Positions 1 through 64,000 of a stretch of 64,000 nucleotides of DNA are shown here, piece by piece. The notes under the pieces are model-generated. The model saw only the letters and a program-made list of their open reading frames with translations, did no database searches and was not told the DNA's origin. The DNA is from Pontixanthobacter sp. CEM42 (lineage in GTDB: Bacteria > Pseudomonadota > Alphaproteobacteria > Sphingomonadales > Sphingomonadaceae): NCBI RefSeq assembly GCF_017812015.1, contig NZ_JADQTN010000002.1:806001-870000 (forward strand), given 5' to 3'. The position numbers and the translations under genes were made by a program. How positions within the stretch are numbered: the stretch's first letter is position 1; the number at the start of each line of letters is the position of its first letter.

Positions 1-645
1 GGGATCGCCGTCGGTGACGCGATCTTCGTAGTCGCTGTAACCACCCAGCGCCTGAATTTGCAGTCTCCGCTTGCCATAATCGAGTGGCTTAAGCGTTTGT
101 AGTTCAATGATGCCTGAGACGCCGCCTTCGATGAAGCTGGCCTGCTGCGATTTGTAGACGATCGCGCCATTGATAAGCTCGGACGGGAACTGACCGAAAT
201 TGACATCGCGCCCGTCACTACCGGAAGAGATTTCGCGTCCGTTGAGATAAGACGATCCGAGAAATGCACCCAGACCGCGAACAGATAGTTCCGAAGCGCC
301 ACCTTTGAACCGATCCGACGTCACGCCGACAACTCGCTCCAAAGTCTCGGCAACCGATAGATCGGGAAGGTCGCCAATATCATCGCCAACAATCGCATCG
401 CCGATCACGCCAAGATTGCGCTTAGTTTCAAGCGAGTTTTCAATTGTTCTGCCGATCTGGCCGGTGACTACGATGTCCTCACCTTCCGCCAATTGATCAT
501 CCGGCTCAACCTGGTCCTGTGCAAAAGTCGTATTTGGCAGTGCGATGGTTATGGCCGAAGCAAGCAGTGCGAGCCGGAAAGCCGTCTTGCCGGAGCACGA
601 TCCTGGGTCGGATTTTTGCGGCAACGCACCCGTAGAATTTGTCAT
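1..645 (-). CDS. TonB-dependent receptor, N-terminal part (runs off the left edge)
   Basis: Read on the minus strand from the ATG at 645, with a GGGAGAG ribosome site about 6 bases upstream, the frame stays open for 215 codons to the window edge. It shows a signal peptide ending in TFAQ, a short linker with a TonB-box-like DIVVTGQIGRTI, and a plug domain containing DDIGDLPDLSVAETLERV, ELSVRGLGAFLGSSYLNGR and the plug-end FIEGGVSGIIELQTLKPLDY. These are standard outer-membrane TBDR features; the barrel lies outside the window. It is divergent from the lyase-like gene at 794 and shares an intergenic region with repeated ACCGGT palindromes, so both are probably co-regulated. Its plug resembles that of the TBDR at 8506 (shared GLGAFLGS-type motif), which suggests a related oligosaccharide ligand. 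The ligand itself cannot be read from the sequence. Confidence 0.92.
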   Translation of the reverse strand, partial: MTNSTGALPQKSDPGSCSGKTAFRLALLASAITIALPNTTFAQDQVEPDDQLAEGEDIVVTGQIGRTIENSLETKRNLGVIGDAIVGDDIGDLPDLSVAETLERVVGVTSDRFKGGASELSVRGLGAFLGSSYLNGREISSGSDGRDVNFGQFPSELINGAIVYKSQQASFIEGGVSGIIELQTLKPLDYGKRRLQIQALGGYSDYEDRVTDGDP

Positions 646-655
646 ATCTCTCTCC

Positions 656-727
656 CATTACCGGTTCTTCTAGCGCTGTCAGTCGCCTAATTGACACCGG
701 TTACCTAAATAATTGACACCGGTGCCA
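656..727. promoter_or_regulatory. Repeated LacI-type operator candidates in the divergent intergenic region
   Basis: The block AATTGACACCGGT occurs twice, at 689-701 and 711-723, exactly 22 bp apart (about two helical turns). The second copy is nearly palindromic, TGACACCGGTGCCA at 714-727. A third, weaker ACCGGT core lies at 660-665, close to the ribosome site of the TBDR. Palindromes with a central CG are typical operators of LacI-family repressors. The sites lie between the divergent TBDR (start 645) and lyase-like gene (start 794). They differ from the GTGAACGNTCAC palindrome of the glucan locus, so a different regulator, not seen in this window, is inferred. Confidence 0.5.
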
Positions 728-793
728 TTGGAGGTCAATACTCAAATTGAAAAAGATGATAAGTGTATCGGGAAGAGGATACGGGTTCGGATT

Positions 794-2479
794 ATGACTA
801 TGAAATACAATAGGTTTTGCGGATTGGCATTGACCGCCTTGTTCGTCTGCAATCCGTTGACTGCGCAGGAAATACCCGAAATCCTGACTTCGGATAGTGG
901 CGGATCGGACACATATCTCCCGGACTTCTCCTATGCGGGGTATGGATTCGGAACGGAGCCAATTCCGAAGATCGATAATGTCATTGATGTTGCGGACTTC
1001 GGTGCTGTACCCGATGATGGCAAGGATGACAGTGTAGCGCTGAAGGCGGCACTGGCCGCAGCACATAAGGAAGACGGACCCGTGCGCGTGCAGATGCATG
1101 CTGGTCGCTATTTACTGAGCGAAATTCTCTGGATCGAGAAGAGCGGAATCGTGCTGTCCGGAATTGGTATGGGCGATGGCGGAACCACGCTGCATATGCC
1201 GCGTCCGCTCAACCAGATTGATGATGACGGGGCGCTCACAGAAATCCGTCAGTATCTATCGGAAGAGAACAAATACGAGCGCATCGAAGACATGAATTTG
1301 GATGTGCTGTTCTCCGAATATAGCTGGAGTGCCGGCTTTATCTGGACACGTGTTCCGGAGGGACGCCATGCAACCTATATCGAACGGTACGACCGGCCCA
1401 TCGATGTGCTTGCAGATATCCAAACTGGTACGCGCGGCACACGTGAATTGGTGGTCGCAGACACCAGTGCATTGTCGGTGGGCCAAGTTCTTCAGATAAA
1501 TTGGCACAATCGCGCTGGACCGAATGGTCCTCTGATCAAATCGCTGTATGGCGATACCGACTTGAAAGTGGGCAGTCGCCACTGGGAACTGCCCGAGCGC
1601 CCGCTGGTGCGGCAGGCGACAGAGATACTTGCGATTGATGGCGGCCGCGTAACCATTGCTGATCCACTGCTGCATGATATCAGTGCCGAACTCCCAGCGA
1701 ATTTCGCGCGCTGGGATCACCTCAAAAATGTCGGGCTGCAGGATTTCGCGCTAGAATTTCCGGACAACCCCTATTTCGGACATCATAACGAAGCAGGCTA
1801 TAATGGAGTGTACTTCACTGGCGTTCACAACGGCTGGATCCGTAATGTCCGCATTAAAGACAGCGACAGCGGCATTCTGACAGATGACATCGCCAATGTG
1901 ACGATCGCGAATATTGTGACCGAGGGTGATCACAAGGCGCATTACAGCGTCCATGTTGGCAATGTGCACAATGTGCTGATTGACGGTCTCAACGTATTCA
2001 ATCCGACCGAGCACTCGCTTAGTTTCAACACGCTAGCGACCAAGTCTGTCTACACCAACTCAACAGTTTGGCAGACGCCCACGCTTGATCAACACGCTGG
2101 TGCCAACCACCAGAATCTCTACGACAATGTGACGGTGCATCTCACCCCCGATCAAACGAGCGACGACGGCGAACAACTATACGATCTCTATAAGGCCGGC
2201 GGTGCTGGATATTGGCAGCCCGGCCACGGCCGGTTCAATACCGCATGGAACGTAAAGGTCATCGTCGAAGGGGGCGTTGGACCGGACGAGCAAGTCGTCA
2301 TTCTGGGCGGCTCTGAGGGACCCGATGCGCGCGTAATTGGCATGCATGGCAATCGTGAGATCGTCCTCGACCACCGGCCACAGCCCTATGTGGAATCGAT
2401 GAACAAGAAGGTCACCGGCGTGCCTTCGCTTTACGAATATCAGCTCAATCAACGTACTCGCGATGAAGATCGCCGATGA
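794..2479 (+). CDS. Secreted right-handed beta-helix protein, pectate-lyase superfamily (Pectate_lyase_3 type)
   Basis: The protein is about 561 residues. The frame is open from a TTG at 713, but the ATG at 794 (or the one two codons later) puts a clean signal peptide first: a KYNRF basic start, a hydrophobic stretch and a TAQ cleavage site. Soon after comes VADFGAVPDDGKDDSVALK, the hallmark of the Pectate_lyase_3 / GH28-related fold, followed by repeated Asn/Ile/Val-rich helix rungs such as IRNVRIKDSDSGILTDDIANV. The likely role is a periplasmic or surface lyase or hydrolase acting on an acidic polysaccharide; the exact substrate and CAZy family cannot be assigned by eye. It is divergent from the partial TBDR and lies in the same locus as uxuA and the alginate operon, which supports a uronic-acid polymer. 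Its stop codon overlaps the ATG of a kdgK remnant. Confidence 0.82.
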   Translation: MTMKYNRFCGLALTALFVCNPLTAQEIPEILTSDSGGSDTYLPDFSYAGYGFGTEPIPKIDNVIDVADFGAVPDDGKDDSVALKAALAAAHKEDGPVRVQMHAGRYLLSEILWIEKSGIVLSGIGMGDGGTTLHMPRPLNQIDDDGALTEIRQYLSEENKYERIEDMNLDVLFSEYSWSAGFIWTRVPEGRHATYIERYDRPIDVLADIQTGTRGTRELVVADTSALSVGQVLQINWHNRAGPNGPLIKSLYGDTDLKVGSRHWELPERPLVRQATEILAIDGGRVTIADPLLHDISAELPANFARWDHLKNVGLQDFALEFPDNPYFGHHNEAGYNGVYFTGVHNGWIRNVRIKDSDSGILTDDIANVTIANIVTEGDHKAHYSVHVGNVHNVLIDGLNVFNPTEHSLSFNTLATKSVYTNSTVWQTPTLDQHAGANHQNLYDNVTVHLTPDQTSDDGEQLYDLYKAGGAGYWQPGHGRFNTAWNVKVIVEGGVGPDEQVVILGGSEGPDARVIGMHGNREIVLDHRPQPYVESMNKKVTGVPSLYEYQLNQRTRDEDRR

Positions 2480-2520
2480 CGCAATTTTTATCGTTCGGCG
2501 AGAATATGCTTCGTCATTGA
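2476..2520 (+). pseudogene. Remnant of a 2-keto-3-deoxygluconate kinase gene start (kdgK)
   Basis: An ATG overlapping the TGA of the lyase-like gene (ATGA) opens 14 codons reading [14 protein letters not shown], then stop. The intact kinase at 19521 begins [14 protein letters not shown], so 12 of the first 13 residues agree, and the bases differ mainly at third positions. Chance similarity at exactly the expected translational-coupling position is unlikely. I infer that a kdgK paralogue once followed the lyase gene and was truncated by deletion or rearrangement. I see no further kinase sequence before the end of uxuA at 2593. A deliberately short leader peptide is a less likely alternative. 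Confidence 0.6.
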
Positions 2521-2592
2521 TCTAAGCTCGGCGTTTCGTGAACGGGTAGTTGCGTAGGACTCGATCCGCGAAACCTCGCCGCTGGAAGCCGC

Positions 2593-3780
2593 TTATTCCG
2601 CTACGGTCGATGAGATGGCGGTTACAACGCCTCGGATCTCTGCGAGGCCCTTCATTCTCCCAATCGCTGAATAACCGGGATTGCTGGTGCGTTTTACGTC
2701 GTCCATCATCAGGTGGCCGTGATCGGGGCGGATGAAAATTTCACGACCGAGTGCTTGTTCGTTTTCTAGCAGATGCCGGATGACGCGGACCATATCGATA
2801 TCACTATCCAGATGACCGGCCTCATAGAACGAGCGCTGCTCTTGCGGGTCGCGGGTTACGCCGCGCAGATGCGCGAAGTGGATCCGCTCCGCATAGTCGC
2901 GGGCCATTTCGGGCAGATTGTTGTCGGGACGGCTGCCATAGGTCCCGACGCACAGGGTGATCCCGTTGGCAGGGCTGGGTAGCGCGCTGAATAGCTTGTC
3001 GAGATCGTCAGGCGTGCAGATAACACGCGGAAGGCCAAACATATCCCATGGCGGGTCATCCGGGTGGATCGCTAGCTTAATGTCAAGCTCCTCGGCATGA
3101 GGTAAAATCTTCGCCAGAAACGCGAACAGGTTCGCTCTTAGCTTAGCGTGATCCACTTCCTTATATCGCCCCAGTGCTGCCCGAAAATCATCGAGCGAGT
3201 AGGCATCTGTCATCTTGCCAGGAAGTCCTGCGATAATGGTCTGCGTTAGGCTTGTCCGCTCTTCGACGGTCAACCGCTCGAACACTTTCCGCGCACGCGC
3301 GATATCGCTTTCGGTATAGTCACCTGTAGCGTTCTCGCGCCGCAAGATAAACAGGTCGAAAGCCGCAAATTTGTCTTGATCAAACCGTAAGGCATAAGCC
3401 CCGTTTGGCAGTGGGAATTTGAGGTCCGTCCGTGTCCAATCAATCACCGGCATAAAATTGTAACAAATCGTTGTGATGCCCTCGGCCGCCAGATTGCGTA
3501 GTGAGGTTATCCAGTTTTCGACGTATGCCTCATGCCCGGGAGCGGCAAGCTTGATATCGTCATGGACAGGGATGCTCTCGACTACAGTCCAATGCAGCGG
3601 TGCCATCGTATCATTATATTCTTCGACCAGCGCTTTGTGCGCCCGGACTGCCTCGTCGGACCACGCTTCGCCGATTGGTATGTCGTGTAAAGCGCTGACA
3701 ATATCGGTCGCGCCGGTCTGCCGTATGTCTGCCAGACTGACTGGGTCGTTCGGCCCGAACCATCGCCATGATTCTCTCAT
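2593..3780 (-). CDS. uxuA: Mannonate dehydratase UxuA
   Basis: The 395-residue protein begins MRESWRWFGPNDPVSLADIR and contains GATDIVSALHDIPIGEAW, CYNFMPVIDWTRTDLKF, IHPDDPPWDMFGLPR and HFAHLRG, all characteristic of UxuA (TIM-barrel, Mn/Fe-dependent, cytoplasmic). It dehydrates D-mannonate to 2-keto-3-deoxy-D-gluconate, the substrate of the KDG kinase at 19521. It is the second gene of a minus-strand pair: the Nramp-like gene ends 4 bases upstream of its start. Mannonate does not arise from lyase-degraded alginate, so this gene points to glucuronate or another hexuronate as a second substrate of the locus. Length and motifs look complete. Confidence 0.95.
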   Translation of the reverse strand: MRESWRWFGPNDPVSLADIRQTGATDIVSALHDIPIGEAWSDEAVRAHKALVEEYNDTMAPLHWTVVESIPVHDDIKLAAPGHEAYVENWITSLRNLAAEGITTICYNFMPVIDWTRTDLKFPLPNGAYALRFDQDKFAAFDLFILRRENATGDYTESDIARARKVFERLTVEERTSLTQTIIAGLPGKMTDAYSLDDFRAALGRYKEVDHAKLRANLFAFLAKILPHAEELDIKLAIHPDDPPWDMFGLPRVICTPDDLDKLFSALPSPANGITLCVGTYGSRPDNNLPEMARDYAERIHFAHLRGVTRDPQEQRSFYEAGHLDSDIDMVRVIRHLLENEQALGREIFIRPDHGHLMMDDVKRTSNPGYSAIGRMKGLAEIRGVVTAISSTVAE

Positions 3781-3784
3781 GCTG

Positions 3785-5026
3785 CTAACCCTCGATCATC
3801 GCCAATAGGCCTTGAACACCCATATAGCTGGTCACAAGTGAGAACAGCAAAATTGCGAACAAGCAGACATTGGTAAGAACGCCGTTTCGATGTGTACCTA
3901 TCAATTCGGTCTTGTTGCTCAGATAGAGTATGCACGCCACCGTTGCTGGCAGAAGTACGACGTTGAACGCCTGCGATACAATCATCACGATTACCGGCCT
4001 TGCGTCGAACAGCGGCACAACCAACCCCAGCAGCGAGATGAAAAACACCATGATCCGGTATTTGGGTAGCGTCATCTCGCGATCGGAGTTTTGATAGTCG
4101 CACAGCAGCCATGGCAGCATCAGCACATTGGGGAATTGGGACGAAACACCGGCAGCAACTATACCAATTGCAAAGATCGAGACGGCGAAGGGACCGGCGA
4201 GCGGCTCCAGCAAAGTGATCATTTGAGAGGGACGGTCTAGCCCTATGCCTTCGGCGAAAAGCGTTCCCGCAGCTGCCGCCATGATCGCCGCGCTGATGAC
4301 GAACATCATAGTCACCGCGAACAGCGCATCACGGCGTTGCTGCACGTTATCGGCGATGGTCCAACCTGCCTCCTTCACCAGCGTGGTGCGAATGATGAAC
4401 AGGCCGGAGAACAATGTTGTGCCGACCATCGATGCGATGAGCAGCAGCGGTCCCTGTCCGCCGATTTCGCTTGCCGCTACCTCTGGGACCGAAGGGATAA
4501 GCCCACTCGCAATATCCATTGGCGGTGGCATCATAATGAAAAAGTTGATGACAAAGCTCGCGGCCATGATCGCCACGATAACCGCCAACGCACGTTCGAA
4601 GACTTGGGTGCGGCCATTCCAGAAGATGAAGTAGACTAGGGCAATGAAGAATGACGCCCACCAGAGGGGTTTTATGCCTCCATCGACAAAGCCCTTGGAC
4701 CATTCGAAACTGATCTCGGCAACGATTCCCATCACACCCATGACGCTGCCACTTACGCCTGCGGTTAGCGCTAGGATGAAGAATATGCCCACAGAAGGAT
4801 GGATATGTTTGCGAAATGCCTGAAGGGCGGTTTCCCCGGTGACAAGCGTATACCGGCCGTAGGCGGTAATCATCACATAGGTTGCCGCGCAGGAGATGAG
4901 CACGGTCCACAGTAGGGACATGCCGTATGTGGCGCCGGCTTTGGCCATCGTTGTGACGCTGCCGGTCCCAATATTGAAACCGAGCAAGAAAATGCCCGGT
5001 AGAAAAAGTGCAAGCCTGCTTTTCAT
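3785..5026 (-). CDS. Nramp-fold membrane transporter lacking the metal-binding motifs
   Basis: The 413-residue polytopic protein has about 11 hydrophobic segments and the overall Nramp/SLC11 pattern, starting LFLPGIFLLGFNIGTGSVTT. Canonical Nramp metal transporters carry DPGN in TM1 and MPH in TM6. Here TM1 reads NIGT at the DPGN position, and the TM6 region reads MVGTTLFSGLFI, so the usual Asp, Asn, Met and His ligands are all absent. It is co-transcribed with uxuA (4-base gap), with the transporter first. I infer a non-metal substrate, possibly a uronate or sugar acid. Databases are likely to label it a divalent metal transporter, and I regard that as doubtful. It starts at an ATG divergent from the TBDR at 5191. 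Confidence 0.8.
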   Translation of the reverse strand: MKSRLALFLPGIFLLGFNIGTGSVTTMAKAGATYGMSLLWTVLISCAATYVMITAYGRYTLVTGETALQAFRKHIHPSVGIFFILALTAGVSGSVMGVMGIVAEISFEWSKGFVDGGIKPLWWASFFIALVYFIFWNGRTQVFERALAVIVAIMAASFVINFFIMMPPPMDIASGLIPSVPEVAASEIGGQGPLLLIASMVGTTLFSGLFIIRTTLVKEAGWTIADNVQQRRDALFAVTMMFVISAAIMAAAAGTLFAEGIGLDRPSQMITLLEPLAGPFAVSIFAIGIVAAGVSSQFPNVLMLPWLLCDYQNSDREMTLPKYRIMVFFISLLGLVVPLFDARPVIVMIVSQAFNVVLLPATVACILYLSNKTELIGTHRNGVLTNVCLFAILLFSLVTSYMGVQGLLAMIEG

Positions 5027-5076
5027 ATCACTGCCCCCATTAGCCGCATTCTCCGGCTGCCTTAACCCCTACATAC

Positions 5077-5091
5077 AAATTGGTATGACAG
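5077..5091. promoter_or_regulatory. Candidate GntR/FadR-family operator between the divergent Nramp-like and TBDR genes
   Basis: AAATTGGTATGACAG resembles the left half and centre of UxuR/ExuR/PdhR-type operators (TTGGTATNACCAA). It lies in the 164-bp divergent region between 5026 and 5191, upstream of a TTGACA element at 5120. A related core, AGGTATGATGGTC, lies before the TBDR at 8506, and TGGCATTACA lies before the PL6 operon. The likely binder is the FadR-type regulator encoded at 11779. The right half-site is degenerate, so confidence is limited. Confidence 0.35.
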
Positions 5092-5190
5092 AAAAATCAA
5101 CAAAGGTATAGCTCTCCGGTTGACAAATTTGGGCTAGGTATTATCGAGTCTCGAAATAGTAATAAGAAATGAGCCTTAAGGGAGGGGTGT

Positions 5191-8187
5191 ATGTCTAAGT
5201 TCGCAGCAGGCGGGAATTCTCGTCGTTTCACTAAATTTATGGTTGGTACAGCCGTGTTGGCGCTGGCTGTACCTGGCGTTGCTCACGCGCAGGATCAGCA
5301 AGGTGCGGCCGATTCGTCCGCTGAAGCTGGTGAGGACATTATTGTTGTCACCGGTATTCGTAGCTCGCTGCAAAGCGCGCTCGGCGAGAAGCGGAACGCT
5401 GAAAGCTTGGTCGAGGTTATTCAGGCCGAAGATATCGGTAAGCTGCCTGACCAAAACTTGGCTGAAGTTCTTGAGAACGTAACAGGTGTGCAAATTACAC
5501 GCCGCGCTGGCGTTGGTTCAGGGGTTCAGATCCGTGGTACCAATGACAACCGCGTTGAAATCAACGGCGTTGGCACCGTGGGTTCGGGAACGGGCCGCGG
5601 CGGCATCAGCTTTGAGGACATCAACGCAGCGATCATCGCTTCGGTTGAAGTCACTAAGGCGCCAACCGCTGCCACCACCGAAGGTTCTGTGGGCGGTACA
5701 GTCAATCTGCGCACTATCCGCCCGCTCGATCTGAGCGATCGCGTTCTGACATTCAGGGCTCAAGGCGAATATAGCGAGCTGTCTGATAGCGTTACTCCGA
5801 GGTTCTCCGGTAGCTTCGGCGACAACTGGGATGTAGGCGGCGGCCGGATCGGCCTTGTGCTTGCTGCAAGCTATGCTGAGCAGGAAGCTACATCATTCCG
5901 CCCTCGTGTTGACCGCGATACGTTGATCGAGACCACCGACGGCGGCGTTACCGCTGCTGGCGCTCCTGGGCCAAACTTCGATTATCTCGGCATTCAATTC
6001 CTCAATCAGGAACTTGAGAATTTCGAATACGAGACGATCAACTTCTCAGGTACTTTGGAGTTCGAGCCTAGCGACAATCTGAACTTCTTCTTCGACATGA
6101 TCTATAACGATCAAGAGCGTCGCCAGGATAGTTCGCGGATCCAGGGTTCTGGCGTTAGTTCGCTGCGTTTCAACAACGTTCCAGACACTTTTGAGACGGT
6201 CAACTTCGGATCACTTAGCGGTGTGAATCTGGGAAGCATCGAAGCAGCGCTTACCGGCACAATCCAGCCAAATCTGGCGCGCGATGATGATGATCCGAAC
6301 CTTCGCTTCTCAAGCGATACAGGTGCGCGTTTGACGACCACACAAGTTTACCGCCTCGGTACCGAGTGGGAAACTGGTGACCTGACTGTTCGTGTAGAAG
6401 GATCGATCACAGAATCCGACACGACCAATCCTAACCTCAGCACGACGCTGAACTTCATCAACCCCAACCCGCTCACGCCTCTCGACGGAGTGAGCAACGA
6501 CAATAGCGTCCCGTTCATCTACGATCTTTCGGGCGGCGCGCTGACATTTGGCGTTGATTTTGCCTCACCATTCGCGCCAACCGTCGCTGACTTGCTGAAT
6601 CCGGCCAACACGGTGCTGGATGCGATCACGGCGAGCCGCAATGCGACCGAGAATCGTGAAGATGCGGCTCGTATCGATCTGTCTTACGACACCTATGAGA
6701 GCCTCGGCTTCATCACTTCGGTTGATGTGGGTTACCGCTACAACAAGACCTCGACTCGCTTCGATCAAATCCGTTCTACATTTGGCACCGGCGCGATCGC
6801 AAACAGCCCAAGTGGTTCTTTGTTCGCAGGACTCCTCGTCCCGGGACCAAACAACTTTGATGCTGCAGATGGCCGGACACTGGCTTTCCGCAACTTCCTC
6901 GTTGTTGATCCAGATGCGGCATTTGATGATCCAGATGGTACCTTGGATACATTGCAGGCCGCGCTTGCGACAACCAATGGCTCTATCAACGACCCAAGCT
7001 TTGACCCGACCGCTTCCTTCGAGATCACCGAGAAGACGCATGCGCTTTACGGTCAGCTGAATTTCGAGTTCGGTCCCGTTCGCGGTAATGTCGGCGCTCG
7101 GTGGGTAGACACGAGCATTCAATCGCTGGGCAACGGTGTTGCTGCTGGTGTGGTAACTCCGCTTAATTCAACTGGTAGCTACTCTGAGTTTATGCCTCGG
7201 ATTAACGTGATCGCTGATGTCAGCGACGATATCGTGTTCCGTGCAAGCTTCGGCGAAGACATTAATCGTCCGGACTTTAACGATCTGTCGCTTTCGGTGA
7301 ACTTCCCAACCGGTCCGAACAACGCCGTGAATATCGGTAATCCGAACTTGGCGCCTGAGACGGTGACGTCATACGATGCCTCGCTCAGCTGGTATTTTGC
7401 ACCGGCAGCGGTATTCAGCGTCGGCGTGTTCCATAAGGATCGCACCAACCTGTTCGTAACTCAGGAAGAAGCGGCTGCATTGGATGCCAATGGCTTCCGT
7501 GACATCACAGACCCATGCGAAGGCGGCGGTATTTTCAACCCGCTTCCAGATCGTAACGTTCTGTCGAATGTACCGGGCAATGGTTTGTGTGTTCCTATCC
7601 AAACAATCGTCAACGACCCTGGCACGACATCGCAAACTGGTATCGAAGTTGCTTTCCAGTACGACCTCTCCAGTTTTGAGGATACACTCGGCTTCGCATC
7701 GGGCTTCGGTGTGATTGCTAACTATACGTATCAGGAGTTCAGTGGCGGTACGCTTACGAACACTTCGGATGCGGATAGCCGCGGTACGGAAATCCTTGAA
7801 TCGAGCAGTGGCCTTACTGGACCGTTCACCCGGGTGCAGGGTTTGCTGGACTTCTCACCTCATGCTTACAACGCAACGTTGTTCTATGATAAGTATGGTC
7901 TGTCAGCCCGCCTGCGTTACACTTGGCGTGATGCGTTCCGTACGCTGGATACCGCCGCTGGTGCGAGCCTCGGTAGTACGATCGGTTTCCCGGTTGTCAC
8001 TGAATCCAGAGGCCAGCTCAACGGCAGCATCAACTATGATGTGACAGACAATATCAACATCGGTGTTGAGGGCGTTAACCTGACGAAATCCAAGATTACA
8101 CAATCTTGTGTGAACTCGGGCGCTCTGTTGTGTTTCCAAGGTCTGCCGGATCGCCGGATTACATTTGGCGCGTCGGTTAGCTTCTAA
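5191..8187 (+). CDS. TonB-dependent receptor, alginate/uronate locus
   Basis: The 998-residue outer-membrane receptor has a GGGAGGGG ribosome site just before the ATG. It shows a signal peptide ending in AHAQ, a TonB-box region (DIIVVTGIRSSL), a plug domain with LPDQNLAEVLENVTGVQITR, VQIRGTNDNRVEINGVG and TTEGSVGGTVNLRTIRPL, and a long beta-barrel ending GLPDRRITFGASVSF with a C-terminal Phe typical of outer-membrane proteins. It probably imports alginate- or uronate-derived oligosaccharides with energy from TonB. It is followed by a hairpin and a rho-independent terminator, so it forms its own transcription unit. It is divergent from the Nramp-like/uxuA pair across a candidate GntR-type operator. 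Confidence 0.94.
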   Translation: MSKFAAGGNSRRFTKFMVGTAVLALAVPGVAHAQDQQGAADSSAEAGEDIIVVTGIRSSLQSALGEKRNAESLVEVIQAEDIGKLPDQNLAEVLENVTGVQITRRAGVGSGVQIRGTNDNRVEINGVGTVGSGTGRGGISFEDINAAIIASVEVTKAPTAATTEGSVGGTVNLRTIRPLDLSDRVLTFRAQGEYSELSDSVTPRFSGSFGDNWDVGGGRIGLVLAASYAEQEATSFRPRVDRDTLIETTDGGVTAAGAPGPNFDYLGIQFLNQELENFEYETINFSGTLEFEPSDNLNFFFDMIYNDQERRQDSSRIQGSGVSSLRFNNVPDTFETVNFGSLSGVNLGSIEAALTGTIQPNLARDDDDPNLRFSSDTGARLTTTQVYRLGTEWETGDLTVRVEGSITESDTTNPNLSTTLNFINPNPLTPLDGVSNDNSVPFIYDLSGGALTFGVDFASPFAPTVADLLNPANTVLDAITASRNATENREDAARIDLSYDTYESLGFITSVDVGYRYNKTSTRFDQIRSTFGTGAIANSPSGSLFAGLLVPGPNNFDAADGRTLAFRNFLVVDPDAAFDDPDGTLDTLQAALATTNGSINDPSFDPTASFEITEKTHALYGQLNFEFGPVRGNVGARWVDTSIQSLGNGVAAGVVTPLNSTGSYSEFMPRINVIADVSDDIVFRASFGEDINRPDFNDLSLSVNFPTGPNNAVNIGNPNLAPETVTSYDASLSWYFAPAAVFSVGVFHKDRTNLFVTQEEAAALDANGFRDITDPCEGGGIFNPLPDRNVLSNVPGNGLCVPIQTIVNDPGTTSQTGIEVAFQYDLSSFEDTLGFASGFGVIANYTYQEFSGGTLTNTSDADSRGTEILESSSGLTGPFTRVQGLLDFSPHAYNATLFYDKYGLSARLRYTWRDAFRTLDTAAGASLGSTIGFPVVTESRGQLNGSINYDVTDNINIGVEGVNLTKSKITQSCVNSGALLCFQGLPDRRITFGASVSF

Positions 8188-8195
8188 TCAAAATA

Positions 8196-8228
8196 CACAG
8201 CGGTGGTCATGATGTGATCGCCGCTGTG
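8196..8228. repeat. 8-bp inverted repeat after the TBDR gene
   Basis: CACAGCGG at 8196-8203 pairs perfectly with CCGCTGTG at 8221-8228 around a 17-base spacer. It begins 8 bases after the TBDR stop codon and has no U-tract, so it may be an mRNA-stabilising hairpin ahead of the true terminator. Confidence 0.45.
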
Positions 8229-8278
8229 ATCCAACTGTCAGTCGGCTGTCACGCTGGGGGCGTGATGGTTAGACCATA

Positions 8279-8326
8279 GAATGGCCTGTCCGCTCTTACT
8301 CCCAAAGAGCTGGTGGGCCATTTTTT
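8279..8326 (+). terminator. Rho-independent terminator
   Basis: AATGGCC near 8279 pairs with GGGCCATT at about 8315-8322, with an inner CTCTT/AAGAG pairing, and is followed by TTTTTTGTTT. It lies in the 318-bp gap between the two TBDR genes and ends the first one's transcript. The rest of the gap holds the regulatory region of the second TBDR. Confidence 0.8.
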
Positions 8327-8430
8327 GTTTCGGTTCAGTCCGCCAACAAGAACGGCGAGTCACTCGGTGACCGATGCTCATCGGCAACATAATTTATGGT
8401 CTGGCAAAATTTCAGACCAATTCTAAAAAT

Positions 8431-8474
8431 AGGTATGATGGTCAGGTTGACATAATGGGCCTGTGGTCTATCCC
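8431..8474 (+). promoter_or_regulatory. Candidate operator and promoter of the second TBDR
   Basis: AGGTATGATGGTC (8431-8443) resembles the GntR-type site at 5077. It directly abuts TTGACA (8447-8452), followed after 16 bp by TATCCC (8469-8474), a plausible -35/-10 pair for a housekeeping sigma factor. The operator immediately upstream of -35 would suit repression or activation. The assignment rests on similarity to the PL6 promoter, which reads TTGACA-17 bp-TTATCC. Confidence 0.35.
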
Positions 8475-8505
8475 AAGGGAAAATTAGATCCAATGGGAGG
8501 ATTGA

Positions 8506-11500
8506 ATGTCAAAGAATGGCCGTTTTGGTGACGCTCAGTTGCGTCAAACTCGTTTTCTCAAAGCGTTGATGACTGGCGCGGCTGTGTCTGCGCTCGCGAT
8601 GCCGTCCGTGGTTGCCGCGCAGGATTCTGATCCGGCGGAGGCGGCAGTTGAAGATGATGATCCGATCGTCGTTTCTGGTATCCGCAGCACAATTCAAAAC
8701 TCGATTGAAGAGAAGCGCGACTCGGTTGAGGTTTTCGATGCTCTTTCGGCTGATGAGATCGGCGATATCCCGGCACTTTCTATTGGTGAGGCCCTTGAAA
8801 CGCTGACTGGTGCCGGTTCGCACCGAGAGCAAGGTGGTGCGACGGAGATTTCCATTCGCGGCCTTGGCCCTTTCCTTGGTTCGACGGTCATCAATGGGCG
8901 CGTCGCCACCAATGGCAGCGGCGACCGGTCGGTCAATTTCAGCCAATTCCCTTCCGAACTGTTCAGCAAGGTTGGCATCTACAAGACGCAATCTGCGCGC
9001 TATATTGAGGGTGGTGTCGCTGGCCAGATCGTGCTCGAAACAGTCAGGCCATTGGACTACGGTAAGCGCCGTATCCAAGGCGAGGTTAAGGCTGAGATCA
9101 ATCCTAACAATCTCAACATCGATCCCGATCAGCGCTTCAACAAGTTCGGCTATCGCGGCTCGCTGAGCTACGTGGACCAATTCAATGTCGGTGATGGTGA
9201 GCTCGGCATTTCGCTTGGATACGAGCGTCGTGACTCTAACAACCCTGAACAAGAGAACGGTGTTTCCAACACAATTCGAGCCTGCTCTTTCAATCCGGCC
9301 CTGGATGCTGAGAATGACGGCATTGTCCACGAGGACAATTGCGATACCGACACAAGTGGTATCAATGCTCTTGGCTCTATCTTCGCTGGTCAAGAGCCGT
9401 TCGCAATTGCCCGTAACAGCTACTCGTTCCGGTCAAATATCACCGACGATAATCGCGACGCATTCTTTGGTGCGATTCAGTACAAGCCATCGTCCGATGT
9501 CGATATCAATGCCGACTTCCAATATTCGAAACGGCTTTTCCGCGAGCAGCGCAGCGATCTCATTTTCTCTGAGGGGCGCCGGATCACTCCGGATGGCGAC
9601 CTTAATAACATTGCTGCCGATCTTGGTCTCGGCGATAATTTGATCACCACGGATTCAGGTGCTCTTCGCTTGTTCACTAACGAAACGCGCGTTGAGGCGG
9701 GTAGTGAATATCTGGAGCGTGACGAAGAATATTATGGCGGCGGCTTGGCGCTGGATGCGCAAGTTTCTGACCGGTTAAAGATTTCGTTGGATGCCTCTTA
9801 TTCACGCACAGCGCGCATTGAGCAGCAGATACAGGCTCGCTTCAGAACCGATAGTGTCGGATCAATCTTGGGCACTTTCGATGCAAATGGCGATCGGGTC
9901 CTTGTTGAAGTGACCGAGGACAACGGTGACACCAATCGTGACCGGGTGGAGACGCTGACGCAAATCTTCCAGAATGGATCGCAAGGTGTGAACTTTATTG
10001 TTCAGAACTTCGACGTCACAGATCATAATCTGTTTGCTGGCGACGCGCGTCTCCGCATTGACCTCGACCAGAACCGGGTCAACGAAGTTTGGGCTGTTCG
10101 CGGCGATGTTGAGTATGAACTAAACGGATTCTTCTCGACGTTCATGGCAGGTGCCCGGTATCAAGAGCTTTTCTATTCAAGCACTCCTGGTGGTTCCAAT
10201 GCGACGAGAGGTTTCTCGCGATTTGAATTTACGGGCTATGATCAAACTCCCGTAACGGGTGCATTGGCGGCAGCCAACCAAGAGTGCCGGACACCATTCC
10301 CAGAAACCGACTTCTTGTCGGCAATTTCCGGAGGAAACCCTCTTGTGACCAACGTTGATGATGCGGGTAACGTCATTGGTACTGCAAACTCGTTTGCGAC
10401 CTTCGATGCGCGTTGCATTGTTCGAGTGCTTGAGCGTGAAGATCCCCAAGGCGTTCAGTTTGATGCCGATGGCAATGTTGTGTTTCCAGATGGTGAATTT
10501 GACTCGATCCAGAATTCGGAAGTCAGAGAACGTTCTTGGGCGCTCTACGGCCAGGCAAATTTCGATACTGATCTGGGCAATGTTCCGTTGCGAGGCAATG
10601 CTGGGCTAAGGGTGGTCGGAACGTCGGTCATTTCCGATGGCTTCCGTGGGACCTTGTCTTCGGTGACCGCTGCTGACGGGACGGTTTCGATCACTCAGGA
10701 TAATGGCAATATTGTGCCTACCACTGCCAGGAATTCATACACAGAGTTCCTGCCAAGCTTCAATGCGGTTGCCGAATTCCAGCCCGATCTGCTTGGTCGC
10801 TTTGCGGTCTATCGTGCGCTCTCTCGCCCTGATCCATCGGATTTGAGTTCTGGGCGGACGTTCACCGGATCGACGGATGATAGCGATGACGCGACGAGTA
10901 TTGGTGAAATTGTCGGTACGGCAAATGCCACCGGTAATCCGTTCACAGATCCGCTGCTGTCATGGAACTTCGATGCGGGCCTCGAGTGGTATCCGAACGA
11001 CGACACCATTCTGGCTTTCAATGCCTACTACAAGAGCTTCAACGGTGGATTTGAGACTGTCGGTCAATTCGAGACCTTTACGGTCGACGGCCAGGATCTC
11101 AACGTCCTGGTCACCACTGCGAATGTGAGTGACCAGACCAGCACCATTTACGGTCTGGAGATCACCGCGGCCCACCGCTTCAGCTATCTACCCGCGCCAC
11201 TTGATGGTCTCGGATTTAAGCTGAGCTATAACTACGCTGACTCCGATTTCGAATTTGAGGACGATACGCTGGGTGCGATTACTCGGGTCAATGATGATGG
11301 CACAACCACCACAAGCCCTGGCATCATTGCTCCGGCAAACCTGTTTGGTTTCTCCAAGCATGTTTTGTCGGCTCAGGTATATTACCAGCTTGGTCCGATC
11401 GATCTGCAGGGCGTCTACAAGTACCGCAGCAACTATTTCCAGCAGTTCATTGGTACGCCGGGGCGCATCCGGTACACCGACGATGTGAATGTGTTTGAGG

Positions 11501-11661
11501 CGCGTGCCACGATCAAGCTGACCGACAATGTTCGGTTCTCACTTGAAGGGCTCAACCTGTTCGATAATCCCCGCACCGACTTCCGCGGAGCACCGGATGA
11601 TCTGGGGCAGGTTCTGGTCTACGGTCCGCGTTACTTCGCAGGTCTTCGCTTCAAATTCTGA
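8506..11661 (+). CDS. TonB-dependent receptor, alginate/uronate locus
   Basis: The 1051-residue receptor starts at an ATG preceded by GGGAGG. The signal peptide ends VVAAQ; the plug follows with PIVVSGIRSTIQNSIEEKRDS, DEIGDIPALSIGEALETLTG, EISIRGLGPFLGSTVINGR and IEGGVAGQIVLETVRPLDYGKR. The barrel ends ARTFAGLRFKF-like (YFAGLRFKF) with a terminal Phe. The plug is more like the partial TBDR at the left edge (GLGAFLGSSYLNGR, LDYGKRRLQ) than like its neighbour at 5191, so the two neighbours probably bind different ligands or oligomer sizes. A GC-rich hairpin follows the stop, and the FadR-type regulator gene comes next on the same strand. Confidence 0.94.
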   Translation: MSKNGRFGDAQLRQTRFLKALMTGAAVSALAMPSVVAAQDSDPAEAAVEDDDPIVVSGIRSTIQNSIEEKRDSVEVFDALSADEIGDIPALSIGEALETLTGAGSHREQGGATEISIRGLGPFLGSTVINGRVATNGSGDRSVNFSQFPSELFSKVGIYKTQSARYIEGGVAGQIVLETVRPLDYGKRRIQGEVKAEINPNNLNIDPDQRFNKFGYRGSLSYVDQFNVGDGELGISLGYERRDSNNPEQENGVSNTIRACSFNPALDAENDGIVHEDNCDTDTSGINALGSIFAGQEPFAIARNSYSFRSNITDDNRDAFFGAIQYKPSSDVDINADFQYSKRLFREQRSDLIFSEGRRITPDGDLNNIAADLGLGDNLITTDSGALRLFTNETRVEAGSEYLERDEEYYGGGLALDAQVSDRLKISLDASYSRTARIEQQIQARFRTDSVGSILGTFDANGDRVLVEVTEDNGDTNRDRVETLTQIFQNGSQGVNFIVQNFDVTDHNLFAGDARLRIDLDQNRVNEVWAVRGDVEYELNGFFSTFMAGARYQELFYSSTPGGSNATRGFSRFEFTGYDQTPVTGALAAANQECRTPFPETDFLSAISGGNPLVTNVDDAGNVIGTANSFATFDARCIVRVLEREDPQGVQFDADGNVVFPDGEFDSIQNSEVRERSWALYGQANFDTDLGNVPLRGNAGLRVVGTSVISDGFRGTLSSVTAADGTVSITQDNGNIVPTTARNSYTEFLPSFNAVAEFQPDLLGRFAVYRALSRPDPSDLSSGRTFTGSTDDSDDATSIGEIVGTANATGNPFTDPLLSWNFDAGLEWYPNDDTILAFNAYYKSFNGGFETVGQFETFTVDGQDLNVLVTTANVSDQTSTIYGLEITAAHRFSYLPAPLDGLGFKLSYNYADSDFEFEDDTLGAITRVNDDGTTTTSPGIIAPANLFGFSKHVLSAQVYYQLGPIDLQGVYKYRSNYFQQFIGTPGRIRYTDDVNVFEARATIKLTDNVRFSLEGLNLFDNPRTDFRGAPDDLGQVLVYGPRYFAGLRFKF

Positions 11662-11664
11662 GCT

Positions 11665-11701
11665 TTGGCTGGCGGCCGCTCCACCGAGTGCCGCCAGCCA
11701 A
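11665..11701 (+). terminator. Strong hairpin, probable terminator or attenuator
   Basis: TTGGCTGGCGG at 11665-11675 pairs perfectly with CCGCCAGCCAA at 11691-11701 around a 15-base loop, 3 bases after the TBDR stop. There is no run of T after it, so it may reduce read-through into the regulator gene rather than stop transcription fully. Confidence 0.55.
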
Positions 11702-11778
11702 CCTTCTCGACTGGATAAATTAAAGCATTTCGGCTAGGAAATTGGCATAGATGTTTTTTCTGAGGGGTGACGTGCGGC

Positions 11779-12519
11779 ATGAGCACAAAGAGACTTTTTC
11801 AATCAGTGGCAGAACAGATCTCCACTTTGATCGATGAAGGCGCTTATCCGCCAGGAACAAGGCTGCCGGGTGAGCGTGAGCTTGCCGAAAAATTGGGTGT
11901 AAGCCGAGTCACTATCCGCGAAGCAGAGATTGCGTTGCAGGCAATTGGTCGGTTGGAAATTAAGACCGGCTCGGGTGTCTACGTTAGCGAAACCAAACCG
12001 GAACTCGGTGAGGCATTGCCCAGTGCAAGCGCATTTGAAGTGACAGAGGCGCGTCTGCTGGTCGAATCTGAAGCGGCGGCGTTGGCGGCGCACAATATCA
12101 CTGACGAAAGTGTCCTGCGGCTCGGTCAATTGATCAATCAAATGCGGACTGGCTCTGAAGACGAAGCGAACGAGGCGGATGAAGAGTTCCACCTTACCAT
12201 TGCCGAGGCCTCGAATAATGTCGCAATGGTGCATACGATCAAGTCGTTATGGCGCATGCGGGAAGAACTGCCTGAGGTAAAGGCGACCTATGCGGCGGTT
12301 TGTGTTCACGATGCTGAATCGCGGACGGAAGAGCATAAAGCAGTGTTTGATGCGCTGAAAGCGCGTGACCCCGCTGGAGCGCGTGCAGCGATGCGTGAGC
12401 ACTTCCACCGGCTGATCGACAATATGCTCGATGCGACCGAGCGCCAGGCCCTTGAAGAAGTGCAGCAACGTGCATCGGCAAGCCGCGAGCGTTTCGCGGC
12501 GGCTTCCAAGATTGCCTAA
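11779..12519 (+). CDS. GntR-family regulator, FadR subfamily
   Basis: The protein is 246 residues from the ATG at 11779; an in-frame GTG lies at 11767, but GAGGGG at 11762 is well spaced for the ATG. Residues 5-70 form a GntR winged helix (PPGTRLPGERELAEKLGVSR, then TIREAEIALQAIG and KTGSGVYVS). The C-terminal part is a helical FCD ligand domain with RLLVESEAAALAA and a late HRLIDN. FadR-type regulators of this kind commonly sense uronate or keto-sugar acid intermediates. Its place between the TBDR and the alginate operon suggests it controls both, perhaps responding to KDG or DEH. Candidate binding sites are at 5077, 8431 and 12526. Confidence 0.88.
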   Translation: MSTKRLFQSVAEQISTLIDEGAYPPGTRLPGERELAEKLGVSRVTIREAEIALQAIGRLEIKTGSGVYVSETKPELGEALPSASAFEVTEARLLVESEAAALAAHNITDESVLRLGQLINQMRTGSEDEANEADEEFHLTIAEASNNVAMVHTIKSLWRMREELPEVKATYAAVCVHDAESRTEEHKAVFDALKARDPAGARAAMREHFHRLIDNMLDATERQALEEVQQRASASRERFAAASKIA

Positions 12520-12525
12520 CCAAAC

Positions 12526-12593
12526 TGGCATTACAAATATTCTGAAAATATCAGTCCAAAGTGATTGACAGATTCTGATTCTGTCCGTTATCC
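12526..12593 (+). promoter_or_regulatory. Promoter and candidate operator of the alginate operon
   Basis: TTGACA at 12565-12570, a 17-bp spacer and TTATCC at 12588-12593 form a good -35/-10 pair about 35 bases before the PL6 start codon. Upstream, TGGCATTACA (12526-12535) resembles the GntR-type cores at 5081 and 8431, and CTGA-AAATA-TCAG forms a small inverted repeat. The strong GGGAGGGG ribosome site lies at about 12617-12624. Confidence 0.45.
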
Positions 12594-12627
12594 CACTCGC
12601 AAGCTAATATCAGCGAGGGAGGGGATA

Positions 12628-14895
12628 ATGGCTCGATTGATTGCTTTTTTGGCGTTGTTGTGCGCGTTCCCTGTGCAGGTTAGCGCTGAGCGCTATTTCG
12701 TGGCCGATCAAGCCGAATATGCAGCTGCTGCAAAGCAGGCTGAAGCGGGTGACCAGATTGTTCTCGCAAACGGCGAATGGCGTAACTTCGAAATGGTTAT
12801 CACCGGCGAGGGCGAAGCTGGCAAACCGATAACGGTTACCTCTGAAGAAGCAGGCAAGGTCATCTTGACCGGCCAATCGAGCCTGAGGATCGGCGGCGAA
12901 TATATCGTCGTTTCCGGTCTGGTGTTTAGGGACGGTTACAGCCCGCGCGGAGAAGTTATTTCCTTCCGCCGGAGCAAGAAAGATCAGGCTCATAACAGCC
13001 GTGTGACTCAAACCGTGATCGATAGTTTCAGTAAGCCTGACCGATATGAGTCCGACTATTGGGTCGGGGTTTACGGCAAGAACAATCGTTTTGATCACAA
13101 TCACCTTGTCGGCAAAACGAATAAGGGGGTCACCTTCGCTGTTCGGCTCGACAGTGAGGAGAGCCGTGAGAACAATCACAGGATCGATCACAACTATTTC
13201 GGGCCGCGCCCTGTTCTCGGATCCAATGGCGGCGAAACACTTCGCGTCGGAACCAGTCACTATGCGCAGTTCAATTCGAACACGCTTGTCGAAAACAACG
13301 TGTTTGATCGCACGGACGGTGAAGTGGAGATCATCTCTTCAAAGTCTGGCGGCAATATCTTTCGTGGCAATCTGTTCTTGCGCTCGCGCGGGACCCTGAC
13401 CTTGCGTCATGGAGATGGCAATCTGGTCGAACGCAATATCTTCATGGGCCACGGCAAGGACTATACCGGCGGCGTTCGCGTGATTAATCGTGATCAGATT
13501 ATTCGCGACAATTATATGGAGGGGATGCGCGGTACTGCATTCTCTAGCGCAATTGCTGTGATGAACGGCGTGCCTAACTCTCCGGCAAATCGCTATGTCG
13601 AAGTCGAGAATGCGCAGATATCTAGAAATACGGTTGTCGATAGCGCGCGAATTACGCTTGGGCTTGGTGCCGATGAAGAGCGCTCGGCTGTTCCAACAAA
13701 GACGACGTTCTCGAACAACTTGCTGAGCGGCACCGACAAAGGTACATTTATCCAAGTCGATGCCGACATTTCAGGTGTCACTCTTAGCGGTAACCGCGTT
13801 CTTGCTGGTAAGCTCGATAGCGCTCTGTCCTTGATCGAGGTAGCCCCGATCGAGCTCGAGCGCGGCGAGAATGGGCTGCTCTATCCGGTCGATCCTGAGC
13901 TGGCCGATGTCGGTGCCCCGCGCGATCTGCAGCCGGTCACTCTCGATCAGGTTGGCGTCGCATGGTATGCGAAGCCTTCGGATGACGGTCCTTTCGGAAC
14001 CAGCGGTACGGTCACACAGGTTGTACCGGGCTATGACACGCTGGTCACAGCCATTGCGGCAGCGAATGCCGGTGATGTGCTGATGCTGGGTGCTGGCGAA
14101 TACATCGTCGAGCGAACTATACCGCTGGACAAACCGCTAACAATCAAAGGCGCTGTGGCGGAGGGTGCTGAGGTCGCCGTCATCAAGTTCGCGCGACCAT
14201 CACTGCTTGAACTTCGCGAAGGTGCAGATTTGCAGCTTCTCAACTTGGTCGTCGATGGCGAACTTGCGCCGGACTCGGTCGGGAACTCGATGATCCGCAC
14301 AACGACCTTCCCGATCCAATCAAATATGCAAATCGAGTTCGATGGCGTTTCTGTCCGCAATCTGACAGTCAATAAATCGTTCAATGTTCTAACTCTCGGC
14401 AAGAGCTCGCTGGCGGACCGGGTTTCGATTCGAAACAGCGCTTTTGCTGACATCTCTGGCGCTGTTGTAGCCGCGGCGGCCGAGACTGAGGATTACGGCC
14501 AATATAATGTCGAATATCTCGATATCGTTGAAAGCAGTTTCGCAAATATCGGTGGGCCGATTGCCAACATCTATCGCGGTGGCCGCGATGAAAGTACCTT
14601 CGGGCCTTATGTGAATATCAGCGGCAACGCTTTGGCCAATGTCGGCAAAGCCGCAACAAACGGCTCTGGCGCGGCAATCAACCTTCATGGTGTTCAGACG
14701 GCGAAGCTATCGCGGAACGCGCTTGCAGAATCGGCACCGCTTCGGATCGTTCATACGGTGGGAACACCCAAGACTTCTGTAACCGACAATAGCTTCGCTG
14801 AAACACCTCCGCCTTTGTTGGAAGAGTTGATCTTCGACGGTGATCCGCGTGTCGACATGTCGGGCAACACGTTTGATGGAGCGCCAATCGAATGA
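12628..14895 (+). CDS. Alginate lyase, polysaccharide lyase family 6 (chondroitinase B fold)
   Basis: The protein is 755 residues from the ATG at 12628, chosen over the open frame at 12565 because GGGAGGGG precedes it and a signal peptide (ARLIAFLALLCAFPVQVSA) follows. The N-terminal half is a PL6 beta-helix: NGGETLRVG at residues 200-208 and EVEIISSKSGGN at 232-243 carry the conserved Arg and Lys of the PL6/chondroitinase B active site. The C-terminal half is a second parallel beta-helix (ISGNALANVG, LSRNALAE rungs), as in two-domain PL6 alginate lyases. It would cleave alginate by beta-elimination in the periplasm or at the surface. It is the first gene of a six-gene operon, and its stop overlaps the next start (ATGA). 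Confidence 0.93.
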   Translation: MARLIAFLALLCAFPVQVSAERYFVADQAEYAAAAKQAEAGDQIVLANGEWRNFEMVITGEGEAGKPITVTSEEAGKVILTGQSSLRIGGEYIVVSGLVFRDGYSPRGEVISFRRSKKDQAHNSRVTQTVIDSFSKPDRYESDYWVGVYGKNNRFDHNHLVGKTNKGVTFAVRLDSEESRENNHRIDHNYFGPRPVLGSNGGETLRVGTSHYAQFNSNTLVENNVFDRTDGEVEIISSKSGGNIFRGNLFLRSRGTLTLRHGDGNLVERNIFMGHGKDYTGGVRVINRDQIIRDNYMEGMRGTAFSSAIAVMNGVPNSPANRYVEVENAQISRNTVVDSARITLGLGADEERSAVPTKTTFSNNLLSGTDKGTFIQVDADISGVTLSGNRVLAGKLDSALSLIEVAPIELERGENGLLYPVDPELADVGAPRDLQPVTLDQVGVAWYAKPSDDGPFGTSGTVTQVVPGYDTLVTAIAAANAGDVLMLGAGEYIVERTIPLDKPLTIKGAVAEGAEVAVIKFARPSLLELREGADLQLLNLVVDGELAPDSVGNSMIRTTTFPIQSNMQIEFDGVSVRNLTVNKSFNVLTLGKSSLADRVSIRNSAFADISGAVVAAAAETEDYGQYNVEYLDIVESSFANIGGPIANIYRGGRDESTFGPYVNISGNALANVGKAATNGSGAAINLHGVQTAKLSRNALAESAPLRIVHTVGTPKTSVTDNSFAETPPPLLEELIFDGDPRVDMSGNTFDGAPIE

Positions 14896-17057
14896 GGCAT
14901 CTACTCCTTATCTTTGCCGCGTTGATGCTGGCTGCTGGCGGATTGGTATTCCCCGCACATGCAAAGGCCAACGGCGCCGAGCAAACTGCTTTGCCTCCGC
15001 TGTACAAAGCTGAAATGGAGCGAGCGCGGGAGCTTGTCTCCGGAATGATAGAGCAAGGTGTTGTCGTTCCGGTGCCCAAGGATCCCGGCGGCGGTTACAC
15101 GCATGAGCAGCATAAGCGGAACTTCCGCGCGATCCATCTGGCTGGCCAGCTTTTCCGCATTACCGGCGACGTGAAGTACCGCGATTATGTTCGCGATAAT
15201 CTGCTGGCTTATGCCGATCTTTACCCCACTCTTGGCGATCATCCGGCTAAGGCAAACCAGAATGTCGGTCGGCTTTTTTGGCAAGTTCTGAACGATGCAA
15301 TGTGGCTGGTTCACACGGTTCAAGGCTACGGCGAAATTCGCAATACATTGACTGCAGAAGAGCGGGACCGGATCGACAATAACGTGTTCCGCCCTGCTGC
15401 TAGGTTCCTTTCGGTCGATTCCAAGCGGACATTTAATCTGATTCATAATCACGCGACATGGGCGACTGCGGGTGTCGGCATGACCGGCTATTTGCTGGGT
15501 GATCAGGATATGGTCGACCGTGCATTGCTTGGCTCGGACAAAAGCGGTGAAACCGGCTTCCTGCGCCAGACCGAACTGCTGTTTTCGCCTGACGGCTACT
15601 ATACAGAAGGGCCATATTATCAGCGGTTCGCGCTTCTCCCCTTTATGGCGTTCGCCGATGCTATTTCGAAGAATGAACCCGAACGGCAGATTTTCGAGCA
15701 TCGCGATGGCATTCTGAAGAAAGCGCTGACCACGACCATCCAACTAACCTATGGCGGGTATTTCTTCCCATTCAACGATGCCATTCGCGACAAGAGCCTG
15801 AACACTGCAGAGCTCTATGAAGGCGTAGCGATTGCATACGCTGAAACTGGCGATCCTGGCCTGCTGGGAGTTGCCGATTTTCAAGGCCGTACAGTTCTAA
15901 GCGAGAACGGTCTGAAGCTTTCCCGCGATCTTGCTGAAGGCAAAGCCAAGCCATTCGATTTCAAGTCGATGCTGCTCAGCGACGGGCCTGAGGGTGATGA
16001 AGGCGCTGTTGCCGTGTTCCGCCATGGAACTGGCCCAAAACATACCGCACTGGTCGCTAAGAATAGCTCGCAGGGCATGGGCCATGGCCATTTCGACAAG
16101 CTTAGCTGGCAGCTTTACGACAACGGCAATGAGATCGTGCGCGATTACGGCGCGGCGCGTTTCCTGAATATCGAAGCGAAAGAGGGCGGACGCTACCTGC
16201 CTGAAAATGAAAGCTGGGCGAAGCAAAGCATCGCGCACAACGCTTTGGTCGTAAACGAGACTACCCATTTTGATGGAGACGCTGAAGTAGCAGACACGTT
16301 TGCGCCAGAGCAGCTCTACTTCTCGGCTGAGACAGGTTTGAAAGTCAGTACGGCGACCATCAACACAGCCTATGCTGACGTCACGATGACCCGCTCGCTT
16401 GTGATGATGAATGTCGAAGGTCTGGACGCACCGGTAACAATCGATCTCATGCGAGCTAACGGGGAAGGCTCGCTAACGTTCGATCTGCCGCTGCACTATT
16501 CCGGCCATATTATGGAAACCGGCTTTGAACCGCAGCGCAATGTCGTGTCGCGACCGGTGCTTGGCGCCGATGATGGCTATCAACATATCTGGGTCGATGC
16601 GACCGCTACGCCGACAGCAGACAAGGCTTTCATGACCTGGTTGCTCGACGGCAGATTCTACACCTATCGCTTCGTGCCGCAGGACAATTTCCAAGTCATT
16701 CTCGCTGAGAGCGGAGCGAATGATCCGAATTTCAATTTGCGCCGTGAGCCTATCGCGCTCCAGCGCATCAGCGATAGTGACCGCGCGACTTTCGTCAGCA
16801 TCATCGAGCCGCACGGCCTCTATGATGGCGCGACCGAGCAAACCATCGACAGCAGAAGCCTTGTCGCTTCGCTTCGGCATATTGAACAATCGGAATACGA
16901 CATTGTGATCGTCGAAACCAAAAGCGGCGCAAAGACCGCTTTGGCGATCTCTTACGACAATGACCCAGACAAACAGCACAGCGCTACCATAGACGGACAA
17001 GATGTTTCGTGGACCGGTTTTGCTGCGCGGATCAAGCTGGGCGGGGGAGGAAACTAA
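14892..17057 (+). CDS. Oligoalginate lyase, polysaccharide lyase family 17
   Basis: The 721-residue protein overlaps the PL6 gene by four bases. A signal peptide ends FPAHA. The N-terminal alpha/alpha toroid contains NQNVGRLFWQVLNDAMWL and NLIHNHATWATAG (Asn186-His187), plus the PDGYYTEGPYYQRFAL segment, matching the Asn, His and Tyr of PL17 active sites. The C-terminal heparinase II/III-like beta domain has GMGHGHFDKLSWQLYDNG and SIAHNALVVNE. PL17 enzymes cut oligoalginate exolytically to the unsaturated monouronate that becomes DEH, acting after PL6 in the periplasm. Length and motifs look complete. The KdgF-like gene follows after one base. Confidence 0.93.
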   Translation: MRHLLLIFAALMLAAGGLVFPAHAKANGAEQTALPPLYKAEMERARELVSGMIEQGVVVPVPKDPGGGYTHEQHKRNFRAIHLAGQLFRITGDVKYRDYVRDNLLAYADLYPTLGDHPAKANQNVGRLFWQVLNDAMWLVHTVQGYGEIRNTLTAEERDRIDNNVFRPAARFLSVDSKRTFNLIHNHATWATAGVGMTGYLLGDQDMVDRALLGSDKSGETGFLRQTELLFSPDGYYTEGPYYQRFALLPFMAFADAISKNEPERQIFEHRDGILKKALTTTIQLTYGGYFFPFNDAIRDKSLNTAELYEGVAIAYAETGDPGLLGVADFQGRTVLSENGLKLSRDLAEGKAKPFDFKSMLLSDGPEGDEGAVAVFRHGTGPKHTALVAKNSSQGMGHGHFDKLSWQLYDNGNEIVRDYGAARFLNIEAKEGGRYLPENESWAKQSIAHNALVVNETTHFDGDAEVADTFAPEQLYFSAETGLKVSTATINTAYADVTMTRSLVMMNVEGLDAPVTIDLMRANGEGSLTFDLPLHYSGHIMETGFEPQRNVVSRPVLGADDGYQHIWVDATATPTADKAFMTWLLDGRFYTYRFVPQDNFQVILAESGANDPNFNLRREPIALQRISDSDRATFVSIIEPHGLYDGATEQTIDSRSLVASLRHIEQSEYDIVIVETKSGAKTALAISYDNDPDKQHSATIDGQDVSWTGFAARIKLGGGGN

Positions 17058-17058
17058 C

Positions 17059-17418
17059 ATGGCCACCAAAGTGCAAAGCCAAAGCGAGGCATTCGTCTCG
17101 GCAAATGCGGTCCCGAAAGAGGATGTCGGCGGTGGAATTTCGCGCCAGATTCTCGGCTATGGGCCGGATTTGATGATCGTGCGTGTATGGTTTGAAGAGG
17201 GTGCGGTCGGCGAAGTTCACGCGCACCCGCACAGTCAGTCGACATTGGTTGAAAGCGGCAAGTTTGAAGTGTTCGTCGATGGCGAGAAGAAAGTGCTCGG
17301 TGCCGGTGACAGTTTTTATATCGCACCACACCTCGACCACGGGGCGGTGTGTCTTGAGCCGGGGGTTCTGATTGATACGTTCAGCCCCGCTCGCGAAGAT
17401 TTCTTGGGGGAGGGCTGA
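17059..17418 (+). CDS. kdgF: KdgF-like cupin, unsaturated uronate ring-opening protein
   Basis: The protein is 119 residues from the ATG at 17059, with GGGGGAGG overlapping the end of the PL17 gene as ribosome site. It is a single cupin barrel with EVHAHPHSQSTLVESGKFEVF; His54, His56, His58, Gln60 and later His94 are the likely metal ligands, and the AREDFL end is typical of KdgF. KdgF opens the 4,5-unsaturated uronate released by lyases to the linear keto form used by the reductase. There is no signal peptide, so it should act in the cytoplasm, implying that the unsaturated monomer is imported by the next gene's transporter. The functional assignment rests on fold, motif and operon position. 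Confidence 0.88.
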   Translation: MATKVQSQSEAFVSANAVPKEDVGGGISRQILGYGPDLMIVRVWFEEGAVGEVHAHPHSQSTLVESGKFEVFVDGEKKVLGAGDSFYIAPHLDHGAVCLEPGVLIDTFSPAREDFLGEG

Positions 17419-17421
17419 TCC

Positions 17422-18693
17422 ATGAAGGGTAAGTTTCGTTTCTGGATCGTGGGCCTGGTCGCCCTTGCGACGATCATCAACTATATTGATCGCGGTGCAC
17501 TCGGCTTTCTGTGGCCCGAGATCTCTGAAGATCTCGGCCTGACCAAGACCGACTATGCGATTATTCTCAACGTCTTTACCTTTGCCTACGCATTTGGTCA
17601 GACGCTGTTCGGCAAGATATTCGACTGGATTGGTGTCCGGCTTGGCTTCGTCCTCTCGATTGTCGTTTGGTCAGCAGCTACCATTTTGCATGCCTTCGCA
17701 ACCAACTTAATGAGTTTCGCGATTTTCCGGGGCCTGTTGGGCGTGTCCGAGGCTGGCAACTGGCCCGGCGCTACTAAGGCGAATGCCGAATGGTTCCCGA
17801 TTAACGAACGTGCTTTGGCGCAAGGTATCTTTAACTCCGGTGCGGCCATTGGCGGGATCGTGTCGGCACCGATCATCGGTGTGCTGTTCGTGTTCCTAGA
17901 GAGTTGGCAGGCAACGTTCGTGGCCATCGGTGTGCTTGGTTTCCTGTGGCTGATCCCCTGGCTGATCGTTTACAAATCCGGCCCGGAAGCGCACCCTTGG
18001 CTCTCCGAAGAGGAGCGCCAGTTCATTCTGACCGGTCAACGCGATCAGGAAACGAATGAAGTCGCGACCTATGCGCCCGGCTCTGGAGAAATACTCTCGC
18101 GCAAAGAGAGTTGGGGCGTCATCCTCGCTTCGTTTTTCCTCGACCCGATCTGGTGGCTGTTTATCGGCTGGTTGCCTCTGTATCTGAACGAGACTTACGG
18201 CTTCGGCGTCGAAGAAATCGCCACCTATGCTTGGATACCATATGTCGGTGCCATGCTCGGCGCTTGGTTCGGCGGCCTCCTGGCGCAGAACCGGATTAAT
18301 GCGGGCTGGAGCGTCAACAAGACGCGCAAGTCCGTCATTTCGCTGGGCGGTGTGATCATGCTGATCTTCTTGTTGGCAACGACACAGGCCTCGACACCGT
18401 TCTTTGCGGTAATGCTGATGGCGGCGATCCTGTTTGGGTTCCAGACAGCGGTCGGTAATATCCAGACGCTGCCAAGTGACTATTACAGCGGCAGTTCGGT
18501 CGGGACTCTTGCAGGCTATGCGGGTACTGCCGCAAAGCTTGCGGTTGTTCTGCTGAACTTCCTGATCCCGATTTTGACCGTGGACAGCTATACGCCGGCA
18601 TTTGTTGTCGGCGCGGGGCTGGCGATCATGACGGTCCTCTCGGTGCTAATACTCTGCCCGAATATCAAACCACTCAAACCAAAATCCGCATGA
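17422..18693 (+). CDS. MFS transporter, anion:cation symporter family, probable uronate (DEH) importer
   Basis: The 423-residue protein has about 12 membrane segments. It starts 4 bases after the kdgF stop, with the GGGGGAGG site inside kdgF. The first helix (ATIINYIDRGALGFLWPEIS), FGKIFDWIGVRLGF and GVSEAGNWPGATKANAEWFP match the ACS family, which includes ExuT hexuronate and glucarate permeases. Placed between a ring-opening enzyme and a reductase in a lyase operon, it most likely imports the unsaturated monouronate or DEH across the inner membrane. A perfect substrate call is not possible. Confidence 0.9.
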   Translation: MKGKFRFWIVGLVALATIINYIDRGALGFLWPEISEDLGLTKTDYAIILNVFTFAYAFGQTLFGKIFDWIGVRLGFVLSIVVWSAATILHAFATNLMSFAIFRGLLGVSEAGNWPGATKANAEWFPINERALAQGIFNSGAAIGGIVSAPIIGVLFVFLESWQATFVAIGVLGFLWLIPWLIVYKSGPEAHPWLSEEERQFILTGQRDQETNEVATYAPGSGEILSRKESWGVILASFFLDPIWWLFIGWLPLYLNETYGFGVEEIATYAWIPYVGAMLGAWFGGLLAQNRINAGWSVNKTRKSVISLGGVIMLIFLLATTQASTPFFAVMLMAAILFGFQTAVGNIQTLPSDYYSGSSVGTLAGYAGTAAKLAVVLLNFLIPILTVDSYTPAFVVGAGLAIMTVLSVLILCPNIKPLKPKSA

Positions 18694-18724
18694 TGCGATC
18701 AATTCAAACAACAGGGACTACACA

Positions 18725-19480
18725 ATGAAATTTGCAGGCAAGACAGCGATCGTAACCGGTGGCAGCCGCGATATTGGCCGGGCTATCTCGGTCAAACTCG
18801 CCAGCGAAGGCGCCAATGTGGTGGTCAATTACTTCAGCAATGAAGCCGATGCCGACGCAACGCTGGCCGCTATTGAAGCCGCTGGTGCCGGTAAAGCTAT
18901 CAAGGTCAAAGCTGATGTCACAAAGGCCGACGAGGTCGCGGCGCTCGTCAAAGCTTCGCAACATGCGTTTGGTGATGCAATCCATATCCTTGTCAACAAT
19001 GCAGGCGGTTTGGTGGCGCGCAAAACGCTCGGCGAGATGGATGAAGAGTTCTTCAACTATGTCATGCAATTGAACGTCACATCGACCTTCCTGGCGACGC
19101 AAGCAGTTGTACCGCATATGGGTGAGGGTAGCGCGATTGTTAATCTGGCCTCGCTTGCTGGGCGTGATGGTGGCGGGGGCGGTGCTTCGGCCTACGCTAC
19201 ATCAAAAGGTGCCGTGATGACCTTCACGCGCGCTATGGCGAAGGAACTCGGTCCAAAAGGTATCCGCGTCAACGCGCTGTGCCCGGGCATGATTGCGACG
19301 GCGTTCCATGACAAGTTCACACCGGATGCAGCACGTGAAAATGTAGCCAACGCGACTGCGTTGCGCCGTCAAGGTCGCGCCGAGGAGACCGCGGACACTG
19401 TGGCATACCTTGCATCAGATGATGCGTCGTACATCACTGGCACCAATATTGATATCAATGGCGGCCTCGCTTATTCGTAA
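18725..19480 (+). CDS. SDR oxidoreductase, probable DEH reductase
   Basis: The 251-residue classical short-chain dehydrogenase has the cofactor motif TGGSRDIGR at residues 11-19, NNAGG at 91-95 and a Ser143-Tyr157-Lys161 catalytic set in a glycine-rich [17 protein letters not shown]. It ends with the [10 protein letters not shown] signature. In alginate operons an SDR at this position reduces 4-deoxy-L-erythro-5-hexoseulose uronate (DEH) to 2-keto-3-deoxygluconate, which the next gene phosphorylates. An Arg in the first glycine loop (SRD) leans towards NADPH, but this is not decisive. The gap to the MFS gene is 31 bases. Confidence 0.88.
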
Positions 19481-19520
19481 GTCTGCCAGCTCTCTAACTC
19501 TCTCCCTCGGGACTACTACA

Positions 19521-20552
19521 ATGACGCAATTTCTATCGTTCGGCGAAATCATGCTCCGGCTCAAAACGCCGGGGCATCAGCGCTTTTTCCAGTCGCATGA
19601 GTTTGAGGCGACGTTCGGCGGGGGTGAGGCCAATGTCGCTGTTGCTCTGTCGAACTATGGCCTTGATTCCGGCTTCGTCAGCGCTCTGCCGGACAACGAC
19701 ATCGGCGAGAACGCGATCATGGAACTGCGCAAGTTCGGGGTTGATACTGCGCATGTCAGCCGTTCCGGCGATAGGGTGGGTATCTACTTCTTGGAGACAG
19801 GTTCCAACCAGCGCCCTTCGAAAGTTGTCTATGACCGCGCGAACTCGTCGATCTGCAATGCAGATGCAGATGAGTTTGATTGGCCGGCGATCTTCAAAGG
19901 CGCGAAGTGGCTGCATATAACCGGCATTACTCCGGCGCTGAGCCAGTCGGCTGCTGACCTGTCGATGGACTGCGTCAAAGCGGCCAAGGCGGCTGGCGTC
20001 ACTGTATCGTGCGACTTCAATTTCCGCGGCAAGCTGTGGAACTACGGTAAGACTGCACCCGAAGTGATGCGTGAGCTCGTCAAATATGTCGATGTTGGCA
20101 TCGCTAACGAGGAAGACTGTCAGAAGTCGCTCGACATTACGGTTGATGTCGATGTGGAATCGGGTGAGCTTGATACGGCGAAGTATGAGGCGCTGGGCCA
20201 GAAGGTGCTCGACATCTATCCCGAGATGCACACCATTGCGATCACGCTGCGTGAAAGCCTCAGCGCTGACCGCAACAACTGGTCCGCCTGTCTGCGCACG
20301 CGCGAAGGCGGCTTTATGCTCTCAAAGAAATACGAGCTGACCGATATCGTCGACCGTGTCGGCGGCGGCGATAGCTTCGCTTCAGCGCTCATCTATGGTC
20401 TCAACGCTTACGAAGATCGCCAGCAGAGCTTAGAGTTCGCTGTCGCAGCGAGCGCGCTCAAGCACACGATCCTCGGCGACTTCAACCGAGTCACCGTACC
20501 AGAGGTCGAGAAGCTCATGTCGGGCGATGGATCAGGCCGCGTACAGCGGTAA
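19521..20552 (+). CDS. kdgK: 2-keto-3-deoxygluconate kinase
   Basis: The protein is 343 residues from the ATG at 19521; the frame is open upstream into the SDR gene, but [14 protein letters not shown] is the natural PfkB-family start. It has [16 protein letters not shown] early and [18 protein letters not shown] late, with the catalytic base at about Asp284. It phosphorylates KDG to KDPG, the last step before the aldolase, which is not in the window. The ribosome site is weak (CTCGGGAC), so translation may depend on coupling with the SDR gene 40 bases upstream. A truncated copy of its start lies at 2476. A strong terminator follows. Confidence 0.93.
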
Positions 20553-20579
20553 ACCAACGAACCTATTGAAGAATTAGTG

Positions 20580-20610
20580 GCGGTTGGGCTGTTGCAGCCC
20601 AACCGCTTTT
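20580..20610 (+). terminator. Rho-independent terminator of the alginate operon
   Basis: A perfect 12-bp stem, GCGGTTGGGCTG (20580-20591) with CAGCCCAACCGC (20595-20606), a 3-base loop, then TTTT. It ends the PL6-to-kdgK operon and also lies just behind the convergent acyl-CoA dehydrogenase gene. Confidence 0.92.
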
Positions 20611-20614
20611 CCTT

Positions 20615-21751
20615 CTATCCACTCGCGAGTGCGATGTGCCGTTTCATATGATGATCAACATTGCCGAACTCGGCGTCGAAGATCGTCAGGCGCTTGAAAT
20701 AGTGACCAATCGCTAGCTCATCAGTCATGCCCATACCGCCATGGATCTGGATCGCTTCCTGCCCAACATGATGGGCCGCTTGGCCGATGCGGACCTTCGC
20801 TGCAGAAACAGCGCTCTTGCGTTCAACTTCTGACTCACCGAGCTTTAGTGTCGCCAGATAGGCCATCGAGACCGATTGCTCATATTCAACAAACATATCG
20901 ACCATACGGTGCTGCAACACTTGGAACTTGCCGATCGGCGTACCGAACTGCTTGCGCTGGCGCGAGTATTCGACAGTCATTTCTTGCGCGCACTTCATGG
21001 CACCGCAGGCTTCGGCACATTGTGCGGCAGTAGCTTCGTCGACGACCAACTCGATCAGCGGTAGCGCTTTGCCTTCCTCACCAATCAGTGCATCTGCGCC
21101 CACTGATACATTCTCGAAGTAGACATCCGAAGCACGGCGTCCGTCGACAGTTGGATAGTCGCGAGTCACGACACCATCAGCGTTTTTGTCCACGACGAAT
21201 ACCGAAATACCATCATGATCACGACGCTCTCCTGACGTCCGGGCGGTTACGATTAAGTGCGATGCCCATGGCGCTGCAATGACGACTGCTTTGTGGCCAT
21301 TGAGAACATATCCGTCACCATCCTTCTTCGCAGTCGTTTCAAGATCGGCCAGATCATAGCGACCACGCGGTTCGGCATATGCAAATGCATAGACGCGGCT
21401 GCCATCGACGATGCCGCCAATATGTTCTTCCTTCTGCTCTGCAGAGCCTGCATGTTTGAAGAAGCCGCCCGCACAGACCACTGTCGGCACATAAGGCTCG
21501 ACCACCAACCCGCGGCCGAACTCTTCCATTACAACGAGTGAATCAATTGCCCCGCCGCCGAAGCCGCCATCCTCTTCTGAGAAAGGCATGCCGAGCAGGC
21601 CCATCTCGGCAATCTGAGCCCAAAGCTCTGGACGCCAGCCGCTGTCGCTCTCGATCACGCCGCGGCGTGTTTCAAAGTCGTAACTTTCGCGCACCAGCCG
21701 GGTCAGGCCATCGCGCACCATCGTTTGTTCTTCGGTAAAGTTAAAATCCAT
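20615..21751 (-). CDS. Acyl-CoA dehydrogenase, small-subunit type
   Basis: The 378-residue protein has an N-terminal helical domain (EEQTMVRDGLTRLVRESY), a beta domain, and a C-terminal domain with YSRQRKQFGTPIGKFQVLQH, QIHGGMGMTDELAIGHYFKRL and DAEFGNVDHHMKRH. It is an FAD flavoprotein oxidising an acyl-CoA. It follows a second, distinct acyl-CoA dehydrogenase gene by 22 bases on the same strand. Such unlike pairs often form heteromeric enzymes on large or dicarboxylic acyl-CoAs (pimeloyl-CoA dehydrogenase, actinobacterial steroid FadE pairs). The substrate is unknown. The FAD-loop sequence is of the GMGMT type, without an obvious YEG glutamate. Confidence 0.9.
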   Translation of the reverse strand: MDFNFTEEQTMVRDGLTRLVRESYDFETRRGVIESDSGWRPELWAQIAEMGLLGMPFSEEDGGFGGGAIDSLVVMEEFGRGLVVEPYVPTVVCAGGFFKHAGSAEQKEEHIGGIVDGSRVYAFAYAEPRGRYDLADLETTAKKDGDGYVLNGHKAVVIAAPWASHLIVTARTSGERRDHDGISVFVVDKNADGVVTRDYPTVDGRRASDVYFENVSVGADALIGEEGKALPLIELVVDEATAAQCAEACGAMKCAQEMTVEYSRQRKQFGTPIGKFQVLQHRMVDMFVEYEQSVSMAYLATLKLGESEVERKSAVSAAKVRIGQAAHHVGQEAIQIHGGMGMTDELAIGHYFKRLTIFDAEFGNVDHHMKRHIALASG

Positions 21752-21773
21752 TAGAGTCTCTCCGGTGCGGTGC

Positions 21774-22970
21774 TTACAGGCCCAAAATCATCTTGCTGAT
21801 GATGTTGCGTTGGATCTCGTTCGAGCCGCCGTAAATCGATGTTTTACGCATGTTGAAAAAGGATGCAGCTGCATGTTGCGCATAATCGGGTCCGATCGGA
21901 TATTCATTCGATCCAGCATCGGACAGGTCGCGATAATAAGGTGTGCCGTAATGACCAACAGCTTCCAGCGTCAGCTCTGTCAGGCGCTGTTGGATTTCAG
22001 TACCCTTGATCTTCAGGATCGAGCTTTCTGGTCCTGGGCCACGACCGGCTTCTTCACCAGCGAGCGTCCGCAGCTCGGTGATTTCCAGTGCTGCCAAATC
22101 AATATCGAGTTGGCTGACTTTACGAGCAAAATCGAAGTCCTGCATCAAAGGCTTGCCGTCGAGCAATTCCTTATCCGCGATTTCGCGAAGCTGTTCGACC
22201 GCACGTTTTGACCGCGCAACGCCGGCAATGCCTGAACGTTCGTGTGCGAGGAGGAATTTGGCATAAGTCCAGCCCCTGTTCTCTTCACCTACCAGATTTT
22301 CAACCGGTACGCGGACATCGGTGAGCCAGGTCTCGTTGACCTCATATCCGCCATCGATCAGCTTGATCGGACGGACTTCAATGCCGGGGGACTTCATGTC
22401 GACTAGAATGAAGCTGATGCCTTCTTGCGGCTTGGCTGCATCGGGATCGGTGCGGCACAGGAAGAAGCCCCAATCGGCGTGTTGCGCCAATGTCGTCCAG
22501 GTCTTCTGACCGTTGATTACATAGTGATCGCCGTCCCGCACTGCTGTTGTTTTCAGCGAAGCAAGATCGGAACCTGCACCGGGTTCACTATAGCCCTGAC
22601 ACCACCACACATCGCCGCTGCGGATACCGGGCAGGTGCTGTTCTTTCTGCGCTTCATTGCCGAAAGTGTAGATCACCGGACCAACCATCGATGCGCCAAA
22701 TGGGAGCGGCATAATCGCATTGATCCGTGCGTTCTCTTCCGACCAGATATAGCGCTGTGTCGGTGTCCAGTCGGTGCCGCCATATTCGGCTGGCCATGCC
22801 GGAACTGACCAGCCTTTCTCGCCCAGCACTTTATGCCATGCGACCATATCCTCAGGGGACAGATCATCGCGCAGGCCGTCTGCGGAGACATTCTTAGGGT
22901 AGTTCTCCTCGATGAAGGTGCGCACTTCGTTACGAAATGCGGTCTCTTCGGTGCTGAAATCCAGATTCAT
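21774..22970 (-). CDS. Acyl-CoA dehydrogenase, large-subunit type
   Basis: The 398-residue protein contains WCQGYSEPGAGSDLASLKT, the flavin/substrate motif, and VINGQKTWTTLAQHADW, with a C-terminal KTSIYGGSNEIQRNIISKMILGL. The usual catalytic Glu of the YEG(T/S) motif is Gly here (YGGS), so either another residue serves as base or the partner supplies it. It is the first gene of the two-gene operon with the small-subunit type. It lies divergent from the PLP-enzyme gene at 23124, with about 150 bases between their starts. The pair is probably a heteromer; the fatty or cyclic acyl substrate is unknown. Confidence 0.9.
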   Translation of the reverse strand: MNLDFSTEETAFRNEVRTFIEENYPKNVSADGLRDDLSPEDMVAWHKVLGEKGWSVPAWPAEYGGTDWTPTQRYIWSEENARINAIMPLPFGASMVGPVIYTFGNEAQKEQHLPGIRSGDVWWCQGYSEPGAGSDLASLKTTAVRDGDHYVINGQKTWTTLAQHADWGFFLCRTDPDAAKPQEGISFILVDMKSPGIEVRPIKLIDGGYEVNETWLTDVRVPVENLVGEENRGWTYAKFLLAHERSGIAGVARSKRAVEQLREIADKELLDGKPLMQDFDFARKVSQLDIDLAALEITELRTLAGEEAGRGPGPESSILKIKGTEIQQRLTELTLEAVGHYGTPYYRDLSDAGSNEYPIGPDYAQHAAASFFNMRKTSIYGGSNEIQRNIISKMILGL

Positions 22971-23123
22971 TGTGAGGCTCTCCTGAAGCGTATGAGACGC
23001 TACTTACACGTCTGTCAGGAAGAGAAAAGAGGGCTAATCCGATATGCAACGCGGTGCATTTGCACTAGCTTGACTGGCATGGCAGCACATCGCACGAGCA
23101 GGCCAACTGAGGGAGAGTTTCGC

Positions 23124-24362
23124 GTGAAAATGCCACCGATCGGCAAAAGCTGGGAAGACGTAAGGGAAATTCTCATCGAGCGCGGTTTAGGCGATGCCAA
23201 ATGGCGCGATGGCAAGACTGCGGTCTATGTGTTTAATGCCGGACCGGAAGTCGCTGAAGTCCAGCATGAAGCATATTCACTTTACATGTCTGAAAACGGT
23301 TTAGGGCCGATAGCCTTCCCCTCGCTCGCGCAAATGGAGCGTGAGGTTATCGAAATGGCTTTATCGATTCTCCATGGCCCGGACGGTGCGACTGGTGCGA
23401 TGACATCGGGCGGGACCGACAGCATTACGATGGCGATGAAGACGGCGCGTGATTATGCGCGGGCTACAAAATCGCGCTCTGGCACTGCGAATATCGTGCT
23501 TCCGCAATCTGCGCATCCGGCGTTCGATAAGGCGGCGCATTTGATGGATATTGAAGTGCGCCGTATCGCGCTCAAGGAGGATGGCAGCTATCAGGCTGAT
23601 CCTGCGGCGATGGGCGAAGCCTGTGATGCGCAAACGATCATGATGGTCGGCTCTGCACCTAACTTTCCGCATGGTATTATCGATCCGATTGTGACTTTGG
23701 GCGAAGTCGCTGCGGCCAAGAATGTATGGCTTCATACCGATGCCTGTGTCGGCGGATATTTTGCACCATTTGCGCGGATGAATGGTGTGCCGGTCCCGCC
23801 ATTTGATTTTGAAGTACTGGCAGTGCAATCGATCAGCGCGGATCTGCATAAGTATGGCTATGCTGCCAAGGGTGCCTCAACTGTGCTGTTCCGTTCGGAG
23901 GCGTTATACGAGCATATGCCATTCAACATGCGCGAATGGAGCGGGGCGCCGATGCTTACCCCTACATTAGCTGGCACGCGGCCCGGTGGCGCGATTTCTG
24001 CGGCATGGGCGGTTATGAATGTGCTGGGTGTTGAGGGTTATCGCGAAAAGCAGCGACTGGTCTGCGAAACGCGCGAACGGGCCGAGGCAGGGTTTAAGAC
24101 GCTCGGGTTTGAGATCTTGGGCAGTCCGATATTAGGCCTGGTTGCGTTTCGTCATCCCGAGCATGACAATTTTGCAATTTATAGCGAGATGTACCGCCGG
24201 GGTTGGTTTACCTCGATCACAACACAGCCGCCAAGTTTGCATCTGATGCTCTCACCCAAACATACTGAAGTGATTGACGATTATATTGCTGATCTTGGCG
24301 AATGTACGAAGATCGTTGCTGATGGCGAGCAGGGTGCGAAAGTGGAAGCGCGTTACAGCTGA
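23124..24362 (+). CDS. PLP-dependent decarboxylase/lyase, sphingosine-1-phosphate-lyase-like
   Basis: The protein is about 412 residues. The frame is open from 22833, but GTG at 23124 has GGGAG eight bases upstream and begins VKMPPIGKSWEDV; ATG 23079 and 23130 are alternatives. Group II decarboxylase fold: TSGGTDSITMAMKTARDYAR, HTDACVGGYFAPF and SISADLHKYGYAAKG, where the Lys after His is the PLP lysine. This pattern is closest to sphingosine-1-phosphate lyase-like proteins. Sphingomonads make sphingolipids, so breakdown of a phosphorylated long-chain base is a plausible role, but a general decarboxylase is possible. It has no membrane anchor. Its end overlaps the convergent mocA-like gene by 10 bases. 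Confidence 0.83.
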   Translation: MKMPPIGKSWEDVREILIERGLGDAKWRDGKTAVYVFNAGPEVAEVQHEAYSLYMSENGLGPIAFPSLAQMEREVIEMALSILHGPDGATGAMTSGGTDSITMAMKTARDYARATKSRSGTANIVLPQSAHPAFDKAAHLMDIEVRRIALKEDGSYQADPAAMGEACDAQTIMMVGSAPNFPHGIIDPIVTLGEVAAAKNVWLHTDACVGGYFAPFARMNGVPVPPFDFEVLAVQSISADLHKYGYAAKGASTVLFRSEALYEHMPFNMREWSGAPMLTPTLAGTRPGGAISAAWAVMNVLGVEGYREKQRLVCETRERAEAGFKTLGFEILGSPILGLVAFRHPEHDNFAIYSEMYRRGWFTSITTQPPSLHLMLSPKHTEVIDDYIADLGECTKIVADGEQGAKVEARYS

Positions 24363-24967
24363 TCGTTGCCGCGGTTGGCATTGGCTTCGCAGAGCTGCTG
24401 GACCGTATCGATGTCGGCAAGCAATTTGGGCACGATTGCGACTCTTGTTGCCGATAAGAGCATGTCCCTAGCGCCGGCACTCCCGTCCAATTTAACTAGC
24501 TTTGGAAATAGGGCGCGGCCAAACACCGCTGGTGGCGAAACCGCCGTGCCGCTGTCAGACGCAATTACCGCCGAGCTGTCATCTGATCTGAAGGTGTCGA
24601 TCATCCGTTCACAATGAGTGATCGGAACAAATGGCATATCGGCGAGGCAGATCAGCAGTGCGTCGGCTGATCGTTCCATTGCAACTTCCGCTGCTGTCGC
24701 AACCGATGTCCCGAGCCCCTGAGTGGCATTCTCATTCACAGCGATTGCATAGCCCAAAGCGCGCCATTCATCGGCGCAAGGATGGTTGTCCGATGATGCG
24801 ATCACTACGCGGCTGCCTGCATCCAATGGAGCAAGCGTCGCAGGGATATGCAGGCCCATCATCCGGCCTTCAAGCGGTTGGACCAGCTTGTCTGCATCCC
24901 CAAACCGCCGCGATTGACCGGCCGCCAATATGGCGAGGCAGATGTTTAGCTCGCTAGCGTGCGGCAT
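24353..24967 (-). CDS. MocA-like nucleotidyltransferase (molybdopterin cytidylyltransferase)
   Basis: The 204-residue NTP-transferase starts AILAAGQSRRFGDADKLVQPLEG, the signature of MocA/MobA-type enzymes, and has LICLADMPFVPITH in the middle. MocA makes molybdopterin cytosine dinucleotide, the cofactor form used by xanthine-oxidase-family enzymes such as the one encoded upstream at 26385. It is the last gene of the molybdenum-hydroxylase operon and overlaps the XdhC gene by 14 bases. Confidence 0.88.
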   Translation of the reverse strand: MPHASELNICLAILAAGQSRRFGDADKLVQPLEGRMMGLHIPATLAPLDAGSRVVIASSDNHPCADEWRALGYAIAVNENATQGLGTSVATAAEVAMERSADALLICLADMPFVPITHCERMIDTFRSDDSSAVIASDSGTAVSPPAVFGRALFPKLVKLDGSAGARDMLLSATRVAIVPKLLADIDTVQQLCEANANRGNDQL

Positions 24968-25904
24968 CGCTGAAGTCTTGCCGGTGATACTCTTCGATCA
25001 CATGGCCCAATGTTGATAGCGCCAGCGTGTCCGGATCGCGAGACGAGTGAAAGAGACCTATGGGAGCATGGATCGCATCAATCGCTTGCTCGCTGCATCC
25101 AAGCCCGCGCAGTGCTTCAGTCCTGAATGCATGTGCTTTGCGGCCACCCATCGCACCAAGATAAAAATGTGGCTGTTGCATGGCATGCGCCATCAAGGCG
25201 ATTTCCCAATCATGGTCGTGGAACAGGAAAGTAATTGCCGTCCACGGATCGGTTGTAATCGGGGCAGTATCGGCTGGTGTGGCCAGTCGCGTGGTCGCGA
25301 TATCGCCATTGCCGATGCTTTTGCGCAAGTCCTCATCGGGCGAGCAAACCTCGACGGTCAGGTCCATCTGCCGCGCAAGTTTGGCGAGCGATAAAACTGC
25401 AGCGCCATGCCCAACAATCATAAGTTTGGGCTCGGGCCAATGACCGATATTGGCGGTTCTGTTTGTTGGTCGATGTTCAGTTCTTCGCCATTCGGACGAG
25501 AAACTTGCTTCACCTGATTCCAGTTGAATCCGCAAAGAGAAGGGTGATCTAGCTTCTATAGCCGTCAGGCATTTTCCTATCAGGCTGGCATTCTTGAGCG
25601 GCAGGAAATGAATATCCAGCCCGCCGCCGCAGGGCAGTTTGATATCGATATAGCGTGACCCCGAACCGAACCGGACAGTCCGCGCTTTTGCCTCGTGAAC
25701 AGCTTCAAGAGCCTCGGCAACGACTGCGCTTTCAATACATCCGCCGGATAGTGAGCCGACAAAACTGTCATCTTCGCACACGCCCATATGTGTGCCGGGC
25801 CCGCGCATGGAAGAACCCTCGACAGCGATAACAGTAACCAGAACTGCTGCCTGACCGGATGTCAGTCGCTCGTGCAGAAACGCAAATATGCGCCGGTTAT
25901 CCAA
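24954..25904 (-). CDS. XdhC/CoxI-family molybdenum cofactor maturation protein
   Basis: The 316-residue protein has VTVIAVEGSSMRGPGTHMGV and FVGSLSGGCIESAVVAEAL at the N-terminus (XdhC_CoxI) and a Rossmann domain (MIVGHGAAVLSLAKLARQMD, FHDHDWEIALMAHAM, YLGAMGGRKAHAFR) at the C-terminus. XdhC binds, sulfurates and inserts the molybdenum cofactor into xanthine-oxidase-type enzymes. The start is a TTG at 25904, 12 bases after the cytochrome c stop; no better ATG lies before the conserved N-terminal domain. It is part of the operon with IorA/B-like genes. Confidence 0.9.
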   Translation of the reverse strand: MDNRRIFAFLHERLTSGQAAVLVTVIAVEGSSMRGPGTHMGVCEDDSFVGSLSGGCIESAVVAEALEAVHEAKARTVRFGSGSRYIDIKLPCGGGLDIHFLPLKNASLIGKCLTAIEARSPFSLRIQLESGEASFSSEWRRTEHRPTNRTANIGHWPEPKLMIVGHGAAVLSLAKLARQMDLTVEVCSPDEDLRKSIGNGDIATTRLATPADTAPITTDPWTAITFLFHDHDWEIALMAHAMQQPHFYLGAMGGRKAHAFRTEALRGLGCSEQAIDAIHAPIGLFHSSRDPDTLALSTLGHVIEEYHRQDFSDAAR

Positions 25905-25916
25905 CGCGCCGCACTC

Positions 25917-26366
25917 TTATTCAGTCAGCGAAGCAAGATAGGTGGCAATCGCGGTGCGCTTCTCTGCATCGGCAACTGCGCCCGCAACCATAGTTGTTCC
26001 GGGGACTTTCTCGTTAGGATTGGCCAAGAATGCTTCGAGCTCCGCTTCAGTCCAAGTGAAGCCCGCACCGGCCATTGCGTCTGAGTAGGAGAAGTCAGCG
26101 AGTGTACCAGATTGACGGCCAACGATACCGAACAAGTTCGGTCCAGCTCCTGATTGTTCGCCTTGCTCGACTGCGTGGCAGGCCACACACGCGGCGAATG
26201 CTTTGCGGCCTGCGGTTACAAAGTCATCACCATCTGCGGTTTCAACCGCGGGAGCAGTTTCACCTGGTGTGCGAATTACGATTTGTTCGACAGGCTCTGG
26301 GGACTCAGAACTGCAAGCAGATAGCCCGAGTGTAGCGATTATCGTGATTAGAGCTAAACGTTTCAT
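25917..26366 (-). CDS. Lipoprotein c-type cytochrome
   Basis: The 149-residue protein has a lipoprotein signal (LGLSAC, Cys18), a Glu/Pro-rich linker, and one class I cytochrome c domain with CVACH at residues 60-64, a GPNLFGIVGRQSG segment and a distal Met in PGTTMV. It is the likely electron acceptor of the periplasmic molybdenum hydroxylase encoded 18 bases upstream, passing electrons to the respiratory chain. Confidence 0.92.
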   Translation of the reverse strand: MKRLALITIIATLGLSACSSESPEPVEQIVIRTPGETAPAVETADGDDFVTAGRKAFAACVACHAVEQGEQSGAGPNLFGIVGRQSGTLADFSYSDAMAGAGFTWTEAELEAFLANPNEKVPGTTMVAGAVADAEKRTAIATYLASLTE

Positions 26367-26384
26367 CGTCGGTATCCCGCTAAA

Positions 26385-28649
26385 TCAAGCAAAGTGTTTT
26401 GCGATAGGTAATTCGCGAATGCGCTGCCCGTTCGCTGCAAAAATTGCATTGGTCACTGCTGCCGCTGCTGGCGGAAGTCCGGGTTCGCCCGCACCGCCGA
26501 GATTATCCGGCGCGCCGTTGATGATTTGCACTGCGATTTCGGGCGCATCATCCATCCGCATCATGTGATAATCGTGGAAATTGCTTTGCTCGACCGCGCC
26601 ATTCTTGATGGTGATTTCATCATAGAGCGCAGCGGTCAGACCATAGACTATCCCGCTTTCCATCTGTGCGGCAAGCCCGTCAGGGTTCATCGCGAAGCCT
26701 GCATCGACGCAGCAATAGATTTTTACGACGCGAGGTTTGTCGCCGGTCATGTCGACTTCGGCCACTTCGGCAACGATGGATCCAAATGAGCGCGCGATTG
26801 CAATCCCGCGACCATGTCCTTCGGGCAATTCGCTGCCCCAATCGGCCATCTTCGCTGCGCCGTTCAGCACTGCCAAATGGCGCGGTGAATTCGCGAGCAA
26901 TTCGCGGCGGAATTCGACAGGGTCTTTGCCTGCTTCATGCGCCAGTTCATCGACGAAGCTTTCTACGAAGAAGCCATGTTGGCTGTGTGCGACAGAGCGC
27001 CAGGCGCCAAGACGCAATGGTGGCTCGACCTCTGCGCCGCGAATGGCGACATTCGGGATATCGTAGAATTCCACCAACGGTGCCTCGGCTGGTTCGTCAT
27101 CCGTGCAGTGGATGTTGTTCCAGCTGACCAACTTGCCATTCTCATCGAGACCGCCGGTGAAGCGGCTAATATCGGCGGGCCGGTAGAAGTCCTGAGCGGT
27201 GTCTTCCTCACGTGACCAGAGCATTTTGATTGGATAGCCTGTGGCTTTGGCCAAGCGCGCTGCCTGGTTGGCATATTCCGGAGTCAGACGGCGTCCGAAA
27301 CCGCCGCCAAGGAAAACGGTGTGCATGGTCACATTGTCGGCGCTAACGCCTGCACCTTCTGCCGCACCGTCGCGCGACATCAAAGGCACTTGCGTGCCGG
27401 TCCAGATGTCGCATTTGCCATCACGCACCCATGCGGTGCAGTTCATCGGCTCCATCGTGGCGTGAGCCAAGAACGGGACGCGGTATTCGGCTTCGACCTT
27501 TTTTGCGGCGTTCGCGAAGGCATCACTTGCATCGCCATAATCGGCTTTGCTGCTGCCTCCGCTTTCTCCCGCTTCATCAAGCGCAGCTGCGTAGTTTGCG
27601 AACATCTGCTCGCTGTCGAGATCGTCGATCTCGGTTTCGGTGTAGGTTGTCTTGATCGTGTTGAGCGCCTGCTGTGCCTGCCAGTAGCTGTCCGCCACTA
27701 CCGCCACGAAATCACCCATATTGAGGATCTGCAGAACACCGCCCATGCCCTTTGCCGTTGATGCATCGATTGACGCGACGCTCGATCCAACCACGGGAGG
27801 AGCTTTGACTGCAGCGTATCGAAGGTTCTCTCCCGCTGGGCCGCCATCAACGCCGAACATCGCGCTGCCATCGACCTTGAGCGGGATGTCCTTGCGCGGG
27901 GCTGCTGTGCCCATCAGCTTATATTCGTCAACGCTCTTAATTCGCGGCGCGTTTGGTAATTCTTGTTCGGCTGCTGCGGCCGCCAGGCTTGCATAGGTCG
28001 CGGTTTTGCCCGAGCTACCATGCGTCAGCACGCCGTCTGCGGTTGTGATCTCACCAGCAGGCACACCCCATTCTTTCGCTGCAGCCGCGACGAGCATCTC
28101 CCGCGCTGCGGCGCCGGCGATCCGCATACCGTTCTGGCCGGTTGCACGGACCGACGAGCTGCCACCGGTGATGTAAGCGCTGGCAAGCTTGGCGACTTGG
28201 GTGAACAGGCCATCATAAGTCGGTTCCATGAAGCCGACTGCGTTGGGTTTGTCTGGCAGCGTGCCGGGGCCAACAAACATACGCGCAGCGTGCTGCGACA
28301 CATAATTACCGTCTGCCGGTGCATCCATTACCCGGACGTTGTCCCAACTGACATCCATCTCGTCAGCAAGCATTTGCGCGATGGTGGAGTTCGCACCTTG
28401 CCCCATCTCGCAATGCGGAACGATCGCAGTGACGATATTGTCAGCGTCAATTTTCACCCAGCTATTGACCAAAGCTTCGCCGTCACCGGGCGCGACAATC
28501 GGTTTCAATTTGCCGATCGGATTGCCGGTTCGAACGGCAACGCCAATAACCAGCGCGCCGCCAGTTAATACGCCCGCACCGATAAAACCGCGCCGAGTCC
28601 ACTTGGCCGCTAGGCTGCGTTCTGGCTTGTTCTGTTCTGCATCGCTCAT
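26385..28649 (-). CDS. Molybdopterin-binding subunit of a periplasmic aldehyde/isoquinoline-type oxidoreductase (IorB-like)
   Basis: The 754-residue protein starts with a twin-arginine signal ([16 protein letters not shown]). It has the xanthine-oxidase-family Mo-site motifs: [38 protein letters not shown] and, near the C-terminus, [19 protein letters not shown] with the conserved active-site Glu. The arrangement of Tat signal and small [2Fe-2S] partner without an FAD subunit matches IorAB-type enzymes that use cytochrome c. It overlaps the IorA-like gene by 4 bases. The substrate, an aldehyde or N-heterocycle, cannot be read from the sequence; context with fatty-acid and lignin-type genes is weak. 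Confidence 0.93.
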
Positions 28650-29143
28650 GCTGAGGCCTCCTCAGCAATATCCGCTCCAGTCGCTGTCTCCAGTCCGGCA
28701 GCGACTTTAATGGCCTTGCGAATGCGGCCATACATGCCGCAGCGGCATACATTGCCGCTCATATATGCGTTAATCTGTTCGTCAGTCGGGCGGGGTGTTT
28801 GGCGGAGCAATGCAGTGGCCGACATGATCTGGCCAGACTGGCAATATCCGCATTGCGGCACTTGCTCGCTGATCCATGCCTGTTGGACTTTGCTCAGCGT
28901 GCCATCAGGATCGGCGATCCCTTCGATAGTTGTGATTTCTTTGCCTTCTGCGGCGGAGATGGGGGTTGAACAACTGCGGATCGGTTCGCCATCCAGATGC
29001 ATCGTACAAGCACCGCATTGGGCAATGCCACAACCGAATTTGGTGCCGGTCATGCCGAGCTGTTCACGCACTGCCCAGAGAAGCGGCATTGCCGGATCGA
29101 CATCGATATCCTCAGCCTTACCGTTGACGCTGATCTTGACCAT
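28646..29143 (-). CDS. [2Fe-2S] subunit of the molybdenum hydroxylase (IorA-like)
   Basis: The 165-residue protein has a plant-type ferredoxin domain with [17 protein letters not shown] and a helical domain with [17 protein letters not shown] and [15 protein letters not shown], giving the eight cysteines of two [2Fe-2S] clusters. It passes electrons from the Mo site of the IorB-like subunit to the cytochrome. It lacks its own signal and would be exported with the Tat-bearing partner. It is the first gene of the operon IorA-IorB-cytochrome c-XdhC-MocA. Confidence 0.93.
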
Positions 29144-29220
29144 TCCTGCACACCTTTTCCACGGCGATCCATCGCCATAAAGTTTCTAGTCGCAACCTAA
29201 CGCAGTTTCGCGGTGAGGCA

Positions 29221-29246
29221 AAGGATGGTGTTTGGGCACCGTCCTT
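29221..29246 (-). terminator. Hairpin at the end of the halogenase gene
   Basis: AAGGATGGTG (29221-29230) pairs with CACCGTCCTT (29237-29246), ten pairs including one G-U, six-base loop. It overlaps the halogenase stop codon, and in that direction a short TTT follows. The U-tract is weak, so termination is probable rather than certain. The remaining 100-bp gap to 29143 shows nothing else. Confidence 0.5.
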
Positions 29247-30753
29247 ACATTGCTTTGGCAGGGCAATAGCGGCTCAGATAGTCACCATGTCCGGGCATGT
29301 TCTGCACGAGGAAACGGATCGACTTTTCGATCTCGTCCAGTTCCTGTTTGGTTTTTGCGTCATGCAAGGCATCCGACATTACGTTGTGCCCTTGCATTTC
29401 GATACCTTGGCCCATCATAACGGCTGCCCAGCTTGTCTCGGTAAACAGCTCGTCATCTTCCCGGAAAATCTGGCCGTTCAGGCGGAACAGATCCATCTTC
29501 TCCTTCAGGCTATCGGGCACGTCCATGGTCCGGCAGTAATTCCAGAAGTCAGAATCGTCGCGGCTGGTGGCTTTATAATGCAAGATCAGGAAGTCGCGGA
29601 TCTTGTCATATTCCTTGCCGGTCAGCCGATTGAAGGCGTCTTCCTGTGTTTGCGTGACTGAATCGAGCGACAACAAAGACACGAGTTTGTTGATGCCGGT
29701 ATTGATCAGATGGATTGATGTGGACTCAAGCGGTTCCATAAAGCCAGCGGCCAGCCCAAGCGCGACAACGTTCTTGTTCCAGAATTTCTTCCGCCGCCCT
29801 GTAACAAAGCGCAGGAAGTTTGGATCAGCAGTCGGCTTGCCTGCCATGTTGCCGACGAGGATATCATGCGCCTCATCAGCTTCCATAAACTCGCTACAAT
29901 AAACATGGCCGTTGCCATTGCGGTGCTGCAGCGGGACTTGCCATTGCCAGCCAGCCGAATGCGCAGTGGCCTTGGTAAAGGGTGGGGGCGGACTGCCATC
30001 ATCGCGGTTGCAGGGCAGTGCGACCGCGCGGTTGCAAGGCAGATAATGCGACCAATCTTCATAGCCGGTCTCAAGCGTCTGCTCGATCAACAAGCCTCGG
30101 AATCCTGAGCAATCGACGAAGAAGTCGCCTTCCAAAACTTGGCCATCATCCATTGTCACAGAACTGACGAAGCCGTTCGCGCTGTCCAACGCGACATCCG
30201 CAACGCGGCCTTCGCGCCGGACCACGCCACGCTTTTCCGAGTAGCCGCGCAGATATTGCGCATAGCGAGTAGCATCGATGTGATAGGCGTAATTCATCGG
30301 CGGCAAATCATCGCGCTGATAATCTTCGGTGCGCGCAAACTTGCCGAAATGCGCCGCCATGGTTTCCAGATTGAAGACCTGGATCGGTCGCTTGTCGCCC
30401 TGTTGGCGATGGCTGTGCCAGATATGGTGGAAAGAATTGCCATCAATCTCGTACCCGTAATTGCCGAACGGGTGAATGTAGCTGTCGCCTTGCTTGCCCC
30501 AGTTTGAGAACTGGATGCCAAGCTTGAAAGTGCCCTGCGTTTCGGCAAGCATTTCGCGCTCGTCAATTTCGAGCAGCCGATTGAAATCGACAAATGGTGG
30601 GATAGTCGCTTCGCCAACGCCGACTGTTCCGATCTGCTCGGACTCGATCAGTGTGATATCGACATCATGCCCTTTCTTGACGTGAGAGAGCGCGGCAGCG
30701 GCCATCCATCCGGCGGTTCCGCCGCCTACGATTACTATCCTCTTGATTGCCAT
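29245..30753 (-). CDS. Flavin-dependent (tryptophan) halogenase family protein
   Basis: The 502-residue protein has the FAD motif GGGTAG at residues 10-15, Lys77 in ETQGTFKLGIQFSNW (position of the catalytic Lys of PrnA-type halogenases) and WQWQVP at 269-274 (the WxWxIP motif that separates halogenases from monooxygenases). Both hallmark motifs are therefore kept, apart from Ile to Val. Such genes recur beside TBDRs in Sphingomonadales, Caulobacter and Xanthomonas carbohydrate loci, with unknown substrate. Here it is divergent from the TBDR at 31141, shares its LacI-type operators, and is likely co-induced with glucan use. A role in modifying a receptor, glycan or signal molecule is speculation. 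Confidence 0.92.
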   Translation of the reverse strand: MAIKRIVIVGGGTAGWMAAAALSHVKKGHDVDITLIESEQIGTVGVGEATIPPFVDFNRLLEIDEREMLAETQGTFKLGIQFSNWGKQGDSYIHPFGNYGYEIDGNSFHHIWHSHRQQGDKRPIQVFNLETMAAHFGKFARTEDYQRDDLPPMNYAYHIDATRYAQYLRGYSEKRGVVRREGRVADVALDSANGFVSSVTMDDGQVLEGDFFVDCSGFRGLLIEQTLETGYEDWSHYLPCNRAVALPCNRDDGSPPPPFTKATAHSAGWQWQVPLQHRNGNGHVYCSEFMEADEAHDILVGNMAGKPTADPNFLRFVTGRRKKFWNKNVVALGLAAGFMEPLESTSIHLINTGINKLVSLLSLDSVTQTQEDAFNRLTGKEYDKIRDFLILHYKATSRDDSDFWNYCRTMDVPDSLKEKMDLFRLNGQIFREDDELFTETSWAAVMMGQGIEMQGHNVMSDALHDAKTKQELDEIEKSIRFLVQNMPGHGDYLSRYCPAKAM

Positions 30754-30942
30754 CGATGTTCTCTCAATCTTGGTTTGGCGGTCGCGTTATAACGGCCCTC
30801 GTAGTGGTAATTGTATCTATCGTGCAACAGTGCCGACAAAAGCTATCCGTTTGTTGCTACGTACACTGCGCCGTCGTTCGAAAGTCACATTTACGTGACG
30901 TGGAAATGACAATGGGCCGGTTGGCCTCTCGGAATATTTATA

Positions 30943-31075
30943 GTGAATATTCACAACAGCTTATCTCTCATTTCAAGCGGCGTTCCAATGCTGATTGGAC
31001 CGCATTATTGCCAACCATGATAGAGCAAAATCTGCAAATTGTGAACGTTCATTTAGTTCTTGTGAACGCTCACAA
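30943..31075. promoter_or_regulatory. Three LacI-type palindromes in the halogenase-TBDR divergent region
   Basis: The 387-bp gap between 30753 and 31141 holds GTGAATATTCAC (30943-30954, perfect palindrome), GTGAACGTTCAT (31041-31052) and TTGTGAACGCTCACAA (31060-31075). The last two are spaced 21 bp, about two helical turns. Palindromes with a central CG fit LacI-family operators, and a LacI-type gene lies at 36534. The same 12-mer precedes the GH3 gene (38855) and the TBDR at 56368. The first site has a TA centre and may be an auxiliary or looping site. I see no clear -35/-10 pair. Confidence 0.65.
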
Positions 31076-31140
31076 TTTGAGTTAGGCAGTGGTCATATTC
31101 GAGCATAAAACGTGCTGTTTAGACGATTCGGGAGGGTTCT

Positions 31141-34100
31141 TTGTCTAACCAAAACCAACTTTTTGACGTTCGTACACCGTGGCAGTTGACCGGCCGCATG
31201 AAAGCGCTGGGCACTGCATCTAGCCTTGCGCTGTGCATGACGATGGCAACGCCAGCCTGGGCCCAAGACGCCGATCCCGAAGCACCGGAGTCGGAAGAGA
31301 TCGCTGCGGATGATGTGATCGTAGTTTCAGGCTTCCGTGCTTCGCTTAAGAATGCGCAGGACTTCAAAGAGAACGCCGACACGTTTGTTGATGTGATCAC
31401 TTCAGAAGATATCGGCGCGCTACCTGACCGTTCGGTTGCTGAGGCACTCCAGCGTGTTCCTGGCGTTAACATCAGCCGGTTCGAGCAGCGCGACGATCCT
31501 GATCGCTTCTCGGTCGAAGGATCCGGCGTTATCATTCGGGGTCTCGATTTTGTTCGGTCTGAACTGAACGGACGGGACATCTTCTCCGCAAATGGCGGTC
31601 GTCAGCTAAGCTTCAACGATGTGTCGCCTGAGCTTCTTGGCCGGGTTGAAGTCTTCAAGAACGTAACCTCTGATATGATTGAAGGCGGCCTTTCAGGCAC
31701 TGTCAATCTTGTTACGCGCAAGCCGCTCGACACCAACGGTTTCAAAATCGCCGGTACGATTGAGGGCAATATTGGTGACTTGGCAGAAGAATGGTCACCA
31801 GGCTTCTCGATCCTGGCATCGAACACTTTCGACACAAATATTGGTACATTCGGGCTGCAGCTCGCTTACGCCCAATCGGAACTGGTGACGCGTACCGACG
31901 CATCGCAAATTACTGACCCTTGCTATCGCGCCGATACACTGGATGGCCCGTGTTTCCGCGTTCGTGCAGTCGGGTCGGGCGGCTTTTCCGGTGGAGCGAA
32001 CTTTGACGCAACCACATTCCCGCCGGCAGGCGCGGTCTTTGTGCCCAAGGGTGCAGGTGTCCGTACGACCGATCTGACGCGTGACCGGAATGCATTCTCC
32101 GCTGTCGGTCAGTGGGAGAGCCTTGATGGCGCAGCTCTGGTGACTGTGGAGTATCTGCGCGCTGAAACAGATGCCACGCTAAACGAATTTTCGGCTCTGG
32201 CGCTGGTCAATGACGATGGACTGTTCCCCACAATCGTTCCGGGCACCACGCCGACCTTTAATGGCAACCAGTTCGTGTCGGGCTTCCTGACCCAGAACCA
32301 GCCATTTACCGGCGGTTCCGGCATCCCGACCGAGATGCTTCGCTTCCAGCGCGAAGATGAAGCCATGACCGAAGACTTCTCGATCGATATCGAGCTGGCT
32401 CCGAGCGATCGCTTGCGGTTCAATGTTGAATTGCAGCACATTAGGTCCGACCGGACCGAGAATGGCTTCATCGGCGCCATGCAGACTTACACAGATCTGT
32501 TCATCGATAACTCTGGTGAGACGCCTCTGGTCCAGTTCTTCGAGCCTGGTCAAAGCCAAGTCGCATCCGATCCTGCGTACTTTAACAACCCTGCGCGGAG
32601 CCTTTATTGGTTCTTGATCGACAATCAGGTTGCCAATGAGGGCGAGCTGACCAGCATGAAATTCGATGCTGAATATGACGTCAGCGACGATGGCTTTTTC
32701 AAGAAAGCACGCTTCGGTGCGCGCTGGTCTGACCGCAATCGTGTGACGCGCAACGCCAACTTCTCGAACTGGGGCAATTTGGGCGCCCCATGGACTGGCC
32801 GCGGCGGCAACTGGAATTGCCAAGACTTCCAGGCATTCGGTTGTGGTGGTGCATATGCGTTCGACTTCCCGAATTCTTCCGAAGTCCGTAATCCATTCGG
32901 TGACGGCTTCCAGCGTGGCAATGCGCCAACACCATTCGGCGATGGCTCTACCTTCTTCTTTGGTGGTGACGATCTTGTCGGCGACTATCTTGCCGGTGAC
33001 ATTGAAACGCAGGCGAATGCAATCACTGCGTTCACGCTGACGCCAAACGCTTGGTTCCCAATCACTGCACGTAATAACAACGTGCCGGGCGGTGTATGGA
33101 ACGCGGGCGAAATTTCGGACGTCGACGAAAGCACGTTTGCTGCTTATGCGCGGGCTGATTTTGGCGCCGAGTTCGGTTCGGTTATGCTCGAAGGCAACAT
33201 CGGCCTACGTTACGTTAAGACGACTGTTCAAAGCGGTGGGTCAATCACCTTCCCGACCGGGCAGGGCTTTGGGGATGGCAATAACGTTGTAACTGTAGCT
33301 GAGTTGCAAGCGAGTTGCGGAATGGTCCAGCCAGGGCAGATCGCACCGGGCTATTGCAGTCTATCAGCCGCACGACTGGCTGAGTTCGGCTCAATCTTCA
33401 CTGGCGAGGAGATCCTCGACAATGCGGACATAACTTATGAAAACTGGCTGCCAAGCTTCAACGCAAAGCTTGATTTTGGCGGCGGCATTCTGGTTCGTGG
33501 CGCCGTATCGAAGGGCATTTCACGCCCGGACTTGGCGCTCTATCGGACGGGCGGTGGTATCTTTGATAACACAACCGCTCTGCGTCAGGCTGGTACTTTG
33601 GACACTGGCCCGTTGTTCGCCATCAATACCGGGAATCGAAATCTTGGCCCGACTGAGGCTTGGAACTACGACCTGTCGTTCGAATGGTATTGGGCCGATG
33701 TCGGCTCGCTGACCATTTCTGGGTTCCTCAAGGACATCTCTGGAATCGTAAACGGTGGCGCCGATGTGCGGACATTTACTAGCCCGACGAACGGGGCAAG
33801 CACCGACATCTTGTTCAACACGCCAACCAACAGCGATGGAGGCACGCTGAAAGGTGTCGAGGTCGCCTATCAGCAAGTCTATGACTTCCTGCCGGGACCG
33901 CTTGATGGATTGGGTTCGCAGCTGACCTACACTTATGTCGATGGCGGCGCGTTCAACAACTCTAATTTGGGTGCGGAGCAAAGTCCGTTTGCAGGCGATC
34001 TGCCGCTAGCAGGTGTGTCGAAACATACGGTCAATGCGACTGTCTTCTACGAGAAAGGTCCGTTTTCGGCACGTGCGTCGTATAATTGGCGGTCCGAGTT

Positions 34101-34344
34101 CTTGCAGACCCCGCGTGATGTGATCTTCCCGTTCTCGCCAATTTATGGCGAGGCAACCGGCCAACTCGACGCATCGATCTTTGTTGAAGTCGTCGACGGT
34201 ATCAAGGTCGGTGTGCAGGGTGTGAACTTGCTCGACGAGGTTACGCAGACTTCGCAAGTGATTGACTTCGATGGCACGCGGGTACGGCGCTCTGCCTTCC
34301 GCAATGACCGCCGCTTCACATTCTTGGCGCGCTTTGATTTCTAA
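31141..34344 (+). CDS. TonB-dependent receptor of the beta-glucan locus
   Basis: The 1067-residue receptor starts at TTG 31141, supported by GGGAGGG about 5 bases upstream; the first ATG, at 31199, would still keep the signal peptide. The signal ends TPAWAQ. The plug has DVIVVSGFRASLKNAQDFK, EDIGALPDRSVAEALQRVPGVNISR, VIIRGLDFVRSELNGRDIFS and IEGGLSGTVNLVTRKPLD. The barrel ends RRFTFLARFDF. It is of the sphingomonad sucrose/oligosaccharide receptor type and would import beta-glucan oligomers made by the secreted GH16 enzyme. A terminator follows it, with the cupin-GH16-LacI-MFS genes downstream, so these may be read at a lower level. Confidence 0.94.
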   Translation: MSNQNQLFDVRTPWQLTGRMKALGTASSLALCMTMATPAWAQDADPEAPESEEIAADDVIVVSGFRASLKNAQDFKENADTFVDVITSEDIGALPDRSVAEALQRVPGVNISRFEQRDDPDRFSVEGSGVIIRGLDFVRSELNGRDIFSANGGRQLSFNDVSPELLGRVEVFKNVTSDMIEGGLSGTVNLVTRKPLDTNGFKIAGTIEGNIGDLAEEWSPGFSILASNTFDTNIGTFGLQLAYAQSELVTRTDASQITDPCYRADTLDGPCFRVRAVGSGGFSGGANFDATTFPPAGAVFVPKGAGVRTTDLTRDRNAFSAVGQWESLDGAALVTVEYLRAETDATLNEFSALALVNDDGLFPTIVPGTTPTFNGNQFVSGFLTQNQPFTGGSGIPTEMLRFQREDEAMTEDFSIDIELAPSDRLRFNVELQHIRSDRTENGFIGAMQTYTDLFIDNSGETPLVQFFEPGQSQVASDPAYFNNPARSLYWFLIDNQVANEGELTSMKFDAEYDVSDDGFFKKARFGARWSDRNRVTRNANFSNWGNLGAPWTGRGGNWNCQDFQAFGCGGAYAFDFPNSSEVRNPFGDGFQRGNAPTPFGDGSTFFFGGDDLVGDYLAGDIETQANAITAFTLTPNAWFPITARNNNVPGGVWNAGEISDVDESTFAAYARADFGAEFGSVMLEGNIGLRYVKTTVQSGGSITFPTGQGFGDGNNVVTVAELQASCGMVQPGQIAPGYCSLSAARLAEFGSIFTGEEILDNADITYENWLPSFNAKLDFGGGILVRGAVSKGISRPDLALYRTGGGIFDNTTALRQAGTLDTGPLFAINTGNRNLGPTEAWNYDLSFEWYWADVGSLTISGFLKDISGIVNGGADVRTFTSPTNGASTDILFNTPTNSDGGTLKGVEVAYQQVYDFLPGPLDGLGSQLTYTYVDGGAFNNSNLGAEQSPFAGDLPLAGVSKHTVNATVFYEKGPFSARASYNWRSEFLQTPRDVIFPFSPIYGEATGQLDASIFVEVVDGIKVGVQGVNLLDEVTQTSQVIDFDGTRVRRSAFRNDRRFTFLARFDF

Positions 34345-34372
34345 AGCGGCCGAGAGAACGCGCTAGGAACAG

Positions 34373-34409
34373 GCGGGCTCTTGTCGCAAGGCAAGGGCCC
34401 GCTTTTCGT
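34373..34409 (+). terminator. Rho-independent terminator after the glucan TBDR
   Basis: GCGGGCTCTT (34373-34382) pairs with AAGGGCCCGC (34393-34402) with one G-U pair, then TTTTCGTT. It separates the highly expressed receptor from the enzyme genes downstream; partial read-through is likely because no obvious promoter lies in the 94-bp gap. Confidence 0.8.
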
Positions 34410-34438
34410 TTAAGCGCAGTAGCTCTAGACTCAAGTGC

Positions 34439-35488
34439 ATGACCGACCAGTTGAAACCTATTCCAGAGATTGATCGACCAAGCGTCGAGCAGTTCCAGCG
34501 CGATATCTACTTCAACGCGCAGCCTGTGGTGATGCGCGGGATTGCGATCGATCTGGAGCCAGTAAGGGCAGCTTCGCAATCGCCGGAAGCGTTGAATGCT
34601 TGGCTCAAGGGAGCAGTAGGCCAGCGCGATGTCGGGATTATGGCGGCGAAGTCTGCAGCAGACTCAACCTTTCATTACGAAGATGACCTGATCGATGTGA
34701 ACTTCGATCGTGATACGATGGACTTTGGCGCATTTATCGATGCGATTATGGCGCCGGTCGAGGGCGATACCAGTAGTCTATATCTGCAGGGAACGGAGGC
34801 CTCGAACCTTTCCGAAGGGCTGCGCTCTGCTTTGCGATTACCCTATGCACCCGCGTCGTCCGAACCGAGCGTTTGGATGGGCAACAAGACCACCGCACAA
34901 ACCCATTTCGATTTGTCGCAGAACATTGCGTTGGTTATCAGCGGCCAACGCCGCTTCACTTTGTTTCCGCCCGAACAGGTCGCCAATCTCTATATGTCGC
35001 CGGTTGAAACTGCGCCTTGCGGTACACCGATTAGCATGGCGCGGCTTGACCGGCCCGACTTCCTAAAACATCCGCGTTTTCGCGAGGCGTTGGAGCATGC
35101 AGTGGTTGCTGATCTCGAACCGGGCGATGCGATCTTCATTCCATATATGTGGTGGCATCAGGTGCAGGCCAGTGGCCCGCTCAACATGCTCGTGAATTAT
35201 TGGTGGAACGAATATGATGATTTCGGATCGCCGATGTTCGCCATGCTGCATGCAGTGATGACCGTGCGCGACATGCCGCCTGCAATGCGCTCTGCCTGGA
35301 AGGCTATGTTTGATCATTTCGTCTTCGGTGGGGACGATGATGGAGGCGCTCGCTCAATGGACCATATGCCGATCCAATCGCGGGGCGGACTGGGCCCGAT
35401 CTCGCCTAACATGCGGCCGCATTTATGGCGCGGTATCGCGTCGGGCATCGCCCCGCATCTCGCACCACCTGGCTCGAAACCACGATAG
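34439..35488 (+). CDS. JmjC-like cupin domain protein (Cupin_8)
   Basis: The 349-residue protein has a Cupin_8/JmjC-type double-stranded helix: PVVMRGIAIDLEPVRAA near the start, WMGNKTTAQTHFDLSQNIALVISGQRRFTLFPP (the HxD pair is His-Phe-Asp) and EPGDAIFIPYMWWHQVQASGP, where the distal His completes an Fe(II) 2-His-1-carboxylate site. It is probably a 2-oxoglutarate-dependent oxygenase. Homologues often travel with TBDR and halogenase genes in carbohydrate loci, with unknown substrate. The ribosome site is not strong. The GH16 gene follows after 7 bases, so both are co-transcribed. Confidence 0.88.
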   Translation: MTDQLKPIPEIDRPSVEQFQRDIYFNAQPVVMRGIAIDLEPVRAASQSPEALNAWLKGAVGQRDVGIMAAKSAADSTFHYEDDLIDVNFDRDTMDFGAFIDAIMAPVEGDTSSLYLQGTEASNLSEGLRSALRLPYAPASSEPSVWMGNKTTAQTHFDLSQNIALVISGQRRFTLFPPEQVANLYMSPVETAPCGTPISMARLDRPDFLKHPRFREALEHAVVADLEPGDAIFIPYMWWHQVQASGPLNMLVNYWWNEYDDFGSPMFAMLHAVMTVRDMPPAMRSAWKAMFDHFVFGGDDDGGARSMDHMPIQSRGGLGPISPNMRPHLWRGIASGIAPHLAPPGSKPR

Positions 35489-35495
35489 GAATTTC

Positions 35496-36530
35496 ATGAT
35501 GATCCGATCTGCATCTGCTACCTTGCTGCTGGTCGCCGCGCTTGCAGCTTCCGCCTGCGGCGAAAGTGCTACAAATGCAGATGGCGTGACAGTCAAAGAA
35601 GACGGCCTCATTGTGCATGGAACCGTCGGTAGCGAAATCCATACGCCCGATGAGGCCGCGGGTTGGACAAAGGTTTGGTCCGACGAATTTGACGGCGATC
35701 AGATCGACTCTGCCAAGTGGGACTACGACGTGGATTGCTGGGGTGGCGGCAATGAAGAACGCCAATGCTATACCGCGCGACCGGAGAATTCCGCGCTTCG
35801 TGATGGCAAGCTGGTGATCACAGCACGCAAGGAAGAGATGACCGGCGCGGCCTTTCCGCCTCATATGCGCAGTACGAATGAAGCCGCCACGGCGACCGCG
35901 ACCAAACCTTATACCTCGGCGCGATTGGTAACCCGCGGCAAAGCGTCTTGGACCTACGGGTGGATCGAAATTCGCGCGAAGTTGCCACAGGGGCAGGGCA
36001 CTTGGCCAGCGATCTGGATGCTCCCCGAACGCAACGATTACGGCACATGGGCAGCGTCGGGCGAGATCGATATATTGGAGGCGGTCAATCTCGGCATTCC
36101 CTGCGAAAAGTGCGAGGGCGGGCGCGAGAATACTATTCTAGGCACGCTGCATTTCGGGGGCGAATGGCCCGATAACCGGTTTACAAGCACAGAGATTGCG
36201 CAGCCCGGCTCGCTCGATGACTTCCACACCTACAGCGTAATCTGGAGCGAGGGCCAATTCACTTGGCTGATTGATGGTAAGGTCTACGCCACAAAGACTG
36301 CCGACGAATGGTCAAGTGCCGGCTCTGATGGCGCGAATGCACCTTTCGATAAACCTTTCCACTTGATCCTGAATCTGGCGATTGGCGGCGGGTTGCCCGA
36401 GGGACGCGGCCTTGGCGGTGTGTCTGACGAAGGCTTCCCGAAAGAATTCGCAATTGACTGGGTTCGGGTTTGGCAATGCGAATCCGATCCTGTTAGGGGT
36501 AACGCATGTCCGATTGAGGAGGACAAATAA
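35496..36530 (+). CDS. GH16 endo-beta-1,3-glucanase (laminarinase type), lipoprotein
   Basis: The protein is 344 residues from the ATG at 35496; the open frame begins inside the cupin gene, but ATAGGA and the lipoprotein signal (LAASAC, Cys21) fix this start. The GH16 catalytic motif GEIDILEAV has Glu190, Asp192 and Glu195, and TWPAIWMLPERN and WSDEFDGDQID are typical of bacterial laminarinases (GH16_3). It would cleave laminarin-like beta-1,3-glucan at the outer membrane. The extra disulfide-like CWGGGNEERQC follows the family. It is in an operon with the cupin and the LacI regulator, which starts 3 bases after its stop. Confidence 0.94.
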   Translation: MMIRSASATLLLVAALAASACGESATNADGVTVKEDGLIVHGTVGSEIHTPDEAAGWTKVWSDEFDGDQIDSAKWDYDVDCWGGGNEERQCYTARPENSALRDGKLVITARKEEMTGAAFPPHMRSTNEAATATATKPYTSARLVTRGKASWTYGWIEIRAKLPQGQGTWPAIWMLPERNDYGTWAASGEIDILEAVNLGIPCEKCEGGRENTILGTLHFGGEWPDNRFTSTEIAQPGSLDDFHTYSVIWSEGQFTWLIDGKVYATKTADEWSSAGSDGANAPFDKPFHLILNLAIGGGLPEGRGLGGVSDEGFPKEFAIDWVRVWQCESDPVRGNACPIEEDK

Positions 36531-36533
36531 GCA

Positions 36534-37586
36534 ATGGCGCGCGTTCGTCAGGCAGTAACGATCAAACACGTGGCTGCGGATGCGGGGGTTTCCCTGCAAA
36601 CGGTCAGCCGCGTCATCAATAAAGAGCCCAATGTTCGCCCGCAAATGCAGGAGCGGGTGCAGGCTTCGATCGACAAGCTCGGTTATGTGCCGTCACTGGC
36701 TGCGCAGCGGATGAGCGGTTCGCGCTCTTATCTGATCCTTGCTCTCAACGATCGCGAGCGGACCATTGCCGATTGGCGCGCACGCGAGGGCAGCGATTGG
36801 GTTGACCAAATGCTGCTGGGCGGAATGCTCAAATGCGCCGAGTTTGGCTACCGGATGATGTTCGAACTGGTCGACACCCACAATGATCATGTCGAGCGCG
36901 AACTAACTGCTGCGATCACGGCATTGCAGCCCGACGGCGTAATCTTGACACCGCCGCACTCGGACAATCCACTGATTGTGAGCCTGCTCGACAAGCACAA
37001 GATTCCCTTCGCGCGGATCGGGTCTGCGGGTTGGGCGGTGGGTATCCCGCTGACTATGGGCGACGAGCAAGCCGGAGCCGATGCCACCCAGCATCTCATC
37101 GATCTGGGTCATGAGAAAGTCGCGTTCATCTCGGGGCCGGACGAGTATATTCTGAGCAGCTGGCGCAAGACCGGCTGGCAACGCGCGATGGCGGATTTTG
37201 GATATTCTACCGACAATCTTCTGGCGAACGGCGACTTTAGCTTTGAGTCCGGCCGGGAATCAGCTTTGCAATTGCTGGACAAAGCGGCTCGTCCGACGGC
37301 GATTGTTGCAAGCAATGACCAAATGGCGTTGGCTTGTCTCGAAGTTGCTCGCGAAAAAGGACTGATTGTACCGGATGATCTGTCTGTGGTTAGCTTCGAT
37401 AATACGCCGATTGTAGCACTGAGCGACCCGCCACTGACAGCCGTTGATCAGCCCATTGCCGAGACGACTTCGCAAGCGGTTGAACTTATCATCGCGGCCA
37501 AAAATGGCAATGAGAAGCCGGATGGGCCGATTGTCGTGCCAGCCGGTTTTGTTGTGCGCAGTTCCACCGCACCGCCGCGCGGCTAA
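36534..37586 (+). CDS. LacI-family transcriptional regulator of the glucan locus
   Basis: The 350-residue protein has an N-terminal helix-turn-helix TIKHVAADAGVSLQTVSRVIN, a hinge helix (SLAAQRMSGSRS) and a periplasmic-binding-like effector domain (LGHEKVAFISGP, ASNDQMALACLEVAREKGLIVPDDLSVVSFDNTP). It follows GH16 with GGAGG overlapping the GH16 end. The effector is probably glucose, a gluco-oligosaccharide or similar. The repeated palindrome GTGAACGNTCAC before the TBDRs at 31141 and 56368 and before the GH3 gene is the best candidate operator. It appears to control the halogenase, TBDR and GH3 units, and perhaps its own operon through the TBDR promoter. Confidence 0.93.
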   Translation: MARVRQAVTIKHVAADAGVSLQTVSRVINKEPNVRPQMQERVQASIDKLGYVPSLAAQRMSGSRSYLILALNDRERTIADWRAREGSDWVDQMLLGGMLKCAEFGYRMMFELVDTHNDHVERELTAAITALQPDGVILTPPHSDNPLIVSLLDKHKIPFARIGSAGWAVGIPLTMGDEQAGADATQHLIDLGHEKVAFISGPDEYILSSWRKTGWQRAMADFGYSTDNLLANGDFSFESGRESALQLLDKAARPTAIVASNDQMALACLEVAREKGLIVPDDLSVVSFDNTPIVALSDPPLTAVDQPIAETTSQAVELIIAAKNGNEKPDGPIVVPAGFVVRSSTAPPRG

Positions 37587-37592
37587 GTATAG

Positions 37593-38792
37593 GTGACAGA
37601 CGAACACGACCACTCCGCGCAAACAGCACGGTTCTTGTTGCTATATGCGTTGGCAGTGGCCGGTGGCGCGATCGCTTACGTGCCGTTTCTGACTATCGTT
37701 ATGCCGTCGCGGATCAGCGAACTCGCTGGTTCGGCTGATGTGGTGTGGGTGGCCTATGCATCATTCGTCGGAGCGATTTTGGCGAGCGGCGCGAATATTC
37801 TGTTCGGTTGGCTGAGTGACTTGATTCAGAACCGGCGCATCTGGGTGTGGTTCGGGCTGGTGTCATCAAACGCGATTCTGATCAGTTTTCCTTATGTCGA
37901 AACGCTTGCAGCGCTGATCGGGTTTGTCGTTCTGTGGCAGATTGCGCTTAATATGATGCTGAGCCCGCTGGCGGCTTGGGCAGGGGACTCGGTGCCCGAC
38001 AATCAGAAGGGAATTCTTGGAGGATTGCTTGCTTTCGCCCCGGCAATGGGTGCACTTGCGGGCGCGGTTGTCACAATACCGGGCTGGGCAAATTTCTCGG
38101 ACCGCCTTTCGCTTATCGCAGCGATGGTTGCTGTCTGCGTTCTTCCGGTTCTGCTGTTTGGAAAGCCGACTCGTTTCCATGAGCTTGAGCAACCGTCCGG
38201 TCAGGCGGAAGCTAAGCCGTTCGACCCGCGTAAATCCCGCAGAGTGGTTGTCCGGATGTGGCTGTCGCGTTTGCTGATCCAGATCTGTGAGGCCGCGTTA
38301 TTTGCTTACATCCTTTTCTGGTTCCGCTCGGTCGATCAACGGTTGGGCGATGATGACACAGCGCAAATTTTGTCGGTGGTAATTATCACAGCTATTCCGG
38401 TTGCGATGCTCGCCGGCAAATGGGCAGACCGGAATGATCGACCGATCACGCCTTTGTCGGTCTGCGCAGCAGTTTCCAGCCTTGGCCTGGTGTTTATGGC
38501 AGTTGCGTCATCTCCTATTGCGGCCATCGCAAGCTATGCCGTCTTTGGTATCGCGTCATCGGTATTCTTGTCGCTGCATACCAGTCAGACATTGCGCGTA
38601 TTGCCCAAGCCAGAGAACCGCGGGCGTGATCTTGGGATTTTCAACCTCACTAACACGGCTCCGTCGCTGATTATGCCGTGGTTGGTACTTGGTCTGGTTC
38701 CGATTTTTGGCTTTCCGGCATTGCTCGCGACGCTCGCCTGTTTTGCGCTAGTCGCATCGATATTATTATGGCGCGTCGGTCAAACTGAATGA
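37593..38792 (+). CDS. MFS transporter of the glucan locus
   Basis: The 399-residue protein has about 12 membrane segments. The start is GTG 37593, only 6 bases after the LacI stop; AGTATAGG is a weak ribosome site, so coupling is likely. It has an early FLTIVMPSRISEL and a loop FGWLSDLIQNRRIWVWFG with the MFS G-x-x-x-D/R-x-x pattern, repeated as GKWADRNDRPITPL in the second half. It probably moves glucose, gluco-oligosaccharides or a product of the locus across the inner membrane; the exact substrate and direction cannot be told. Confidence 0.88.
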   Translation: MTDEHDHSAQTARFLLLYALAVAGGAIAYVPFLTIVMPSRISELAGSADVVWVAYASFVGAILASGANILFGWLSDLIQNRRIWVWFGLVSSNAILISFPYVETLAALIGFVVLWQIALNMMLSPLAAWAGDSVPDNQKGILGGLLAFAPAMGALAGAVVTIPGWANFSDRLSLIAAMVAVCVLPVLLFGKPTRFHELEQPSGQAEAKPFDPRKSRRVVVRMWLSRLLIQICEAALFAYILFWFRSVDQRLGDDDTAQILSVVIITAIPVAMLAGKWADRNDRPITPLSVCAAVSSLGLVFMAVASSPIAAIASYAVFGIASSVFLSLHTSQTLRVLPKPENRGRDLGIFNLTNTAPSLIMPWLVLGLVPIFGFPALLATLACFALVASILLWRVGQTE

Positions 38793-38854
38793 AGCTCGGC
38801 TGATATTTTTCGTGGTTTCAGTGCTTGCAATTGCCCTTCTAGCCTGTATCAATT

Positions 38855-38866
38855 GAGAACGTTCAC
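38855..38866. promoter_or_regulatory. LacI-type operator before the GH3 gene
   Basis: GAGAACGTTCAC matches 11 of 12 positions of GTGAACGTTCAC seen before the glucan TBDR. It lies 25 bases upstream of the GH3 start codon, where bound repressor would block transcription or initiation. Confidence 0.6.
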
Positions 38867-38890
38867 ATTTGGGATTGGGGTTAATTGATC

Positions 38891-41275
38891 ATGCGGCGTA
38901 TTCTTGGAGCAGTTGCCGGTGCAGCACTACTTGCCGGTTGCAGTCAGTATCAAGGCGGGATGCAGAGTGCTGCTGCGACACCTGCACCAGCCGAACCAGT
39001 TGCTGAAACGGGCGAGACGCAGCTTGAGGAAATCCTTTCTGCAATGAGTCTTGAGCGCAAAGTTGCCCAGTTGATCCAGCCGCAAATCAATTCCTTCACT
39101 GCCGATGATATGCGCAAATATCGCTTCGGTAGCTACCTTAACGGCGGCAATGGCGGACCGTATGGTGACGAGTTCGCGCCTGCATCCGAATGGCTGAAAT
39201 TGGCCGATGAAATGTGGGATGCGTCAACTGCACCGCTTCCAAATGACGAGCCTGCTATCCCGACAATGTGGGGTACCGACGCTGTTCACGGCCACACCAA
39301 TGTTAAGCATGCAACGATCTTCCCGCACAACATTGGGCTCGGTGCGACCCGCGATGCTGATCTGGTCCGCAAGATTGGCGCAGCCACCGCGACTGAGATT
39401 GAAGTTACTGGCATCGACTGGAACTTCTCGCCAACTGTTGCTGTCGCACGCGATGACCGCTGGGGACGGACTTACGAAAGCTACTCCGAAGATCCGCAGT
39501 TGGTTGCCAAATTGGGGGCAGCTCTTGTCGAGGGCTTGCAAGGTGCCAGGGGCGCCGGTGACTACCTCGGCCAAGGTCGCGTCGTGGCGACAGCCAAGCA
39601 CTTCTTCGGCGATGGGGGCACTGATCAAGGTGTTGATCAGGGCGACGTCAACGGAGATATTGACGAGTTGAAATCAGTTCACGTCGTTCCTTATCCGGCA
39701 GCGATCTCTGCCGGTGTCGAAACGATCATGGCCAGCTTCAACTCGATTAACGGTACTAAAATGCATGGCAACAAAGCTCTGCTGACGGGTGTGCTTCGTG
39801 ATGAACTCGGCTTTGAAGGACTCGTAGTTGGCGACTGGAATGCACATGGCCAGATCAAGGGCTGTACGACATCCGATTGCCCGCAAGCGCTGCTTGCTGG
39901 TCTCGATATCTACATGGTGCCCGATGACTGGAAGGACCTGCACACCAATCTGATAAAGCAGGTTCAGGACGGCACGATCCCGATTGCGCGGCTTGATGAA
40001 GCGGTGATGCGCGTGTTGAAAGTGAAGCAGCATGCAGGTCTGATTGGTCCCAATGCGGCGAAGCCTTCTGCTCGGCCCAATGCTGGTCAGTACAACAAGC
40101 TTGGCTTTGCACCGCACCGCGATGTTGCGCGTGAAGCGGTCGCGAAATCTCAAGTGATCTTGAAGAACAATGGCGTGCTGCCGATCAAGAATGGTGCGTC
40201 CATTCTGGTCGCTGGCAAAGGTGCCGACAGCATCGCGCAGGCTGCGGGCGGTTGGACGCTGACTTGGCAAGGCGGCCGCGAGTTGACCAATGACTACTTC
40301 CCCGGCGCCACGTCCATTTGGGCTGGTCTGGAAGCAGCGGCGAAAGAGACCGGGGGCACGGCTATATTGTCAGCCAACGGCTCCTACGAAGCGAAGCCCG
40401 ATGTTGCTATCGTGGTGTTCGGTGAAGAACCCTATGCCGAGTTCGTCGGTGACCAAAAGACGTTGGTATTCTCTGACGAAGAGGGCCTAGAACTTCTGCG
40501 CAAGTTCGAAGCTGATGGCATTCCTGCAGTTGCATTGTTCTTATCAGGGCGCCCGATGTGGATGAACCGCGAGATTAACGCCGCTGATGCGTTTGTCGCC
40601 TCATGGCTCCCGGGTAGCGAAGGTGCCGGTATCGCCGATGTCCTTTACGGCAAGCGCGAAGCTACCGGGCGGCTCTCGTTCAGCTGGCCATCCGATTGCG
40701 GCGGCGCGCCACTCAACGGCGGCGGCGGATTGTTTAGTGTCGGTTATGGCCTTGCACTTGGTGATGCTGCGCCTATGGCGAAGCTCGACGAAACGTGTGG
40801 TTACCTGGCTGAAGCCAAATCGGCCACATGGTATGATCTTGGTCGCTTGGCCTCCGGTATCACAGCCAGTGCCGGTGGTGCCGAGCTCGTCAATCTGCGC
40901 GGTGAAGCGGGCGGAATTGTTGCCAACGGCTTTGACTACCAACGTCAGGAAGACGCACGCGACATCACATTTGGTCCGGCGGCCAAGCTGACTTTGGCGC
41001 AGCAAGGTGAAGGCAGTGGCGATTACCGCATCCTCTATAATCTTGAGGCCCAACCGGCTGGCACCGTGACGGTGACGCTTGGTGATACAGCGATTGATGT
41101 TACCGCCCAATTGCGTCTGAGCGCCGGCAAGGGCTGGCGTGAAATGATCATCACCGAAGATTGCGCGCCGCAGCTTGGCAATTCGCTCTCCATCAGCAGC
41201 GACGCACCGATTTCGATCAAGATCGCCAGAATTGCGCGGCAAGATATGCCGGAAGGCGCGCAGTGCTCGTTCTGA
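38891..41275 (+). CDS. GH3 beta-glucosidase, lipoprotein (ExoP-like)
   Basis: The protein is 794 residues from the ATG at 38891, preceded by GGGATTGGGG; an in-frame TTG two codons upstream is less likely. A lipoprotein signal ends LLAGC (Cys17). The GH3 N-domain has DAVHGHTNVKHATIFPHNIGLGAT, DRWGRTYESYSEDPQLV, ATAKHFFGDGGTDQGVDQGD and FEGLVVGDWNAHGQ with the nucleophile Asp315. A GH3 C-domain and a C-terminal beta-sandwich (ExoP galactose-binding-like, with GDYRILYNLEAQPAG) follow. It splits glucose from beta-1,3/1,4-gluco-oligosaccharides in the periplasm. It has its own LacI-type operator and is followed by the symporter. Confidence 0.94.
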   Translation: MRRILGAVAGAALLAGCSQYQGGMQSAAATPAPAEPVAETGETQLEEILSAMSLERKVAQLIQPQINSFTADDMRKYRFGSYLNGGNGGPYGDEFAPASEWLKLADEMWDASTAPLPNDEPAIPTMWGTDAVHGHTNVKHATIFPHNIGLGATRDADLVRKIGAATATEIEVTGIDWNFSPTVAVARDDRWGRTYESYSEDPQLVAKLGAALVEGLQGARGAGDYLGQGRVVATAKHFFGDGGTDQGVDQGDVNGDIDELKSVHVVPYPAAISAGVETIMASFNSINGTKMHGNKALLTGVLRDELGFEGLVVGDWNAHGQIKGCTTSDCPQALLAGLDIYMVPDDWKDLHTNLIKQVQDGTIPIARLDEAVMRVLKVKQHAGLIGPNAAKPSARPNAGQYNKLGFAPHRDVAREAVAKSQVILKNNGVLPIKNGASILVAGKGADSIAQAAGGWTLTWQGGRELTNDYFPGATSIWAGLEAAAKETGGTAILSANGSYEAKPDVAIVVFGEEPYAEFVGDQKTLVFSDEEGLELLRKFEADGIPAVALFLSGRPMWMNREINAADAFVASWLPGSEGAGIADVLYGKREATGRLSFSWPSDCGGAPLNGGGGLFSVGYGLALGDAAPMAKLDETCGYLAEAKSATWYDLGRLASGITASAGGAELVNLRGEAGGIVANGFDYQRQEDARDITFGPAAKLTLAQQGEGSGDYRILYNLEAQPAGTVTVTLGDTAIDVTAQLRLSAGKGWREMIITEDCAPQLGNSLSISSDAPISIKIARIARQDMPEGAQCSF

Positions 41276-41401
41276 CGCGGTCCTGCAAGGCATTGGCCAA
41301 TAAAGCTATGGACGTGCGACGTCAGGGCGTTATTTCATAATGTTTACGAGACCGGACAAGGCAAGGGAGTGCCTATGCCCGGCGATGGAGGGGAATTTTC
41401 A

Positions 41402-42988
41402 GTGGCACTAGAGACTTTTGACATCGTTATCATCGCTTTATACGCGATTGCCTTGCTGGGTATTGCGTTGGCGGTGTCGCGGGAACCCGCGGGTCACCAG
41501 AAAGATACGGAAGATTACTTCCTGGCTGGCCGCGCTTTGCCGTGGTGGGCTATCGGCGCATCGCTGATTGCATCGAATATTTCGGCCGAGCAAATCATTG
41601 GTCAATCTGGCCAGGGATATGCCGTCGGCATAGCGATCGCCGCCTATGAATGGCAGGCCGCGATTGTTCTGATTATCGTTGCGAAGTACTTCCTGCCGAT
41701 CTTCCTCAAACGGAAAATCTACACGATGCCGCAGTTCCTTGAGCAGCGATACGGTAGCGGCGTGAAGACGCTGATGAGCCTGTTCTGGGTCGCGCTTTAT
41801 ACCGCAGTAAACCTGACGGCTGTGCTGTGGCTCGGTGGTCTCGCAGTGTCCTCGCTGACCAATTGGGATGTGATGACATCGATGATGGCCTTGGCGGCCT
41901 TTGCAGCGCTCTACTCACTCTACGGTGGTTTGAAAGCGGTTGCCCTGACTGACATCATTCAGGTTGTTATCCTGGTGATTGGCGGCCTCGCGATCACTTG
42001 GATTGCGCTTGACCGGCTTGATGGTGCGGACGGCGCGCTAGCGGGCTTCGGCTTGCTGATGCAGGAAATGCCCGGTCACTTCGAGATGATCCTTGATGAG
42101 TCCAATCCTGCCTATTCCGACCTTCCTGGCATCTGGACATTGCTTGGCGGTCTGTGGGTGCTTCACTTCAGCTATTGGGGCTTCAACCAATACATCATCC
42201 AGCGTGCGCTGGGAGCGGAGAACCTCGGCGAAGCGCAGAAGGGCCTTGCCTTCGCTGCTTTCCTGAAAGTGCTCGTGCCGTTTATTGTTGTCATTCCCGG
42301 CATCGCAGCCGTGATGCTTGCGAGCCAGGGCGTGGTTGACGGCGCAGTGCTGGAGGCAAAATCAGACAGCACCTATGGAGAGCTTATGAAGATGGCTCCG
42401 TCCGGTTTACGCGGTCTCGTATTTGCAGCCCTGATCGCCGCGATTGTGTCTTCGCTCGCATCGATGATGAACTCGATTTCGACGATCTTCACGATGGATC
42501 TCTACCGCGCCTACAAGCCCGACGAGAGCCAAACGCACTACGTGACCGTGGGCCGGGTTACAGCATTCGTTGCAATGGCTCTGGCACTGGTTCTGGCGCG
42601 TCCTTTCATTGGTGGTTTCGAAAGCGGCTTCCAGACGGTACAAGAGTGGACGGGCTTCATCGCGCCGGGCATCGTGATCGTGTTCTTGTTGGGTTTCTTC
42701 GACAAACGCGCGAACACTGTCGGTGCATTCACAGCCTTGCTTGGATCGGTGGCAATGAACGTCTTGCTCAAATTCGGTATGCCGGACGTACCGTTTATCA
42801 TCCGGATTTGGGGTGTGTTTGTCGTTGCGCTGATCGCCGCGATAGCCGTGTCGCGGATGACAGCCAAGCCGGACGACGAACGGATCGTGAAGCTTGGCGA
42901 TATCGGCTTTGCTACCACTATGCTGTTCAACACGCTGTCGATGCTCGTCATCGGCATTCTGATCGGGCTGTATGTCTGGCTTTGGTAA
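41402..42988 (+). CDS. Sodium:solute symporter (SSS/SGLT family), probable glucose importer
   Basis: The protein is about 528 residues with about 13 to 14 membrane segments. The frame is open from GTG 41369, but GTG 41402 has GGAGGGG eight bases upstream and begins MALETFDIVIIALYAIALL. It contains EDYFLAGRALPWWAIGASLIASNISAEQIIGQSGQGYAVG, YSLYGGLKAVALTDIIQ and RALGAENLGEAQKG, typical of SGLT-like Na+/sugar symporters. Placed after GH3, it most likely brings the released glucose into the cell. It ends in a strong hairpin. Confidence 0.92.
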   Translation: MALETFDIVIIALYAIALLGIALAVSREPAGHQKDTEDYFLAGRALPWWAIGASLIASNISAEQIIGQSGQGYAVGIAIAAYEWQAAIVLIIVAKYFLPIFLKRKIYTMPQFLEQRYGSGVKTLMSLFWVALYTAVNLTAVLWLGGLAVSSLTNWDVMTSMMALAAFAALYSLYGGLKAVALTDIIQVVILVIGGLAITWIALDRLDGADGALAGFGLLMQEMPGHFEMILDESNPAYSDLPGIWTLLGGLWVLHFSYWGFNQYIIQRALGAENLGEAQKGLAFAAFLKVLVPFIVVIPGIAAVMLASQGVVDGAVLEAKSDSTYGELMKMAPSGLRGLVFAALIAAIVSSLASMMNSISTIFTMDLYRAYKPDESQTHYVTVGRVTAFVAMALALVLARPFIGGFESGFQTVQEWTGFIAPGIVIVFLLGFFDKRANTVGAFTALLGSVAMNVLLKFGMPDVPFIIRIWGVFVVALIAAIAVSRMTAKPDDERIVKLGDIGFATTMLFNTLSMLVIGILIGLYVWLW

Positions 42989-43014
42989 GGGCTGAATACC
43001 CAATATTACGCGTT

Positions 43015-43050
43015 GCCAGCACTTCTCTCTGCGACTTGAGAAGTGCTGGC
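43015..43050 (+). terminator. Hairpin ending the glucan locus
   Basis: GCCAGCACTTCTC (43015-43027) pairs perfectly over 13 bp with GAGAAGTGCTGGC (43038-43050), loop 10. The following ATCTTGCC is a poor U-tract, but the stem is strong. It marks the border to the TIR cassette. Confidence 0.7.
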
Positions 43051-43118
43051 ATCTTGCCTGCTAGTAAAATTACGGTTCCCTGCTAGTCTTTGATTTGGGC
43101 AAAGGCAGGGGGAACGCT

Positions 43119-44690
43119 TTGGCTGACAGTGATACGACGGGTAATATTGTCGAAAGCCGCTTCAAGGCGTTCGTAAGCTACAGTCACGCGGATAAGGCGG
43201 CGGCGCAAAAGCTGCACCGGAAGTTGGAGACGTACCGCCTTCCAAAGCATCTTCGCCAGCCTGAAAGCTCCACCACAGACGAGAAGCCAGTAGATGGCCG
43301 CATAGGGCCGATCTTCCGCGACCGGGAGGATCTTCCCGCTGCAGAAGATCTCTCCGAAAGCGTAAAGAAGGCGCTGACAGTGTCAGAGGCATTGATTGTC
43401 CTCTGCTCCCCCGATGCGCAGAAATCGCCATGGGTCGCGCGCGAGATAGAGCTGTTTCGCGAACTCCACCCGGATCGCCCAGTACTGGCCGCCATCCTGC
43501 GCGGGGAGCCCGAAGAGGCATTTCCCGAGCCGCTAAGACAAGGCGGTGAACCACTCGCTGCCGACCTACGCAAAGAAGGCGACGGCGCGCGCTTAGGCTT
43601 CCTCAAAGTGGTCGCTGGCATTGCGGGCGTCCCGCTCGACGCCCTGATCAACCGCGACGCCCAACGCCGCGTCCGCCGCGTGACCGCGATCACAGTTGCC
43701 GCCGTCGCAGCGATGGTAGTTATGGCTCTAATGACAACATTTGCACTTCAGGCCCGGAATGAGGCGCAGCACCAAAGGGCCGAGGCTGAGGGGCTGGTGG
43801 AATACATGTTGACTGACTTAGCCGAAGATTTGGAAGGAAGCGCCGGTTTGGCAGTGCTAGCGAAAGTCAATCGACGCGCGCTAGCCTATTATGAGGGGCA
43901 GGGCGATTTGACTGCACTTCCGCCCGATAGTTTAGAGCGACGAGCCCGAGCAATCGGGCGGCTGGGGAGCGACGCTGAGGCACGTAACGAACTTAGTCTC
44001 GCGCGTCGCAACTACTCGGAGCGACTTCGCATAACTGGCGAATTGCTACAAGAGCGACCCCGCAACTCGGAACGTATGTTTGATCATGCTCTCAGCCTGA
44101 ATAAGCTGGCGGTTTTGGATCAGAAGACTGGAGCAAACGACCAAGCGCGAGCAGGGTTTGAGGAAAGCTGGCAAATTCTCACTCAAGTCAATGCTGCGTC
44201 CTCGTCCAACCGAGAGAAAAAGCGTGCAGTAACGTCCGTCGCTGGAAATCTCTGCGCAATGGACGTCATCGAAGAAACTGTAAGTGAGCAGACGCTCAAA
44301 TACTGTCAGTTAGCAACACTAATCGGGCGCGCTTTGTCGTCTCAATTCGGACGTGCCTCGCGCGACCCGTACAATTTGGTTTTCAATCTCATGTGGCAGG
44401 GCGATGTGCTCGACCAATTGGGCGATAGCTCTGGCGCTTCGGCCACGCGCGCGGCCTCGTTGCGGCTATCTGAGGATTTAGTGGAAGCAAATCCAGAAAA
44501 CCGCAAACTCATCTCACAGAGGATGGAGTTGCTGGGCTATCTTGCCCAGTATCAAAGCCGCGAGGATAATGTTCGGATGCTCCGCGAGGCGATTTCCATC
44601 GCTCGAGAACTGATTGCACTCGATCCAGAAAAGACGATCTGGCAAAGCAGTCTAGTTAGTTACGTAGAGAGGTTAGGAGAAATGGAATGA
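43119..44690 (+). CDS. TIR-domain membrane protein with C-terminal helical (TPR-like) region
   Basis: The protein is 523 residues from TTG 43119, chosen because CAGGGGG lies 6 bases upstream; the frame is open from a TTG at 43095. Residues 14-125 are a TIR domain: RFKAFVSYSHADKAAAQKLH, the BB-loop region IGPIFRDREDLPAAEDL, ALIVLCSPDAQKSPWVAREIELF. The Glu of WVARE (about residue 109) sits at the catalytic position of NAD-cleaving TIRs such as SARM1. A membrane helix follows at about 188-210 (VTAITVAAVAAMVVMALMTT), then about 300 residues of helical repeats. It could make an NAD-derived signal at the membrane, or act as an NADase effector. The next gene overlaps its stop (ATGA), so they are translated together. 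Confidence 0.85.
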   Translation: MADSDTTGNIVESRFKAFVSYSHADKAAAQKLHRKLETYRLPKHLRQPESSTTDEKPVDGRIGPIFRDREDLPAAEDLSESVKKALTVSEALIVLCSPDAQKSPWVAREIELFRELHPDRPVLAAILRGEPEEAFPEPLRQGGEPLAADLRKEGDGARLGFLKVVAGIAGVPLDALINRDAQRRVRRVTAITVAAVAAMVVMALMTTFALQARNEAQHQRAEAEGLVEYMLTDLAEDLEGSAGLAVLAKVNRRALAYYEGQGDLTALPPDSLERRARAIGRLGSDAEARNELSLARRNYSERLRITGELLQERPRNSERMFDHALSLNKLAVLDQKTGANDQARAGFEESWQILTQVNAASSSNREKKRAVTSVAGNLCAMDVIEETVSEQTLKYCQLATLIGRALSSQFGRASRDPYNLVFNLMWQGDVLDQLGDSSGASATRAASLRLSEDLVEANPENRKLISQRMELLGYLAQYQSREDNVRMLREAISIARELIALDPEKTIWQSSLVSYVERLGEME

Positions 44691-45325
44691 GTTACGAAAG
44701 AGTATACTACTTTGAGATCAGTCAAGAAGACACCGGGACTGCCTATTTCTCTCGGAGATGGCGGCAGATTACGATTGGCCGAATGGAGGACGTTGCACGT
44801 GATATTCTGGCAGGTAACTTGGACAGCCGCGAATGGAGCGACTTAGGTAAAGTCAGCAATCTGGACGTGGATCTTGATGATGACAAGCACTCGCTCGTCT
44901 TCGTCAAACTTCCTGGTGTTGGACAACCCTATGCTGGAACATATTTCGCAAAAGGTCGACCTGTAGTTGATTTGCCACTCGCAGGGATGAAAAATGGTGC
45001 ACGTCTGATGAGGCATTGTGGGACCTACCCTGAAACAGAAGAGAATCCGATATTGGCGTGGTTTGAGGTGAAAATCTCCGACACGAAAACCGAGGCTTCG
45101 CGTGAACGTAGAAACCCGAGCCCAGACCATGAGTTAATAAGGTTTCCTTTCTACTTTGACTTCGTTGACAGGGATGGTGTTTCTCCGGTCCTCAAGGGCA
45201 AGCACAAAATTGTTGGGCACTCTCACGATGATGATCATGACCATGATCATAAAGTGCAGCCGTTCTTGCACGACGGAATTCACCCTCCAGGTTCTGGTAG
45301 TTCAGCTGGTGGTGACGGAGGCTAA
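44687..45325 (+). CDS. Hypothetical protein with His/Asp-rich tail, in the TIR cassette
   Basis: The 212-residue protein has no family I recognise and starts at the ATGA overlap with the TIR gene. The body is mixed alpha/beta (ERVYYFEISQEDTGTAYFSRR, LVFVKLPGVGQPYAGTYFAKG, LAWFEVKISDTKTEASRERR). The C-terminus has GHSHDDDHDHDHK, a likely metal-binding stretch, then a Gly/Ser-rich end. There is no signal peptide or membrane segment. Codon and base use look more AT-rich than in the flanking metabolic genes, which fits an acquired cassette. Its tight coupling suggests it works as partner, inhibitor or substrate of the TIR protein. Confidence 0.75.
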   Translation: MSYERVYYFEISQEDTGTAYFSRRWRQITIGRMEDVARDILAGNLDSREWSDLGKVSNLDVDLDDDKHSLVFVKLPGVGQPYAGTYFAKGRPVVDLPLAGMKNGARLMRHCGTYPETEENPILAWFEVKISDTKTEASRERRNPSPDHELIRFPFYFDFVDRDGVSPVLKGKHKIVGHSHDDDHDHDHKVQPFLHDGIHPPGSGSSAGGDGG

Positions 45326-45342
45326 CCTTCGACATCATAAAT

Positions 45343-46716
45343 ATGACAACTCCCCACCAACTAATCCTACGCCTTGCCCGTTCCGGTTCTCTGGAGCGGG
45401 CATGGTCGTTGATGGAGCACCATGGCCTGCTCGACTCCGATACCGACCAGCGTGCGCTGACTTTGCAGGCGCGGTTGGTGAAGGATCGGGCGAAGCGGGT
45501 TGACGGGGCGGAGCGGGCGCAGTTGTTTGCCGAGTCTGCGGCGATCTATGCCAAGGCGGGGGCGCTCGAGAATGGCAGCTATCCGCTTATCAATGCTGCC
45601 TCGTTATCGCTGCTTGCTGGCCAGAGAGCGCAATCGGAGAAGCTTGCGCGCGATGTGCTGGCTGGACTTGATGCCAATCCTGATGAAGCCGAGACGCCCT
45701 ATTGGCTCGGCGCAACACGGGCCGAGGCGTTGTTGCTGTTGGGGCAGAAGCCAGAAGCGCGCGCAGCGCTTCGCAAAGCAGTGACCAAACAGCCTGCAGC
45801 GTGGGAAGATCACGCTGCGACCATTGGCCAGTTCGAGCTGCTTTGCGGCGAGCTTGATTGCGATGCTGCGTGGCTTGATCAATTGCGGCCGCCCTCTGCA
45901 GTTCGCTTTTCGGGCATCATGAATGTCGAGCAGTCGGATCCTGCCGTCGAAGCTCAGATTGCCGATTGGCTAGAGCGTGAGAATATTGGCTTTGGCTATG
46001 GCGCACTTGCGGCGGGTTCCGACATCTGGATTGCAGAAGCTTTACTGGAGCGCGGGGCCGAGTTGCATGTCGTGCTCCCATGCGATCGCGCGACGTTCCG
46101 AGAAATTTCGGTCATCGCTATCGATGATGCTTGGGAAGCACGCTTTGATACGCTGATGGAGCAAGCAGAAACGGTAGAGTGTTTAGACCAGGCATCGATA
46201 CCCGATGCCGCCGCGGTTGAACGGGGAGACCGTGTGGCGTTCGGCTTGGCTATGCATCAAGCGGGGCAGCTGCGGTCGAGCGCTAAGCGGCTGCGGATCA
46301 TTGGTGATGCCGACAATATTGATGAGACTAAGGTTGCCGACGTGGCATTGCTCAAGGCAAGACGCTGCAAGGCGCCAGCATTGCGGCAGGTCGAAACGGG
46401 TGCTGAGCTATCCGCTGTCCTTGCTTCGCGACAGGGCGTTAGAACCTTTGATAGTCTGGCCAAAGCATGGGATGCTGCACGCACGAGCGACGCAGTCTGC
46501 GCGGTCGATTGGATCGTAGTGCAAGAACACGGCGAACTTTCATCCGCGGTTACTGACCGTTTGTCCGCCATGGTCGGCTGCGCAGAAGCGGGCCAGTGCC
46601 TGGCAACGCAAGCGGCGGGTTTTGGCTTGCTCGGACATAGTGACGATGTGCGCGTCGAAAGCGCGGGAGAGATGCGTTGGGCAGGCGGACAGATGCCGCT
46701 TTTCGCGCTGCTCTGA
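45343..46716 (+). CDS. TPR protein with SLOG-like nucleotide-binding domain, third gene of the TIR cassette
   Basis: The 457-residue protein has TPR-like helical repeats in the first 180 residues (LERAWSLMEHHGLLD, AAIYAKAGALENGSYPLINAA, ALLLLGQKPEARAALRKAV), as in the DUF4071/TRAFs-binding type. At about 210-250 a Rossmann segment reads GFGYGALAAGSDIWIAEALLERGAELHVVLP, resembling SLOG-like domains (GxxGAD..AAxxxL.RGG..VVLP). SLOG domains bind nucleotide ligands, for example the TIR-made cyclic ADP-ribose isomers in Thoeris. It starts 17 bases after the preceding gene. The assignment of the SLOG-like domain is by eye and should be treated as likely rather than proved. Confidence 0.75.
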   Translation: MTTPHQLILRLARSGSLERAWSLMEHHGLLDSDTDQRALTLQARLVKDRAKRVDGAERAQLFAESAAIYAKAGALENGSYPLINAASLSLLAGQRAQSEKLARDVLAGLDANPDEAETPYWLGATRAEALLLLGQKPEARAALRKAVTKQPAAWEDHAATIGQFELLCGELDCDAAWLDQLRPPSAVRFSGIMNVEQSDPAVEAQIADWLERENIGFGYGALAAGSDIWIAEALLERGAELHVVLPCDRATFREISVIAIDDAWEARFDTLMEQAETVECLDQASIPDAAAVERGDRVAFGLAMHQAGQLRSSAKRLRIIGDADNIDETKVADVALLKARRCKAPALRQVETGAELSAVLASRQGVRTFDSLAKAWDAARTSDAVCAVDWIVVQEHGELSSAVTDRLSAMVGCAEAGQCLATQAAGFGLLGHSDDVRVESAGEMRWAGGQMPLFALL

Positions 46717-46719
46717 CCC

Positions 46720-47373
46720 TCAGAGGATCATATCCTCTAACATCCGTACAGACGTGATTTGCCAATGCGTATCGCCGCGCTCCATCACGCCGCGTCGCTC
46801 TAACTGGCTGATCGCGCGCGATGCCGTCTCGCGTGATGTCTGAGCCTGTACCGCCAACGCCGAGACAACAGGCATCGGTGCAATCCGGCCATCGGCTGCG
46901 GCACGCGCAAGCAATTCGCTGTAGACCCGTCCCTTGGCAGTGAGCGTTACCCGCGCTGCCAGCCTACCCAGCACATTGGACAGTTGCCCAGCATAAAGCG
47001 CCGCTAATCCCGTCGCGATGGATGCATGGTTGCGCGCCAACTCGCGCAGTTGCGCAGTGCCGATTACGAGGAGTTCTACTGCTTCTTGCGCGACTGCTTC
47101 TACAGTATGTGTTGTGACATCAGGAAACGCACCGAACACTTCGCCCGGTTCGATGGTTGCGACCTGAGTATATTGGCCCTCGCTACCTAGAGCATGTAGG
47201 CTAACGGCGCCCGCCACAACAAACTGGCAGTCGCGGCTTTCATCGCCTTGGAATGCTATTGTGCTAGCGGGTTCGACGGTAGAGAAACGCAGGTTGTCGG
47301 TCAGCTGTGCGGCCTCCGCCGGTTCGCAGCCAAATATCGCCTGTACTATGGAAACGCGCTCTTCGCGGTCCAT
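46720..47373 (-). CDS. Crp/Fnr-family transcriptional regulator
   Basis: The protein is 217 residues from the ATG at 47373 (the frame is open from a TTG at 47385; TTGGGGGAA provides the ribosome site). It has a cyclic-nucleotide-binding-type barrel (STIAFQGDESRDCQFVVAGAVSLHAL, EPGEVFGAFPDV), a dimer helix, and a C-terminal winged helix with VSALAVQAQTSRETASRAISQLERRGVM. It has no cysteine cluster for an Fe-S centre as in Fnr. It converges on the TIR cassette with a 3-base gap, so read-through antisense between them is possible. Target genes are unknown. Confidence 0.9.
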   Translation of the reverse strand: MDREERVSIVQAIFGCEPAEAAQLTDNLRFSTVEPASTIAFQGDESRDCQFVVAGAVSLHALGSEGQYTQVATIEPGEVFGAFPDVTTHTVEAVAQEAVELLVIGTAQLRELARNHASIATGLAALYAGQLSNVLGRLAARVTLTAKGRVYSELLARAAADGRIAPMPVVSALAVQAQTSRETASRAISQLERRGVMERGDTHWQITSVRMLEDMIL

Positions 47374-47426
47374 CATTTCCCCCAACCCAGATTAGGGAAG
47401 CAATTGAGAGCGTTTACCGGTGGGCG

Positions 47427-48341
47427 TCAAGGAAGCTTTTCGCCCATTGCGGCCTGCAAGATTTCGTACCAGCTGTGCCGCGTCCAGGTGACTTTGGAAA
47501 TGTCCGCAGCCTCAGCGATCCGTTCTGGAGTCTGGCTACCGATGATTGGAATTGGGTGCGCGGGGTGCGCAGCGATCCAAGAAAATGCCGCGACTGCACG
47601 CGATACACCGAACTCTTTGGCGACGCTGTCGAGCCGTAAAGCTACGGAACGTTCGCGTGTGCTTTCTGCACTGGCAATCCGTCCGCCGCCTAAAGGCGAC
47701 CATGCTAAGATCGTCATATCGTTTTGCATTGCCTGATCAAATTCGCCATTCTGGAGCGGCTCAAGATGCAGCGGTGAGAACTCCGGCTGGGTCGTGGCCA
47801 GCGGAATGTCGAGGAAGTTTTGCAGCGCGCTGATTTGTGCTTTGGTGAAATTGGACACGCCGATCGCGCCGACTTTGCCGCTTTCGACCATCGCTTGCAG
47901 TGTCGCAGCCAGCGCCTCCGGATGCGTCAACAGATCAGGTCGATGAACCTGAAACAGTTCGACATGATCGACACCCATGCGTTTGAGCGATGCTTCCAAG
48001 GAGGCGTTGAGATATTCTGCGGAGGAATCATACGGCACGCCCGGTTCGATCCCGCCTTTGGTCGTGAGCACCATTTTCCTGCGCAGGCTCGGCTCGTCTT
48101 GGAGCACTGCACCCAACAGTGCTTCGGCGTCCCCGAAGCCGTTGTCACCATTGAAGCCGTAAATCGCGGCTGTATCGAACAGAGTAATGCCTGCTTCTAG
48201 TGCCGCTTCGATCCGTTCTTGCGGGCTGCAGCCATTATCCTCGGTCAATCGCCACATTCCCCACGCGACGGGAGAAATTTCGGGTCCGCCCTGGTTAAGT
48301 GCGTGAGCGGATGGGGCGGGCAGAGGTGTGCTATCGGTCAT
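47427..48341 (-). CDS. Aldo/keto reductase
   Basis: The protein is 304 residues when started at the ATG at 48341, which overlaps the GST stop as ATGA; an upstream ATG at 48356 lies inside the GST gene. AKR signatures: ITLFDTAAIYGFNG (Asp and Tyr of the tetrad), KMVLTTKGG (Lys), HVELFQVHRPD (His) and GAIGVSNFTKAQI. It reduces aldehydes or ketones with NAD(P)H. It is the third gene of the TrhO-GST-AKR operon; the physiological substrate is unknown. Confidence 0.93.
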   Translation of the reverse strand: MTDSTPLPAPSAHALNQGGPEISPVAWGMWRLTEDNGCSPQERIEAALEAGITLFDTAAIYGFNGDNGFGDAEALLGAVLQDEPSLRRKMVLTTKGGIEPGVPYDSSAEYLNASLEASLKRMGVDHVELFQVHRPDLLTHPEALAATLQAMVESGKVGAIGVSNFTKAQISALQNFLDIPLATTQPEFSPLHLEPLQNGEFDQAMQNDMTILAWSPLGGGRIASAESTRERSVALRLDSVAKEFGVSRAVAAFSWIAAHPAHPIPIIGSQTPERIAEAADISKVTWTRHSWYEILQAAMGEKLP

Positions 48342-48955
48342 AGATCGAGTTTCCATTTGTCGTGCTTGACCATGATCTGCTTGAACAGAGGGCTATCAAG
48401 GTGCTCGGCCAGCCAGCGCTGCAAATTGGGCAGTGGCTGCGCATCGAACCATTCGCGATCGGTATTGGCGAACTGGCGAATGAAGGGGAACGTGGCGATA
48501 TCGGCCATGCTGCGCGTGTCGCCGCACAGACATTTCCGGCCCTCGAGACGCGCCTCCAGCTGTTCGAGAATTGCGAAGGCGCCCGCCCGATGCTCTTCGG
48601 GATCAGTATCATGCCGGGTCGAATATTTGTAGCGGTCGAGATGGTGTTTGAACGGCCCATCGATCATCGCGATCAGATCGCGATCATCACCGGATAGCCA
48701 GCCCTCCGGATCGTTTTCACCCAAAGACCAGCGCATCACATCCACGCTTTCCTCAATCACCGTACCGTCATCCAAAACCACCACTGGGACGGTTCCCTTG
48801 GGCGAGGCCTCGAGCATCGCTTCGGGTTTATCGCGCAGCACGACTTCGCGGTGTTCCACTTCGGTCTCGCTGATCGCCAGCGCCATCCGCGCGCGCATTG
48901 CATAGGGACAGCGGCGGAAGCTGTAGAGGATCGGAGCGTTTGCTGTTTTAGGCAT
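48338..48955 (-). CDS. Glutathione S-transferase
   Basis: The protein is 205 residues from the ATG at 48955, which overlaps the end of the trhO gene by 8 bases; the longer frame to 49099 runs inside trhO and is not used. The thioredoxin-like N-domain has [18 protein letters not shown] with a CPYA active-site motif (omega-like or glutaredoxin-2-like) and [23 protein letters not shown], followed by a helical C-domain with [14 protein letters not shown]. It probably acts in thiol or detoxification chemistry. It is flanked by overlapping genes in one operon. Confidence 0.92.
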
Positions 48956-49910
48956 CGGCGCTCTCCTGCGCATCATCGCCAATATGCGCTTCGCCGCGTT
49001 GCCGCGCGAGTTCGGCTTGCTTCTGCCGTTCGGCATAACGCGCGCGTTGTTCGTCGGTTTTGGTGTGATAGCAATTGGGGCAGCTGACGCCGTCTTCAAA
49101 CAGATCCGATTTCAAATCTTCCGGCCCCATCGGATTGCGGCAGGCGCGGCATAGCGTATGCGTGCCGACTTCCAGCCCGTGCTTCACGCTCACGCGCTCG
49201 TCGAACACGAAGCATTCGCCTTCCCAGAGGCTCTCCTCTTCGGGCACGGTTTCGAGATATTTCAGAATGCCGCCTTTGAGGTGATAGACATCCTCCATGC
49301 CTTCGCTTTTCAAGAAGGCGGTCGATTTCTCGCAGCGGATGCCGCCTGTGCAGAACATTGCGATCTTGGGTTGTTTCCCGTCCGCCTCAAACTCTACGCG
49401 CTTGGCGCGGAACCATGCCGGGAAGTCGCGGAAGCTAGATGTTTCGGGATTGATGGCGCCATTGAACGTGCCGATGCCGACCTCGTAATCATTGCGCGTA
49501 TCGATTACGATCGTGTCGGGATCGTCGATCAGTTCGTTCCAGTCCTGCGGTGCCACATAGGTGCCAACATCACCGACTGGATCGAGATCGGGCTGGCCCA
49601 TTGTCACGATCTCTTTTTTGATCCGCACTTTCATCCGCAGGAACGGCATTTTGGGCGCGCGCGCTTCTTTGACCTCGATATTCGCACAGCCGGGGATTGA
49701 ACGGATATGGTCGAGCACCGCACCGATTCCTTCGTCATTTCCAGCGATGGTGCCGTTCAGCCCCTCATGCGCGACTAGAATGGTTCCGCGCACGCCCTGT
49801 TCCTCGCACAACTTGGCGAGCGGTAGGCGGATCGCTTCGCGGTCCTCGAATGGCGTGAACTGATACAGCGCGGCCACGCGGATTGGGCTGCTTGGGGTTA
49901 CACCTGTCAC
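48948..49910 (-). CDS. trhO: tRNA uridine(34) hydroxylase TrhO, rhodanese family
   Basis: The 320-residue protein starts at GTG 49910 with GAGG eight bases upstream. An N-terminal ferredoxin-like domain ([31 protein letters not shown]) is followed by a rhodanese domain with [21 protein letters not shown] and the active-site loop [16 protein letters not shown], then a Cys-rich C-terminus ([18 protein letters not shown]). This is the YceA/TrhO architecture, which performs O2-dependent 5-hydroxylation of uridine at tRNA position 34. It is the first gene of a three-gene overlapping operon. The 179-bp region upstream to 50089 shows no other feature. Confidence 0.93.
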
Positions 49911-50089
49911 CTAATACACCTCGGACATATATTTGAAATTCAACATCTATCTTGCTTCTGACAGGGTGACACTTTTGCGAAATCAAAAACTCGTGCGCTC
50001 TGGACGTAGCTTGAAATTGGCCCGTCGAGGCGCAGTTTCAACCTAGTCGCAGGCTCCTTAGCAAAATCGCTGCCCGTAGGAAATCCGCA

Positions 50090-51373
50090 CTATTTTGCCT
50101 GCTTATTCGGGCCCATAAAGCCGAACAAATGTCCGGCAACTTTGCGCATCTGGATTTCCTCTGAGCCTTCGGTGATCCGGTACCGACGATGGTGGCGATA
50201 GATGTGCTCGAATGGTTTGTGCCGCGAATAGCCTATGCCGCCATGCACTTGCATCGCGGTGTCGGCAGCATCGCAGACCAAGCGGTTGGCTTTGTAATTA
50301 CACATCGACACCTTGTCAGAGAGATATTTGGCGACGTCCGGTTTGGGCATCGAGTCCATCTCGGCTGCCGTTTTCCAGATCAGCAGACGCAGCATCTCCG
50401 CGTCGGTCTGCAATTCGACCAGCGGAAATTGTATCGCCTGATTGACCGAGAGCGGCTTGCCAAACGGTTTGCGCTCGCCCGCGAACTTTACTGCTTCATC
50501 GATGCAATATTGTGCGGCGCCGAGCGATGAAGCCGCCTGCCGAATGCGGTTTTCATGGACGAAGCCCTGCGCGCAAACGAGGCCATAATCGAGGTCGCCA
50601 AGGATCGCGTCGGCTGGGATCCAGACATCCTCAAAACTGATCTTGGGGTGGTCGGTGGGCATATTGAAGGTCCAAAGATATTCACCAATCTCGAAGCCAT
50701 CGGCACCATAGGGAACGATGAAACAACCGATGCCTTTGGGGCTGCCATCTGCACCCGAATGCCGCGCGAAGACCATGCAATGCGTCGCGACATGGCTGCC
50801 GGTGGTCCACATCTTCTCGCCATTGATCAGCCAGCCATCCACGCCATCGCGCGTTTCGCGGACAGCACGGGTTTCCATCCAGGTCGCATCGCTGCCGTGG
50901 GCCTCTTCGGTCAAACCGAAGCTCCAACGCATATCGCCTTTTAGCATAGCAGGAATGAAATCACGCTTCTGTTCCTCGGTCCCAAAATCGCGGACCAGCA
51001 GTGGTTGGACTAGGTTACCAACGACGCTGCTTTCGTTTTGTAGATCGTTGTGCAGGCCAAGGCCCTTATGCGCCAGATGATGCCGAATTGCCGCCATCGC
51101 CAGATTGCTGCCATCCTGGCCGCCAAACTCCTTGGGCAGGGCGAAGCGGTAATGTCCCGCCGCATCGGCGACCCGCCGCATTTCATTGAGGAGTTCTTCC
51201 CAATCCTCGGTCGGCAGGCCCTCATTGTCCCAATCGGTCCGACTGTTCTCCCGCCGATGATCGAAGAAACGGATATTGTCATCGCGCTGCTCGATGGGTT
51301 TGATCTCGGTCTCGATAAAGGCGTCCAGTTCGGCCAGGTAGTCGATGATTTCGGAGGGCAGTTCGAACATCAT
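50090..51373 (-). CDS. Acyl-CoA dehydrogenase, LvaC/ACAD10-11-like by context
   Basis: The 427-residue protein starts MMFELPSEIIDYLAELDAFIE and has an insert with YRFALPKEFGGQDGSNLAMA, MRWSFGLTEEAHGSDATWME, WLINGEKMWTTGSHVATH and, at the end, RHHRRYRITEGSEEIQMRKVAGHLFG. The Glu of ITEGS matches the catalytic base of the YEG motif. It lies 3 bases after a kinase gene with which it probably works. In human ACAD10/11 and in Pseudomonas LvaA/LvaC the same partners turn 4-hydroxyacyl-CoAs into 3-hydroxyacyl-CoAs through a phosphorylated intermediate, so that role is the best inference. Ordinary fatty-acyl-CoA oxidation remains possible. Confidence 0.9.
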   Translation of the reverse strand: MMFELPSEIIDYLAELDAFIETEIKPIEQRDDNIRFFDHRRENSRTDWDNEGLPTEDWEELLNEMRRVADAAGHYRFALPKEFGGQDGSNLAMAAIRHHLAHKGLGLHNDLQNESSVVGNLVQPLLVRDFGTEEQKRDFIPAMLKGDMRWSFGLTEEAHGSDATWMETRAVRETRDGVDGWLINGEKMWTTGSHVATHCMVFARHSGADGSPKGIGCFIVPYGADGFEIGEYLWTFNMPTDHPKISFEDVWIPADAILGDLDYGLVCAQGFVHENRIRQAASSLGAAQYCIDEAVKFAGERKPFGKPLSVNQAIQFPLVELQTDAEMLRLLIWKTAAEMDSMPKPDVAKYLSDKVSMCNYKANRLVCDAADTAMQVHGGIGYSRHKPFEHIYRHHRRYRITEGSEEIQMRKVAGHLFGFMGPNKQAK

Positions 51374-51376
51374 AGG

Positions 51377-52711
51377 TTAGTCTTCTCCGGTCCATTTCTT
51401 ACGCGCAACGGTGAGGGCGGGGTATTTGGGTGAGTCTGCCGACAACTTTTCGAATACGGAGAAGCGTAGCTCGTAAAGCAGGCCAGGCGAACCAAGCGTT
51501 GCTCTGCCCGCCATTATAGCATCAGCCATCTCACCATCTCCCTCAACTGACATGAGTGCATCGTCCCGTGCAATCATCCCGAGCGCGTTTCGTGCGACTG
51601 CCAGCTGAAATCTATCGTGTTCTTCCAGCTGGTTCCTAATTGTGCCTAACCACTCAGAGACCGCCTCGGCGAGTTCGCCGCATCTTGCTTCGCCTTCAGG
51701 TTCTAGCGGCTCCCAAAGTGAGGGGATGGCTTGCTGCTCGCTCTCCGGAGCATCTTCTTCCAGCAGCATAAGCAGGTCCAACTCCTGCTCGCTGGTCCGC
51801 CTCGAAATAACCACACGCTCAAGCATCCGGTCCTCTCCGCTGCGCCAGATTTTCGCCATTCGCAGGCAGCCGAGTGCCCACCAGACAGTGCGATAGACTA
51901 TCCAGAAGCGGAAACGGTCGTGATCTACACTCTGTCCGCTTGCGGCTTCGTAAGCAGTGAAATAGTCCTCTAGCGATCCGAGGCCCAGAGCTGGGCGATC
52001 ATATCGGGCAAAGCGCCACACAGCCATGCAGCCGAAGGCTAAATCCTCATGTCGGTCGCCGAAATGCGCAAGTTCCCAATCGAGGACGCCGGTAAGCTGT
52101 GAGTCCTGGGCGAGCAGATTCCCGAGACGGAAATCTCCGTGATTGAGTACGAGTTCGACAGGCGTGGGAATATTATCGCGGAGCCATTTCAGGCCGAGTG
52201 CTATAATTGGCCTGTTGCCACCAGCTTCCGTGAACTGTGCAGCCAATTCCTCGACCATTTCCGAATAGTCGCGCTCTGGGACTTTCGCGGGCAGTACATC
52301 CTGCCGGATACCGTGAATTTTCGCGAGATTCTGCGCAGCCTGTTTTAGCAGCTGATCTGCTTCATCCATCGCCAGAATGTCACGGGGATTGGGTGTACCT
52401 GGGAGGGCGCGCATTACAAATCCGCTGCCTAGATCATCGCTTTCTTCCAACTCGGCGACCACCTCTGGTGCGGTCACACGGGCGGAATGGGCTGCACGGA
52501 TAATCGCTGCTTCAGTGTCATGGCCAAAAGGTCTGTCCGCCATAAATTCCAGCGTTGGCGAGCGGCGCAGGATATAGGCAGATCCGGCAAAGTTGAAACG
52601 CCAGCTCTCCATCGTCGCGCCGCCCGTCAGGCGTGTGCAATCGGTGACTGAGCCCTGGCCGAAGTGGCGCTGCATGAATGTCTGCAAGAGCTGATCGATG
52701 TGTTTGGTCAC
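51377..52711 (-). CDS. APH-family kinase with C-terminal DUF6285/LvaB-like extension
   Basis: The protein is 444 residues from GTG 52711, one base after the thiolase-like gene's stop; a TTG at 52774 inside that gene is a poorer start. The aminoglycoside-phosphotransferase fold is clear: YILRRSP and TEAAIIRAAHSARVTAPEV early, LVLNHGDFRLGNLL with catalytic Asp193 and Asn198, and GVLDWELAHFGDR with Asp211. Residues beyond about 335 add a helical domain (LAEAVSEWLGTIRNQLEEHD, then RFQLAVARNALGMIARDD), resembling the small DUF6285 protein LvaB. It would phosphorylate a 4-hydroxyacyl-CoA for the acyl-CoA dehydrogenase encoded next. The LvaA-LvaB fusion reading is inferred. Confidence 0.85.
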   Translation of the reverse strand: MTKHIDQLLQTFMQRHFGQGSVTDCTRLTGGATMESWRFNFAGSAYILRRSPTLEFMADRPFGHDTEAAIIRAAHSARVTAPEVVAELEESDDLGSGFVMRALPGTPNPRDILAMDEADQLLKQAAQNLAKIHGIRQDVLPAKVPERDYSEMVEELAAQFTEAGGNRPIIALGLKWLRDNIPTPVELVLNHGDFRLGNLLAQDSQLTGVLDWELAHFGDRHEDLAFGCMAVWRFARYDRPALGLGSLEDYFTAYEAASGQSVDHDRFRFWIVYRTVWWALGCLRMAKIWRSGEDRMLERVVISRRTSEQELDLLMLLEEDAPESEQQAIPSLWEPLEPEGEARCGELAEAVSEWLGTIRNQLEEHDRFQLAVARNALGMIARDDALMSVEGDGEMADAIMAGRATLGSPGLLYELRFSVFEKLSADSPKYPALTVARKKWTGED

Positions 52712-52712
52712 G

Positions 52713-54221
52713 TTATGCAGAATACCAATAGAGCAGTCCGTCTTCGCTGCGTTGGCCAATGCCGCTGGTTCCAACAGGTTGGTTCGATCCGTCCGTCAAG
52801 AAAGCGATCATTGCACCGTCGTCGCCGGCGACTTTCGCCAAGAAACGCGCACCCGCTGCGTTTCGCGCGACCACTACGCCATCGCGCGGCGAGCCATCGC
52901 GGTTGTAGAAAACCGTGTAGCTTTCGATTGTGCCTGTGCCCTCATATTGCTCGTCCACTATCGGGGCGGGATCGCGTTTGGCATCGGCGGTGTCTTGACA
53001 ATCGAAACTGTGGGGGAAGCTGGCGGCTTCCACAGGCTTGTTAGACACTATGATGCTGTGATTATGCGTCGCATAGCCGCCGTTTGCGAACAGCAACCCG
53101 TTTTTGCCGCTACTACGCAGCTTTTGCACCATCGCCACGACAGCATGGCTCATATAATTGCCGATGGGGCCGCCGCCGAAAGTCAGCCCGCCGAACACAG
53201 TCGCCTCGCGACCCTCAGGCCAGCCAATCACCCTTCGAGCCATTTTGGGGACGCAAGGGAAGCAGGAATACAGTTCCGCATAGTCAATATCATCCAGTGT
53301 CATCTGGTTGAGGCGCAGCGTTTCGGTTAGCGAAACTTCCATCCCGGCAGAGTAATCGTAGCGGTCGCGCTGCAGGATATCCTCATCCTCATGTGCCGCT
53401 GCGCCGTGGCCGATATAGATGATTTGATCGTCGGGCACGCCGCGCTCGTGTGCCAATTCCAGGCTTGTGACCAAGAACCCGGCCCCTTGATTAACCGACG
53501 AATTGGCGACCATAAACTTGGTATAGGGAAACGCGATCGGCCGATTTTCTGGCGAAGGCGTACAAACTTCCTCCGCTGATTTCTCCTCACGTATCCACGC
53601 GCCGTCATGCTGCGCAGCAACTTTCGAAAAAAGCGACCAGATTGCGCCACTTTCGGCCTGACCCTCGGCTAGCGTTTGCCGCCAGGCAGCGCGGGTCGCA
53701 TTTTCGTATAACGGGTAGATATCAACCGGCGCGACCAAGCCGTATTGCTTGGCGTAGCCCTTGGCAGTCCGTTTCTTGCGTTTCCGCATTGTGTTGTGAT
53801 CCGATGGACTGCCACCCTTTGCCAGCGCAGCCAGCTTCGACGCTGTGCGCAATGCCTCCGCGCCGACAATTGCTGCCACTTTCACGTCACCTTCACCAAT
53901 CCGGTTGGCCGCTTCATTGAGCAGCATGATTGGACTGTCACCCATCGGCAGCGGTGTTTGATAAGTGTGATCTGGAGAAATCTCCAGTGCCTCCGCCACT
54001 GCGCTAGCCACCGGGTTCAGGTGCCGGAATGCGATCTGGTCGACTACGGCCAGCGAGTCCACTTGCGTCAGCCAATTGCCGCCCGCATCCTCATCAGCGC
54101 GGCGCAAGGCGGTAGCCATCAGCCCGACCGGATCGAGTCCTTCGCGTGGGTCATCAGACCGGTCATTGATCTGACCGACGCCAATAATAACCGGAATCCG
54201 GGACGGATCTCTTGCGATCAA
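52713..54221 (-). CDS. Thiolase-like protein (acetyl-CoA acetyltransferase family)
   Basis: The 502-residue protein starts at TTG 54221, with GAGAGG 5 bases upstream. It has VIIGVGQINDRSDD, an N-domain with DSPIMLLNEAANRI and AIVGAEALRTASKLA, and a C-domain with DDIDYAELYSCFPCVPKMARRVIG, GGLTFGGGPIGNYMSH and GLLFANGGYATHNHSIIV. This is the divergent SCP-x-like branch of thiolases, in which the usual CxG nucleophile loop differs, so it may be a lyase or carrier-type enzyme rather than a classical thiolase. It heads the operon with the kinase and acyl-CoA dehydrogenase and would cleave the 3-keto product of that route. It adds a C-terminal domain with FYNRDGSPRDGVVVARN. Confidence 0.85.
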   Translation of the reverse strand: MIARDPSRIPVIIGVGQINDRSDDPREGLDPVGLMATALRRADEDAGGNWLTQVDSLAVVDQIAFRHLNPVASAVAEALEISPDHTYQTPLPMGDSPIMLLNEAANRIGEGDVKVAAIVGAEALRTASKLAALAKGGSPSDHNTMRKRKKRTAKGYAKQYGLVAPVDIYPLYENATRAAWRQTLAEGQAESGAIWSLFSKVAAQHDGAWIREEKSAEEVCTPSPENRPIAFPYTKFMVANSSVNQGAGFLVTSLELAHERGVPDDQIIYIGHGAAAHEDEDILQRDRYDYSAGMEVSLTETLRLNQMTLDDIDYAELYSCFPCVPKMARRVIGWPEGREATVFGGLTFGGGPIGNYMSHAVVAMVQKLRSSGKNGLLFANGGYATHNHSIIVSNKPVEAASFPHSFDCQDTADAKRDPAPIVDEQYEGTGTIESYTVFYNRDGSPRDGVVVARNAAGARFLAKVAGDDGAMIAFLTDGSNQPVGTSGIGQRSEDGLLYWYSA

Positions 54222-54417
54222 AGCGACCTCTCAATACTGTTTTTGCCTTGTTGCGGGGTGGCGCCTGCGCCGTCAATCCCGCTGGTCGGCCGGTTTGCAA
54301 TTCCTCAGACAGGCTCTATGCCATAGCCTATACCGAATTGCCGGATCGATGATTGCCAATTGCCCGCAGTAATTGGCTTGACCGGCGCAGAACAAGAAAC
54401 GGATACATCCTAGCCGC

Positions 54418-56130
54418 ATGAGTGAAAACACCGCGACTTCCGTCAATCCACCGCTGGTGGATCTTCCTATTAAAACTGCCAAATCGGGATTTTACAACGG
54501 TTTCAGCACGCTTGTGACTGTGCCTGCGAAAGTGATCATCACACTGTTGATTCTGTGGGTGATTGTTTTTCAGGAACAAGCAAGCGCGGTACTGAAAATC
54601 GCCAATACCACTCTCATCCGCGAATTTGCGGGCTGGTACGTTTATCTGGTGGCGTTTTTGATGCTGGTGGCGTTTGTTTTGGCAGTGATCCCCAAGACCG
54701 GTGAGCTACGCTTGGGCAATCCGGGCGAGGAACCAGAGTTTTCGCGCTTCTCTTGGTTTGCGATGCTGTTTGGTGCGGGGATCGGCGTGGGCATGTTGAC
54801 CTATTCCACCGGAGAGCCGCTGGCACATTTCCAGAACAATCCCGATATCATTCGCGGTATGGTGGATCCAATCTCTACCGAGGCTGTCCGACCTGCCTAT
54901 GTCTATACGTTCCTGCATTGGGGACCTGCTGCGTGGGCGACTTATGCACTTGTCGGCCTGGCCGTTGGCTACGTATCCTATCGGCGCAATCTGCCACTGA
55001 CCATCCGGTCTTCGCTGGCGCCTTTGTTCGGCAAGGCAATGTCCGGTGTTGCTGGTCACGTGGTCGATATCGTCGCGGTTGTCGCGACGATTTTGGGCGT
55101 GGCAGTGACTATGGGTTTCGGGGTCGAGCAATTTGTAGCTGGTCTGAGCAGGCTAGGCTTCGGTGACTGGCTGATGGTGACGAAGGAACCGGGTGCTACG
55201 CCGTCCGCCTCCGCGCCGGCGATCATCGTCGCACTTGTTCTGCTGGTTGGCGCTTCGACCCTATCGGCATTGTCCGGCGTCGGGCGTGGGATCAAATGGC
55301 TATCCAACCTTAATATGGGGCTGTCATTCCTGCTGTTGGCGGTCTTTATTGTGGCCGGTTCGGGCTTGCTTGGCTTCGGCCTGCTGTTCACTGGCATTTA
55401 CGATTACATCGTCACGTTGCCGAGTTTGGCGACTACGCTGTGGTCCGCCGATGGAACTGCAACGGGCAATGCATTGGCGCAATGGCAACTTGATTGGTCA
55501 GTGTTTTATTGGGCGTGGTGGATCGCCTTTGCGCCATTCGTTGGAATGTTCATTGCCCGCGTATCGCGCGGCAGGACTGTGCGCGAATATGTGCTTGGGG
55601 TTGTGCTAGTACCGGCGCTGATGTGCTTTATCTGGATGGCGATTGTCGGTGGAACCGCGATCGATCTTGAGCTGAGCGGAGCTGCCGAGGGGTCGATTTT
55701 GGCTGCGGGTATTTCCGATCAGCTATTTGCCACACTGGCGGTGCTGTTCAGTCCGGCTGTCACAACGATCCTCTCGGCGCTCGTGGTGGTGCTTCTGATG
55801 ACGTATCTCATTACCTCAGTCGATAGTGCTATTTTGATTGTGAATACGATTAATGGCGCAGGTGATGAGGAAGATGAAGTCGAGCGCCGCCACCACATTC
55901 TATTCTGGGGTGCGGCTATAGCACTGGTAGTCGGCGGGATGCTGATCCTCGGCGGAACTGATGCGATAGGCGTGACGATGATTATCGGCGCGCTGCCATT
56001 CTCCTTCGTCGTTGCCTTGATGGCGATATCGATCATGAAGGCGATCATCTTCGACCTGATCCGCAAAAAGCACGATGTGCCTTGCACAGCAGAAGCGATT
56101 GAGGCTGCTGATATTGCAGAAGCGCAATAG
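54418..56130 (+). CDS. BCCT-family betaine/carnitine/choline transporter
   Basis: The 570-residue protein has 12 membrane segments with FAMLFGAGIGVGMLTYSTGEPLAHF, FLHWGPAAWATYALVGLAVGY and the signature WSVFYWAWWIAFAPFVGMFIARVSRGRTVREYVLG. BCCT carriers move quaternary amines such as glycine betaine, choline or DMSP with Na+ or H+ and commonly serve osmoprotection in marine bacteria. It stands alone: divergent from the thiolase operon (196-bp gap with no clear site) and 237 bp ahead of a TBDR. The C-terminus is hydrophilic (EAIEAADIAEAQ). Confidence 0.93.
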   Translation: MSENTATSVNPPLVDLPIKTAKSGFYNGFSTLVTVPAKVIITLLILWVIVFQEQASAVLKIANTTLIREFAGWYVYLVAFLMLVAFVLAVIPKTGELRLGNPGEEPEFSRFSWFAMLFGAGIGVGMLTYSTGEPLAHFQNNPDIIRGMVDPISTEAVRPAYVYTFLHWGPAAWATYALVGLAVGYVSYRRNLPLTIRSSLAPLFGKAMSGVAGHVVDIVAVVATILGVAVTMGFGVEQFVAGLSRLGFGDWLMVTKEPGATPSASAPAIIVALVLLVGASTLSALSGVGRGIKWLSNLNMGLSFLLLAVFIVAGSGLLGFGLLFTGIYDYIVTLPSLATTLWSADGTATGNALAQWQLDWSVFYWAWWIAFAPFVGMFIARVSRGRTVREYVLGVVLVPALMCFIWMAIVGGTAIDLELSGAAEGSILAAGISDQLFATLAVLFSPAVTTILSALVVVLLMTYLITSVDSAILIVNTINGAGDEEDEVERRHHILFWGAAIALVVGGMLILGGTDAIGVTMIIGALPFSFVVALMAISIMKAIIFDLIRKKHDVPCTAEAIEAADIAEAQ

Positions 56131-56246
56131 TAAAATACGGACTAAAGCCTATCTCCAAAGCAGTTGTGTTGTTAAAATGGCACGGTTTTTCTTGCATTCC
56201 GGGAATGGCCGGTGGTGCGGTGGTTTGTCGCGTCTGCCTTTGTTAG

Positions 56247-56258
56247 GTGAACGCTCAC
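56247..56258. promoter_or_regulatory. LacI-type operator before the TBDR at 56368
   Basis: GTGAACGCTCAC is an exact match to the core of the site at 31062-31073 in the glucan locus, and the flanking CTCACAA is also shared. It lies 121 bases upstream of the TBDR start codon in the 237-bp gap after the BCCT gene. No other element is clear in that gap. Confidence 0.6.
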
Positions 56259-56367
56259 AAGCGCGGAAGGTACGCTTTTTTCGCGCATTCCAATCGATCA
56301 AACCCGATAAATTAGCACGCTTCTGTGCCACGGGACGGTCTGACCTAAAGAATAGGCAGGAAAATAC

Positions 56368-59031
56368 ATGATCAAATTTACCAGTGGCGCATCGGTCCTT
56401 GCGATTGCCGCCCTTACTGTTTCGCCTGCATTGGCGCAGGATACCACTGCCCCGGCTGAAGAAGAGCGCACCGGCGGCGTTGGCGATATTATCGTCACCG
56501 CAACCAAGCAAAGCGAAAATCTGCAGGACGTTCCAATTGCCGTTAGCGCGATTGGCGAAGAAGCTTTGGACGAGCTCGCGATTGATACTTTCTCGGATTA
56601 CCTCGACCAGTTGCCCAGCGTATCGGCTGGCGGTAGCGGCCCGGGCCAAAGCACAATCTATATTCGCGGCCTCGCCTCGACCACGCCAAACCTGACAACT
56701 GCGGGTGTCGCCGGTCTGGCACCAAACGTTGCATTGTATCTGGACGAGCAACCGCTCGGTCAGCCCGGACGTAACCTTGATGTTTACGCAGCCGACCTTG
56801 AGCGGATCGAAGTTCTTGCTGGCCCGCAAGGCACTCTGTTCGGCGCGAGCTCGCAAGCTGGTGTTGTCCGCCTGATTACGAACAAGCCTGAGATTGGCGT
56901 ATTTGACGCTGGTGCAAAAGCTGGCCTTTCCTTCACCAAAGGCGGCGAAGCGAACTACAATCTTGAAGCGATGGTCAATATCCCGGTTGCTGACAATGTT
57001 GCCGTTCGCGGTGTCGTCTATCACGACCATCAAGGCGGCTACATCGACAATGTCGCAGGCACGCAAACCCTGCGCGATAGCGCACGTTTCCGCCCTGCCG
57101 GTACCGTCCGTTCCAACGGTGTAGCAGTCAACGCGCTGCGCGGCGGGTTCCAATCAGATGCAGCAACGCTTGCCCAGATTGATGCCAATGTGAACTTCCT
57201 CGCCGCTGACAACTCGGCGCTGGTAGAAGAGAACTTTAACGACACCAAATATACCGGCTTCCGGCTGTCTGGCCTTGTTGAATTCAACCCTGATTGGCGT
57301 TTGACCATCTCGCATGCTCAGCAGAGCATCGATTCAGACGGTGTGTTCTTTGCAGACCCGGACTTGGGTGGGCTCGATGATCTGCAGGTCCAGCGTTACG
57401 AGGAAGACCGTCTGGAAGACGATTTCTCGAACACTAACTGGACTCTCGAGGGTCGCGTCGCGATGCTTGACGTTGTTTACACGGGTGCGTTTACAACGCG
57501 TACCGCAGAACAGCGCGTCGATTACACAGACTATCTGTTTGTCGGTCAGTATCTGCCATATTACATCTGCGATGGTTCGGTCAGCTATCCCGGCGCAGGC
57601 GGCCCGACCGGAACCTGTCAGGCTCCAAACTTGTTCGTCACGTCCAATTCGGAAACTGAAGTGTTCACTCAGGAGTTCCGAGTGAGCACACCGCAAGAAG
57701 AACGTATCCGCGGTACTTTCGGTGCGTTCTATTCGGACTTGGTGCTCGAAGAGCGTAACGACTTTGCCTATCCCGGGAACATTGCCGCTGCGCCGTTCGG
57801 TGCATTCGCGCCAAACTCACCTTTCCCGGGCGGTTTCCAAAGCGCTCAAGGGCCATTTCCGGCCGAAACAGTCTTCCGTAACGACATCCGCCGTACGGAT
57901 GAGCAGTTCGGTCTGTTCGGGGAAGCGTCTATAGATATCGTGCCTGACCTTCTGACGGTCACATTGGGCGCGCGCTATTACAATATCGAAGTCGACTTTG
58001 AGGGTGATGCGAACGCGTCGTTCTGTAACTCCGGCGCGGCACAGGATGCCAACGCATTTGGGACCAATATCAGCGATTTGTATGATGGAGATGGTCAGTT
58101 CACCTTCATCGGCAGCTGTAATGCTGCGCTTCGTCAGACATTCAATGCTGGTGACAGCATTGCGGACATTCAGGCCGCTGGTCTCAGTGCAACACAGGCG
58201 CAGCAAGTGTTTAACGCATTGGCTGCTCCGGATGTTGCAAAGGCCAAAGGTACTATTCTGAAAGGTACAGCGACGCTGACCCCGACTGAAGATCTGCTGT
58301 TCTATGTCACTTATTCGGAAGGCTTCCGCCCTGGTTTGCTCAACCGTCCTGGCGGTGCGACCAATGGCGCGGGCTTTACCGTTCCGTTTGAACTCGAAAC
58401 CGATGAAGTGAAAAACTACGAATTCGGTTGGAAGATGGATCTGGCCGATGGTCAAGTCCGCCTCAACGGTAGTGCATTCTTCGTAGACATTAAGCGTTTG
58501 CAGACAACGATCTTCGATCCAAGCATCACCAACCTGTTCTTCTCGGACAATGCGGCCGATGCAGAGATTAAAGGTGTCGAGGGTGAAGTCACCATTGCAC
58601 CGTATAATATTGATGGTCTGACCGTAGCTGGTGCGTTCTCGTTCCTTGACACGGAAATTACCAATGTTCTGACGCCGACCACTGATGTGATCGCTGGTCA
58701 ACCGCTGGCCTATGCTCCGAAATTCCAAGGCAATATGCGGGTCCGCTACGAATGGGCTATTGGTGATCTGACGGCACACGTCATGCCGCAAGTCGCGCAT
58801 TCCTCGTCGAAATTCACTGACATTATCGAGATCAACAAGTTTGAGTTGGAAGGGTATACGACCTTCGCTCTCAGCGCTGGTATCAAGTCGGATAATTGGT
58901 CATTCGAACTCTTCGGTGAGAACCTGACTGACACGCGTGCAGAAATCGCGGGTAACTTCATCAACGACCGGGAGCGGATTACAACCAATCGTCCGCGCAC
59001 TTTCGGTCTGCGTATCGGCTACGACTACTAA
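56368..59031 (+). CDS. TonB-dependent receptor under the glucan-type operator
   Basis: The 887-residue receptor starts at an ATG preceded by AGGCAGGAAA. The signal ends SPALAQ. The plug has DIIVTATKQSENLQDVPIAVSAI, IYIRGLASTTPNLTTAGVAGL, VALYLDEQPLGQPGRNLDVY, and LERIEVLAGPQGTLFGASSQAGVVRLITNKP, the pattern of the large sphingomonad TBDR group whose ligands are mostly unknown. The barrel ends ITTNRPRTFGLRIGYDY with a terminal Tyr. It belongs to another subfamily than the glucan receptor at 31141. The shared GTGAACGCTCAC site suggests control by the LacI regulator at 36534. A terminator follows, then the TPR-sulfotransferase gene. Confidence 0.94.
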   Translation: MIKFTSGASVLAIAALTVSPALAQDTTAPAEEERTGGVGDIIVTATKQSENLQDVPIAVSAIGEEALDELAIDTFSDYLDQLPSVSAGGSGPGQSTIYIRGLASTTPNLTTAGVAGLAPNVALYLDEQPLGQPGRNLDVYAADLERIEVLAGPQGTLFGASSQAGVVRLITNKPEIGVFDAGAKAGLSFTKGGEANYNLEAMVNIPVADNVAVRGVVYHDHQGGYIDNVAGTQTLRDSARFRPAGTVRSNGVAVNALRGGFQSDAATLAQIDANVNFLAADNSALVEENFNDTKYTGFRLSGLVEFNPDWRLTISHAQQSIDSDGVFFADPDLGGLDDLQVQRYEEDRLEDDFSNTNWTLEGRVAMLDVVYTGAFTTRTAEQRVDYTDYLFVGQYLPYYICDGSVSYPGAGGPTGTCQAPNLFVTSNSETEVFTQEFRVSTPQEERIRGTFGAFYSDLVLEERNDFAYPGNIAAAPFGAFAPNSPFPGGFQSAQGPFPAETVFRNDIRRTDEQFGLFGEASIDIVPDLLTVTLGARYYNIEVDFEGDANASFCNSGAAQDANAFGTNISDLYDGDGQFTFIGSCNAALRQTFNAGDSIADIQAAGLSATQAQQVFNALAAPDVAKAKGTILKGTATLTPTEDLLFYVTYSEGFRPGLLNRPGGATNGAGFTVPFELETDEVKNYEFGWKMDLADGQVRLNGSAFFVDIKRLQTTIFDPSITNLFFSDNAADAEIKGVEGEVTIAPYNIDGLTVAGAFSFLDTEITNVLTPTTDVIAGQPLAYAPKFQGNMRVRYEWAIGDLTAHVMPQVAHSSSKFTDIIEINKFELEGYTTFALSAGIKSDNWSFELFGENLTDTRAEIAGNFINDRERITTNRPRTFGLRIGYDY

Positions 59032-59052
59032 GTCCGGTGGAAACGAATATTG

Positions 59053-59090
59053 GCGGCGGGCGAGGGGGACCTTGCCCGCCGCTTTTGTTT
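59053..59090 (+). terminator. Rho-independent terminator after the TBDR
   Basis: GCGGCGGGC (59053-59061) pairs with GCCCGCCGC (59074-59082), followed by TTTTGTTTT. It lies between the TBDR and the TPR-sulfotransferase gene 19 bases later, so the latter is expressed by read-through or from an unseen promoter. Confidence 0.85.
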
Positions 59091-59108
59091 TCTGCACTGA
59101 AGAATGTG

Positions 59109-61112
59109 ATGGCCACCGAAACAGAAACCCAAGCTGATCCCCAAGCTGAACGGCACGCAGAGCAATTGAAGCAGGCGCAGCAGCATCTGCAATCTGGCAA
59201 TTTTGCTGCGGGTCTAGCTGCGGCTGAGGCGATGCTGGCTGATGCTCCAGCCAATAGCCCGGTCGATACTGATGTGCTCTATCTAGCGGCGGTTGCCGGA
59301 CGATATCTGAAACGCTTCGATGTGGCTGAAGAATATCTGGCGCAGCTTCACAGAGAGTCACCCGAATATGGCCGCGCGTGGCAAGAGGCCGGCCATCTGG
59401 AAAGGGCGCAGGGTAACGCCGATAAAGCGCTCGCAGCTTTCCAGCGCGCGACCCAGTTCAATCCTGCACTCGAGGCAAGTTGGCGAGCTCAGGCTGATAT
59501 TCTTGCCGCCAATGGTCAATCGGCTGATGCGGCAAATGCCACTGCGCAAGCCGACCGGCTGAAGACCATGCCGCGTGAATTGCTCGCAGCGACCAATCAC
59601 TTACACGAAGGCCGTTTGCTGCGCGCGGAGGAATTCTGCCGCCACTTCCTGCGTCAAGAGCCCAAACATACTGAAGGGATGCGGTTGCTCGCACAGATCG
59701 GGATTAAGTTGGGCATTCTCAACGATGCCGAGTTTCTCCTCGAATGCGCCCGGACATTTGATCCAGACAACATCCAGATACGGCTAGACTACATTGATGC
59801 TCTACGTCGCCGCCAGAAGTTCGTGCAGGCTAGGGACGAGGCAGAGGCGCTTTACGCGCTCGGTCCCGACAATCCGCTGTTCCAGTCGCACCTCGCCATC
59901 GAGAGTATGCAAACCGGTGAATATGACCGTGCGTTCGAGTTATTCGACGCGGTACTGGCGAAAATTCCTAATGATCCGGCAACGCTGACATCGCGAGGTC
60001 ATGCTCTGAAAACGGTTGGTAAGCAGGCTGATGCAGTAGAATCCTACCAAAGCGCGTTCGCAGCCAAACCCGATCATGGCGATGCTTATTACGCGCTCGC
60101 CAATCTCAAGACTTACTCGTTCTCGGACGACGAGATTGCCGCAATGCGCGCGCAAACTGACCGCACCGACCTAGCTTTCATGGACTGGGTCCATCTCTCG
60201 TTTGCGCTTGGCAAAGCCTATGAAGATCGCGCTGATTACGAGCAGTCTTTCCAATTCTATCAGCAAGGTAACGAACTAAAGCGCCGTCAGACGCGCTATA
60301 ATGCTGACGATATGCAGTCGGAACTGCACAAGCAGGCGGAGCATTGCACCGCCGAACTATTCGCCAAGCATAAGGGGGCTGGCCACGCAGCGCCTGGTCC
60401 GATTTTTATTCTTGGGCTGCCGCGGGCAGGCTCAACCCTGCTTGAGCAGATTCTTGCCTCGCACAGCCAAGTCGACGGCACGCTGGAACTGCCCAACATT
60501 CTCGCACTGGCGCACCGGCTGCGCGGGCGTAAAGCAGTTGAATCCCTCTATCCGCAAATCCTGCATGATCTGTCGGCCGAACAGCTTGCAAAGATGGGTG
60601 AGGACTTCATCGAGAATACCCGCATCCACCGCGAAGACGCGCCGTTCTTCATCGACAAGATGCCCAACAATTTCCGGCATATCGGGCTGATCAAACTGAT
60701 TCTGCCTAACGCCAAGATTATCGACGCACGGCGCGATCCGATGGATTGCTGTTTCTCCGGCTTCAAGCAGCTCTTCGCTGAAGGTCAGGAATTCACCTAT
60801 GGCTTGGAAGAAGTCGGGCGGTATTATTCCGACTATGTCGAACTGATGGACCATTGGGACAAAGTGCTGCCGGGCGCAGTTTTACGCGTGCAGCATGAAG
60901 ATGTGCTCGATGATCTGGAGGGGCAGGTCCATCGGATGCTCGATTTTCTCGGCCTCCCGTTCGAGCAGGCCTGTCTCGATTTCCATAAGAGCAAGCGCGC
61001 TGTGCGAACCGCCAGCTCGGAACAGGTGCGGCAGCCGATCAACCGATCGGGACAGGGCGCTTGGCAGCCTTATGAGCCGTGGCTGGGTGCGCTGAAAGCT
61101 GCTTTGAAATAG
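59109..61112 (+). CDS. TPR-repeat sulfotransferase
   Basis: The protein is 667 residues from the ATG at 59109 (ATGGCCACCGAAAC); the open frame from 59037 would run through the terminator and is not used. The first 370 residues are TPR repeats (QHLQSGNFAAGLAAAEAML, YLKRFDVAEEYLAQLHRESP, FELFDAVLAKIPNDPATLTSRG). The C-terminal third is a Sulfotransfer_3 domain: PIFILGLPRAGSTLLEQIL is the 5'-PAPS loop, and NAKIIDARRDPMDCCFSGFKQ the 3'-PAPS element. It transfers sulfate from PAPS to an unknown acceptor. Homologous TPR-sulfotransferases often follow TBDRs in sphingomonads and Caulobacter, which hints at modification of a ligand, peptide or cell-surface part linked to the receptor. Confidence 0.9.
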   Translation: MATETETQADPQAERHAEQLKQAQQHLQSGNFAAGLAAAEAMLADAPANSPVDTDVLYLAAVAGRYLKRFDVAEEYLAQLHRESPEYGRAWQEAGHLERAQGNADKALAAFQRATQFNPALEASWRAQADILAANGQSADAANATAQADRLKTMPRELLAATNHLHEGRLLRAEEFCRHFLRQEPKHTEGMRLLAQIGIKLGILNDAEFLLECARTFDPDNIQIRLDYIDALRRRQKFVQARDEAEALYALGPDNPLFQSHLAIESMQTGEYDRAFELFDAVLAKIPNDPATLTSRGHALKTVGKQADAVESYQSAFAAKPDHGDAYYALANLKTYSFSDDEIAAMRAQTDRTDLAFMDWVHLSFALGKAYEDRADYEQSFQFYQQGNELKRRQTRYNADDMQSELHKQAEHCTAELFAKHKGAGHAAPGPIFILGLPRAGSTLLEQILASHSQVDGTLELPNILALAHRLRGRKAVESLYPQILHDLSAEQLAKMGEDFIENTRIHREDAPFFIDKMPNNFRHIGLIKLILPNAKIIDARRDPMDCCFSGFKQLFAEGQEFTYGLEEVGRYYSDYVELMDHWDKVLPGAVLRVQHEDVLDDLEGQVHRMLDFLGLPFEQACLDFHKSKRAVRTASSEQVRQPINRSGQGAWQPYEPWLGALKAALK

Positions 61113-61168
61113 GCAAATTCCCCCAATTCACTGCGACTATGTCCATTCTATACAATATATGAATCTCG

Positions 61169-61207
61169 ATTAGTCATACTTGGCGATACATCGTCAATTG
61201 GACTAAT
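61169..61207. repeat. 7-bp inverted repeat in an AT-rich upstream region
   Basis: ATTAGTC at 61169-61175 and GACTAAT at 61201-61207 are perfect inverted repeats with centres 32 bp apart (about three helical turns). They lie in the 260-bp AT-rich gap before the ferritin-like gene, about 165 bases from its start codon. It may be a regulator site for the cassette, for instance for a metal or stress sensor. The rest of the gap shows AT-rich runs but no clear -35/-10 pair. Confidence 0.35.
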
Positions 61208-61372
61208 GAATAGAGGTCAGAAATATTTGATATCTGAAAAGAACGCAGAATAATTCGGCGTAGAATATAACATCCGGGTCGCAACGCAGTAGAATTCGAA
61301 CTCTGTCGAGGAGGGAGGTTCCGATTGTTCAAAACCGCACGCATTTTGCGGCGGAGGAGAGGGTGTAGCTTA

Positions 61373-62956
61373 ATGAATAAACATGATCCCATCACGCGTT
61401 TCACACCGGCAGAACGGCATCTGATTGATAGCCTTAATGGCAGCCTTAACCGGGGAACGGCACTCGCAGAATTGAAGAAACTGCTTCAAGTTGCCGTCCA
61501 GATCGAACTCGCAACGATCCCGATCTACCTCTACACATATTATTCGATCAACCGCACCGTGCACAGCGGTGAGAATATGCGTCCGAGCGATGTGTTTGCC
61601 AACAAAACCGGCGGTATGATCATGAGCGTGGCTGTTGAAGAGATGCTGCACATGTCGCTCTCCGCCAACATTCTTTACTCGCTCGGCGAAATGCCGAAAA
61701 TGTACCAGCTGGCACCGGCCAATTATCCCACTGTTCTGCCTGCGCATCACCAAACCGATAAGTGGCAGCCCGAAGGTCCCGATGGATCGCACGATGTGGC
61801 CATCCCGCTAGGCAAGCTGGACTACAACCAGCTCTGGCATTTCCTTCAGATCGAATATCCCGAAACGATGGATGCCGTGCCGGAAAACCATGATTGGAAG
61901 ACCATCGGTCAGGTTTATTCCTATGTTCGCTGCATCATCGCGACCAAATGGATCGATGACGATGATTTCCGCAAAGGTCCGGTGGAGCATCAGATTCAGA
62001 GCTTCAATTATTCGCCCAACAATACCGACACGGTGCACACGAAGGGCAAGTTTGATCCTTGGACACCGGCACCCGAAACGGCCGACCCAGATGCCAAGCC
62101 GGTTGAGGGTGAAAGTGCCGCCGCCGGTGCCGTCTATTCCAACGAAGACGACAGTCATGCAGGGGCTACAGAGCTGGTGACGATCCAAGGCAAGGAAGAT
62201 GCCTATATCGCCATCGATACGGTATGCGATCAGGGTGAGGGTTACGCCCAGCCCCATATGCATGATTTGCCGACGGATGATCCGTCAAAGCACGAATTGT
62301 CACACTATTATAAGTTCCTGACAATTCAGGCTCAGTTCGCAGAATACAAGGCCCATATGGAATCGGGCGGGCTGCATGAGAAGTTGCCCAAATATCCTGC
62401 ACCACCTGCGGCGGTTGAGCCTACCATTGGTTCTGGTGAACTGGCTGAAGTGGTTATCGACTATCCGGAAAATCCGGTCACCCACGATTATCCCGAAGAG
62501 CTGCAGCCGATTTCTGATTTCTGTAACGGCGTGTTCCAGTACATGCTGGTTCTCACCGAGACGCTGTATCTGGTGCCGCCGCAAAGTCAGCGGCTGTTCT
62601 TCAATGAAGGCATGCACCGTTCGATGATCTGGGTGCTCGACAAGCTGATTAAGACCATGCGCGACATTCCGATCAATGACGGCAAACACAAAGGTAAATT
62701 CCTTGCGGCCACGTTTGAAAACATCAATCTCGGCCATCGCGAAGGATCTTTCGACACATTGAAGGTGCTTGGCAGCAAGGCCATTGCGGCTGCTGAGGCG
62801 TTGATTGTTTCCGACCCATCAGTCGATCAGCATGCGCAAAGCGTCATCTATTACGTTGAACAGGCGCTGTCGGCGACGGATGCTCAAGGGGCGCCGCAAC
62901 ATCTGCCCGATGTGAAAGCCTTCTGGAACGGCGACAAACCTGCGCCGCATTGCTGA
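61373..62956 (+). CDS. Ferritin-like domain protein (VioB/PF12902-like), in MNIO cassette
   Basis: The protein is 527 residues from the ATG at 61373, preceded by GGAGGAGAGGG; the frame is open from a TTG at 61325. Residues 30-110 form a ferritin-like helical pair: LLQVAVQIELATIPIYLYTYY (Glu45) and MSVAVEEMLHMSLSANILYSLGE (Glu89/90, His93), a carboxylate-bridged metal pattern like that of the ferritin-like module of VioB and RebD. A middle acidic region and a helical C-terminus (QSQRLFFNEGMHRSMIWVLDKLIKT, EGSFDTLKVLGSKAIAAAEALI) follow. No signal peptide is seen. It lies 35 bases ahead of the Cys-rich gene and would be an oxidative or iron-supplying partner in its maturation. Confidence 0.82.
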   Translation: MNKHDPITRFTPAERHLIDSLNGSLNRGTALAELKKLLQVAVQIELATIPIYLYTYYSINRTVHSGENMRPSDVFANKTGGMIMSVAVEEMLHMSLSANILYSLGEMPKMYQLAPANYPTVLPAHHQTDKWQPEGPDGSHDVAIPLGKLDYNQLWHFLQIEYPETMDAVPENHDWKTIGQVYSYVRCIIATKWIDDDDFRKGPVEHQIQSFNYSPNNTDTVHTKGKFDPWTPAPETADPDAKPVEGESAAAGAVYSNEDDSHAGATELVTIQGKEDAYIAIDTVCDQGEGYAQPHMHDLPTDDPSKHELSHYYKFLTIQAQFAEYKAHMESGGLHEKLPKYPAPPAAVEPTIGSGELAEVVIDYPENPVTHDYPEELQPISDFCNGVFQYMLVLTETLYLVPPQSQRLFFNEGMHRSMIWVLDKLIKTMRDIPINDGKHKGKFLAATFENINLGHREGSFDTLKVLGSKAIAAAEALIVSDPSVDQHAQSVIYYVEQALSATDAQGAPQHLPDVKAFWNGDKPAPHC

Positions 62957-62991
62957 GCCACATACTGAATTGAGAAGAGGGAGTATTTCAC

Positions 62992-63687
62992 ATGACTCAA
63001 ACTCGTAGAGGTCGTGAACATCTGAAGCAGAAGCCCGAGAGTGGACCAGGCGAGCCGGTTCCTACTCCGTATCCCTATGCGAAAGCTCCGGCATTTGTGA
63101 AGACTGTCGGGACGCAGCCAGAAGGCCTGCCGCTGCATAGCTGCATGGGATTGAATAGTTGCAAAGGCTCTGACCGGTTCGGGCTGGAGGGACATTTCGA
63201 TCCGGTGACCGGCGCGCATGTGCAGAATGATTGTGCGGGCCAGGGCTATTGCGCGACTACGCCTGCGCATACCTGCCATGTGCAGAATAGCTGTAAGAAC
63301 CAAGGCGGCTGCGGGCTATATGGGACATCGAAAGAGCTGGAGAATCCGGCGCATAATGACTGCCGGTCGCTTGGTTCCTGCGCGGTTCCGATCAATGCCG
63401 AACGCTTTAGCACCGATGGTGCAAATCGCGGTAAGAGCGTATGGCAACGCGCACGCAAAGTCTTTGAAGAGACGGTTTGGCCGCAAACCCGTGCAGAGCT
63501 ACTGAACAAGCAATCAATGGGCACAGTCGACACCAACTGCGAGTTACCCAAAGATCTGGGTAATGCGCCTTCTGAGTTTGAAGGCAAGGGTCCGGCCTAT
63601 CAGTGGATATCCAACAACAACGTCAACCGCAGCAATATGACTGCGTGTGGTTCGAGTGGTACGAGTGGGGCTGGCGGTTGTTCCTAA
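62992..63687 (+). CDS. Cysteine-rich CX5C-repeat protein, probable MNIO substrate
   Basis: The 231-residue protein has twelve cysteines at 51, 57, 81, 87, 95, 101, 107, 124, 130, 183, 219 and 230. Nine of these form CX5C units (CMGLNSC, CAGQGYC, CHVQNSCKNQGGC, CRSLGSC), with recurrent N-(D/S)-C and G-(G/S)-C environments. It has a basic N-terminus (TQTRRGREHLKQK) without a normal signal peptide, a Pro-rich part and a C-terminal (G/S)-rich CGSSGTSGAGGCS. GAGGGAG precedes the ATG. It lies 35 bases after the ferritin-like gene and 21 bases before a DUF692/MNIO gene. Repeated NDC/NSC elements recall precursors of MNIO-modified metallophore peptides, although this one is long. I take it as a likely precursor or metal-binding protein. 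Confidence 0.82.
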   Translation: MTQTRRGREHLKQKPESGPGEPVPTPYPYAKAPAFVKTVGTQPEGLPLHSCMGLNSCKGSDRFGLEGHFDPVTGAHVQNDCAGQGYCATTPAHTCHVQNSCKNQGGCGLYGTSKELENPAHNDCRSLGSCAVPINAERFSTDGANRGKSVWQRARKVFEETVWPQTRAELLNKQSMGTVDTNCELPKDLGNAPSEFEGKGPAYQWISNNNVNRSNMTACGSSGTSGAGGCS

Positions 63688-63708
63688 AGCTGCAATAAAG
63701 TCCATCTA

Positions 63709-64000
63709 ATGGATCAGAAAGTCGCGACACACATGCTGCAGTCCTTGCCCAAGCCCGGCTTGGGTTTGGGGCTGCGCAATGTGCATTTCGATCATATTCT
63801 GTCCACTTGGCCGGAGGTTGACTGGTTCGAGGCGATTTCCGAGAATTTCATGGATTCAGGCGGCCGCCCCCGGCATGTTCTGGACCAAGTTGCTGAGCGT
63901 TATCCAGTGGCACTGCACGGTGTGTCGATGTCTATCGGCAGCACTGATCCGCTGAACTTTAACTATCTCACCAAGCTTAAAGCTCTGGCAGACGATACAC
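63709..64000 (+). CDS. DUF692/MNIO-family multinuclear iron oxygenase, N-terminal part (cut by window end)
   Basis: The frame is open from the ATG at 63709 through 97 codons to the edge. It reads [38 protein letters not shown], then [21 protein letters not shown]. The pattern of GLGLR, a P-x-V-D-W-F-E segment, SENFM and LHGVSxSIG is the N-terminal signature of DUF692, the MNIO family of MbnB, TglH, ChrH and bufferin enzymes. These TIM-barrel enzymes use two or three irons and O2 to modify cysteines or other residues of precursor peptides. Its gene follows the Cys-rich gene by 21 bases. The rest of the enzyme and any partner protein lie to the right of the window. Confidence 0.88.

Follow-up and report, generated by a model that had tools for sequence, protein, structure and literature searches.

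Introduction

According to the sections of Antoine et al. (2025; PMC12452194) on which we draw, most bufferins and allied MNIO products have a Sec signal peptide, bufferins buffer copper and are reported to show a band near 305 nm in UV spectra, and Buf2 bufferins are 51-367 residues long. The same sections describe signal-less “adjamnio-I” precursors of 122-293 residues with 8-21 Cys, encoded directly 5' of the MNIO gene, and associate precursors that lack a signal with partners of PME-type 2 rather than PME-type 1. In the portion of a second study used here, a table lists two Caulobacter DUF692 genes among those induced by Cu stress under every condition tested (PMC8224329). Captophorins, which are thiooxazole metallophores, likewise combine an MNIO and a DUF2063 partner with a Cys-rich substrate, in the sections consulted of Gadgil et al. 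(2026; PMC13097082). Among the literature matches listed, none describes an MNIO/DUF692 protein paired with a ferritin, in keeping with an earlier sequence-only reading of this DNA that took the pairing to be uncharacterised.

Here, we propose that the Cys-rich protein (CYS) encoded between a ferritin-like protein (FER) and an MNIO in Pontixanthobacter sp. CEM42 is a cytosolic, MNIO-modified, bufferin-like protein that serves as a metal-binding partner of FER. The proposal is tentative, at somewhat less than an even chance, with chemistry, metal and role as we infer them.

Results

The window is the whole stretch of DNA analysed, 64,000 nucleotides long, and three genes stand in close order on the + strand at its end, as the sequence-only reading had it. 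FER (61373-62956) is a 527-aa ferritin-like protein of PF12902 (Pfam, 118.4 bits, cut-off 22.3), CYS (62992-63687) is a 231-aa, 12-Cys putative MNIO substrate with a Buf2-like core, and the MNIO (PF05114, BufB type) occupies 63709-64000 and continues beyond the window end to G000:C2:870665. The gap between FER and CYS (62957-62991, + strand) is 35 bases long and holds a purine-rich stretch, GAGAAGAGGGAG, 5' of the CYS ATG; that between CYS and MNIO (63688-63708), read from the sequence, is 21 bases. Such tight same-strand spacing suggests that FER, CYS and MNIO form one operon. The MNIO frame, which might have been broken just past the window end, is intact in the genome at 318 aa (L003:3709-4665), and its gene overlaps by four bases that of a DUF2063 partner outside the window (L003:4662-5474 = G000:C2:870662-871474).

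The complete MNIO scores 343.8 bits against PF05114 (cut-off 25) and 341.1 bits against the BufB model NF050167 (cut-off 310), and all 16 H/D/E columns that are at least 95% conserved in 61 MNIO rows are present in the window protein. In the MNIO tree, 35 cassette MNIOs make up one side of a branch (100/97), opposite 26 other rows that include one gene twice (L004, L046) and an identical pair (L053, L075). These 35 represent 35 of the 39 cassette loci: L017 has no MNIO, and L006 (a near-copy of the window), L031 (split frame) and L041 (cut frame) were omitted. The window DUF2063 partner scores 66.9 bits (Pfam, cut-off 27.2), and each of the 20 partners scanned has a DUF2063 match at E 0.01. 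By family match, then, the partner of CYS is PME-type 1, against the published trend for signal-less precursors.

The neighbourhood is conserved well beyond this genome, whereas its absence elsewhere had been named as a result that would count against the earlier reading. A complete set of FER, CYS, MNIO and DUF2063 genes on one strand occurs in 36 of 39 distinct loci (L005 being the window), distributed over Pseudomonadota, Cyanobacteriota, Bacteroidota and Actinomycetota, and the three incomplete loci (L017, L021 and L041) run off contig ends. FER lies immediately 5' of CYS in the same orientation, or shares its frame, in 36/39 loci, made up of 30 + 4 complete cassettes together with L017 and L041, both truncated beyond that point. 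Among uncut loci, FER and CYS adjoin in all apart from two actinobacterial ones, where the order CYS-MNIO-DUF2063-FER puts MNIO and DUF2063 between them. In 38/39 loci CYS is followed by a same-strand MNIO frame, and the 39th (L017) breaks off just after CYS. The 25 cassette genomes represent 22 distinct ones after duplicate genomes: L007 and L008 were dropped because they come from the same genomes as L009 and L012 (G023/G803 and G016/G806, with the same coordinates), and G496/G808 is the L014 genome.

FER and CYS form a single open frame in four of the 39 loci (L013, L014, L018 and L019), with CYS C-terminal, and a divergent FER-CYS fusion with an MNIO match and a DUF2063 gene (G331) lies outside the 39. 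The fusions may have a single origin; the tree requires three changes of the fused label, at bootstrap values of 1-3 and with one row (L082) that is a cut MNIO covering 36% of columns.

Around the cassette, a Pfam scan of 20 of the 84 listed flanking genes found no shared family at E 1e-5 other than AraC regulators, which flank it in two Bacteroidota loci. Within the cassette, no conserved fifth gene was seen. Mobile carriage was rejected as an explanation, as no plasmid record contained CYS at E 1e-8 and no viral contig yielded a confirmed relative. A role in anti-phage defence was likewise rejected, as PADLOC matched none of the four cassette proteins at E 0.001.

FER retains ligands in a diiron-type pattern. 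Its residues E45, E90xxH93, E289 and E308xxH311 fit the four-helix arrangement as judged from sequence, making a di-metal site putative. Across 18 loci of our choosing, E289, E308 and H311 are kept in 18/18 aligned FERs and E45, E90 and H93 in 17/18; the sole miss (L018) arises because the assigned start lies too far in, with the same motifs upstream in its open frame. The nearest solved structure is 3hl1 (CC_0557 of Caulobacter, PF12902), both for FER (phmmer E 4.5e-4) and for the model of a fused relative (Foldseek E 1.8e-4, with nothing else below E 0.001). The EL-TIP, EMLH, IEYPE and DQGEG motifs of 3hl1 are common to FER, but FER is larger than both 3hl1 and the related VioB segment, and is linked to CYS and MNIO. 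“VioB-like”, the label first given to FER, thus applies to the PF12902 domain and no further: we reject a VioB-type enzyme, given 15.2 bits against the NCBIfam VioB model TIGR04492 (cut-off 1250). In two samples, 4/6 and 10/14 PF12902 genomes carry the domain more than 1.5 kb from any CYS or MNIO match, and the domain therefore has other work there.

The window CYS has Cys at positions 51, 57, 81, 87, 95, 101, 107, 124, 130, 183, 219 and 230, and the five CX5C steps noted earlier in this 231-residue, 12-Cys protein far exceed the shuffled expectation (mean 0.56 over 20,000 shuffles, with five reached in 2). No Pfam family matches it at E 0.1. We aligned 23 of the 39 distinct CYS loci (alignment A1, which omits the partial L017 and 15 further Bacteroidota loci). 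Eight Cys are kept in 23/23 rows and a ninth in 21/23, H49, M52, H93 and H96 are invariant (23/23), and each row has 8-14 Cys; unfused full-length CYS proteins are 157-241 aa long. Within the first 45 aa, peak 12-aa hydropathy does not exceed 1.07 in 23/23 CYS, vs at least 1.70 in 13/13 Buf2 proteins. This bears out the earlier remark that the usual signal is missing: by this hydropathy test (distinct from SignalP, and with four fused rows taken as domains), no export signal is recognisable. The C-terminal part has a helix at 150-176 in the AlphaFold model and ends in a CG-SG-C tail. Mean pLDDT is 47.3 for CYS and 74.8 for the L013 FER-CYS fusion; in neither model does the Cys region have a confident fold, which is why no FER-CYS interface appears.

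CYS had been thought to fall outside the known types of MNIO precursor, being long and signal-less, but this did not survive comparison. By hhalign, its core aligns with 13 Buf2 proteins (Prob 96.4, P 1.2e-9, 34 columns), two of which (L055 and L065) fall below the BufA2 cut-off; a repeat with the 11 above it is weaker but still clear (Prob 93.4, P 2.5e-7, 33 columns). Kinship with Buf1 was rejected (Prob 1.4 vs five Buf1 proteins). CYS itself scores 20.6 bits against the BufA2 model NF050166, below its cut-off of 60, and the likeness to Buf2 may be convergent because the alignment spans only 33-34 columns of Cys-rich motif. Shared with Buf2 bufferins (BufA2, NF050166; “Buf_6/12Cys”) are the core C-x-G-x-N-x-C-K, the CX5C spacing, a BufB-type MNIO, a DUF2063 (PME-type 1) partner and the order precursor-MNIO-partner. 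Unlike Buf2, CYS has no signal peptide that we could see, has the invariant H49, M52, H93 and H96, extends into a long C-terminal part predicted to contain a helix, and has a FER gene upstream or fused.

CYS also fits the description of adjamnio-I, lacking a signal, falling within 122-293 aa and 8-21 Cys and preceding MNIO, and long precursors were thus already on record in the cited sections (PMC12452194). The major adjamnio-I partner is PME-type 2, without the DUF2063 signature, whereas the cassette partners are type 1 in all 20 scanned, and the main text of that paper has a count of zero for the word ferritin whereas the cassette has FER. CYS may yet be an adjamnio-I precursor. Unlike captophorins, as far as the sections of PMC13097082 consulted describe them, the window CYS lacks an EGKCG repeat, the cassette has a ferritin-like gene, and its thiooxazole is only predicted. 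Judged from sequence, CYS does not represent a novel class of Cys protein, given a Buf2-like core and a BufB-type MNIO.

Two further genes, for a haem protein (FMP) and an FAD oxidase, were identified through NCBIfam and PDB searches. In a family sample, whose genomes are not phylogenetically independent, an FMP-type haem protein above cut-off occurs in 4/4 cassette genomes vs 4/294 others (by genus, 3/3 with the cassette vs 4/93), and an L-amino-acid oxidase (LAAO) of the window genome's own type in 3/4 vs 0/294. Across the 22 distinct cassette genomes, FMP is above cut-off in only 14 and own-type LAAO is found in seven; both are often not adjacent to the cassette and lie ~111 kb off in the window's own genome. 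In PADLOC, the own LAAO matches a desaturase model only, over residues 64-125.

Discussion

How might the four cassette proteins act together? If CYS is indeed the modified partner of FER, then FER, CYS, MNIO and DUF2063 would constitute a single cytosolic unit of maturation and action. Judging by their families, the DUF2063/RRE partner would present CYS to the BufB-type MNIO, which would oxidise the CX5C Cys of CYS, with 5-thiooxazoles, the groups formed in bufferins, as the likeliest product. The modified CYS would remain in the cytosol and serve FER as a partner domain for redox work or for metal binding, with copper the first candidate and iron possible, and FER-CYS would act within an oxidase/peroxide-linked pathway with the L-amino-acid oxidase and the “FMP-type” haem protein. 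Several observations sit uneasily with this proposal: the frequent distance and patchy presence of FMP (14/22) and own-type LAAO (7/22), the phylogenetic non-independence of their association counts, the AlphaFold models that give the Cys region no confident fold, the published association of signal-less precursors with PME-type 2 (in the sections of PMC12452194 cited above), the separation of FER from CYS in two actinobacterial loci, and the shortness of the Buf2 alignment.

FER could instead be a diiron oxygenase that tailors CYS in addition to the MNIO, acting before or after it, to give a doubly modified peptide. The fusions would then join enzyme to substrate, an arrangement known in borosin RiPPs. 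The position of FER directly 5' of CYS or in frame with it (36/39 loci), the C-terminal place of CYS in the fusions (4/39 and G331), a Cys region predicted to be unfolded, as fits a substrate, and the retained diiron-type ligands all point this way, but PF12902 proteins away from CYS and MNIO (4/6 and 10/14 genomes) and the two actinobacterial loci speak against it, leaving it a credible though unlikely account. A plain cytosolic buffer we also hold to be unlikely: CYS would be a bufferin minus its export that sequesters copper (or iron), FER a co-regulated iron/copper store, and LAAO and the haem protein incidental. The Buf2-like core and BufB-type MNIO are consistent with this, as are copper buffering by bufferins (PMC12452194) and the copper response of the Caulobacter DUF692 genes (PMC8224329), within the sections noted above. 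Against it, the DoxX, sigma-factor and NrsF families of bufferin operons are absent among the Pfam matches of the 20 of 84 listed flanking genes, and the haem protein is linked to the cassette at genome level (4/4 vs 4/294; by genus, 3/3 vs 4/93). It is very improbable that CYS is unmodified, with MNIO and DUF2063 acting on FER or CYS being an ordinary Cys-rich metal protein; its precursor role does rest on position and homology, but the strongly kept Cys pattern (8 in 23/23, a ninth in 21/23), its alignment with known MNIO substrates and the MNIO frame behind it in every locus but the cut L017 (38/39) all argue otherwise.

The reading of CYS as a modified partner of FER has a more specific form, which we regard as doubtful. 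The MNIO and its partner would build on CYS a thiooxazole-type metal/redox centre, and CYS, instead of being a secreted chelator, would provide the cofactor in the cytosol, as a domain in cis or in trans, for a diiron ferritin-like oxidase complex with an H2O2-forming L-amino-acid oxidase and the FMP-type haem protein. If true, this would be, to our knowledge, the first MNIO product to act as an enzyme cofactor.

The cassette departs from the link between signal-less precursors and PME-type 2 partners as given in the cited sections of PMC12452194. Here a bufferin-like domain with no visible export signal comes with its maturation enzyme and helper and is tied to, or fused with, a diiron-type protein, which suggests that MNIO chemistry is also used inside the cell and on proteins. 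With its natural fusions, this small and testable gene set may allow us to ask whether a protein cofactor can arise through MNIO chemistry.

Gene organisation and conservation of the cassette

At the right end of the window (G000:C2:806001-870000, in a genome of 3.08 Mb on two contigs), FER, a 527-aa ferritin-like protein (61373-62956, plus strand; PF12902, 118.4 bits in Pfam), precedes CYS, a 231-aa protein with 12 cysteines (62992-63687, plus strand; no Pfam family at E 0.1), and an MNIO enzyme (from 63709, plus strand; PF05114, 343.8 bits). Only the first 292 bases of the MNIO gene lie inside the window, and reading on into the genome gives an intact frame of 318 aa (L003:3709-4665, an L003 position being the window position minus 60000), in keeping with the enzyme proposed by the sequence-only reading. 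Beyond the window lies a DUF2063 partner gene (L003:4662-5474; PF09836, 66.9 bits). It begins with GTG, in a four-base overlap with the end of the MNIO gene, and the long frame that follows it is read from the opposite strand. The gaps are 35 bases between FER and CYS and 21 bases between CYS and MNIO, and thus a single operon is likely. Immediately upstream, window 59037-61112 encodes a TPR protein that carries a sulfotransferase domain (PF13469) at its C-terminus.

The co-occurrence check proposed earlier shows the neighbourhood to be conserved. Our locus set was drawn from a CYS scan of genome contigs (37 loci) and from 4/298 genomes of a sample of the organism's own family, L007 and L008 of that sample sharing their genomes with L009 and L012, and comes to 39 distinct loci with the window and genome G259 added. 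All four genes were found in 36 of these (phmmer, window proteins as queries), and the remaining three (L017, L021, L041) each stop at a contig end. The genes are always on the same strand across the 39 loci, including the three that are cut. The order FER-CYS-MNIO-DUF2063 occurs in 30/39 loci, FER and CYS share a single frame in four (L013, L014, L018, L019), and two, both actinobacterial, have the order CYS-MNIO-DUF2063-FER. In L031:6491-7464 two overlapping open frames take the place of one intact MNIO, possibly through a sequencing error. In genome G331 a divergent member of PF12902 ends in a Cys-rich tail and has an MNIO match and then a DUF2063 gene behind it. The cassette spans Pseudomonadota (including Ghiorsea), Cyanobacteriota (Spirulina), Bacteroidota and Actinomycetota and is rare, with 4/298 genomes in the family and at least 2/398 in the phylum at E <= 1e-8 (own genome included in both), the phylum scan having scored at most eight candidates per genome, so that some cassettes may have been missed.

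CYS has a Buf2-like core and no recognisable export signal

Eight cysteines (51, 57, 87, 95, 101, 107, 124 and 130) are invariant in 23 aligned CYS proteins, as are H49, M52, H93 and H96; Cys81 is absent only from the two actinobacterial rows, and the motif H-x-CMGLNSC is present throughout. The five CX5C steps noticed earlier in the window protein stand, five or more arising in 2/20,000 shuffles. Except for a weak match to NCBIfam BufA2 (20.6 bits, E 3.8e-4, below the cut-off of 60), no Pfam or NCBIfam model matched CYS at E 0.1. By hhalign, the core aligned with 13 proteins of Buf2, a copper-buffering MNIO substrate (Prob 96.4, P 1.2e-9, 34 columns), and still did so when only the 11 above the BufA2 cut-off were used (Prob 93.4, P 2.5e-7, 33 columns); alignment with five Buf1 proteins had no support (Prob 1.4). 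The closest single protein seen (BLASTP E 2e-9, 37% over 79 columns) is L065:1441-1761, which is repeat-rich and Buf2-like with a hydrophobic N-terminus and has no MNIO match inside its 1.5-kb flanks. The Cys region is of low confidence in AlphaFold models.

The absence of a usual signal, also remarked on from the sequence, extends beyond the window protein: within the first 45 residues, peak 12-residue hydropathy is at most 1.07 in 23/23 CYS proteins, compared with at least 1.70 in 13/13 Buf2 proteins, although the CYS rows from the fused loci, four in number, are domains, for which the test shows only that the first 45 residues are without a hydrophobic segment.

The MNIO and its partner

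The window MNIO passes the NCBIfam BufB cut-off (341.1 vs 310) and has all 16 H/D/E columns that are at least 95% conserved across MNIO rows. In a 61-row, midpoint-rooted tree, a branch (UFBoot 100, SH-aLRT 97) separates the 35 cassette rows from the other 26, which come from BufA2-model loci and the own genome's second MNIO; L055 and L062 are drawn beside the cassette clade. The own genome also has an ordinary bufferin operon, BufA2-BufB-DUF2063 (G000:C2:34028-36080; L004:6029-8081, minus strand), with a divergent DUF2282 gene nearby and, by eye, DoxX-, sigma- and NrsF-like genes behind it. A DUF2063 match (PME-type 1) was present in 20/20 partner proteins scanned.

FER, haem proteins and oxidases

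The description of FER as "VioB-like" holds for its PF12902 domain but not for VioB itself, the NCBIfam VioB model scoring 15.2 against a cut-off of 1250. In ferritin-like proteins, the diiron pattern is usually E, ExxH, E, ExxH. Among 18 aligned FERs, E161, E289, E308 and H311 are kept in all and E45, E89, E90 and H93 in 17, the exception being L018, whose start was placed too far in (IKLEMATIP and EEMLH lie upstream in its frame). With the model of a fused relative as query, Foldseek gave 3hl1 as the sole match under E 0.001; 3hl1 and FER have EL-TIP, EMLH, IEYPE and DQGEG motifs in common. In L078:229-2229 a PF12902 domain carries a different metal-binding tail, being fused to 4Fe-4S (Fer4_19) and CDGSH domains.

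PF12902 proteins may generally accompany H2O2-making oxidases: a PF12902 gene neighbours a GMC oxidoreductase gene in L117 and a weak LodA_N match, slightly below cut-off, in L123, and PF12902 genes neighbour fungal lodA genes in the portion of PMC4417212 consulted. Several cassettes adjoin an FMP-type haem protein (NCBIfam NF040572/NF040571). Our own four-sequence model found it at 200 bits or more in 7/39 loci, three of them outside the model's rows, and a cut piece (27-37 bits) lies at the far end of eleven Flavobacterium loci. The curated model was passed in 16/25 listed cassette genomes (14/22 distinct) and, in the family sample, in 4/4 cassette genomes vs 4/294 others (Fisher 2.2e-7), a figure inflated by related genomes (by genus, 3/3 vs 4/93); partial, weaker matches are commoner (45/298 family genomes at E 1e-3). 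PF12902 alone fails to account for this, since only 1/10 PF12902 genomes without the cassette pass.

In the own genome, outside the window and about 111 kb from the cassette, the haem gene is directly 3' of an L-amino-acid oxidase (LAAO)-like gene (L115:3899-5860; PDB 2jae, E 3.1e-29; PF01593), the pair spanning G000:C2:752898-755958 (L115:3899-6959). Both genes are enriched in the family's cassette-bearing genomes. Close LAAO relatives (E <= 1e-60) occur in 3/298 family genomes, two of them from one genus, and all three genomes carry the cassette (Fisher 9.2e-7); the own type was found in only 7/22 cassette genomes at E 1e-20. A different FAD oxidase-like gene precedes FER in 15/39 loci, all Flavobacterium (L022:2430-4421 and 14 others; PDB 7x7i, E 4e-151), with no Pfam family at E 1e-5.

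Placement and proposed role

Thiooxazole chemistry would be expected here because the part of PMC13097082 consulted reports 5-thiooxazole installed in all characterised MNIO-PME1 cases. A signal-less CYS alongside a type 1 partner departs from PMC12452194, which, in the part consulted, pairs signal-less precursors with PME-type 2 partners; the word ferritin is absent from its main text. Among the literature matches listed for MNIO with ferritin, titles concern nanoparticles, cancer or clinical work, and the excerpts of PMC8224329 (DUF692 with ferritin) name ferritin in the title of a reference and list "Bacterioferritin-associated ferredoxin" in a table. We place the cassette as a variant within the bufferin kind; CYS could be of the same family as adjamnio-I, the published signal-less putative precursors.

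The cassette is a conserved unit with a CYS that has a Buf2-like core and lacks a recognisable signal, a BufB-type MNIO, a type 1 partner, fused FER-CYS frames and retained ligand patterns. CYS is likely the substrate of MNIO, its cysteines probably being oxidised to thiooxazoles. The best of several readings is that modified CYS serves FER: CYS would reside in the cytosol, bind metal and form a complex with FER, and the cassette may be linked to peroxide or amino-acid oxidation.
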